This document shows, one piece after another, positions 1 to 32,311 of a DNA stretch of 32,311 nucleotides. The stretch lies in assembly GCA_020850475.1 (NCBI GenBank), contig JADZEO010000079.1, forward strand, positions 1 through 32,311, written 5' to 3'. The notes beneath the pieces were generated by a model that saw only the letters and a list, made by a program, of their open reading frames with translations, made no database searches and was not told the DNA's origin. The stretch comes from Bdellovibrionales bacterium (GTDB taxonomy: Bacteria; Bdellovibrionota; Bdellovibrionia; Bdellovibrionales; UBA1609). A program made the translations under genes and the position numbers. Position 1 is the first letter of the stretch. Every line of letters begins with the position of its first letter.

Positions 1-2
1 CC

Positions 3-1031
3 AATTCTCTCTATGATGTCATGGCGGCTAGTTCAATTGCGAATCGCTTTACTCTAATCGAGCACCACCGGTCTGCCGATGCCATTATCAATTTCTCAAA
101 TCGGCAATTCTACGGAGGAGATCTCGTTATTGCAACTCGCCAACGGAACCTCAAGAGGAGGACGGATACTCCCACCATCGACTGGGTTGATGTCGCTGGG
201 CAAGTAACCTCGCCAGGAGGCTCCGGTGCTCTCAATCAGGCAGAAGTCGAAGCCGTAGTAACATACCTTAAAGATCTTCTCGTAGAACGAGCGTATGACG
301 GTACTGTTGGTGTCGTGACCCCTTTTCGTAAGCATGCTAATCGAATTCGCGACGCGGTTGAACGTGACAGTGATCTACGCAATGTAATGAGTCGGTCCAA
401 CCTGTTGGTCGACACTGTTCATCGCTTCCAAGGAGATGAACGGGACATAATTATTTTTTCTCCGGTAATTTCACTTAATATTAGCCTGAGTGGCTTAAAC
501 TTTCTTAAGTCTCAGGGAAATCTCTTCAATGTAGCGATCACTCGAGCGAGAGCCCATTTGGTGGTTATTGGCGACATCGACTTCTGCCGAAAGTCGGGAG
601 TTAAGTACTTATCGTCCTTTGTTAGCTACTATGAGGAGCTGGAGAGGGCGCGGCCCCTAGCGTTGCTTGACCCGGCGACGCTCACAGATGCCCATCCGTT
701 TGCGACTGATCCTCGAGTATCACACTGGGAAGTAGTATTCTACAAGGCTTTACGAGAGGCGGGCCTGCAGCCGATTCCTCAATACGGCGTGGACAAATAC
801 GCACTTGATTTTGCTGTCTTCCGAAAGGATGGCGCAAAGCTTGATATTGAGGTTGACGGCGAATTGTATCATAAGACTTGGACGGGCCAAACAGTGAGGG
901 CAGATACAATCCGTAACCAGTCTCTAATTGAGCTAGGGTGGCAGGTCAAAAGATTTTGGGTGTATCGCCTCAACGAAGACCTATCGTCCTGCGTTCGCGA
1001 AATTGTAAAATGGGCGTCCGCTGGAAAATAG
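3..1031 (+). CDS. Superfamily 1 DNA/RNA helicase with C-terminal Vsr-like nuclease domain, 5'-truncated by window edge
   Basis: The reading frame is open to the left edge, so this is the C-terminal part of a larger protein. The ATG at 21 is probably internal, because the residues before it (SLYDV) continue a typical DNA2/NAM7-like helicase sequence. Numbering from that ATG, VDTVHRFQGDERDIII (about 130-145) and FNVAITRARAHLVVIGD (about 170-186) match late helicase motifs of UPF1/Dna2-like enzymes. The last 90 or so residues (LDFAVF, IEVDGELYH, a conserved RN and a GW before the C-terminus) look like the DUF559/MTES_1575 Vsr-like PD-(D/E)XK fold; this fusion is known in bacterial accessory helicases. 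It would act on nucleic acid in the cytoplasm, with the specific target unknown. It converges on the lipoprotein gene at 1092. Family confidence is high; a defence role is inference. Confidence 0.85.
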   Translation, partial: NSLYDVMAASSIANRFTLIEHHRSADAIINFSNRQFYGGDLVIATRQRNLKRRTDTPTIDWVDVAGQVTSPGGSGALNQAEVEAVVTYLKDLLVERAYDGTVGVVTPFRKHANRIRDAVERDSDLRNVMSRSNLLVDTVHRFQGDERDIIIFSPVISLNISLSGLNFLKSQGNLFNVAITRARAHLVVIGDIDFCRKSGVKYLSSFVSYYEELERARPLALLDPATLTDAHPFATDPRVSHWEVVFYKALREAGLQPIPQYGVDKYALDFAVFRKDGAKLDIEVDGELYHKTWTGQTVRADTIRNQSLIELGWQVKRFWVYRLNEDLSSCVREIVKWASAGK

Positions 1032-1043
1032 TTGTTCCGACTG

Positions 1044-1103
1044 GGCTAAGGCTTAGGTTCTGTTTAGTTTTCCGGGCCCCCTTCCTTAGCCTCACGGTTT
1101 TTT
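1044..1103. terminator. Candidate bidirectional terminator between convergent genes
   Basis: In the 60-base gap between convergent stop codons, GGCTAAGG (1044-1051) pairs perfectly with CCTTAGCC (1084-1091). A run of six T follows at 1098-1103 on the plus strand, just inside the opposite gene. The loop is long (32 bases), so this is a plausible but not classical intrinsic terminator. Confidence 0.45.
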
Positions 1104-1895
1104 GTACGCATTAGCGACTGTTTTCAACGCTCGGCAAATGCCCTCATGGTTGTGAATTCCGGAAGTACAATAGTCGACCAAACCGCTTGGTACTTGTCGC
1201 TTAACCTCAGCAGCGCGGACGTCGACCAGCACCTGTCCTCCTCGCCTTATCAATGCCCACTTCCGTGATGTGTCGTCCTGGAGGTGTTCATGGAAAGTAG
1301 TCGTGGAATCAACTCGTTCTTCTCCAACTTTTAGTATGATGTCGCCCTTGTATAGATTTTTAAAATTTATCGAGCCACTTTGGACGGCAGTCACTACAAT
1401 TCCTCCCAAACCATCTGCCAAGTACCTACTAACAACGCTTTGATCAAGATCACGAACTGACACCTGTGGATCTCTCCAGGTCGAAACACACCGATAGTGG
1501 CCGACAGCTTTTGGCAAAGTCGTGGTTCGAGTCTCAATCGCTCCAGTTTGTGCACCAAGATTGGAAACTACTCCAGATCCACCGAAGTTGACATTGCTTC
1601 CTACAGACTCGCCCTGGACTCCAACATCCGCACCCAATTGGGAGGACAAGAATCCCGGAAAGCTCTTCGGGTTCACACTCAAGCAATTCTCCATGGCCCT
1701 AACCAAAACGTAGTCAGTCACCTTGTCTGGAGGGGTAACCTGATTTGCAGCAAAGGTCGTCACAAAAGTCCCGTCATGATTTTTGACGTCAATATACCCT
1801 TCCTTACCGTCATACTTATGGTATGGGGTTGGTGCGATTGCACATGACGTGAGTCCTAAAAGAACTATACCATAGGTCCAAGACCTGCTAAGCAT
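1092..1895 (-). CDS. Outer-membrane-type lipoprotein with a C-terminal PDZ-like domain
   Basis: 267 residues. The N-terminus has a short hydrophobic signal and a lipobox LTSC with the lipidated Cys at residue 18, so the protein should be anchored at the periplasmic face of a membrane. The stretch from about 160 to 230 (GGIVVTAVQSGS, YKGDIILKVGEERV, then a basic beta-strand) resembles a PDZ fold of the kind in DegP and other periplasmic proteins. No protease residues were seen, so it is probably a peptide-binding or scaffold domain. The middle is rich in Gly, Ser and Asn. The start is supported by GGAGG seven bases upstream of the ATG at 1895. It is transcribed towards the truncated helicase and has no obvious operon partner; the 249 bases upstream contain no convincing gene. 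Substrate and partner are unknown. Confidence 0.75.
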   Translation of the reverse strand: MLSRSWTYGIVLLGLTSCAIAPTPYHKYDGKEGYIDVKNHDGTFVTTFAANQVTPPDKVTDYVLVRAMENCLSVNPKSFPGFLSSQLGADVGVQGESVGSNVNFGGSGVVSNLGAQTGAIETRTTTLPKAVGHYRCVSTWRDPQVSVRDLDQSVVSRYLADGLGGIVVTAVQSGSINFKNLYKGDIILKVGEERVDSTTTFHEHLQDDTSRKWALIRRGGQVLVDVRAAEVKRQVPSGLVDYCTSGIHNHEGICRALKTVANAYKKP

Positions 1896-2144
1896 ACATC
1901 ACCCTCCAATTTTGTAAACAAATGTTACATTCCTATGAATCGCTTTGCAAGGACGTCGGGCGCCAATAAAATGCAAACGACCTTTGTCGAGCGTTTCAGA
2001 TTTTAGAGACAGAGAATTTGTCTGAGTGATTTGCATACTCTGATCCTTCGTCTTGATGAGATGGATGTCCAATACAAATAGGTAGAGTTTAAACTGCATT
2101 TTGATATGCTCACTAAACAACACCGCTAAAAAACGAGGGACCAA

Positions 2145-2546
2145 ATGTGCTATGAGGAGTTCTTTGCTGAGATGAACAGAGCCAACACCGGTGGTGTTCG
2201 ATCACTGTATATTGGAAAGGGTGCTGGGTGGAATAACCATTTTGAACCTGATTGCATTAACTGGGAGGCCGATCCCAGGGCCCTGACGTTCGCGCATGGA
2301 TCTCCACTGAAAATTCGCGGTCGCAGAGTGATCATTGTCGACTGTGAGTACGAGCTCGCCGGATTTTACTTCATGCCGGATAGCCAGCCGAATGGTTCGG
2401 TTAAGCTTGAGTTGCATTTTAGTCCGCGATTTCGTGGCAGATTACTAAGTGCCCCAGGCCGCAAGCCGGGCAATACCATGGGAATTGAATTATCTTGCGA
2501 TGATTTTTCGAAGTACCTTAAGAATCTAAAAGCCTTTCTGGAATAA
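2145..2546 (+). CDS. Hypothetical protein, 133 residues
   Basis: I do not recognise this family. The protein is soluble, with no signal peptide or membrane segment. Its centre is beta-rich (RRVIIVDCEYELAGFYFM, then VKLELHFSPRFRG), and its C-terminus is a short amphipathic helix (FSKYLKNLKAFLE). The ATG at 2145 has GAGG six bases upstream. Another Met at residue 10 is possible but has a poorer upstream region. It lies ten bases before the next gene (2557), so the two are probably cotranscribed. Codon use looks like that of its neighbours. The call as a real gene rests on the ribosome binding site, the spacing and the length. Confidence 0.6.
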   Translation: MCYEEFFAEMNRANTGGVRSLYIGKGAGWNNHFEPDCINWEADPRALTFAHGSPLKIRGRRVIIVDCEYELAGFYFMPDSQPNGSVKLELHFSPRFRGRLLSAPGRKPGNTMGIELSCDDFSKYLKNLKAFLE

Positions 2547-2556
2547 GGGTAGAGGT

Positions 2557-2943
2557 ATGGTGACAGAATCAATTGAGATCATATTCTGGCTCTCGGCCCT
2601 TAGTCTGGTGATTACCAAGATTGCCGATCTTTGGACAACTTATAAAATGGTAACGGAGAAATCAGAAACCAATCCATTAGGGCGGTGGCTTTTTGCAAAG
2701 ATAGGGTTGTTGCCGGGACTTTTTGTTGTCGGGGCGCTCGCCATTGGCATCATCGGCGTGACCTACTTCGGGGCATTCACAGCTGGAATTTGGTTTCAGG
2801 TACCAGTTGCCGTGCTTGGGTATTTTGTGGCCATTGTTCAAGCCGCTGTGGCCCACCATAATGCCACCGGCCACTCTAATTTGATGACTCGGCAAGTGTT
2901 GCGGTTTCACCAGTGGTGGTCGCGACGACCCTTTGGTCGGTGA
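2557..2943 (+). CDS. Small integral membrane protein, DUF5658-like
   Basis: 128 residues with about three hydrophobic helices: residues 5-25, about 48-75 (LFVVGALAIGIIGVTYFGAF) and about 83-105. The pattern DLWTTYKMV followed by ETNPLGRWLF resembles DUF5658-type small membrane proteins, where a D..TT motif in helix 1 precedes an NP(L/I)-containing loop. The function of that family is unknown to me. The C-terminus is basic (RQVLRFHQWWSRRP), consistent with a cytoplasmic tail. The ATG follows AGAGG closely. The stop codon lies in a hairpin-forming sequence (CGACC..GGTCG nested in GTGGTC..GACCAC, about 2913-2946), which may mark the end of the two-gene unit with 2145. Confidence 0.65.
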   Translation: MVTESIEIIFWLSALSLVITKIADLWTTYKMVTEKSETNPLGRWLFAKIGLLPGLFVVGALAIGIIGVTYFGAFTAGIWFQVPVAVLGYFVAIVQAAVAHHNATGHSNLMTRQVLRFHQWWSRRPFGR

Positions 2944-3034
2944 CCACTACAGCTCCTACACCAAGGTTGACTTAACAGTGTGCCGTGTTCCCTTTTGATT
3001 TGTCGCCAGGGCTTCGTTGTTTTAGGATTTCCAC

Positions 3035-4777
3035 ATGGCTGTCATGTCCCCCATAGAGTTTCCTTCTCCTCCGGACGATCCAGAATTCGGGCCCGCCCAA
3101 CGGGCTGGCTTTGAGGCAGAGAGATTGGTTTATCGAATGCTCTCAAAGCTGGACGATCCCTGGTTTGTCGTTTGGAGTCACCGGACAAGAAATAGCGAAA
3201 TCGATTTTATCTGCCTTAATCCTGATTTTCCAATTATCTTACTAGAGGTAAAGAGCGGAAGATTTGAAATTCGAGAAGGGTGCCTTTACCAACTAACTGG
3301 TGTCGAAGGCAGAAAGCTTATTAACCCTATAGTTGACTTGAAGAGACGTAGGGATCAGCTAATCGACGAGTTCAGGGCTAGTCTTGACCTGGAGTTAAAG
3401 GAATTTGACTTCGAAGTCGCACTGGTGGTGCCAGTAACCCAGAGCTTTTCCGGAACCATCCTCGAAGATCTTAAGGATCGGGTTTTCTTCTCAGGGGATC
3501 TCGTCAGCCGCGATAAGTTAATGATGCGAATAAGAGCGCTGCCTTGCAAAAATTCAATTGGCAAGGAACGGTTCAGTAAAATTAAGGCTCATTTGGGCCG
3601 GGTCGTTTCAAGTGCGCCGGGGAATGTCCTAAGAGTAATTGTCGACGATGTTGCGCGCGAGCTGGAGAGGGTGGCTAACCGGGTCACTGAAGATCCTCTC
3701 GAAATGGTTCTTGAAAATCGTGAAGTCTTGATTAAAGGCGGTGCTGGTGCGGGCAAGACCTACCTCTTGATTGAACTCGCGAAACGACTTGCGGGAAATG
3801 GCGACAAGGTTTTGGTAACCTGTTACAATGATTTGCTAGAGAAGCAGCTTCAGCAGCAACTCAGTGACTATCGTTCCCATGTTACAGTTGCAAACTTCCA
3901 CAATCTAGTGATTGAACAGATCTTACACGCAACGGGCAAAGCGGATAAGAGTGAGATCTTCCGCGGATGGGAGCAGAGCTTTCCAAACGAAGAAAAGCGA
4001 CACTACTTCGAAGATTATTTGCCTGGGAAGTTACTCGAAGTAAACACTGAGCCTGGCTATAATCCAACGAAGTTTGAGGCGATCTTAATAGATGAAATTC
4101 AGGACTTCCAAGACGGTTGGTTGGATAGTGTTGAAGCGCTTCTGACGACCGAAGGAACTCGGACCCACTTAGTTGGGTGTGTTGATTTTGCGCAAAATCT
4201 GCGATCGTCTAGGGAGAGAGTTGAAGAGCGGCGGCGGTGGGCAATGTTGCCAATGCGGAAGAATTTTCGCAACTCTAAGAAAATTGCTGAGTACGTCAAG
4301 AGCGAGTTTCAAAAAATACCTGATGAAGTACGTCAAGGAATGCCAGCCTGCGAGCCCTTAGCGGGATGCCCCGAGGGGCGAGACGTCGAGTTTATTGAAT
4401 GCACCTCAAATGGTCTAATGAAGAATTTGGAGGGTGTTCTCGAGCGGGTTGTGATCCAGGAGAAAATTCCAGTCGCATCCATCGCGATCTTGTCGTTTCG
4501 GTCAAAGGATGACCTGAACAGCCCGGCCCTCGCTGGGCACAATGTCTTTTGGGGCAAGAAGGTTGGCCGTTTTATCCTTCGCGAAAAGGCGGGTGGCAAG
4601 GAAGAACCTTACGCCATTCAATTGGAGACTGCAAAGCGTTTTAAGGGTTGCGAACAATCCGTGGTTATCGCGTTGATCGACAAGAGGTTATCGGAGCGCG
4701 ATGCTGCACTTAAGTATGTAACCTTTAGCAGGGCCAGGGAACATTTGATCGTGATTGCGGTCAAGGATTGCGGTTGA
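3035..4777 (+). CDS. NERD nuclease-domain / superfamily 1-like helicase fusion
   Basis: 580 residues. Residues 20-130 form a NERD (nuclease-related) domain with a likely PD-(D/E)XK site: E29 in GFEAER, D57 in SEIDF, then E71 and K73 in LLEVKSG. A P-loop ATPase follows with Walker A GGAGAGKT (about 235-242), Walker B ILIDEIQD (about 350-357), an FRNS motif (about 410), and the late UvrD-like motifs KRFKGCEQSVVI and VTFSRAREHLIVI near the end. NERD-helicase fusions are a known bacterial architecture, often in mobile or accessory islands, with an inferred role in nucleic-acid degradation. The ATG at 3035 has an AGGA nine bases upstream; the Met at residue 4 is an alternative. It is the first gene after a 91-base gap and overlaps the ribosome binding region of the NIF3 gene. 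No signal peptide is present. Confidence 0.88.
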   Translation: MAVMSPIEFPSPPDDPEFGPAQRAGFEAERLVYRMLSKLDDPWFVVWSHRTRNSEIDFICLNPDFPIILLEVKSGRFEIREGCLYQLTGVEGRKLINPIVDLKRRRDQLIDEFRASLDLELKEFDFEVALVVPVTQSFSGTILEDLKDRVFFSGDLVSRDKLMMRIRALPCKNSIGKERFSKIKAHLGRVVSSAPGNVLRVIVDDVARELERVANRVTEDPLEMVLENREVLIKGGAGAGKTYLLIELAKRLAGNGDKVLVTCYNDLLEKQLQQQLSDYRSHVTVANFHNLVIEQILHATGKADKSEIFRGWEQSFPNEEKRHYFEDYLPGKLLEVNTEPGYNPTKFEAILIDEIQDFQDGWLDSVEALLTTEGTRTHLVGCVDFAQNLRSSRERVEERRRWAMLPMRKNFRNSKKIAEYVKSEFQKIPDEVRQGMPACEPLAGCPEGRDVEFIECTSNGLMKNLEGVLERVVIQEKIPVASIAILSFRSKDDLNSPALAGHNVFWGKKVGRFILREKAGGKEEPYAIQLETAKRFKGCEQSVVIALIDKRLSERDAALKYVTFSRAREHLIVIAVKDCG

Positions 4778-4799
4778 TGGTTGCGTCGGAGTAGCGTCA

Positions 4800-5528
4800 G
4801 TGACGATTGGTGAAGTAGGTCGACTTCTGTATGAACGGATCCCCGTCGAAGACGCATGGACTCAGGGTGAACCGTACGGGTGGATTGGCACCCCAGATGG
4901 ATTGGCAGGGCCGGTTAACAAGGTCGTATATTGTGTTACCAGTCCAAACCAAGAGGGCGTCCGATTTTTTCGCGAAAGCGGATTTGATTTGCTCGTGGCT
5001 CATCACCCCATAAATCTCAACCCACATTTGCCGACAATGGTTTTTCATACCGCACTCGATTGTTGCCGTGGCGGTCTTAACGATCAATGGCGAGATATTC
5101 TGCAGATCAAGAATGCGAGGCATTTTGATAAGAATTTGGGTTGGTATGGCAAGATTGAGCCGCTAACCCTAGGCCAACTTGTGGGAAGGATCGAGGCGGC
5201 ATTGGGCGATGAAATTCAGGGCCAAACTTTTGGACCCAAGAATGAGTTTATCAAATCGGTCGCCGTTTGTTCTGGCTTAGGTGGTCTCGTCAACAGTCTC
5301 GCTCTCAAAACTCGTGCCGATTGCTACATTGTTGGCGAAGCGGCCGGCGTGGCAGCAAAGGCTGGTTTTAAGTTTTACATTGAAATTGGACACACACTCT
5401 CTGAGCGCATGGGAGTAAACGTGGTACGAGAGGTCCTGACTCCCCACGGAATCCAAGTTGACCTGATGCCTATCGAGTTTGAATCGTGGCCAGCCGAGAC
5501 CTTTGGCAATCGTAAATCAAATGACTAA
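4800..5528 (+). CDS. NIF3/DUF34 family dinuclear metal protein (YbgI-like)
   Basis: About 242 residues from the GTG at 4800, which has GGAG eight bases upstream. A TTG at 4755 would overlap the NERD gene and add 15 residues without family character. The N-terminus begins with a TIGEVGRLL helix, LLVAHHPI (about 70-77) is the metal-binding HH motif, and GEAAGVAAKAG plus EIGHTLSERMGV near the C-terminus match the second metal-binding region of the family. Length is normal for a NIF3 protein without insert. Members are annotated as GTP cyclohydrolase I type 2-like, but their in vivo function is unsettled. It is adjacent to the NERD-helicase gene (22 bases after its stop), so they may be cotranscribed; a shared function is not evident. 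Confidence 0.85.
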   Translation: MTIGEVGRLLYERIPVEDAWTQGEPYGWIGTPDGLAGPVNKVVYCVTSPNQEGVRFFRESGFDLLVAHHPINLNPHLPTMVFHTALDCCRGGLNDQWRDILQIKNARHFDKNLGWYGKIEPLTLGQLVGRIEAALGDEIQGQTFGPKNEFIKSVAVCSGLGGLVNSLALKTRADCYIVGEAAGVAAKAGFKFYIEIGHTLSERMGVNVVREVLTPHGIQVDLMPIEFESWPAETFGNRKSND

Positions 5529-5763
5529 TGGGCCGGTGACACCCTAAGTTCTAACGAATCTTTCTTAGCAGAGTCTAAAGTTGAGAATGAACTTGAGCGA
5601 CTCTGTACGCAATTCGTCGGTTGGCGTCCCGAAGAGCAAGCCCGAGTAACGATAAGTCTGTTCGATGGAGGCGGAAATCAAACGCAAAGGGAATTCATCT
5701 TTGCTAGTAAATTTCGCAAGAGATATCCCAAGGGGCCCTGATAGAAATTGTTGGCGCAAAGAA
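5529..5763. other. Intergenic stretch without recognised gene
   Basis: No gene with a ribosome binding site and plausible composition was found on either strand in these 235 bases, which lie between the convergent NIF3 gene and the rmuC remnant. They may be non-coding residue from the deletion that damaged rmuC. No strong hairpin with a T-run was seen. Confidence 0.4.
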
Positions 5764-6019
5764 TTAGGCGGCACCTTCTCCTCCATCGTCATGGGCTGCT
5801 ATTTCTGCTGGTGCTTCGTCACTGGGTTCGTCGAGTTCGTCGTTGCCATCGAGCATCTGCGCGACTGCTCTGTTTCTTATGGGCGAAACTTTGACATTGA
5901 GTGCTTTGAGCTTCTTGGCCTGACTGACGAGGTTTCCTCTGCCGGAACTCAATTTTTTTAGCGCTTCTGCGTAAGAATCCAACTGCGAGACCAATGAGGA
6001 TACCGACTCCAAGTTCCAT
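5764..6019 (-). pseudogene. rmuC: Internally deleted rmuC remnant
   Basis: From the ATG at 6019 (strong AGGAGAAACT just upstream) one frame reads MELGVGILIGLAVG, which matches the membrane-anchor N-terminus of RmuC proteins. It then degenerates into Arg/Gln-rich sequence. In another minus frame over the same stretch, QLDSYAEALKKLSSGRGN continuing into LVSQAKKLKALNVKV matches the C-terminal RmuC region (the SxGRGN...A..LK.LxV motif), and is followed by an acidic tail ending at 5764. Intact RmuC is several hundred residues long. Start and end survive here, joined out of frame near positions 5970-5985, with roughly 1 kb or more missing. RmuC is a predicted DNA-recombination nuclease. A small functional protein from the TTG at 6012 is the alternative reading, but I think it unlikely. 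Confidence 0.6.
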
Positions 6020-6021
6020 AG

Positions 6022-6128
6022 TTTCTCCTACTAAAAAGAGATCGGACGTTCGTCGACAAAACTAAATAAGTATAGTTACAAAAGCGACATCACTCCTGTC
6101 CCGGTTTGATTCTGTGGGCGAGCCCGCG
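6022..6128 (-). repeat. Duplicated 107-bp gene-end module, copy A
   Basis: This segment aligns end to end with 11806-11913 at roughly three-quarters identity with about one gap (by eye). On the minus strand it contains the last codons of the 212-residue gene (GLAHRIKPGQE), its stop, a spacer with the near-identical run AGTTTTGTCGACGAACGTC, and the AGGAGAAA ribosome binding site of the rmuC remnant. See copy B and the finding. Confidence 0.75.
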
Positions 6129-6728
6129 ACCCTCCAGTTCCTGCTCAAGCTCGCCTTGTGCAGCATCCAAGTTGGTCATAGTGTGTAAGTGGATTACGTC
6201 TGGAGGTAGGTTCCCGACGGATACCAATGGGGTTCCAGAAGGGGGTTCTCGGCTGGGCCAAATGCAAATTCGCACATCCCCCATATTTTCGGCAATGTGA
6301 AAGTAGCGGCCCGTGAGCGCAAGGCGGTTGAACAAGTTATCGTAAAACTCGAGCTTTCGCACCAGCAGAGGGCCGAACACCTGTGGATCCATGTAGGCGC
6401 CCCCGTAGGGGATTCGGAGATACATTTCGCCAGCCTCGGCGACACGAGCGTGATAAAACGCGTAAGAGTTGGAGCCATATCCCCAAAAAGTGAAAAGTCG
6501 ATATTGCCTTGGACCCTCTAGGTAAAATAGTCGGGGGGTGGCCCGAAATTTCGAGTCACCCTCGGCCGCATCGCCAAATGCAATTGGCCTGCGGTTAACC
6601 ACCCGAAATTCGTCGTCCTCCAGGTTGAGGGGGAAGTCAAAGTTGGTGAGTTTCTTAAAACTCACTTTGAGACCTTTGTCCTTTGTCATGTCTTGAATAT
6701 AACTCACTCGATTGTCACTTGGGGTCAT
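6090..6728 (-). CDS. Hypothetical protein, 212 residues
   Basis: I do not recognise the family. The protein is soluble and rich in aromatic residues and Arg, with beta-strand-like blocks (RATPRLFYLEGP, YRLFTFWGYGSNSYAF, RYFHIAENMGDVRICIW). It has no signal peptide and no membrane helix. The C-terminus AHRIKPGQE lies in the duplicated 107-bp module and is shared with the otherwise unrelated-looking 85-residue protein at 11878. The ATG at 6728 has only a weak purine stretch (GAGAGA, about 12 bases upstream). The Met at residue 14 (position 6689) is a reasonable alternative with GAGTGAG upstream. The rmuC remnant follows 70 bases downstream on the same strand, so they may once have formed an operon. 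Confidence 0.6.
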   Translation of the reverse strand: MTPSDNRVSYIQDMTKDKGLKVSFKKLTNFDFPLNLEDDEFRVVNRRPIAFGDAAEGDSKFRATPRLFYLEGPRQYRLFTFWGYGSNSYAFYHARVAEAGEMYLRIPYGGAYMDPQVFGPLLVRKLEFYDNLFNRLALTGRYFHIAENMGDVRICIWPSREPPSGTPLVSVGNLPPDVIHLHTMTNLDAAQGELEQELEGRGLAHRIKPGQE

Positions 6729-6795
6729 AGCCGAATTTATCTCTCGTTAGTCCAAGGCCCAATCCTATGCTTGCACAAAATGAAATGCGGTGAGG

Positions 6796-6809
6796 AGCTG
6801 ACCTCAGCT
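6796..6809. promoter_or_regulatory. Perfect short dyad upstream of a small basic-protein gene
   Basis: AGCTGA-CC-TCAGCT is a perfect inverted repeat lying between the divergent genes that start at 6728 (minus) and 6852 (plus). It could be an operator. Half of it recurs immediately as GCTGACC, giving a direct repeat as well. Nothing in the window identifies a cognate regulator. Confidence 0.3.
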
Positions 6810-6851
6810 GACCAATAAATTTGGAATATTAGTATTAATGAGGGGGTGTTG

Positions 6852-7055
6852 ATGAAAAAGAAGAGCTTTGTTAAACGAGTCGTAAAAGTAGTAGGGCTTT
6901 CTGGAACCAGTCGACGCGAACTCGAATTCGAGACACTTCAGTCTTACGTCGCCCGCGGGGGGCAGATAATTAGGCCCTCGCGTCGCGTGGTTTCGTTGCC
7001 TCGCAACTCGGCGACGCCAGTCTCACTTTTTAACAAAGTGAGGAGTGCTGCCTAG
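6852..7055 (+). CDS. Small basic protein, 67 residues
   Basis: The ATG at 6852 follows AGGGGG six bases upstream. Upstream GTG and TTG codons at 6846 and 6849 are in frame but overlap the ribosome binding site. The protein is very basic (MKKKSFVKRVVKVVGL, then many Arg) with no membrane helix or signal peptide, and resembles no family I know. Its last 35 bases contain a perfect dyad (CTCACTTT-N5-AAAGTGAG, about 7022-7042). It may be cotranscribed with the TPR gene 33 bases downstream. Nucleic-acid binding would fit the charge but is only a guess. Confidence 0.55.
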   Translation: MKKKSFVKRVVKVVGLSGTSRRELEFETLQSYVARGGQIIRPSRRVVSLPRNSATPVSLFNKVRSAA

Positions 7056-7088
7056 TTCGAGTCTAAACAAATGTTTGATGAGGTTAAA

Positions 7089-7814
7089 GTGAATAGGATA
7101 AGGGGCAAACTTTTTGCGATCGCAATTCCTGTTTTGGTCGCCTGGTCCTCAATAAGTTTTGCGGCGAGCAAAAGTGGTGAATTCAACTGGCCGGCTAATG
7201 ATCCGAATGATGCCAACGAAGTTGCGACATATTTATACAATCTCGCCGTCCGAATTGGTGAGTTAGGCGAAACGGAAGAAGCTAAGGCACTCTACCGAAG
7301 AGCCATTGAGCTCAACGATCAGCTTTATCAGGCGATGTGTAACCTCGGCAATATTCTGCTCAGCGAAGGTAAACAGGATGAAGCCGAGCGGCTACTGAAG
7401 CGCGCGCTGGCGATTGAGCCAACGGACTGGGTGTCTTGGCACAATCTGAGCCAAATTCAGGTCGAAAAAAGCGACTTTAGCAAGGCGTTGGAATCTACTA
7501 ACGAGAGCCTCAAGTGGTCTAAGGATGTCGAATTGTGGTTACGCAAAGGGTACATTTTGGAAAAGTTGGGGCAATTTAAGAAGGCGCTCGAGGTGAATTT
7601 GCAGGCACTCAAGCTGTATCCCACAAATCGACAAGTTTTGAGAAATGCTACGCTCATATCGATCAAAGCCAACTCGGCAACTGAAGCGGCCAAGAATCTG
7701 AAGGTCTGGACTGAACAATATCCCGACGACGCTGACATCCCTCTGTTTCGTGGGGCCATCGAAGAGCTAAAGCGCGGGGGACGGTTTGGCAACTCCGGTC
7801 CCTTGAACCCGTGA
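7089..7814 (+). CDS. Exported tetratricopeptide-repeat protein
   Basis: About 241 residues from the GTG at 7089, chosen because GAGG lies five bases upstream and translation then starts with a clean signal peptide (MNRIRGKLFAIAIPVLVAW...SFAAS). The ATG at 7071 would add six acidic residues before it. At least four TPR units follow: ATYLYNLAVRIGELGETEEA, AMCNLGNILLSEGKQDEAER, WHNLSQIQVEKSDFSKALES and WLRKGYILEKLGQFKKALEV. The predicted location is periplasmic, with a role as a protein-interaction scaffold. Partner unknown. Clear by repeat pattern; the exact repeat count is an estimate. Confidence 0.8.
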   Translation: MNRIRGKLFAIAIPVLVAWSSISFAASKSGEFNWPANDPNDANEVATYLYNLAVRIGELGETEEAKALYRRAIELNDQLYQAMCNLGNILLSEGKQDEAERLLKRALAIEPTDWVSWHNLSQIQVEKSDFSKALESTNESLKWSKDVELWLRKGYILEKLGQFKKALEVNLQALKLYPTNRQVLRNATLISIKANSATEAAKNLKVWTEQYPDDADIPLFRGAIEELKRGGRFGNSGPLNP

Positions 7815-8038
7815 TTAGAAGAATCCTGAATCGATTGATCCTGGTCGAGATTTACGTCCGGCCGGACCTTGATTGGTCCAGCCGATAGCTCGAGCTTGAT
7901 TTTGACGGCTGCCTTCGGCGAGAATTTGATTTGTTTATAGATGATTGGGAATAGCGCGAGAAACAGAGGTAAGGTGTCGTCCTGAGTAATACAGAATATG
8001 AGATCCATTCGGAGGTCAAAGTTGTCGAACGCAAGCCA

Positions 8039-8626
8039 ATGTTAAAGCCTTCGGCCCAACTGTTAATCATTGGAAACTACCCAGGAGCCGACGAGGTAGC
8101 AGCCAAAGAACCATTCATTGGACCAGCGGGGAAAAATCTCTTTCTGTTGTTGAGTATTCTTAGGAACGACTGGGTAAAAGTAGAAAACCACCCTTTTTTT
8201 GAAGGGCAGTCGGCGCTAGGGCCTGGGTTTTGGCAGAGCGTGTTCGAATCCAAGATAGCAATATTTAATTGGCATAAAGGTCGCGAAGTTACAAAAGTGA
8301 ATAAAAAGAACGAAAGTGTGACTAAGATTGATCAGGGTGACCCGGTGCTTGGCAAAGATTTCAAAGGGATCGCTACATTTCGGGAACGGATCCTTCCAAC
8401 CGAAAAACACGAGATACCAATTCTTGTTTTGGGTAAGGCGCCGCGCGAGGCCTTGTTTGGCAAGAAAGCAGAGTTCGGAGACCTGACTCACGATGGGAAG
8501 ACATTCAGTTGGTACCATCCGGATCCACGCAATGGTGAAAACGGGCGATTCTGGGGCAATCCATCGGAAAAGAAGGGTAAGAAAGATAAGTTTAAACAAT
8601 TGGTAAAGTTCTTAAGGTCGATATAG
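8039..8626 (+). CDS. Uracil-DNA glycosylase superfamily-like protein with altered motifs
   Basis: 195 residues. LLIIGNYPGADEVAAKEPFI continuing to GPAGKNL (residues 8-34) has the layout of motif 1 of family 4 uracil-DNA glycosylases (GEAPG..E...G.PFVG.AG..L), but the GEAPG is GNYPG, so the usual Glu position is Asn. IPILVLGKAPREALFG (about 125-140) fits the strand before the second motif, and SWYHPDPRNG (about 162-171) supplies the expected His-Pro. The C-terminus is Lys-rich. The family excises bases from DNA; altered motif residues suggest a different base or loss of catalysis. The ATG at 8039 has GGAGG only 24 bases upstream, so the start is not well supported. The 357-residue gene starts 34 bases after the stop, so the two are likely cotranscribed. 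Confidence 0.6.
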   Translation: MLKPSAQLLIIGNYPGADEVAAKEPFIGPAGKNLFLLLSILRNDWVKVENHPFFEGQSALGPGFWQSVFESKIAIFNWHKGREVTKVNKKNESVTKIDQGDPVLGKDFKGIATFRERILPTEKHEIPILVLGKAPREALFGKKAEFGDLTHDGKTFSWYHPDPRNGENGRFWGNPSEKKGKKDKFKQLVKFLRSI

Positions 8627-8660
8627 TTGTTCTTTTTAAAAGAAGGGCCGAAACGAGTTC

Positions 8661-9734
8661 ATGCCAACATATACATTTAAATCCTACTTTGAAGAGGTTG
8701 TTGAACCCAATTTAGTCAACCCAGAAGTTTGTCGGGTTGTTCTTAAGGAAATGGATGAAATAGTCCAACAGCGTATTCCACTTGCGATCCGAAAGTTTGC
8801 TCCCGCCAAAGATAGTGAACTCAATACCCGACTGCGCGGCAATCTCGGCGAGTGGAATGGCTTCCCCTTTGTTTGTTGCGACAACGAAGCTTCCTTCTGG
8901 CTGTATGAGCTGTGTAAGGAAGGCTATGATAAAGGATGTCTTACCAAAAGCATTCAGGAAAGAGCCATACCAGTTGCGAGGAAATCTATTGCTGGTGAGC
9001 TTAGAGACTTCAGTCAGACCACCTTCAGCCTAAGGCTTACCTTTCCGGCTCAGGAAGCTGGATGGAAGTTGGCCCATTTATTTCGGGCGAGTCCGAGCGG
9101 GACTACATTTACCACTCTTTCTCCTAGCGCCAGATTTTATCGGAATCTCTGCCCTATGAACTTTTACCTGTCGCCAAAACCGAAACGGAATGATTTCCGA
9201 TGGGTTGATTTTGAGGGCAAGTGTAGGGGAGATGAATTTGCGGAAGCTGATGAGTTCAATAGCTACATAATTTTCAAAGTTGGCGCCTACTATAGTACGC
9301 TATGGGAGGAATTTGTGAAGCGGGTCGGCGTTGATGTCGACAGTTTTCTGGTCAAGCTGTCTCAGCGATTTAATCAAGATAGTGAACTAGAAACTAAGCT
9401 TTGGATTGAGTTTGGAGAGGTTAAAACCGCCAACAAGGTTAACCCTATAAATGGCGTTGGGCATGCTGGAGCTGTCCAGCGAACGGCGACTCGGTTTTGG
9501 GTTAAGCAGGTGGACTATGATGAACTTGTTGCCAGTCCTACGAAGCAATTGGTCATTACGGTGCAAGGAGGGAAAGGCAAAAAAGTCCATCCGTCGGGCG
9601 TGTATGTGATACCAAATAATATTGCAAGACAATTTATTAGAGGGAAGATGGACGACCTTAACTGGCAAAAACATCTAGATTTTAAGCAAGCGAGTATCCC
9701 AACTGAATTGAGGGAATATTTTCACCGCAGATAG
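8661..9734 (+). CDS. Protein of unknown family, 357 residues, paired with the glycosylase-like gene
   Basis: I do not recognise this protein. It has no signal peptide or membrane segment. The N-terminal third is helical and charged. The middle has AGWKLAHLFRASPSGTT and later RFYRNLCPMNFYLSPKP (about 134-178). This His...Asn layout (KLAH...NFYL.PKP) is reminiscent of degenerate HNH/beta-beta-alpha-metal nucleases; that is speculative. The C-terminal part has beta-rich sequence (QLVITVQGGKGKKVHPSGVY). The start at 8661 has a weak upstream purine stretch (GGGCCGAAACGAG). It is immediately downstream of the glycosylase-like gene in the same direction and converges with the gene at 9766. The pair is the window's best candidate for an uncharacterised DNA-targeting system. 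Confidence 0.65.
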   Translation: MPTYTFKSYFEEVVEPNLVNPEVCRVVLKEMDEIVQQRIPLAIRKFAPAKDSELNTRLRGNLGEWNGFPFVCCDNEASFWLYELCKEGYDKGCLTKSIQERAIPVARKSIAGELRDFSQTTFSLRLTFPAQEAGWKLAHLFRASPSGTTFTTLSPSARFYRNLCPMNFYLSPKPKRNDFRWVDFEGKCRGDEFAEADEFNSYIIFKVGAYYSTLWEEFVKRVGVDVDSFLVKLSQRFNQDSELETKLWIEFGEVKTANKVNPINGVGHAGAVQRTATRFWVKQVDYDELVASPTKQLVITVQGGKGKKVHPSGVYVIPNNIARQFIRGKMDDLNWQKHLDFKQASIPTELREYFHRR

Positions 9735-9765
9735 GCAAGTCCTCTTCTAATCGCAGTTTCTCAAT

Positions 9766-10116
9766 CTAAAAGTTGATGGCGGTCTTGATGGATTCGGTGA
9801 ACTCGACTTTGCAGTTAACAACCCACGCCACTAATGTGGCGGGGGCGGACAAATCCACGGGGCGCATGAGTATCCTCAGTGAGGTCGTGGGGTGGCACCA
9901 CTCGTGGAGGGCGTCAAGAAAGCCCGGCAGTGCCATGAGGGCATTAAAGCCTTCGACCAAATCCGTCGCATCATAGTGAATCTGTAAGGTCGCGTGGGTT
10001 CGATAGTCCATTAGGGATTCAAATTGCACACAGCTCGTGGACTCGGCTCCGTCAAGAGTGAGCAAAATAGTTTCAAGTATTTCCATCAGCGACTTGGGGG
10101 TCCTTAACCCTGACAT
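9766..10116 (-). CDS. Hypothetical protein, 116 residues
   Basis: Family not recognised. The start is well supported by AAGGAG six bases before the ATG at 10116. The protein is soluble, with an N-terminal helix (KSLMEILETILLTL), a central beta-rich section (ATLQIHYD), a helix (EGFNALMALPGFLDALHEW) and a final beta section (LRILMRPV, LVAWVVNCKVEF). That alternation suggests a compact alpha/beta fold. The stop is 31 bases from the convergent 357-residue gene. Two perfect hairpins lie 55-96 bases upstream and may regulate it. Confidence 0.6.
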   Translation of the reverse strand: MSGLRTPKSLMEILETILLTLDGAESTSCVQFESLMDYRTHATLQIHYDATDLVEGFNALMALPGFLDALHEWCHPTTSLRILMRPVDLSAPATLVAWVVNCKVEFTESIKTAINF

Positions 10117-10170
10117 CAGCGGCTCCTTTTCAAATATCTTCTTGAACCAAGGATCTCACACACCACTGTC

Positions 10171-10212
10171 GCTTGAGGTCAAGCTACCCAGCGTTCCTCT
10201 GCCAAGGAACGC
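10171..10212. promoter_or_regulatory. Two adjacent perfect inverted repeats between divergent genes
   Basis: GCTTGA-GG-TCAAGC (10171-10184) is followed six bases later by GCGTTCCT-CTGCCA-AGGAACGC (10191-10212, 8-bp stem, 6-base loop). They lie in the 239-base gap between divergent genes starting at 10116 (minus) and 10356 (plus). They could be operator dyads or RNA hairpins in the leader of the minus gene. No T-run follows, so a simple terminator is unlikely. Confidence 0.45.
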
Positions 10213-10355
10213 CGTCACAGAAAAGTTGCATTTTAACATTAAACCTTGCTGGGTTGCCTAGCGCGCGTCCTTTGATGTCACAACCCTAAGCTATCTTAAG
10301 TTGGTAGAGATTGGGAAGTGAGCTAGTTGCCAAGAACACTTAAGGGAGGTCGGTT

Positions 10356-10907
10356 ATGAAGATTGAGAGAGGGATTAACCCAGTAGTGCTCCACCGCAAG
10401 TCGGCGGAGCACAAGGACAAGGGGGTTTCGGTTGAGGTTTTAAAGGAGATGGAACGCTTTAATCGCAAACAACCAGGGGGTGGCGAAAGGGCCTTCTTGC
10501 TGAAAACAAGGATTCATGGATTGCTCAATGAGTGGCGGGTGGGCGAGGCCGTACGGCTGCTCCCGGACTTTGCTCAGTACGCACTTCTTGAGGGGGCCGT
10601 CTTTAGCCAGCTTCTGATGTTGACGTCCAAGATGGAAGCGATGATCACCGATGACTCCAATCTGCCGTCGAGTCCGCTGGCGCCCCAGGTTTTGACAATC
10701 TGCCAAGTGTTGGAAGAACTTGGCCAATCAAACCTTGAAACGAACCTGGTGTGGTTGGCGACATTGGAAGCCCAACAGATGAGGTCGGAATTCGAAAGTT
10801 TGCTAGCGAGAATGTCGCTCCTCTATCCAGGGCACCGAGAAATTCGCGCCTATCAAATGAACTACGCTCACAAGGAGGGGAAAAATGTCCTTGCAAAGGC
10901 CGGCTGA
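10356..10907 (+). CDS. Hypothetical helical protein, 183 residues, coupled to a TPR-like gene
   Basis: The start has AGGGAGG six bases upstream. The sequence is almost wholly helical (LKEMERFNRKQ, FLLKTRIHGLLNEWRVGEAV, LNLP-type turns, LEELGQSNLETNLVWLATLE), reminiscent of TPR-like superhelical repeats without a clear consensus. It has no signal peptide. The next gene starts inside its 3' end (10885, 23-base overlap), indicating translational coupling and a probable joint function. Both resemble, in general character, the TPR protein at 27361. I cannot name a function. Confidence 0.65.
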   Translation: MKIERGINPVVLHRKSAEHKDKGVSVEVLKEMERFNRKQPGGGERAFLLKTRIHGLLNEWRVGEAVRLLPDFAQYALLEGAVFSQLLMLTSKMEAMITDDSNLPSSPLAPQVLTICQVLEELGQSNLETNLVWLATLEAQQMRSEFESLLARMSLLYPGHREIRAYQMNYAHKEGKNVLAKAG

Positions 10908-11550
10908 AAACATGATGAGACTGTTTCGTGACTCACTTCTGCTGCCTCGCATTTCTGCGGAGATTAGCAGAGAAGATTACAAGAGTGCGATCGCTTTGGC
11001 CGAGTCGCGTGTAAAAGTGAGTGAGCCGGCAACGCTGGCCAATCGCGAGATCAAATATCTCTTAGGAGTCGCCTACGACTACGATGGTCGGCACATGGAG
11101 GCGTTTGCGATCTTTAAGGAGTTGGCGGAGCGGTTTCCGGCCTTCCCAACCTACACGGTGAGTCTACTTAGGTGCGGAGACGTCATCGTAAGGCGCATGT
11201 ACCAACATTATACAAGCGAAGCCAAGCCAGAGCCGGTTGAGCTGATGCGCTCGATACAGTGGTTGGAGGAAAATCACTATGTTCCAATTCCCCTGCAAAA
11301 AATGGCAATCGTGACCCTCATCGAAATGGGAAAAGTCGCTGATGCCAAACAGCGAGCGCTCAATGCCTTTGAGCTCTATCCCAATGACCTGATGATCCTT
11401 GAGCTCAACCGCGAAATCGCGATGCAACTTCAAGACAACGATTGGAACGAACTCATCACGTCGCGAGTGCGGGCGATTCTGGAACGGCATCCGTGGCGGA
11501 TAGATCTCTATCAGCTGCTCCCAATTGAGACTCAAGCCGCGAACCAGTGA
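10885..11550 (+). CDS. TPR-like protein, 221 residues
   Basis: The ATG at 10885 follows AAGGAGG. Residues 30-100 contain TPR-like helical pairs (YKSAIALAESRVKVSEPA, YLLGVAYDYDGRHMEAFAIF continuing to KELAERFP), and another pair appears near 140-180 (MAIVTLIEMGKVADAKQRAL continuing to NAFELYP). No signal peptide is present, so the protein is probably cytoplasmic. It overlaps the preceding gene by 23 bases, and a strong hairpin directly follows its stop, so the two genes form a unit. TPR proteins mediate protein contacts; the partner is probably the upstream gene product, which is inference from coupling. Confidence 0.7.
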   Translation: MSLQRPAENMMRLFRDSLLLPRISAEISREDYKSAIALAESRVKVSEPATLANREIKYLLGVAYDYDGRHMEAFAIFKELAERFPAFPTYTVSLLRCGDVIVRRMYQHYTSEAKPEPVELMRSIQWLEENHYVPIPLQKMAIVTLIEMGKVADAKQRALNAFELYPNDLMILELNREIAMQLQDNDWNELITSRVRAILERHPWRIDLYQLLPIETQAANQ

Positions 11551-11877
11551 GTGTCAGGTGAGGTGGGGTCTGAGCGCCCCACCTATTAGTCAACGAGGCG
11601 GACAAATTGAAAGAATTGAATCTTTCCCTAATAGGATGACAAGAGACGAATTTGGTCAACTGATTTATGGGCAACCTCTCAATTTTGCTAACGTGATTAA
11701 GTTGGGCCTCAGTCGAGAGGTCTTGGCATCAGCTACTCCAAGTCCCTTTCCCTGTTCGATGCATTCAATCTCAACTCTAAATTCCAATTGTTCGAGGATT
11801 CGCCATTTCTCCTGGGTAAATTGAGATCTGACGTTCGCCGACAAAACTGAATTAGTCTAGAGTTACTGGTGCCATCG
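11551..11877. other. Gap of 327 bases: hairpin, doubtful short reading frame, and most of repeat copy B
   Basis: Besides the hairpin at 11561 and the duplicated module from 11806, this stretch has one minus-strand reading frame (11665-11844, 59 codons from a TTG) with protein-like composition (QEKWRILEQLEFRVEIECIE) but no ribosome binding site at its first possible start. Its position corresponds to that of the rmuC remnant next to copy A. It may be a gene fragment; I cannot assign it. Confidence 0.35.
11561..11584 (+). terminator. Strong hairpin after the 10356-11550 operon
   Basis: AGGTGGGG (11561-11568) and CCCCACCT (11577-11584) form a perfect GC-rich 8-bp stem with an 8-base loop, ten bases after the stop codon at 11550. 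Only ATTAGT follows rather than a T-run, so it may act as a 3'-end stabiliser or a factor-assisted terminator rather than a full intrinsic terminator. Confidence 0.55.
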
Positions 11878-11913
11878 CTAGAGTCCCGTTTTGATTCTGT
11901 GTGCGATCCCGCG
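11806..11913 (-). repeat. Duplicated gene-end module, copy B
   Basis: This aligns with 6022-6128. Shared blocks include TTTCTCCT, GACGTTCG-C/T-CGACAAAACT, and TTTGATTCTGTG followed by CGA-C/T-CCCGCG. On the minus strand it covers the AHRIK-containing end of the 85-residue gene (11878-12135), its stop, the spacer and an AGGAGAAA sequence. The two genes it terminates do not otherwise look alike. Confidence 0.75.
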
Positions 11914-12135
11914 CATAATCATTGAAACAAAAGAAATTTGATCGGGGCTCAATGCATCGTGGACACCTTTGACGCTTTCTAACGGCATCAATATGCCGGC
12001 TAACATTCCTCGATAAAACTCTTCAGACTGATTTACACAATACTTATCAATGATGCCATCAATGATTCGATATGATTGTTCATCATATTGACTGGCTAAT
12101 TCATCAATGTATTTATTCATCTCAAGGTTATTCAC
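11878..12135 (-). CDS. Small hypothetical protein, 85 residues, coupled to the ADP-ribosylglycohydrolase gene
   Basis: The start is a GTG at 12135 with AAGGAG six bases upstream; an in-frame ATG lies five codons later. The start overlaps the end of the upstream glycohydrolase gene by eight bases, so translation is probably coupled. The protein is helical, with an acidic N-terminal half (YIDELASQYDEQSYRIIDGI) and no membrane segment. Its end (MRGIAHRIKTGL) lies in the duplicated module and matches the tail of the 212-residue protein at 6090. It could be a regulator or partner of the glycohydrolase, but only position supports this. Confidence 0.65.
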   Translation of the reverse strand: MNNLEMNKYIDELASQYDEQSYRIIDGIIDKYCVNQSEEFYRGMLAGILMPLESVKGVHDALSPDQISFVSMIMRGIAHRIKTGL

Positions 12136-13108
12136 TTTTTACTCCTTTTAAAAGAATTGTTTCGTCCTTTGCTTTCAGTTTTGCAAAAAGTAGTTGCGAG
12201 GCGAGGTCCTGGATTTCGCCTGACAAGTGGACCGCCTTATTCCAGGTGGATGGGATTTTGGCGAGTCCGTAAACAGCGCCGGCCAATTGCCCAAAGACCG
12301 CGCCCGCGGTGTCGGAATCTCCCCCGAGGTTAACAACCTTGAGCATTCCGGTGCGAAAGTCGTCGGTCGATCGGAGCGCCCACAGGGCCACTTCGAGAGT
12401 GTGAACGACATACCCTGACGAAATGATCTCGGCACCGACAGCGGTGTAGCGACCGGACAAGACCGCCCCAAGGTCGGGGTTGAGCGGTCGCTGATTGTTG
12501 AGTTCGATCAGTTGCACAAATTCATCGACGCTTGCAAAGAGTTGGGCTTTGCTTTGACCACGGATTGCGTCGGCAATCCACAGACCCATGAATTGGCAAG
12601 CCTCAACACAGGCGGGCGCCCCGTGAGTCGTCCTCGAACTCAACGCCGAGAACTCCAGGACCTTTTTGCGATAGTCGGTGTCGCTCGCATAAAAAATCGG
12701 GATCGGGGCAAGGCGCATAATCGAACCGTTGCCCGCATCGTGCTCGCCACTCGGCCCAGGGAAGGGACACGATTCTCCCAAGAAGGTCGTCAGCGCTCGG
12801 CGCGTGATTGAGCCGATGTCAAAGGCGACTCCCGTCGATGAGCGATAGCCGCTGCGAAGCCAGCTTACATATTTTTCAAGTTGGTCGATGGGATCAAAAT
12901 CGCGGACTTCGAGCAGTGAGTCCGCAAGGCAAAGCGCCATCGAAGTGTCGTCGGTCCACATCCCTGGCTCAAGGCGAAACACCCCTCCACCGGCGACCTC
13001 TGAAATCTCCGGAAACTCGCCGGGCCTTTGGAATTCTCCGGTAGTGCCTAGTGCATCACCTATTGCTAATCCTAAGAGGGCACCTGTTGCGCGGTCCAAT
13101 TTCTTCAT
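12128..13108 (-). CDS. ADP-ribosylglycohydrolase family protein (DraG/ARH-like)
   Basis: 326 residues from the ATG at 13108. An upstream TTG at 13126 would add six residues (MSNIYF) without family character. Motifs in order are GALLGLAIGDALG (near the start), WTDDTSMAL (about 53-61), HDAGNGSIMRL (about 125-135), and NLGGDSDTAGAVFGQLAGA (about 275-293). The DD and DSD acidic groups are the dinuclear Mg/Mn site of the family, which removes ADP-ribose from proteins or related molecules. All key residues are present, so it is probably active. The length is normal. No good ribosome binding site was found; a TAATATT at about 13118-13124 could be a -10 element with a very short leader. It is coupled to the 85-residue gene downstream. 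A HTH regulator gene and a dyad lie upstream. Confidence 0.88.
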   Translation of the reverse strand: MKKLDRATGALLGLAIGDALGTTGEFQRPGEFPEISEVAGGGVFRLEPGMWTDDTSMALCLADSLLEVRDFDPIDQLEKYVSWLRSGYRSSTGVAFDIGSITRRALTTFLGESCPFPGPSGEHDAGNGSIMRLAPIPIFYASDTDYRKKVLEFSALSSRTTHGAPACVEACQFMGLWIADAIRGQSKAQLFASVDEFVQLIELNNQRPLNPDLGAVLSGRYTAVGAEIISSGYVVHTLEVALWALRSTDDFRTGMLKVVNLGGDSDTAGAVFGQLAGAVYGLAKIPSTWNKAVHLSGEIQDLASQLLFAKLKAKDETILLKGVKSE

Positions 13109-13169
13109 AAAATAAATATTACTCAATCAAGTGTCGTTTGAGGACTAGGCGCGAGAATTTTTTTTGGCG

Positions 13170-13184
13170 TGTCACGTTGTGACA
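13170..13184. promoter_or_regulatory. Operator-like dyad upstream of the glycohydrolase gene
   Basis: TGTCAC-GTT-GTGACA is a perfect inverted repeat about 62 bases upstream of the glycohydrolase ATG, in the 151-base gap after the HTH-only regulator gene. Its position fits a transcription-factor site; the neighbouring regulator is an obvious candidate ligand but nothing proves it. Confidence 0.4.
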
Positions 13185-13259
13185 GTCGAGTTTGGTAGGT
13201 GGCTCGGATTCACCACCCACACCGGTTAGAGTAATCAAAAACATGACTTTCAAGTACTC

Positions 13260-13511
13260 CTAGATGGCTTTTATTTTGTGGGGGAACTTCCACCGCGTTG
13301 TTCCCTCGGCCGTAGTATCTTCATCCATAAAAAGCGGGAGCCCCGCTTGGGCCAGGGCTTCTAAGTCTCTATATATTGTTCTCTTAGACACCCTAAACCC
13401 TCGGGATTCGAGGGAGCTGTACATTTCCTTCACAGTCATCCCGGCTGGGTGCCGATCTAAGACGGCAATCAAACAAACTATACGGGAAACCTGTGCGTTT
13501 CGACCTTTCAT
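13260..13511 (-). CDS. HTH-only transcriptional regulator of the YafY/DeoR type, lacking a WYL domain
   Basis: 83 residues from the ATG at 13511, which has AAGGAG six bases upstream; the Met two codons earlier abuts the ribosome binding site. The sequence is a winged helix-turn-helix as found at the N-terminus of WYL regulators: VSRIVCLIAVLDRHPAGMTV, then VSKRTIYRDLEALAQAGLPL, where KRTIYRDLEAL is the recognition-helix signature. It stops after the wing, where WYL proteins continue for about 200 more residues. The sequence resembles the HTH of the WYL protein at 21743 (ERTVRRDVEALERAG). It may be a truncated WYL regulator or a natural minimal repressor; the intact start, stop and ribosome binding site favour the latter. 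Confidence 0.75.
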   Translation of the reverse strand: MKGRNAQVSRIVCLIAVLDRHPAGMTVKEMYSSLESRGFRVSKRTIYRDLEALAQAGLPLFMDEDTTAEGTTRWKFPHKIKAI

Positions 13512-13583
13512 ACCCATCTCCTTTAGCCAGTGCTTGGGCGCACCTGTGGCTTTTTCGTTTGAGATGGGTAAAAAAAGAGAAAG

Positions 13584-13600
13584 GTCTTAAGTCATAAGAC
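13584..13600. promoter_or_regulatory. Dyad upstream of the HTH-only regulator
   Basis: GTCTTA-AGTCA-TAAGAC is a perfect inverted repeat 73 bases upstream of the regulator ATG, a good position for an autoregulatory operator. The cognate protein is not shown by the sequence. Confidence 0.4.
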
Positions 13601-13640
13601 ACCACTTTACCTAAAGAGGATTGATTTTGCAAGTTGGAGC

Positions 13641-13709
13641 GCCAAGAGCGGACCGAAATGAGGCAGCGCTGGCAATTACGCACAATTGGTAGACTGATCC
13701 GCTCTTGGC
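13641..13709. other. Long-armed inverted repeat just after the cyclotransferase-like gene
   Basis: GCCAAGAGCGGA (13641-13652) and TCCGCTCTTGGC (13698-13709) are perfect 12-bp complements separated by 45 bases. On the minus strand they start nine bases after the stop at 13718. An RNA could form a stable stem with a large loop. No T-run follows, the arms are too long for a tRNA acceptor stem, and I saw no attC-type GTTRRRY ends. It may be a terminator, a processed 3' structure or a small RNA. Confidence 0.45.
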
Positions 13710-13717
13710 ATCCAAGT

Positions 13718-14500
13718 TTAGTTGGGGCACCAAAAATTTTTGAGTTTGTTCAAGTGCTGAGGTGAAAGGCCCAGTTCTTCGGCGGCTCCCATGATTCCAT
13801 TGAGGTAACTTGATCTTACCGGCTTTGAGGGCGTGCGGTCGGTCGCCATGTAAACGAACATTTGTAGGTGGTTTTGTGACACGATTTGCTCTCGCGTATA
13901 AAGTCCTAAGGCGACGCCTTCGTACCGGTCCAACGAATCCACGCAATCTGGGCTTACTGCAAAGACGGCCCCTTCGACACTTCCTTCGGGGGTTGGGACA
14001 ATCGTTGCGACTTCTTGCCGGTTGAGAATGAATTCATATCCTGAGACCGTGTCCGTCGTCAGGAAGGTAGCATTGGGACACCGATGTCGCATTTGCTTAA
14101 GTGACATATTTGAGCCGTACGCAAAGTAGAGCTCGACTTTGTAGGCCTTAAGCGCGATTTTGATTGCCCTTTGGATGAGGGCTTCCGATGGTAACTCGCT
14201 CGGCAGGTCTGTGACCAAATGATCTATGATTGGGAATTTTGAACCACCGTTATACCCAATGACTTCGTCTCGGGCGATGATGCGGATCACTTCGCTCAGT
14301 GTCTTTCCGATTTCTAAGGCCTTATCGTGAAAGATAACGGTGTCATCCGGGACCATCGAAAAAAAGCCGCGTTCTTCGGCCTTATAGTTGGGGTCTGGAG
14401 TGCGGATGAGGATTCGGGCACCTCTCCAGAACTCTGTTAGCTCAGGTTTGAACTCTCGCTTTTTCTTCAGCAGAGATATTAGTGAATTGACCGATTTCAT
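13718..14500 (-). CDS. Gamma-glutamylcyclotransferase-fold protein with an unknown N-terminal domain
   Basis: 260 residues; the ATG at 14500 has AGGGAGG upstream. Residues 124-260 are a GGCT/AIG2-like domain: YFAYGSNM (125-132) is the substrate-loop motif, and LDRYEGV (190-196) supplies the usual Glu (E194) and a family signature. Such enzymes release 5-oxoproline from gamma-glutamyl compounds or act on related amides. Residues 1-120 are not recognised; they include WRGARILIRTP and a helical part, and are an unusual addition to a normally single-domain family. It sits between a HTH/SH3-like gene and a HTH-only regulator, all on the minus strand but with gaps of about 100-200 bases and dyads, so each may have its own promoter. 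Substrate is unknown. Confidence 0.75.
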   Translation of the reverse strand: MKSVNSLISLLKKKREFKPELTEFWRGARILIRTPDPNYKAEERGFFSMVPDDTVIFHDKALEIGKTLSEVIRIIARDEVIGYNGGSKFPIIDHLVTDLPSELPSEALIQRAIKIALKAYKVELYFAYGSNMSLKQMRHRCPNATFLTTDTVSGYEFILNRQEVATIVPTPEGSVEGAVFAVSPDCVDSLDRYEGVALGLYTREQIVSQNHLQMFVYMATDRTPSKPVRSSYLNGIMGAAEELGLSPQHLNKLKNFWCPN

Positions 14501-14565
14501 AGGACCTCCCTTTGAAATTTTGGCGTAATTGCCATAGGGAGATTTTAGCGCCGGTGCCGAAGACG

Positions 14566-14589
14566 GAACACCCAGTGAACTAGGTGTTC
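14566..14589. promoter_or_regulatory. 24-bp near-perfect palindrome upstream of the cyclotransferase-like gene
   Basis: GAACACCCAGT (14566-14576) and ACTAGGTGTTC (14579-14589) are complementary except one position (a G-U pair in RNA) with two bases between. It lies 66-89 bases upstream of the ATG at 14500 and just beyond the stop of the HTH/SH3-like gene. It could be an operator or an RNA hairpin; no T-run follows in the direction of transcription. Confidence 0.45.
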
Positions 14590-14598
14590 AAAAACAAA

Positions 14599-15240
14599 TC
14601 AAATCCTATCAATGATTACGATATCATCGGCGTTAAGCGGAACGGACGTCCCATCGATTCTCTTAATGAAATAGTCATCGCCGTCTTTGCTGAGGGTTCC
14701 CGTTAGGACGTGACCGCCCCGGAGTTCGACTTGAACCTTCTGCAGACCGGGCTTTACGAAAAAGAGGTCGAGATTTTTGGCCGTATAGATTTCTCGCTCC
14801 TGTCGATTTTTGAGTTTGATTTTGGAATTGGGTTTAAACTGGGATTTTCGCTTTTTAAGAATTGCCCTTGCGGGTTCGGAAAGCTGGTGCCACACAAAGT
14901 TAGCCAAGTCTTCGGCGATGGGATCATTGGCGGATAACAGAGCATCAAAGAGCTTAAGAACCTCGGTTGTATTTAAACACAAAAAGAGAGGGTGGAACCT
15001 AGAGTCGGCAAGGGAAACAGATGAGCCGTAGTCGCTCTCGCGGGGTCTTCGACCCGTGTTGGTGATTTCCCACCCCAAAAAACGAAAACCCTCTCTAAGG
15101 GAGGAGGCGTCGTCTTGGAAGGTGTTCTTATTTTCGACCCCAAGTTCGTCCATAATTTGATCCTGGGTGTGGGTGGTCTGAAGCTTAAGCAGCCTGATGA
15201 GCCTCTCGATCTTGTCAAATTTAGGTCGTGACCTCGGCAT
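14599..15240 (-). CDS. Putative DNA-binding protein with HTH-like N-terminus and SH3-like C-terminus
   Basis: 213 residues; the ATG at 15240 has GAGG five bases upstream. Residues 1-60 (KIERLIRLLKLQTTHTQDQI, NTFQDDASSLREGFRFLGWE) have the length and periodicity of the HTH of WYL-type regulators, though diverged. The middle is helical (LKLFDALLSANDPIAEDLAN). Residues 165-213 (VQVELRGGHVLTGTLSKDGD, YFIKRIDGTSVPLNADDIVI) look like a small five-strand SH3/Sm-type barrel. No WYL domain is seen, so this would be an unusual architecture. It may control itself or the adjacent cyclotransferase-like gene; this is inference from position. Confidence 0.55.
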   Translation of the reverse strand: MPRSRPKFDKIERLIRLLKLQTTHTQDQIMDELGVENKNTFQDDASSLREGFRFLGWEITNTGRRPRESDYGSSVSLADSRFHPLFLCLNTTEVLKLFDALLSANDPIAEDLANFVWHQLSEPARAILKKRKSQFKPNSKIKLKNRQEREIYTAKNLDLFFVKPGLQKVQVELRGGHVLTGTLSKDGDDYFIKRIDGTSVPLNADDIVIIDRI

Positions 15241-15270
15241 TCGATCCTCTGTTCTGGGTTTTTGTTTGGC

Positions 15271-15420
15271 TCAATTGTAAACTATGTTTGCGGAAGCGCC
15301 AGTCGCAACTGTTCTTAAGAACAGTTGGGAGAATGCGCGCGTCATTGGGTTCTCGGAAAGCACGATGAGGATTATCGTCAATAACAATACGCAAATGCGA
15401 CTATCAGAATGTTTGCTCAT
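15271..15420 (-). CDS. Small membrane peptide, 49 residues, coupled to the upstream gene
   Basis: The ATG at 15420 overlaps the stop of the 167-residue gene as ATGA, the classical arrangement for translational coupling. The peptide begins MSKHSDSRICVLLLTIILIV, with a hydrophobic segment at about residues 9-22, followed by a polar tail. It has no own ribosome binding site apart from the coupling. A 22-bp perfect palindrome lies within its 3' half, so the region may instead be regulatory. It is the third reading frame in a tight minus-strand set starting at 16307. Confidence 0.5.
   Translation of the reverse strand: MSKHSDSRICVLLLTIILIVLSENPMTRAFSQLFLRTVATGASANIVYN
15306..15327. promoter_or_regulatory. 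22-bp perfect palindrome
   Basis: The sequence centred on GTTCTTAAGAAC (15306-15327) is a perfect palindrome, with no spacer. It lies 66-87 bases upstream of the ATG of the HTH/SH3-like gene (15240), a natural operator position, and inside the small 49-codon frame. A chance perfect palindrome of this length is improbable. The likely reader is a dimeric DNA-binding protein. Confidence 0.55.
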
Positions 15421-15920
15421 GGATTCACCTTGTTTCGTTTGTGCCACTCGAGTGCTTTGAGTCGTTGAAGTTCCATGCGTTTTTTGTGTTCTTCGGTTCG
15501 TTTGGCCTTTTTCTCGGCCCGGCGCTTGGCAACTTCATTGGGGTCGTTTGCAAGATCATGGATTCGTCTGGCCTCAAGGCGACGTTGGTAGCGGTCGCGC
15601 ATTGAGCTCAATACATCTCTTGCCCAAGAGTCCCCTAACTCGTCATCTAGGTGTGGCGATGGGCTAACGACCTTAAACAGTCCTTTCAGAATTTCCTCAT
15701 ACTTGGAACCTTGTCCAGGTGGGGGATCGATCTCCGCCAAATCCCGATACATCCTTTTGATTTGATAGTTAGAGAAGGGCCACTCGGCGGGCCCATATCG
15801 TTTTAAGTACCTTGCCAGCGCATCCCGAAACATGAATGAACCACAGGTCGTACACTGAATTCCGGTGCACCATCTTTCTCGAACTGTTCTCCTAAATAGC
15901 AACTCTAACGGATTGATCAT
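15417..15920 (-). CDS. Basic protein of unknown function, 167 residues
   Basis: Family not recognised. The ATG at 15920 directly follows the stop of the upstream gene (TAGATG) and has AGAGGA five bases upstream. The N-terminus has Cys pairs (RWCTGIQCTTCGSF, residues 17-30) that might bind a metal or form a disulfide. The last 70 residues are a highly charged, Lys/Arg/Glu-rich helix (AKRRAEKKAKRTEEHKKRME), probably a coiled coil or nucleic-acid-binding tail. There is no signal peptide. It is the middle gene of a tight three-frame set (16307 to 15271). Confidence 0.6.
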   Translation of the reverse strand: MINPLELLFRRTVRERWCTGIQCTTCGSFMFRDALARYLKRYGPAEWPFSNYQIKRMYRDLAEIDPPPGQGSKYEEILKGLFKVVSPSPHLDDELGDSWARDVLSSMRDRYQRRLEARRIHDLANDPNEVAKRRAEKKAKRTEEHKKRMELQRLKALEWHKRNKVNP

Positions 15921-16307
15921 CTAATTCCTCTGGGTGGGGGCAGGGCCACTGCAAAATAGACTGAAGGAGGCCGAGCTGACAAAGGTGCGACGAGAAAACG
16001 TTGATCCTTGTTGGTTGTAGTGCGCAAAGGTGACCTCATCGACCTTCGCCAATACCGTTCCAAATTTAGTCCCGTCGTCGATTCGAATCATAGGTAAACT
16101 TCCGACGGGAAGGAGCCCCTTTGATAACGCGGCGGCAGTGGGGCTTGCCGGGTGGAGGGTGAACTCACATTGATAAACCGCTGACTGAGACACCTGGTTG
16201 CAACTGACGGTGAGGTCGCCGAGCGGCTTGGGAGTCGCGTTCTGGCTGTCGCCCAGCGCTCCACCCAGCAATACACAAGCTGAGAATGTAAATTCAAGAA
16301 TCACCAT
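15921..16307 (-). CDS. Exported protein of unknown function, 128 residues
   Basis: The N-terminus is a hydrophobic signal segment (VILEFTFSACVLLGGALGDS) followed by a polar mature chain containing Cys residues (VSCNQ, YQCEF, LFCSG) that could form disulfides in the periplasm. The sequence is beta-rich with no known domain. The start codon is the ATG at 16307 or the adjacent GTG, with GGGGG a few bases upstream; the exact choice is uncertain. It is the first gene of the minus-strand set continuing to 15271 and is divergent from hipBA. Confidence 0.55.
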   Translation of the reverse strand: MVILEFTFSACVLLGGALGDSQNATPKPLGDLTVSCNQVSQSAVYQCEFTLHPASPTAAALSKGLLPVGSLPMIRIDDGTKFGTVLAKVDEVTFAHYNQQGSTFSRRTFVSSASFSLFCSGPAPTQRN

Positions 16308-16449
16308 TTACCCCCAATGATCGCAGTGTTCATTGTCATGGTGTCGAGTGTCCCATGAGCCTTGGTCAATTTAGGTCAGGGGTGGGGCTTGGGACGCCAA
16401 TGTTCTATTTTGAGATCAAATTCAGCAAAACCAGACTTTGGGGCCAATT

Positions 16450-16518
16450 TTGATCTGGATATGGATCAATTTGACAGATGCCCTCAAACTGTTGCAAAAT
16501 GATCTAGATATGGATCAA
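16450..16518 (+). promoter_or_regulatory. Two operator-like dyads before and over the hipB start codon
   Basis: TTGATC-N8-GATCAA (16450-16469) and the nearly identical ATGATC-N8-GATCAA (16499-16518) are 49 bases apart. The spacers TGGATATG and TAGATATG differ at one base. The second covers the hipB ATG. This duplicated arrangement matches what is known for HipB, which binds inverted repeats with an 8-base spacer in its own promoter (TATCC-N8-GGATA in E. coli). The ATG in the first dyad opens a 13-codon reading frame whose TGA lies at 16500-16502, a possible leader peptide. Confidence 0.65.
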
Positions 16519-16773
16519 AAGCCTAAAAAGCCATTAAAGACCTCACCTGGTGAGCGCATCCGCACAGTCAATGATTTGGGCGTGCAAATCAGAGCAGAAC
16601 GGCGCAAACGAAATTTCAGCCAAGCCGAACTCGCGGCGCGTGCTGGTGTTAGTCGGCGTTTCATTTACCAGTTGGAAAATGGGTCGCGAGACTCCTTTCC
16701 TCTGGGAAAGGTCTTGCAAGTCATCCGACGACTTAATCTTGAGATTCAAATTATTCACAGGGTCGTCGAGTAG
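16510..16773 (+). CDS. hipB: HipB-type antitoxin and repressor
   Basis: About 87 residues. The ATG at 16510 is chosen because family-like sequence (MDQKPKKP, then a HTH) begins there; no clear Shine-Dalgarno precedes it, and the start lies in an operator-like dyad. The HTH spans about residues 30-80: GVQIRAERRKRNFSQAELAA, RAGVSRRFIYQLENG, a classic XRE fold. It would bind the HipA toxin and repress the hipBA promoter through the two dyads. The stop is one base before the hipA ATG, the usual antitoxin-toxin order. The basic N-terminal leader of about 20 residues is slightly longer than in E. coli HipB. Confidence 0.88.
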   Translation: MDQKPKKPLKTSPGERIRTVNDLGVQIRAERRKRNFSQAELAARAGVSRRFIYQLENGSRDSFPLGKVLQVIRRLNLEIQIIHRVVE

Positions 16774-16774
16774 T

Positions 16775-18031
16775 ATGCGGCGATTATGGGTCTGGTTTCC
16801 ACCCTATCTTATCGGCACCATCGACGATACTGAGGACGGGCTGAGCTTTCGGTACTCAGAGGAATGGTTGAATTGGGATAGTGCCTTTGGGCTTTCGGCA
16901 TCTCTAAAAAGAGATTCGAAGGTGTACAAAACGGAAGCGGAAAATTTTTTTGGTAACTTACTCCCAGAGGGGCATGCCCGAGCAACACTGTGTCGCAAAC
17001 TGGGCATTTCGATCGACAATGACTTTGAGCTGCTTTTGCGAATTGGACAAGAGTGTGCGGGAGCACTCGTTTTGTCCGATCAAGACACGCCGCCTGAGGA
17101 CAAGGGCGGCATGGAAGAAATTCCGATAGACGATTTGGCGAAGTGGCTTAAAGGAGATTCCGCCGGGATTATAGATCTTCAAGTGAAAGGGAAGTTGAGA
17201 TTGTCATTGGCTGGCGCACAAAATAAACTTCCGCTCATTTTTAAGGACCACAAATTCTTTAAGCCCGTAGGCTCCCAGCCAACGACCCATATTTTGAAAC
17301 CACCGCCAAAGAGCTTTGGGAATCTTCCACAAAATGAATGGCTCCATGGCAAGATCTATGCGGCGATGGGCCTTCCGACGGCAAATTCACAGCTCATCCA
17401 AATCGGAAAAAAGCTGGTATTACTCGTGGAACGCTATGATCGGGTATACGAAAATGGCCGATGGAAGAGGCTCCATCAAGAGGACTTCTGCCAAGCTCTA
17501 GCAGTTTCCTATAAGAAGAAATATGAAAATGAAGGTGGCCCAACGTTGTTAAGTTGCTGCAAGACAATTGAAGATCGATCAGATGATGTAGCGAGCGATA
17601 TTGATTCGTTATTGAAGTGGCAGATCTTAAATGTCTTAACCGGTAACTGTGACGGGCACGGGAAAAATCTCTCCTTGCTAAGGCACTCCGATGGAACGTG
17701 GGGCCTCGCGCCCTTTTATGATTTGGTAAATACCAGATTTTATACCGATCTCACGCACAATTTGGCAATGTCAGTGGGCGATCAGTTCGACTCGGGGACT
17801 GTACTGCCAAATCACTGGAAAAAACTTTTCACCAGTGCGAAGGTCAGCCCGAGTGCTTACTTAGCAGCGGCCCGTCAGATGGCAGAAACATTGCCATCGG
17901 TACTCAATGACTCGATTGAACAGTTCAAAGCACAATATGGGAATGCTAAGTTTTTGGGTGACTTAATGCAAGCTCACCTAAAAATAATCAAACGCAATCT
18001 GAAGCTCCTTAAGGATTCCTCCAAGCGCTAA
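16775..18031 (+). CDS. hipA: HipA-type serine/threonine kinase toxin
   Basis: 418 residues from the ATG at 16775, one base after hipB; upstream in-frame sequence belongs to another frame of hipB. The N-terminal part (LWVWFPPYLIGTIDD, ENFFGNLLPEG) and the catalytic part are typical. LSLAGAQNKLPL (143-154) includes the regulatory Ser144, HILKPPP (172-178) the ATP-binding Lys, VERYDR (218-223) the central motif, and NCDGHGKN (291-298) the catalytic Asp293 and Asn298. PFYDLVN has the Mg-binding Asp316. Known HipA kinases phosphorylate glutamyl-tRNA synthetase and arrest growth; a similar role is likely. All catalytic residues are present, so it is probably functional. Length is close to the 440 of E. 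coli HipA. Confidence 0.92.
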   Translation: MRRLWVWFPPYLIGTIDDTEDGLSFRYSEEWLNWDSAFGLSASLKRDSKVYKTEAENFFGNLLPEGHARATLCRKLGISIDNDFELLLRIGQECAGALVLSDQDTPPEDKGGMEEIPIDDLAKWLKGDSAGIIDLQVKGKLRLSLAGAQNKLPLIFKDHKFFKPVGSQPTTHILKPPPKSFGNLPQNEWLHGKIYAAMGLPTANSQLIQIGKKLVLLVERYDRVYENGRWKRLHQEDFCQALAVSYKKKYENEGGPTLLSCCKTIEDRSDDVASDIDSLLKWQILNVLTGNCDGHGKNLSLLRHSDGTWGLAPFYDLVNTRFYTDLTHNLAMSVGDQFDSGTVLPNHWKKLFTSAKVSPSAYLAAARQMAETLPSVLNDSIEQFKAQYGNAKFLGDLMQAHLKIIKRNLKLLKDSSKR

Positions 18032-18118
18032 ATGAAGGGTTAGCGGTGACCCCTGGTGACCAAGCCCTTAGGCAAACTAATCTAAGTAAGTTCTTGGTAC
18101 AAAGGGAGGGGGCTAGTC

Positions 18119-18265
18119 ATGGAGCGATTCTTTAGCGCGTTAGTGAGGGGGCTGGGACTCGGGATTGGATTTCAACTGGCTCGGCTTTTATTGGGAACGC
18201 GTTGGGGGCTGATCATTTTGGGAATCCTCATTTACCTTTTTGTTTTTCATCCCCGCCCCAGTTGA
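18119..18265 (+). CDS. Small membrane peptide, 48 residues
   Basis: The ATG at 18119 follows a very strong AGGGAGGGGG. The peptide has an amphipathic Gly-rich N-terminus (FFSALVRGLGLGIGF) and a hydrophobic helix (WGLIILGILIYLFVF, residues 29-43), ending in a short basic tail. It lies 87 bases after hipA and 73 before the lipoprotein at 18339. Its function is unknown. It may be the first gene of the envelope operon or a separate small membrane protein. A toxin-like peptide is conceivable but there is no evidence for that. Confidence 0.6.
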   Translation: MERFFSALVRGLGLGIGFQLARLLLGTRWGLIILGILIYLFVFHPRPS

Positions 18266-18338
18266 GTTGTCTCATTAGCGAACAATGTCCTTGGCTGTCC
18301 AGGCACAGCGCAAAACTTAAATCATAGGAGGTACTTTT

Positions 18339-19046
18339 ATGAACAAGTGGTTTTGGTGGTTAATGGTGGTAGTAGCTTTAGCAGCCTGTGAAACGGCGGG
18401 GCCAAGGCGAGTCGTGGTCGATCAATCGGGCAACGGCGGTCCGCCCGAGTGGGTGCATAGTTCTCGATCCAACTGGGAGGATGGCACGACCGTGATGTAC
18501 CGTGGGACTTCGACACTGTGGGGAGACGAGCGGCTGGATGGCTGTTATCAGCTCGCCAAGCTCAATGCCAAAGAGGCTCTGCTGAGCGAAATTTCCGAAG
18601 AGGTCAAGGGTGCAGTGGACCACGCGACTCAGGGTTTGTCTGAAGAAGCCGAGAATGTGCTCAATCTCTCGCGCAGTACCAAGTACCAGGGCAACCTGAG
18701 TGGGCTGCGCTTTACCGAGGAATACTACGAGCGCTACGTGATTAAGGATGACGAAAGGATCGAGTGCTTTGTGTTGGGTGCCATCAAGCGCTCCGACTAC
18801 AACAAAGTTCGTCGTCGCGTTTTGACCGGTGTTGCGGCCGTCGATTCACGCGTGCGCGAGGCCATGATGAAGAGGCAGATTCAGTTTTTTGACGAGGGCG
18901 AAGAGCAAACCGTCGTCGGCGCACCAGCGAGACCGGCTGCATTGCCGGCCAAGCGTGGGCCGGCCAATGCCGAAGGCGGTGCCACCGCGGCAGTTACTCG
19001 CGAGCCGGCAGTTCTTGAGAGCGCTGACCAACAGGAAGCGCAATGA
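18339..19046 (+). CDS. LPP20-like lipoprotein, 235 residues
   Basis: AGGAGG precedes the ATG. The signal peptide ends in a lipobox LAAC with Cys17. The following PEWVHSSR and a helix of the form A.LNAKEALLSEISEEVKG are typical of the LPP20/FlgP-like lipoprotein fold, which forms periplasmic or outer-membrane assemblies. The last 40 residues are low complexity (Ala, Pro, Gly) and probably disordered. The stop overlaps the start of the next gene (ATGA), and that gene also begins with an LPP20-like domain, so the products likely interact at the outer membrane. The exact LPP20 assignment is from pattern, not from an alignment. Confidence 0.7.
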   Translation: MNKWFWWLMVVVALAACETAGPRRVVVDQSGNGGPPEWVHSSRSNWEDGTTVMYRGTSTLWGDERLDGCYQLAKLNAKEALLSEISEEVKGAVDHATQGLSEEAENVLNLSRSTKYQGNLSGLRFTEEYYERYVIKDDERIECFVLGAIKRSDYNKVRRRVLTGVAAVDSRVREAMMKRQIQFFDEGEEQTVVGAPARPAALPAKRGPANAEGGATAAVTREPAVLESADQQEAQ

Positions 19047-20767
19047 GCCACAGTCAGTATTTGACCCTGATCTTGGCTTTGCTTCTCGCGGCGGTGGTCG
19101 CAGGACCTCAGTCCGCCTGGGGTAGCGAAGATGAGGCACCCGCCTGGGCGCGGGTGCCTCCCGCTGCGGACATCATGTACAAATACTATGTGGGAGTCGG
19201 TTGGGACCATCAGAGCCAAGCGACGGCGCAAGAGCTCGCCATTCGCGATGCCCAAGAGTCGGCCATTCGCGAAAACTTTGGAGTTGTCACCAAAATTGAC
19301 GTCGACAACTACCGAACGCTGAAAGAGACGAGCTTTAATCAACGCCTGAGTGAGGCCTCCTCACCGATTCAACTCCTCGAATTTGAGCGTCGCCAAGTGA
19401 GTGTGGCACAAAGCCGTCGCGGCGGCTTCGTGGTGTGGGTGTTGTTTCGTTACCCGCTTAAGGAGATCGAGCGCGAGAAAATACGTCTCGAGGGGGCCCA
19501 ACCACCGCCCGGCGGTATCGGTGTGCGCACCGGCTCTGCCAGACTGAAACATAATACTTTGCTGGTCGTAACGTCCGTGCCCGAGGGAATTGAGATTTAC
19601 ATTGATGAAGTCCGCTGGGGAGTGACGCCGCTGACATTGAAAGGGGTCTTGCCTGCGGGGAAGCATCGATTGTGGCTCACTGATCCTGAGTTTGAAGATG
19701 CGCGCAGCGAGGTTAACTTGGTGGAGCACGATTCGCGTGAGGTACACCATGTGCTCAAGTCGGCGCAAGGTGAGTTGACTGTTACGAGCAATTTGAATTC
19801 AGCCAAGATTTACGTGGACGGAAAATTAAAAGGTAAGGCCAGCGTCGGCCCCTTGCGCTTAGACGCCGGTCGACCCCACGTGGTTTTGGTTGAGCACAAA
19901 GATGCTGAGTCACAAAGTCAGGAGATCACTTTGGCCAAAGGCGAGATCCGCTACTGGAGAGCGGAGTTGCGCAAGCGCATGGCCTTTGTGCGCGCCACCG
20001 CCGGTCAGGATTTGACCATGGTCTATGTTAACCGGAATTTTCGCAGCTACATTGAGCGCAAACCGACTCAGTTTGAAGTGGAGCCAGACGAGGAGATTGA
20101 ACTGCGAATTGAAGCAATCAACCACCGACCGACGTTTAAGTCGCTGCGCTTGCGACCAGGGCAAGTTTACGACTTAGGGCACATCGAACTCGAGCGTCAG
20201 CCCGAGGAGAACCCGAGTTACGCGCGGTCGGTCGGCAGTAGCAGCGATTCAGACTCCTCGTGGTCGAGTTCGTCACAGCTGTGGCCGGATGCCGAGTGGT
20301 ACCAGAAGAGCGTGGTCTTTAGTTTTTTTGTTTCCTACAACGATCGCTCTTTGGATGCGGATTGGGCCGCCAACTCCTTTGGCTTCGGCTTTTTTCTCGA
20401 ACAAAGATTCTTGTATCGTTTGGGACTGCGTGGGGGGTTCGAGATAATCTCGGGTGACGACCCTGATTTGGAATACGAAATGAGGGGCGAAAACTGGTCA
20501 CTAGGGATTCCACTCTACTTAGAGGATTCCGCATCATCGTACTACATCATTTATGAAATCGGTGGGACTCGACAGGACTACGATAAAGACAGCATTACCG
20601 TCGCTGAAGTGTCACAGCGTCGAGCAGGTCTTGGGATCGGGGTGATTGGAGTACCAAATGGTGGCAATTTGAGTCTGACGGCCTATCGCTATGACATGGG
20701 TGCCTGGGGCAGTCACAATGGGCTGTCGTTGCAAGTGGGTTTTACCATAGGCTCCGGGGAGAGGTGA
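19043..20767 (+). CDS. Exported LPP20-like/PEGA-domain protein with a C-terminal beta-rich, possibly barrel domain
   Basis: 574 residues, start ATGA-coupled to the lipoprotein. A signal peptide ends near SAWGS (about residue 28). Residues 30-150 repeat the PAWARVPP..Y.VGVG....AQELAIRDAQESA pattern of the LPP20 group. Residues 170-320 contain two PEGA-like modules (EGIEIYIDEVRWGVTPLTLK, then SNLNSAKIYVDGKLKGKASV), which bind cell-envelope polymers or proteins. A Ser-rich linker follows (about 395-415), then about 150 residues of alternating aromatic beta-strands (SFFVSYNDRSLDA, YLEDSASSYYIIYEIG, final VGFTIGSGER) that look like an outer-membrane beta-barrel. Predicted location: outer membrane with a periplasmic PEGA region. 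The next gene begins three bases after its stop. Confidence 0.72.
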   Translation: MSHSQYLTLILALLLAAVVAGPQSAWGSEDEAPAWARVPPAADIMYKYYVGVGWDHQSQATAQELAIRDAQESAIRENFGVVTKIDVDNYRTLKETSFNQRLSEASSPIQLLEFERRQVSVAQSRRGGFVVWVLFRYPLKEIEREKIRLEGAQPPPGGIGVRTGSARLKHNTLLVVTSVPEGIEIYIDEVRWGVTPLTLKGVLPAGKHRLWLTDPEFEDARSEVNLVEHDSREVHHVLKSAQGELTVTSNLNSAKIYVDGKLKGKASVGPLRLDAGRPHVVLVEHKDAESQSQEITLAKGEIRYWRAELRKRMAFVRATAGQDLTMVYVNRNFRSYIERKPTQFEVEPDEEIELRIEAINHRPTFKSLRLRPGQVYDLGHIELERQPEENPSYARSVGSSSDSDSSWSSSSQLWPDAEWYQKSVVFSFFVSYNDRSLDADWAANSFGFGFFLEQRFLYRLGLRGGFEIISGDDPDLEYEMRGENWSLGIPLYLEDSASSYYIIYEIGGTRQDYDKDSITVAEVSQRRAGLGIGVIGVPNGGNLSLTAYRYDMGAWGSHNGLSLQVGFTIGSGER

Positions 20768-20770
20768 GGT

Positions 20771-21685
20771 ATGAGAGGATTGGGGACGATTTTTGTTTTG
20801 CTCGTCGTGTGTGCATGTCAACCGGAGGAGACTTCAATAAAGACTTGTGATTCGCGCGGCCAGTGCGATGAGTACTTGCCTGACCCATCAAACCCCGGCG
20901 GCTCGCCACGACTGGCAAACCGCTACCCATCAGCGCGAGGGACTTACACGCTCGAGAGTCAAGGTACGATTTACTTTCCGGCCTTTCACACCTTTGAGGC
21001 GGTCACCTCAAAGGCGGGGCGTATTTTTTTTCACCTCAGGTATGCTCACGCCACTAACATCAATTACAATCGAATTTACGAGTGGACACTTCAGGCGCAA
21101 GAGTTGGTTTTGCTTTGCAGCTGGATCGAGGACACTCCACGGCGAAACGGCCTCGCCATCGACGAGACTTATTACTATTTTAGGACCTCAGAATCTTCGG
21201 CCCGCTTTCGCCGGCATCGCCGCGACACCTGCGCAGAGGAATCTTTGATCGCGGTGGGCCTAACAAGTAGCACGAGCTATGGGTATCATCTCCAAATTGC
21301 CCGTGGCCCGAGCGCGGGTTCGAGCGAACTCGTGTGGCTACATGGTGATCGATGGGCATTTCTCGATTTGGCGACAGCCACGGCGCGCGCCACGATTCAA
21401 AGTCTGCAGTATGGGACGGCGAGCGTCTCCTTCAACTCCATGAACGGTCTCTTGGTTGACCAAGAAGTTGGGGATATTTGGTTGGGTTCGTCGGCTCGGA
21501 TATGGCGCTTTGACAGTTCGTGGGGAACTCCTAACTATGCCGATCTGCCGGGCAGCTCCTATTTTGATTTGTATTATGTGGCCGGCTTGGCGCGCTCGTC
21601 GCCCAATCGAATTTTGTTATTTACCGAAGGGTACCAATTTTATGATCGAGTAAAGTTCTTCTTACTCGATGTGACTCACTTTTGA
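20771..21685 (+). CDS. Lipoprotein of unknown function, 304 residues
   Basis: The ATG at 20771 follows GAGAGGTGAGG. A lipobox of type VCAC places the lipidated Cys at residue 16. The mature protein is rich in Ser, Thr, Tyr and Arg, with recurring short strands (GTIYFPAFHTF, NRIYEWTLQA, GLAIDETYYYF, GDIWLGSSARIWRF, PNRILLFTEG) that suggest a beta-propeller-like fold of four to six blades. Cys residues in the first third may be paired. It is the last gene of the 18339-21685 unit and probably acts with the PEGA/barrel protein at the cell surface. No specific activity is indicated. Confidence 0.6.
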   Translation: MRGLGTIFVLLVVCACQPEETSIKTCDSRGQCDEYLPDPSNPGGSPRLANRYPSARGTYTLESQGTIYFPAFHTFEAVTSKAGRIFFHLRYAHATNINYNRIYEWTLQAQELVLLCSWIEDTPRRNGLAIDETYYYFRTSESSARFRRHRRDTCAEESLIAVGLTSSTSYGYHLQIARGPSAGSSELVWLHGDRWAFLDLATATARATIQSLQYGTASVSFNSMNGLLVDQEVGDIWLGSSARIWRFDSSWGTPNYADLPGSSYFDLYYVAGLARSSPNRILLFTEGYQFYDRVKFFLLDVTHF

Positions 21686-21742
21686 ATCAGTCAGTGAGTT
21701 GGCTTAAAAGGAGAATCTCGAAGTGAGACAAAGGAGGAGATC

Positions 21743-22888
21743 ATGAGCGGTGCAGCAACACCTAAGAAAGGCGGGGCAATTATTACGTCTGACGTCGCAA
21801 TACTAAAGACGAGCGCCAAAAAAGTCGATGAAGACTCAACGAGGGAGTTATCCGTGTCGGAGCGCAACGAACAAGTCGCCAGGATATTTCGGGTTTTGAA
21901 TTTTCTGGAAAACACTCGAACTGGCCTTTCCGTCAAGGAGTTGCACGCGCGCCTCGAAAACCTCGACATAGTGGTTCAAGAGCGCACGGTTCGTCGCGAT
22001 GTCGAGGCTCTGGAAAGAGCCGGGTTTCTATTGTTCGCCGACGAGGGCAACAAAGACGAGTCCGGGGGTCAGCGCTTTAAGCTAAATTCTCAACAAAAGG
22101 TCGATAATTATTTGGTGCTTAATCCTCGCGAACTCCTGGCGCTCTATTTGGTGCGTGGAGTTTTAAAGCCTCTGAGTCAGTCGCCGTTTTACCAGGATCT
22201 CGAGGCCTTTTTTAAACGCATCGAGGCCTTTCTTGGCGACAAGCAAGTGGACTATCTAGACGAGTTGGCGGGCGAGATTCACTTTGAACCTGGACCGCGC
22301 TGGGGCCTCGGTGGAGTGTCGGTCGATGTGATGGATACTCTGCGCTCGGGCTGCACCGAACGACAAATTGTCGAGGTCGAGTATTCTAGTGCTCATCGCG
22401 GCGGCGAACGAAGTTATCGACGTCTGGGTCCGATGTTTCTTTATTTTAAGCAGGGTGCCCTTTACTTCGTTGCCAAGGACCTGGGTGATGGCAAGGTAAA
22501 GACCTTTGCCGTGCCGCGGATTTCGCAGGCCACAATGACCGATGAGCCCTATGACGGCGAGGTGGTCGATCCCGAAGAGCACTTCCGAGATGCCTTTGGA
22601 ATTTTTAGGGGCGATGCGGGCCCAGAGAAAGTGGAGATTGAGTTCTCAGCCGTCGTCGGCCCTTATGTACGCGAGCGCGGCTGGCATCGCAGTCAAGAAT
22701 TCGTAACCAAGTCCGACGGAAAAGTTTTAATGAAACTCGAGGTCTCGGTAAACCCCGAACTCGTGCAATGGGTTCTCGGGTTTGGTCCCGATGCGCGGGT
22801 GCTGTCACCTAAGGCATTGGTCGACCAAGTCGTGGCTCGCAGCCGCGCGCTCATCGAAGAATACGAAAAGCTCAGACGCGCAAGCTAG
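21743..22888 (+). CDS. WYL-domain transcriptional regulator
   Basis: 381 residues with AGGAGG before the ATG. Residues 1-32 are a polar leader. A winged HTH occupies about 35-95 (VARIFRVLNFLENTRTGLSV, QERTVRRDVEALERAGFLL). A WYL domain follows at about 205-275 (RQIVEVEYSSAHRGGERSYR, PMFLYFKQGALYFVAKD), where the WYL triplet is replaced by LYF as in many Bdellovibrio-type members. The C-terminal WCX-like extension is present (VRERGWHRSQEF, ending VVARSRALIEEYEKLR). Such regulators respond to small ligands or single-stranded nucleic acid and often control DNA-damage or defence genes. Its targets may be the HNH gene downstream or the envelope genes upstream; no operator was found. Confidence 0.85.
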   Translation: MSGAATPKKGGAIITSDVAILKTSAKKVDEDSTRELSVSERNEQVARIFRVLNFLENTRTGLSVKELHARLENLDIVVQERTVRRDVEALERAGFLLFADEGNKDESGGQRFKLNSQQKVDNYLVLNPRELLALYLVRGVLKPLSQSPFYQDLEAFFKRIEAFLGDKQVDYLDELAGEIHFEPGPRWGLGGVSVDVMDTLRSGCTERQIVEVEYSSAHRGGERSYRRLGPMFLYFKQGALYFVAKDLGDGKVKTFAVPRISQATMTDEPYDGEVVDPEEHFRDAFGIFRGDAGPEKVEIEFSAVVGPYVRERGWHRSQEFVTKSDGKVLMKLEVSVNPELVQWVLGFGPDARVLSPKALVDQVVARSRALIEEYEKLRRAS

Positions 22889-23040
22889 CGCGCGTTGGGT
22901 TCGCGGCGAGCGTGCGTTGGGCGATTGGCGTGCGTTGCGCGAGTTAGCGGCCAGAGCGTGTCCCGTCAGTTGCGTGCGTGGCTGGCGCGCGCTGGACAAT
23001 CTTGCGTTTGGCGCGCCCTCTGTTGCGCCCCTTCTTTTGT
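22889..23040. repeat. Degenerate GCGTGCGTTGG-type repeats in a 449-base gap
   Basis: Immediately after the WYL stop, variants of GCG(C/T)GCGTTGGG recur with irregular 10-20 base spacing. No reading frame with a ribosome binding site was found, and the frames that exist on both strands are repetitive in protein content, as expected for non-coding DNA. The rest of the gap (to 23337) is AT-rich and holds the probable promoter for the HNH gene. Confidence 0.55.
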
Positions 23041-23093
23041 TCCGCTGCGTTCGGACGGTGGCACTTATCCTGCTGCAGAAATCAAAATAACAT

Positions 23094-23179
23094 TTGACAC
23101 AAATTTTGGTCTCTTTAGATGCGCTCTGCTTGGTTAGATTTTTGGATTTCATTTTTTTTTGCATTCTTCCGCAGGAAGA
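23094..23179 (+). promoter_or_regulatory. Candidate promoter and dyad upstream of the HNH gene
   Basis: TTGACA at 23094-23099 is a consensus -35; a weak -10 (TAGATG) lies 16 bases later. Further down, TCTTCC-GCA-GGAAGA (23165-23179) is a perfect dyad in the leader, about 160 bases before the ATG. The -10 is poor, so this is only tentative. Confidence 0.35.
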
Positions 23180-23337
23180 TGACCGGCGCGCCTTATAAGT
23201 CGTTGTGTGGGCAATTAATCTGGCGGTCGGCGGGACAACCAAATGTCTGCAGAAAAACCTGTGATATAGAAATGCGCAGGTCAGGAAAACTAATCTCACT
23301 GATTGATTTTGTGTCACGCATCTTAGGAGGAAAACGT

Positions 23338-24519
23338 ATGACAGGTCTGCCAAGTGATTCTCTCGCTCAATTGAATTCGTCGTCGTTGATTCCGCTTAGG
23401 TTGCAAAAGATCCACCAGGAAGCACTTGCAGCGACGTCGCGCTATCGAGCGGCGGAAATTGATTTGATCAATATTCTTGAGGCGGTCGAAAAGCACCGCG
23501 TTTTTTTACATTATGGATTCAATTCGGTGTTTCAATATGCGGTGCAGGGTTTGGGGCTGTCGGAGAACGTCGCCTACACGTTTATCAATGTCGCTCGCAA
23601 AGCCCGCGAGGTCCCGGCGCTCAAGGAAGAAATCAAACTGGGAAACCTAAGTGTTTCAAAGGCGAGAAAGATCACTTCAGTTTTGACTCAGGAAAACAAG
23701 GATCACTGGATTGCCCTGGCCAAAACCTCGAGCCAAGCGGTGGTCGAGCGCGAGGTGGCAAAGGTGAATCCCCTCGAAGCGGCGCGGGGTCGGGCGAACT
23801 ATGTTCATCCACTCAACGAAATCAAAGAGAAGGTCGTGATACCCAGGACTGCGCCTCGCGAGTCGAATCAGGCTCCAGCGCCCGCGCGCGTTCAACTGCA
23901 GGTGGGAATTTCTGAGAAGCTCATCATTAAATTGCGCCGCGCTCAAGACTTGGTCAGCCAGAAGTCCCGCAAGGGCGCCACTCTTGAAGATACCCTGGAA
24001 GCCCTAATTGGTGAGTTCTTAGAGAAGCATGATCCAGTCGAGAAGGCCAAACGGCAACTGGTGCGCGGAAAGTTGAGTGCCACGGCAGACGAAGTGGCTT
24101 CGGGCGGGCACAAACGCGCAGCCGGAAGGCACACCGCCGGGAGACAGGAGAAACAAATGGTGAAAGGGTGCGAAGGTGAGGAGCGCGAAGGTGATAGGCG
24201 CGAAGGTGATAGGCGCGAAGAGCGGGTTGGCAATTGCAAAACAAAGGGCCGAGGGGGGGACGAACAATTCTTGCGACAAGTTTTCGAAGAGGGCGCGTCA
24301 AAGCGCAAACCAATCTGCGCTAAGGAGAGGCACCGCTTGATGTTGAAGTTCGCGGGCCGCTGCAGTCATGTCGATCAAAATGGAAATAGGTGTCCGTCCA
24401 CCAGATTTTTGGAGATTCACCATGTTAAGCCGCTTCGCTTAGGTGGAAGTGACGACTTGGAGAATTTGACCCTACTCTGTGCTGGCCACCACCGAGGTCG
24501 ACATTTGGACGGTCGCTAA
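23338..24519 (+). CDS. HNH endonuclease, Bdellovibrio repeated-family type
   Basis: 393 residues from the ATG at 23338, which has AGGAGG; upstream in-frame codons lack support. Residues 10-150 are the helical N-terminal region seen in this family (VEKHRVFLHYGFNSVFQYAV, KAREVPALKEEIKLGNLSVS). After a disordered, repeat-coded Arg/Glu/Gly-rich linker (about 270-320), the C-terminus is an HNH nuclease: CSHVDQNGNRC, FLEIHHVKPLRLGGSDDLEN, LCAGHHRGRH. The catalytic HH, N and H are present, and the Cys pair with the later region may bind zinc. Such genes occur in several copies in Bdellovibrio genomes and may be selfish or DNA-processing elements. A second copy is at the right end of the window. Confidence 0.88.
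   Translation: MTGLPSDSLAQLNSSSLIPLRLQKIHQEALAATSRYRAAEIDLINILEAVEKHRVFLHYGFNSVFQYAVQGLGLSENVAYTFINVARKAREVPALKEEIKLGNLSVSKARKITSVLTQENKDHWIALAKTSSQAVVEREVAKVNPLEAARGRANYVHPLNEIKEKVVIPRTAPRESNQAPAPARVQLQVGISEKLIIKLRRAQDLVSQKSRKGATLEDTLEALIGEFLEKHDPVEKAKRQLVRGKLSATADEVASGGHKRAAGRHTAGRQEKQMVKGCEGEEREGDRREGDRREERVGNCKTKGRGGDEQFLRQVFEEGASKRKPICAKERHRLMLKFAGRCSHVDQNGNRCPSTRFLEIHHVKPLRLGGSDDLENLTLLCAGHHRGRHLDGR
24175..24232 (+). repeat. In-gene minisatellite in the HNH linker
   Basis: GGCGCGAAGGTGATA-type 15-base units are repeated about three to four times, encoding EGD-RREGDRRE. Unit length is a multiple of three, so copy number changes would keep the frame. The same GCGCGA core appears in the non-coding repeats after the gene. 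Confidence 0.6.
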
Positions 24520-24525
24520 ATGAGA

Positions 24526-24660
24526 GCGCGGTGAGATAAGCGCGGTGAGATAAGCGCGATGAGATGGACGCGATGGTGTAAGCGCGGTTAGGTGGGCGAG
24601 GGTAAACAGGCGCGATGGTGTGAGCGCGATGAGATGGGCGAGGATAGACAGGCGCCCCAA
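24526..24660. repeat. Degenerate 15-16 base tandem repeats after the HNH gene
   Basis: Units of the type GAGCGCG(A/G)TGAGAT(A/G) recur across the gap between the convergent genes at 24519 and 24710, with a larger unit (GGGCGAGG-TA-ACAGGCG) occurring at least twice near the end. No gene is seen. The array ends in a hairpin. Confidence 0.6.
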
Positions 24661-24700
24661 ATGGGCGGGCAAACTGACCGCCTAGGATAGACGCCTGTCT
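24646..24700. terminator. Candidate nested hairpin between convergent genes
   Basis: AGACAGGCG (24646-24654) pairs with CGCCTGTCT (24692-24700), enclosing an inner stem GGCGG (24664-24668) with CCGCC (24678-24682). It precedes the stop codon of the minus-strand gene at 24710. Without a T-run, termination is likely but not certain. Confidence 0.45.
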
Positions 24701-24709
24701 TGTGAACAA

Positions 24710-25351
24710 TTAAAACTTTCCGAAACGGCCAGGGACGGCGAGTTTGCCGGCTTCGACCTTAAACGCGAGGGCGGCGGGACGGGATGGGTGAGGATCCTTA
24801 AGATAAACTAACAACATGGTTTTGGGGCGATTCCATTTACAAAGACGAGTCACAAAAATCCCATCCTCATGATTGGCCAACAAGTCGAATGCCTCTTCGG
24901 GCGTGGCGAAGTCGTGTTCAAACATTAATGAGACGTGCCGAAAATAGCCGCAACAGAGCGCCAAACGAACTTTGTCGCTGTAGAGGTTGTCGCCCTCTTC
25001 AAAGAGCGACAACAAATTTTGGAGGGTATCAAAGTCGTGGTCGAACAACTGGGACAGGGGACCCTCGCCGGGCAAGCGGCGATCGGCCGGCGGTTGGCCC
25101 TCGGCGCCCAAACGCGTCGGCGATGAGCTTTCGTCGGGCAAACGCGTCGGCGATGATTCACCGTCGGACAAATGCGTTGGCGATGACTCACCGTCGGGGT
25201 CGCTGTTGCTGCCATTGCCAAGGGAAATATTTTCGTTAGTGTCGTCACGTTCCTCACGGTCCTCGCGGGTGTTACGGTCCTCGCGGTTGTTATGGTCCTC
25301 GCGGTTGTTATGGTCCTCGCGGGTGTTACGGTCGTTACGGTCGTCAGACAT
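24710..25351 (-). CDS. Protein with repeat-coded hydrophilic N-terminus and conserved-looking C-terminal domain, 213 residues
   Basis: GAGGAG precedes the ATG at 25351. Residues 1-35 are built of a repeated hexapeptide-like unit (REDHNN/REDRNT), and residues 50-82 of a repeated DGESSPTRL/DESSSPTRL unit; both are encoded by in-frame minisatellites. Residues 95-213 form a globular part (LFDHDFDTLQNLLSLFEEGD, VRLALCCGYFRHVSLMFEHD, MLLVYLKDPHP, VPGRFGKF) that I do not recognise. No signal peptide. It overlaps the upstream 340-residue gene by eight bases and is cotranscribed with it. The N-terminus should be disordered and variable in length between strains. Confidence 0.65.
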   Translation of the reverse strand: MSDDRNDRNTREDHNNREDHNNREDRNTREDREERDDTNENISLGNGSNSDPDGESSPTHLSDGESSPTRLPDESSSPTRLGAEGQPPADRRLPGEGPLSQLFDHDFDTLQNLLSLFEEGDNLYSDKVRLALCCGYFRHVSLMFEHDFATPEEAFDLLANHEDGIFVTRLCKWNRPKTMLLVYLKDPHPSRPAALAFKVEAGKLAVPGRFGKF

Positions 25352-26339
25352 GGTTACTCCTCGTCTTTTCTTTTTTGGCCTTGATTTCGCGCAATACGGT
25401 CCGCAACTCGGCTTTGGTTAAGGGTTGGTACTGATTGTAATGACTCAGCCACTCTCGGCAGCGCAGGGAGAGGTGCTCTTTGAGGCGCGCCTCGTCCGTT
25501 GCTGGCAAAATTTGCGTTTGGCTTTGCAGATGTAGAATGCGGCAGACCTTCTCGATTTCCCTTGTAACCTTGTTCTGGGGACCAGAACTGAGCGGAAATG
25601 CCGGAGGACTCCAGTCGAGCTGGATGCTGGTCAAAACCCGTTTGAGCCAGTCGAGCTCCGTTTGCGTCAGACTTTGATCACCGGCACTGGGGTTGGACGT
25701 GAGGTCGGCCAAGGACGACGGATTGAGGATGTCGACTTCGAACTCGACGTTGTTGACCCGATCTAAGAGAATCTTGAAAAAAATTTGATAGCGATCACCA
25801 AACCACTTAAGGCAAGCGCGGCGCCATACTCGAACAAAATCATTGAGGTCAATCGAGCTGCGAGGTTCGTCCCACCGCGGGCGGGTCAAGGAGTAGAGGA
25901 CCAAGTGAAACATCTGAGCATTCGAGATCTCGCCTGGAAAAGTAAATCGGGACTTTATAAAATCCCGAACCTTGAGACTTAATTTGTATAAGAGGACCTC
26001 AGGCACTTCGGCCTGGCCGAAATTGAGATCAAATTGGTTGCGCAGCCAAGGGTAGGGCTTAATTCCAAACAGTCGAGCGAATTCTCGATCGGAACGCTGG
26101 CGAGGCGGAATTTGGTAAAACTCATCTATCCGTTCAACGAGTTCAGGACGGTCTGAACCCTCACGTAAAAGAATTTTACTCAGCTGGTGTCGACGCAGCC
26201 GATTGGGTCGTGAGTCGACTAATAATTGATTCATTGCAGATTGGATCGTTTGATTGAATTCTCGCAGAGCCGCTGAATCTGAATAATTTTCCGCCTCAGT
26301 CGTCCCTGGCGCCATTAATCTCAGCTTAATCCGTGACAT
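25344..26339 (-). CDS. Hypothetical protein, 331 residues, coupled to the repeat-N-terminus protein
   Basis: I prefer the ATG at 26339, which has GGGAG six bases upstream, over a TTG at 26366. The protein is soluble, helical and Arg-rich, with no known domain. Notable stretches are QTIQSAMNQLLVDSRPNRLR, FGIKPYPWLRNQFDLNFGQ, WDEPRSSIDLNDFVRVWRRA and LTKAELRTVLREIKAKKEK. It is the first gene of a two-gene minus operon and divergent from the VWA gene (194 bases between the starts), suggesting shared control. I cannot infer a function. Confidence 0.6.
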   Translation of the reverse strand: MSRIKLRLMAPGTTEAENYSDSAALREFNQTIQSAMNQLLVDSRPNRLRRHQLSKILLREGSDRPELVERIDEFYQIPPRQRSDREFARLFGIKPYPWLRNQFDLNFGQAEVPEVLLYKLSLKVRDFIKSRFTFPGEISNAQMFHLVLYSLTRPRWDEPRSSIDLNDFVRVWRRACLKWFGDRYQIFFKILLDRVNNVEFEVDILNPSSLADLTSNPSAGDQSLTQTELDWLKRVLTSIQLDWSPPAFPLSSGPQNKVTREIEKVCRILHLQSQTQILPATDEARLKEHLSLRCREWLSHYNQYQPLTKAELRTVLREIKAKKEKTRSNHV

Positions 26340-26532
26340 GTTTTTCTCCCACCCATTAGTTTGCAACCATCCTCAAGGTAAACAAACTCGCGGACGGGTG
26401 AGGTCACAGTCCTCGCGGTCGGCTAGGTCTCAAATCGAGACGGAGGTTCGAGCGGACCTTTGGTGACAGAGTGGTGTGGGAAATTAAAAGCGAGGGAAGC
26501 AATCTTTAACTTTTAATAATAGGAGTGATGTC

Positions 26533-27252
26533 ATGACTGGGGCGACTAAAAAGAAGGCAAGTAAGAAGAGTTCGAATAAAATCCGAATTGTCAGGCCAAA
26601 CGACAACGAGGCACCGCCGCCTCCGAAAGTGCTACCAACAGAAATTGTGGTGGTGCTCGACCGCAGCGGGAGTATGTCCAATATGGTGACCGACGCCAAA
26701 GGGGGCTTCGCCACGATGATTGAGGAGCAAGAAAAGCTAGGTGAAGACTGTTTGGTCACGCTGGTGCAGTTTGATGACCAACACGAGATGGTCTATGGAC
26801 GCAAAAAGATCACCGAGGTGCCACCGCTTGAGCTGGTTCCGCGAGGCAGTACCGCTCTACTAGACGCCATCGGGAGAACTATCCATCAGGTCGAAGCTGG
26901 ACTTAAAATGGATCCGTACCGCAAGGTGATTTTTGTGATTATTACGGATGGACAAGAAAACGCATCGGTGGAGTTCAACTTGGGACAGGTTCGAAAACTC
27001 ATCGAGGGTCAAAAGGACTGGTCCTTTCTCTTTTTGGGCGCCAACATCGACGCCTTTGCAGAAGGTGGCCTTCTTGGTATCGACGCTGGTTTCACGGTTC
27101 AATTGAGAGACAATGCGAAGATGGACAGTGGAATTGCTGAGATTTCAAACATGGTCATGGCTTGCCGGCTGGTGCCCGACCCAATTGATGGCAAAGGACA
27201 AAAGCCGAAGTCCAAGAAGGGGAGACGGAACACAAAGTCCAGCGTCGAATAA
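26533..27252 (+). CDS. VWA-domain protein, 239 residues
   Basis: ATAGGAG precedes the ATG. A basic, Pro-rich leader (1-35) precedes a von Willebrand factor A domain: VVVLDRSGSMSNMV (about 37-50) supplies the DxSxS part of the MIDAS, GSTALLDAIG the Thr, and IITDGQENA the final Asp, so the metal site is intact. The C-terminus is again basic (KGQKPKSKKGRRN). Bacterial VWA proteins of this cytosolic type usually work with AAA ATPases or other partners; no such ATPase is adjacent here. The TPR protein at 27361 is the nearest downstream gene and may be the partner. Confidence 0.85.
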   Translation: MTGATKKKASKKSSNKIRIVRPNDNEAPPPPKVLPTEIVVVLDRSGSMSNMVTDAKGGFATMIEEQEKLGEDCLVTLVQFDDQHEMVYGRKKITEVPPLELVPRGSTALLDAIGRTIHQVEAGLKMDPYRKVIFVIITDGQENASVEFNLGQVRKLIEGQKDWSFLFLGANIDAFAEGGLLGIDAGFTVQLRDNAKMDSGIAEISNMVMACRLVPDPIDGKGQKPKSKKGRRNTKSSVE

Positions 27253-27360
27253 GAAAGCCTAAATTTCTCGCGAAGTCGGTGAAATGTTGGGCCGGCGACG
27301 AGGTCGTTTGAGGAAAATTCAAGGCGGTGGAAAGTGAACTTAACCAAGGGTGGGGTGCCT

Positions 27361-28503
27361 ATGCGAAGCGATTTGACTGAATTTGAACGTGAAAGATTGG
27401 TCGGACAGCTGATGGCGGATTTTAGGCAAAACAAGGAGTTTAACCTTAAAGAGGTGGCGGAGCTCGAAGCTCAACTGACTCCAGCCGAACGCGCGGTCTG
27501 TGGCGACAGTTTGGTGGCCTTGCGAACCCGGGCTTTTTGTTCGTCGGGCAAATACGGCCAAGCTTACAAGGTGCTGAGCGAGGGGCTGCGACAGTTTCCG
27601 CACTCGCTCGGTCTGGCCAATGAGCGGGGGTATTTTTTGGGTCATATCGCCGAGAAGTTGACCGAGGTTCTCCATCAGGACCCGCTTAATCCTGTTGTTG
27701 AGGTTCTCTATAAAATTCTGGCCGAGAATTCGGTGCTAAGTATTGATAACCAAGTCGCGTACCTGGAGCATTTGGTGGGCCACGAGCGCTTTGCGGAGGC
27801 GGCTCGCTTGGCGGTCCCGCTGGTCGTGCTCTATCCAAATGTATTTGGTCTGCGTGAAAACATTGAGGTGATCGCGCAGAAGGTTCCTCGGACGGAGTTT
27901 GGTGACTACTTGCGGGCCTCGTCGGTGCGACTCGGGCGGCCCTTTGAAACGAGAGAGGTGACGGAAGAGATGTTTGAGCAAATGAAGCTTAAGTACCCCT
28001 TGATCCGCGAGGCGATCAGCGACAAGGCCACTCCGGTCCATGTTATCGAAAAAATGTTGCGCGAGGTGATCGGGAATTTAGACAAAGAGACGGTGTTGAA
28101 TACCGAACTCAAAGACTACTACTACATGCAGGCAATCATGGAGGAGCGAAAAGGCAACTACTTTGAGGCGCTGATACTTTTTAGAACCTTGGTGGAGATG
28201 GACCCCTGCAATTTGAACTTTCGCCGCTCCATGGAGGTTGAGCTCGAGTATTTCTGCTCTGAGCTTGAAAAGCAGATTCAGGCGGACAACCTTAAAGTTA
28301 ATTTGGTTGAGATTTATCCGATTCTGCTTGAGCTGGGCCGTGTGCCCTGGAGTTTGCTCGCTCACGTGTGCCTCGAAGAGGCGCGACGGGGCATGAAGGA
28401 GTCGGCGCAGCGAAAGCTCGACCTCTTGCTTGCTCTAAATCCTCATGATGTCGACTACCAGAAAGCCGCCGAGCGGCTTCGGGAGTTGGATTTGGCGGGA
28501 TAA
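27361..28503 (+). CDS. TPR-like protein, 380 residues
   Basis: The ATG at 27361 is favoured over the GTG at 27334, though both have G-rich upstream sequence. The protein is helical throughout, with TPR-like units, e.g. FCSSGKYGQAYKVLSEGLRQ, LEHLVGHERFAEAARLAVPL, MQAIMEERKGNYFEALILFR and CLEEARRGMKESAQRKLDLL. No signal peptide. It follows the VWA gene by 108 bases and probably shares its transcript. Its last quarter resembles the TPR protein at 10885 in general style. A scaffold role is likely; no specific partner is shown. Confidence 0.72.
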   Translation: MRSDLTEFERERLVGQLMADFRQNKEFNLKEVAELEAQLTPAERAVCGDSLVALRTRAFCSSGKYGQAYKVLSEGLRQFPHSLGLANERGYFLGHIAEKLTEVLHQDPLNPVVEVLYKILAENSVLSIDNQVAYLEHLVGHERFAEAARLAVPLVVLYPNVFGLRENIEVIAQKVPRTEFGDYLRASSVRLGRPFETREVTEEMFEQMKLKYPLIREAISDKATPVHVIEKMLREVIGNLDKETVLNTELKDYYYMQAIMEERKGNYFEALILFRTLVEMDPCNLNFRRSMEVELEYFCSELEKQIQADNLKVNLVEIYPILLELGRVPWSLLAHVCLEEARRGMKESAQRKLDLLLALNPHDVDYQKAAERLRELDLAG

Positions 28504-28529
28504 CCACGGCTGTCGATGGCGGGATAAAT

Positions 28530-29336
28530 CTAGGATTTAAGCGGGTAAAAATCGAAGGCGAGGACGTAGGCCGTTTCTTCGGGGGAAGCGGTGATGACGG
28601 CGACACTTCGTTGAAGGGCTTCGAGGATAATCTCTTTTACTTTAATCACGTCCTGCTGCGAGAGACTGACGCAGCCAGAGTAGTGCAAGTCATCGGGGTT
28701 TACAAACTGCAAACTTGCGACGGTGTGAAGCCGCCAATTAATGTGGTGGCGCAAAGTCAGAGGGGAACCACCGGGTAGATGCAGATGCTGCGAGCCGGGT
28801 TTGAGCCGGCCGTTGTCCTCGGTCAAAACTTTGAGGCGCAACAAAAAATCGACTAACTCTTGAGTGCGAGGGCGCGACAACTTGAGCGCCTCGGCGAGGC
28901 GTTCGACTGTCTGAAATTCAGGAATTCCCGAGAGCACGTGAATGGCACCGTAAAGATGACTCGAGTAAAAGCGCTCCTGATCTTGAGTGCTGATTTCTTC
29001 GTGACCCTCGAGGCGGTTTTTGATTTCCAAATGAGCCGCGCGCATTGTTTGCATCTTTTGCGCAAACCGCTTTTTGAGATGAGGATGAGCGGCGCGCTCC
29101 CATAGGAGCAACAACAAAAAGTACTCGCCTTCGTCGTCGGTATGGCCCAAGAAAGTGTTCACACTCTCGGCCTGCTCAAGCGACAGTTCGGCTCGGCCTT
29201 TAAGAACCTGCGAAACAAAGGTGGTGTGGACCGGAATGGCTTCGGCCAGAGCTTTGCGCAAACCCGTGCGGGCACCCTCGCCACCGAGGCGTTCCGACAG
29301 ATAATTGCGGTAATTGGAGTGCTCCCAGATTCTCAT
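28530..29336 (-). CDS. TIGR02147/DUF4423-family putative transcriptional regulator
   Basis: 268 residues. The N-terminus (IWEHSNYRNYLSERL, VHTTFVSQVLKGRAELSLEQ, AESVNTFLG) is the HTH-like part, EGEYFLLLLLWERAAHPHLK is the family signature, and the second half contains a winged-helix-like FQTVERLAEALKLSRPRTQE plus the DUF4423 region ending VSLSQQDVIKVKEIILEALQ. The family is characteristic of Fibrobacteres and Bdellovibrio-type genomes, and its regulons are largely uncharacterised. The ATG at 29336 has only a weak purine tract upstream. It is divergent from the lipoprotein gene at 29498, which is a natural target, and convergent with the TPR gene. Confidence 0.85.
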   Translation of the reverse strand: MRIWEHSNYRNYLSERLGGEGARTGLRKALAEAIPVHTTFVSQVLKGRAELSLEQAESVNTFLGHTDDEGEYFLLLLLWERAAHPHLKKRFAQKMQTMRAAHLEIKNRLEGHEEISTQDQERFYSSHLYGAIHVLSGIPEFQTVERLAEALKLSRPRTQELVDFLLRLKVLTEDNGRLKPGSQHLHLPGGSPLTLRHHINWRLHTVASLQFVNPDDLHYSGCVSLSQQDVIKVKEIILEALQRSVAVITASPEETAYVLAFDFYPLKS

Positions 29337-29376
29337 TTCATTAGATCTTTCAGTTATTTATATATTGTATAGTAAA

Positions 29377-29395
29377 ACTCTATTTAAGCTAGAGT
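29377..29395. promoter_or_regulatory. Dyad in the AT-rich divergent region before the TIGR02147 gene
   Basis: ACTCTA-N7-TAGAGT lies 41-59 bases upstream of the regulator start in the 161-base divergent gap. This AT-rich stretch should contain promoters in both directions. The dyad is a plausible binding site for the adjacent regulator. Confidence 0.4.
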
Positions 29396-29497
29396 AATTT
29401 ACTATTTCAATCTAGATTCACCGCGTCAATTAGCCTATTTTGGGCTTCGAAGGTCGCCTCGTGAGGGGCGGCCGCAACCATTAACTAGGAGCCTAAA

Positions 29498-30894
29498 ATG
29501 AACTCAAAATCGCAACCCCAATTAAGCCCCAAATTGAACCCCAAATCGAACCCCAAATCGGATCGCAAATTGCACTCTCTGCGCGAGAGCGAACGAAAAA
29601 ATATGAAAATACGGTTTTATCTCACCCTCATTTTACTATTGGCCTGTGGCCTGTCTTCCTGCACCAAGGAAGTGACAAAATATGTTGCGGCTCCGGCCGT
29701 GGGCGGCACCCAAAACGGCAACGGTAGTGGTGGTGGCGGCCCGGGTGGCGGCAGCGGTGGGCGAGAGCCGAACCCTGGCTCCGCGGCCCCGACGGCCAAC
29801 TCCTCGACCATCGAGGGCACCATCAACGGCGGTGGCGGCAAGGGTGTGATGTGCCGCCGAGAAGGCAAGACCACCGTCGAGACTTTGGATTTATACGAAG
29901 CGCGCGTGCTCTACGGCCTTAAACCAGTTCAAATGCCTAACGACGAGCGACAGGCCTTGGATAAACTCATTAACATTTTAGTGTTCCACTTTTTTTCTCA
30001 CGGTGGACCTTTGCAGTCTCAACCCGAAGGGGAACTCGAGCGCATCCTTAGGACCGATGCTTCGGTCACTGAGGAAGAGGCCCGCGGACGATCTCTCCTG
30101 CAGTTGTTTCGCGACGCCATTTTGAAACACATCAAGTTGTCCGTAATGGACCGCACTCGTTACATTAGCCGCAATCAAAAACTCAAAGCCACCAACGATG
30201 CCCATGAGCCCATCAGGGAAACTAATTGTGAAGTGGTGCAAATTGCCGTCTACTATGACGAGAGTGTGCTGTTGGTAGACCCCACGCTTTGGGAACAAAT
30301 GGATGTGGTGAATCGAATCAGTTTTTATGCTCACGAGTGGGCTTATTACTTTAAACGTCTGGAAGGAGCTAAGACCTCGATTCCGGTTCGCAAATTTATC
30401 GGGCATCTGCTGTCGTCAAAAGGACTGCGTCCAGTCAAAGACGGGGTTCCGACCGAGAGCGATCAAACCTCAGTTTGTCGGTTTAAACTTGATGGCACCG
30501 AGGCCGGCTCATTCTACTTGTATAACTCAAAACGGCAGGATCATCTTCGTCAGCGTGAGGTCGAAGGGATTGAAATGGTCTTTGAAGAGTGGGAAGGACG
30601 AAGTTCGTTGATGCGAACCTCATCGTTCTTGGAAGGATATTCATTGCAAGATATCTACCGCCCCAATCGTGGTGCCTGGATGTGGTGGCAAAACATTGAT
30701 TTGGATGTGGACACTTATTTGCCTCTCGAGCTGATTAAGTTTCGCTTAAATCAAGATGACAACAAGGGCGAGTTGCAACTCAAGACCCGCGCTTCAACGG
30801 CCCCTATTGCGACCTATGAGGTTGAGTGCACACCACCTAAGGTCGAAGCACCGGCCGCGGGCGACCAGGGTTCGCCCGAACGGCAGGAGCGGTG
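29498..30894 (+). CDS. Lipoprotein with glycine-rich linker and repeat-coded N-terminal extension
   Basis: Two starts compete. The ATG at 29498 has a clear TAGGAG and gives 465 residues; the ATG at 29603 begins a textbook lipoprotein signal (MKIRFYLTLILLLACGL, then lipobox LSSC) but has a poorer ribosome binding site. The 35-residue extension is coded by four 12-base units (CCCAAATCGAAC type, NPKS in protein) and would be an unusually long n-region. After Cys55 (longer numbering) comes a Gly/Asn linker with GSGGGGPGGGSGG, then about 340 residues of unknown fold, including a Cys (VMCRREGK), EHEW-like YAHEWAYYF and WMWWQNIDLDVDTYL. The HEW motif could suggest a metallohydrolase but lacks the usual second part. 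Coupled to the epimerase gene at 30895. Confidence 0.65.
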
Positions 30895-31818
30895 ATGAAG
30901 ATTCTGGTCACGGGAGCCACGGGATTTATTGGTCGCGAGCTGTGCCGCCAGTTGCATCGGGCCGGCCACAGCTTGGCGATCCTGACTCGTAAGGCCCCAC
31001 CGACCGGAGCTGCCCTTCCGGTCCCTTGCGAAGTCTACCAGTGGAGTGATTTTACTCAACCACCCGGAGCTGACGTTTTTAACGATGTCGATGGGGTCGT
31101 GCATTTGATGGGTGAGTCGCTGGACGCCCGCCGTTGGAACGCCAAACAAAAACAAGTATTGCGTGACTCGCGAATTTTGAGCGGCATGAATCTCGTCGCC
31201 TCTGCAAAACGCGCCAATGTTCGACTTAAGTTTTGGATCGGCGGCTCGGCTATTGGTATTTATGGCGACCGCGGTGACGAGCATCTGACGGAGCAGTCGC
31301 CTCTCGCGCAAGATTTTTTGGGACAGCTTTGTCAAGAGTGGGAGGGCACGGCTGATCTCGCCCAAGATTTGCTCGGATGTCGAGCGATCAAATTGCGCAC
31401 CGGCCTGGTTTTAGGAGCGGGCGGTCTGGTGGCTAAGTTAAAGCCAATTTTTCGACTGGGCCTGGGCGGTCGCCTCGGCAGTGGCGAGCAGTGGATGAGC
31501 TGGATTCATGTCGAAGACTTGGTCCGCATGATTCATTGGGCGATCGAAGATGCCAACTTATCTGGACCAATTAATGGCGTGAGCTTGAATCCCGTCACCA
31601 ATCGTGACTTCACCGAGAAATTCGCTGAGGCGCTCAAGGTCCGAGTGGGGCCTCCGGTTCCTCGTTTTGCGCTGGAGTTGGTGCAAGGTGAATTTGCGTC
31701 GGCAATTTTGGCCAGTCAGCGAGTCGCGCCAGAAGTCGCCATCAAGAGCGGCTTTCGCTTTCAGTTTCCAGCCCTACCCTCCGCCCTGCGCACCCTCCTC
31801 TCGACTGTGAATGGTTAG
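30895..31818 (+). CDS. TIGR01777-family NAD(P)-dependent epimerase (YfcH/SDR39U1-like)
   Basis: About 307 residues. The ATG at 30895 overlaps the lipoprotein stop (TGATG) and has AGGAG five bases upstream; a GTG one codon earlier is possible. The N-terminus MKILVTGATGFIGRELC is the Rossmann dinucleotide motif. HLMGESLDARRWNAKQKQVL and ISGSAIGIYGDRG-like blocks (GSAIGIYGDRGDEHLTE, about 116-132) are family signatures, as is the WMSWIHVEDLVRMI stretch. This is the conserved extended SDR family of unknown physiological substrate, sometimes annotated as cell-division inhibitor-like. The length is normal and all motifs are intact. Confidence 0.9.
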   Translation: MKILVTGATGFIGRELCRQLHRAGHSLAILTRKAPPTGAALPVPCEVYQWSDFTQPPGADVFNDVDGVVHLMGESLDARRWNAKQKQVLRDSRILSGMNLVASAKRANVRLKFWIGGSAIGIYGDRGDEHLTEQSPLAQDFLGQLCQEWEGTADLAQDLLGCRAIKLRTGLVLGAGGLVAKLKPIFRLGLGGRLGSGEQWMSWIHVEDLVRMIHWAIEDANLSGPINGVSLNPVTNRDFTEKFAEALKVRVGPPVPRFALELVQGEFASAILASQRVAPEVAIKSGFRFQFPALPSALRTLLSTVNG

Positions 31819-31848
31819 CTCCGTGCTCTTCTTACCCTCCTTACCCTT

Positions 31849-31944
31849 TTAGCGACGGCCCCATATCTGAGGCTGATGATCACGCTGCACCTTTATGGCA
31901 ATGCCCATCGCAATACCGATAGTTATGCCCATAGCAAATCCCAT
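31849..31944 (-). CDS. Possible 31-residue glycine-zipper membrane peptide
   Basis: From the ATG at 31944 the frame reads MGFAMGITIGIAMGIAIK and ends at 31849 with a polar, aromatic tail. Alternating Met/Ile-Gly units give a membrane-spanning helix with a glycine zipper. No ribosome binding site was seen. The frame is also open upstream into the HNH gene's 3' end, so it could be reached by frameshifting or initiated at a TTG in that gene. The simple periodicity (GCATTGCCAT-type units) may instead be chance repetitive DNA. Low confidence. Confidence 0.3.
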   Translation of the reverse strand: MGFAMGITIGIAMGIAIKVQRDHQPQIWGRR

Positions 31945-31967
31945 GGTGATGCCGCGAATTAGTTGCG

Positions 31968-32311
31968 TTAAATGTGAATCCCTTGGTGGTGTCCCGAACA
32001 AAGCAAAGTGAGATTCTCGAAGCGATCACTCCCGCCCAAGCGAATGGGTTTGAGGTGGTGAATTTCCAAAAACTTGGTTTCACGACACCGCTCCCCTCGC
32101 GGATCAACATGACTGCAACGGGCTTGAAATTTCAAATACACCCGATGCTTGATCGCCGCAGGCAGTGGTCGCCTGTTCTCTCGCCCGCGCCGCCCAATCC
32201 TCGATCGTGCCCGCGCTGTCGTCTCAGCCAGTGATGACGCCGACGGTGGCGTTGGCGTTGGCGTTGGCTTTGGCGTCCGGTCTGACGCACCCATTTCGGC
32301 AACAAGTCTTA
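31968..32311 (-). CDS. HNH endonuclease, second copy, 5' end beyond the window
   Basis: The frame is open to the right edge, so the Met at 32294 is probably internal. A Pro/Thr-rich linker (PKPTPTPTPPSASS) is followed by a basic stretch and the HNH domain: FQARCSHVDPRGERC, FLEIHHLKPIRLGGSDRFEN, LLCSGHHQGIHI. It is nearly the same as the C-terminus of the gene at 23338 (same CSHVD..G.RC, EIHH.KP.RLGGSD, LLC.GHH.G.H), so the two are paralogues, but the linker differs completely. The catalytic His pair, Asn and last His are present. Confidence 0.85.
   Translation of the reverse strand, partial: RLVAEMGASDRTPKPTPTPTPPSASSLAETTARARSRIGRRGRENRRPLPAAIKHRVYLKFQARCSHVDPRGERCRETKFLEIHHLKPIRLGGSDRFENLTLLCSGHHQGIHI

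Follow-up and report, generated by a model that had tools for sequence, protein, structure and literature searches.

Uracil-DNA glycosylase (UDG) superfamily proteins repurposed for phage defence, Brig1, Brig2 and Brig3, are a recent discovery, and the pairing of such glycosylases with partner proteins is barely known. A relative of Brig1 adjoins a predicted ADP-ribosylglycohydrolase gene (PMC11078745), and in the Brig3 system the genes for the glycosylase and BapA are followed by that of a predicted ADP-ribosylglycohydrolase, which was dispensable for the defence tested (PMC13160076).

The catalytic residues of two other groups of the superfamily have been described. In the family 4 enzyme Tth UDGa, E47, F54, N80 and H155 have pocket or catalytic roles. 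The H155S replacement in family 4 lowers activity by more than three orders of magnitude and single changes of E41, Asn included, strongly lower it, while the double change E41Q-G42D regains most of the activity (PMC5387724). In UdgX, mutants of E52 (Q, N and A) indicated that this residue is required to activate H109, and H109S/E52N was impaired relative to H109S (PMC10359453).

The two genes and their surroundings

The stretch of DNA analysed here, the window, has 32,311 nucleotides and is contig 79 of a 3.9-Mb genome (G000). An earlier reading made from the letters alone, the sequence-only reading, had proposed a pair of open reading frames 34 bases apart, and both were found. Gene 1 (8039-8626, + strand) encodes a protein of 195 residues and gene 2 (8661-9734, + strand) a protein of 357 residues; the intervening gap is 34 bases. 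The G+C content of the two genes, 0.45, was slightly lower than the 0.48-0.53 of most of the surrounding stretch, which fits, as weak evidence, a joint arrival. No relative of either flanking gene tested was found among the 46 genomes of the family, so the region is a mosaic in which insertion into an empty site is not demonstrable.

The two helicase-nuclease fusions noticed in the same stretch by the sequence-only reading were real. The one at 3-1031 (+), cut by the contig edge, had domain matches to AAA_12 and, as a C-terminal nuclease domain, REase_MTES_1575, and its best PADLOC matches were Mokosh MkoC/MkoA. The other, identified by domain match as a NERD nuclease-helicase (3035-4777, +), had RTasNERD-Hel and C3a187 as its best PADLOC matches (E about 1e-26), and its 3' end was overlapped by a NIF3/DUF34 gene. 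The window also carried a HipA-like kinase (16550-18031, +), a WYL regulator (21743-22888, +) and a protein with a C-terminal HNH domain (23119-24519, +). A lipoprotein-like gene and a PEGA-domain gene (18321-20764, +) were common to the locus of a protein 2 homologue in genome G353 (L066 11088-13437, -; E 7e-54 and 3e-42), possibly marking a common insertion hotspot, and were weakly common also to L009.

The sole ADP-ribosylglycohydrolase gene of the genome (12128-13126, - strand; PF03747, 238 bits) lay 2.4 kb downstream of gene 2 on the opposite strand and is a possible third component of the locus. The chance of a given gene lying so close to a single-copy gene was about 0.002, a rough figure obtained post hoc. 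An ORF of 85 residues (11878-12135, -) overlapped the end of this gene on the same strand.

Protein 1 and the UDG superfamily

Sequence and model together place protein 1 (8039..8626, +) in the UDG superfamily as a divergent member with a predicted UDG fold, nearest to family 4 and UdgX. It scored 30.6 bits against the Pfam UDG family PF03167 (cut-off 24.3, E 4e-7), and a profile built from 16 other UDGs, with protein 1 left out, recovered it at E 3e-11. The NCBIfam UdgX model was its top match, below the cut-off, and the NCBIfam family-4 model TIGR00758 gave 20.3 bits, also below its cut-off of 125.3. The AlphaFold (AF2) model was of moderate confidence (pLDDT 62, pTM 0.62), residues 45-70 and 80-113 being mostly below pLDDT 50, and is not independent of the sequence evidence because UDGs were present in its input alignment. 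Its best Foldseek matches were UdgX (6ail, E 1.2e-5), and comparison with Thermus UDGa of family 4 and with MUG of the MUG/TDG group gave Z 9.5 in each case (141 residues, rmsd 4.1 and 138 residues, rmsd 4.0, respectively). The UDG-like fold anticipated by the sequence-only reading was thus borne out by both kinds of evidence.

The GNYPG and His-Pro motifs that had been read in protein 1 were both present. Motif 1 occupied residues 12-16 (8072..8086, +), with N13-Y14 in place of the usual E-A/G/Q doublet (alignments A2, A6 and A7). Among 45 fetched viral UDG-superfamily ORFs, the second position of the motif was E in 37, Q in five, and L, I and D in one each; none had N there, nor Y at the third position. 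A second GNYPG protein was found in none of the sequence sets searched.

Several other positions were kept. In alignment A7, the counterparts of E47 and F54 in the pocket of Tth UDGa were E19 and the PF at residues 25-26 (8093..8116, +; F26 being the match of F54), N77 (8267..8269, +) fell in an invariant column with the uracil-binding Asn, N80, and H160-P161 of motif 2 (HPD, residues 160-162; 8516..8521, +), invariant in both A2 and A7, aligned with the catalytic H155-P. The Thermus row of A7 served to supply the published numbering and was used in no other result; the pocket columns were also shown by a fetched family-4 row (L010). The sequence-only reading had placed too much weight on the altered motif 1, as the dominant catalytic residue of family 4 is the motif-2 His, which protein 1 retains. 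Since E41Q-G42D regains activity, the N-Y doublet might, by analogy, represent two changes that compensate each other and not a loss. A tight uracil pocket is suggested by the retained E19, and such a pocket would argue against bulky modified bases as the substrate, a difference from Brig1.

There was no cysteine among the 195 residues, so that protein 1 is unable to bind an Fe-S cluster as family 4 enzymes and UdgX do. In the UdgX alignment, E52 corresponded to N13 and H109 roughly to N88. The segment FNWHKGREVTKVNKK of protein 1 aligned with the R-loop region of UdgX, the stretch opposite KRRIH being VTKVNKK, and KRRIH was not matched. The correspondence of H109 and N88 is uncertain because pLDDT is below 50 in the part of the model that contains the R-loop alignment.

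Gene 1 is an addition to the glycosylase complement of its genome, which carries an ordinary family-1 Ung (GQDPYH, HPSPLSAHR) elsewhere, on contig 89. The search of 369 genomes of the phylum yielded no close homologue of protein 1; three weak matches were rejected as normal GEGPG family-4 enzymes that were alike only around motif 1. Searches of plasmids, phages and IMG/VR gave no confirmed relatives of protein 1 or protein 2. When IMG/VR was searched with the window UDG aligned to three UdgX proteins, 45 loci were returned. All were rejected as relatives, being ordinary family-4-type UDGs of phages in which the match lay chiefly at motif 1; protein 2 was absent near the viral UDGs at 45 of the 45. 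Many UDGs on viral contigs (L076, L078-L081, L085, L088-L095 and others) formed the N-terminal part of ORFs of 720-1150 residues, which would agree with fusions of a UDG to a DNA polymerase, as in PDB 9qhs (phiLo polymerase).

Protein 2 and its family

Protein 2 (8661..9734, +) is the first member to be described of a new family, one that recurs in the neighbourhood of defence genes. The sequence-only reading had recognised no family for it, and indeed none was found in Pfam, PADLOC or PHROGs; the NCBIfam match was at chance level and no PDB sequence matched significantly. In the 369 genomes of the phylum there were eight homologues, distributed sporadically over seven genomes. A profile of these eight, constructed without the window protein, matched protein 2 at E 1.2e-31, although the homologues were remote (16-22% identity). 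IMG/VR scans with three of the homologues found no relatives. The sole match in a scan of genome contigs, from Tatumella, was dismissed as a 21-residue chance match within MiaA, and a relationship to BapA and other ASCH proteins was rejected as the Pfam search gave no ASCH match.

Three residues were invariant in all nine family sequences (alignment A5), H139 in GWKLAHL, at the end of a predicted strand (9075..9077, +), and N167 and P172 in PMNFYLSP, around a predicted strand (9159..9176, +); the His and the Asn were among the most conserved residues. Most of the nine sequences followed the pattern G[WF]KxxH[IL] ... RxxRxxxPxNxFxxP. In the model of protein 2, H139 ends one strand and N167 directly precedes the next, with a helix between them. 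A His that ends a strand, followed by an Asn before the next strand, is the order seen in HNH nucleases, and it was in this His...Asn pattern that the sequence-only reading had suspected a degenerate HNH core. However, no Pfam HNH family matched protein 2 or the homologues tested, no conserved His or Asn that could be a third metal ligand occurred downstream of N167 in the nine aligned sequences, and the model, the C-terminal third of which was below pLDDT 50, had no matching fold in the PDB or BFVD. No nuclease or hydrolase fold was identified. The HNH reading is therefore unsupported, which leaves protein 2 as a possible nuclease.

The homologues occurred in varied contexts. In G223, the gene lay between drmD (1025 bits) and an HTH/DUF1232 gene, and drmMI followed drmD, which identifies a DISARM locus. 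In G353, just 3 bases separated it from an ADP-ribosylglycohydrolase gene downstream on the same strand, and genes for a REase_II-like protein and an AAA ATPase were a few kb off. The G197 homologue was near a kinase gene and a GmrSD_C-type HNH gene, the latter appearing to bear a signal peptide, while in G139 there were two homologues, separated by 8 kb, with a WYL regulator in the vicinity. No defence gene was recognised among the ORFs listed for the G039, G247 and G248 loci. A relative of the C-terminal domain of protein 2 adjoined a GmrSD gene on Synechocystis pSYSA. Two side observations concern these neighbours. The C-terminus of the kinase beside the G197 homologue (L008 458-1675, -) resembled, by eye, the C-terminal domain of the homologue, hinting at a shared mobile domain. 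Convergent with the pSYSA relative was SGL_RS00735 (L064 8423-9010, -), a hypothetical protein whose start carries a GLNPG motif, which was rejected as a UDG on an unsupportive profile comparison and the lack of a Pfam match.

The association with ADP-ribosylglycohydrolase genes was uneven. G353 had two such genes, one of them abutting the homologue, and the window and G353 enzymes were only distantly alike; G223, G139 and G197 had none anywhere in the genome. A sensitive UDG profile detected no UDG at any of the eight homologue loci, several of which were on contigs that end within a few kb. The conserved co-occurrence of the two genes that the sequence-only reading had named as a check was thus not found, which weakens the pair on that reading's own terms. 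Nevertheless, the homologues are remote (16-22%) and several contigs are short, so the missing UDG is not decisive for close relatives.

Explanations of the pair and comparison with known systems

The best single explanation, which we hold tentatively and at somewhat less than an even chance, is a two-gene accessory cassette for a Brig-like base-excision defence; we infer the glycosylase activity, the substrate, the joint action and the defence role of the pair. Protein 1 would have lost the Fe-S cluster and exchanged the motif-1 doublet, E-A/G/Q, for N-Y. As the pyrimidine pocket and the catalytic His are kept, it most likely still excises: uracil, or a pyrimidine like it, would be flipped out of incoming DNA and removed, so that abasic sites are left behind. 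The most likely role of protein 2 would be a joint one with protein 1 on this DNA, by cleavage at the abasic sites or close to them, or, like that of BapA for Brig3, by preparation of the base.

In favour of the cassette are the Pfam, profile and model evidence for a UDG with its pocket and catalytic residues kept, the presence of gene 1 in addition to the family-1 Ung and its absence from relatives, the shared strand, 34-base gap and slightly low G+C, and the DISARM, ADP-ribosylglycohydrolase/restriction-like and GmrSD_C-type HNH contexts of the homologues. There is also the precedent of Brig1 (PMC11078745) and Brig3-BapA (PMC13160076), UDG-superfamily defence glycosylases beside an ADP-ribosylglycohydrolase gene. 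Against it are the 0/8 homologue loci with a UDG, the lack of protein 2 near the 45 viral UDGs, the three loci (G039, G247 and G248) without a recognised defence gene, the impaired activity after single E41 changes in family 4 (PMC5387724) and E52N in UdgX (PMC10359453), the kept E19, a sign of a tight uracil pocket, which sets protein 1 apart from the known defence glycosylases for hypermodified bases, and the want of a nuclease or hydrolase fold in protein 2. Of the interpretation first offered for this locus, the UDG-like fold was supported, the HNH nuclease was not, the conserved co-occurrence was not found (0/8 loci), and the defence link gained circumstantial support, short of proof, from the homologue contexts and the published Brig systems.

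Three other explanations were weighed. The two genes may be coincidental neighbours. In this case gene 1 would encode an orphan accessory glycosylase, and gene 2, a single-gene defence system or mobile gene in its own right, would have arrived downstream of it. The sporadic homologues without a UDG at eight of eight loci and the mosaic nature of a region whose flanking genes lack relatives in the 46 family genomes speak for coincidence, whereas the 34-base same-strand spacing and common composition speak against it and close relatives of such remote homologues could yet be paired; on balance we consider it unlikely. An accessory host repair pair would act on the DNA of the cell itself, with protein 1 taking out uracil or some other damaged base and protein 2 assisting in the processing of the site; it would account for the kept uracil-pocket residues and catalytic His. 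A family-1 Ung is already present, however, both genes are missing from nearly all relatives, unlike core repair genes, and in at least two genomes the homologues have defence-like surroundings, all of which makes host repair very unlikely. Similarly improbable is a UdgX-like reader without excision activity, which would bind to uracil or to abasic DNA and bring in protein 2. It would agree with the UdgX proteins as best Foldseek matches and with Asn at both positions of the E52-H109 dyad (N13 and, roughly, N88), given the impairment of UdgX by E52 mutations and of H109S/E52N relative to H109S (PMC10359453), but H160 is kept and the N88 match is uncertain, falling in the R-loop stretch with pLDDT under 50.

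Returning to the cassette, a stronger form of the proposal, which we regard as doubtful, is a new base-excision immunity system of two proteins, perhaps three with the ADP-ribosylglycohydrolase, in which a UDG with N-Y and no Fe-S cluster works with the founder of a new effector or accessory family that recurs in the defence islands of the phylum. If true, a UDG with a uracil pocket but neither cluster nor motif-1 acid, together with a new family found by DISARM and restriction-like genes, would widen the class of UDG-superfamily proteins repurposed for phage defence. The pair is a small, concrete experimental target, two genes in about 1.7 kb, and the protein 2 family is new, recurs near defence genes and can be tested irrespective of the pair.

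Among known proteins, the HNH (bba-Me) nucleases share with protein 2 the order of a His that ends a strand and an Asn that immediately precedes the following one, but protein 2 has a helix between the two, no conserved third His or Asn and no Pfam or fold match. Family 4 UDGs (UDGa; PDB 1ui0/1ui1, 4zbx) resemble protein 1 in fold, in the PFxGPAGK stretch that follows motif 1, in the E, F and N of the pocket and in the catalytic His-Pro. They differ in having four Cys for a 4Fe-4S cluster, where protein 1 has none, and GE(A/G)PG rather than GNYPG; protein 1 also has a 25-residue insertion following the first helix and a shortened N-terminus. UdgX (M. smegmatis; PDB 6ail) provided the best Foldseek matches and the top, below-cut-off NCBIfam model and shares an F-x-W region past the third motif, but has GEQPG, with E52 replaced by Asn in protein 1, and possesses the cysteines and the KRRIH loop that protein 1 lacks. 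Membership of the UdgX group would also imply a covalent bond to abasic DNA.

The Brig systems were compared by description only. Brig1 is, like gene 1, an accessory gene of the UDG superfamily with defence genes and an ADP-ribosylglycohydrolase in its vicinity, but its product removes alpha-glucosyl-hmC (PMC11078745), whereas protein 1 keeps a family-4-like pocket. The Brig3-BapA operon likewise has a UDG-superfamily gene and, after it, one of unknown type, and an ADP-ribosylglycohydrolase lies close by (PMC13160076). BapA was modelled as an ASCH protein (PMC13160076), while protein 2 has no ASCH match and another predicted topology, and the third gene of the window is 2.4 kb off on the other strand. 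Judged by the window genes and the homologue contexts, gene 1 is a UDG-superfamily gene in an accessory, defence-like region, as are the glycosylases of the Brig1 and Brig3 type.
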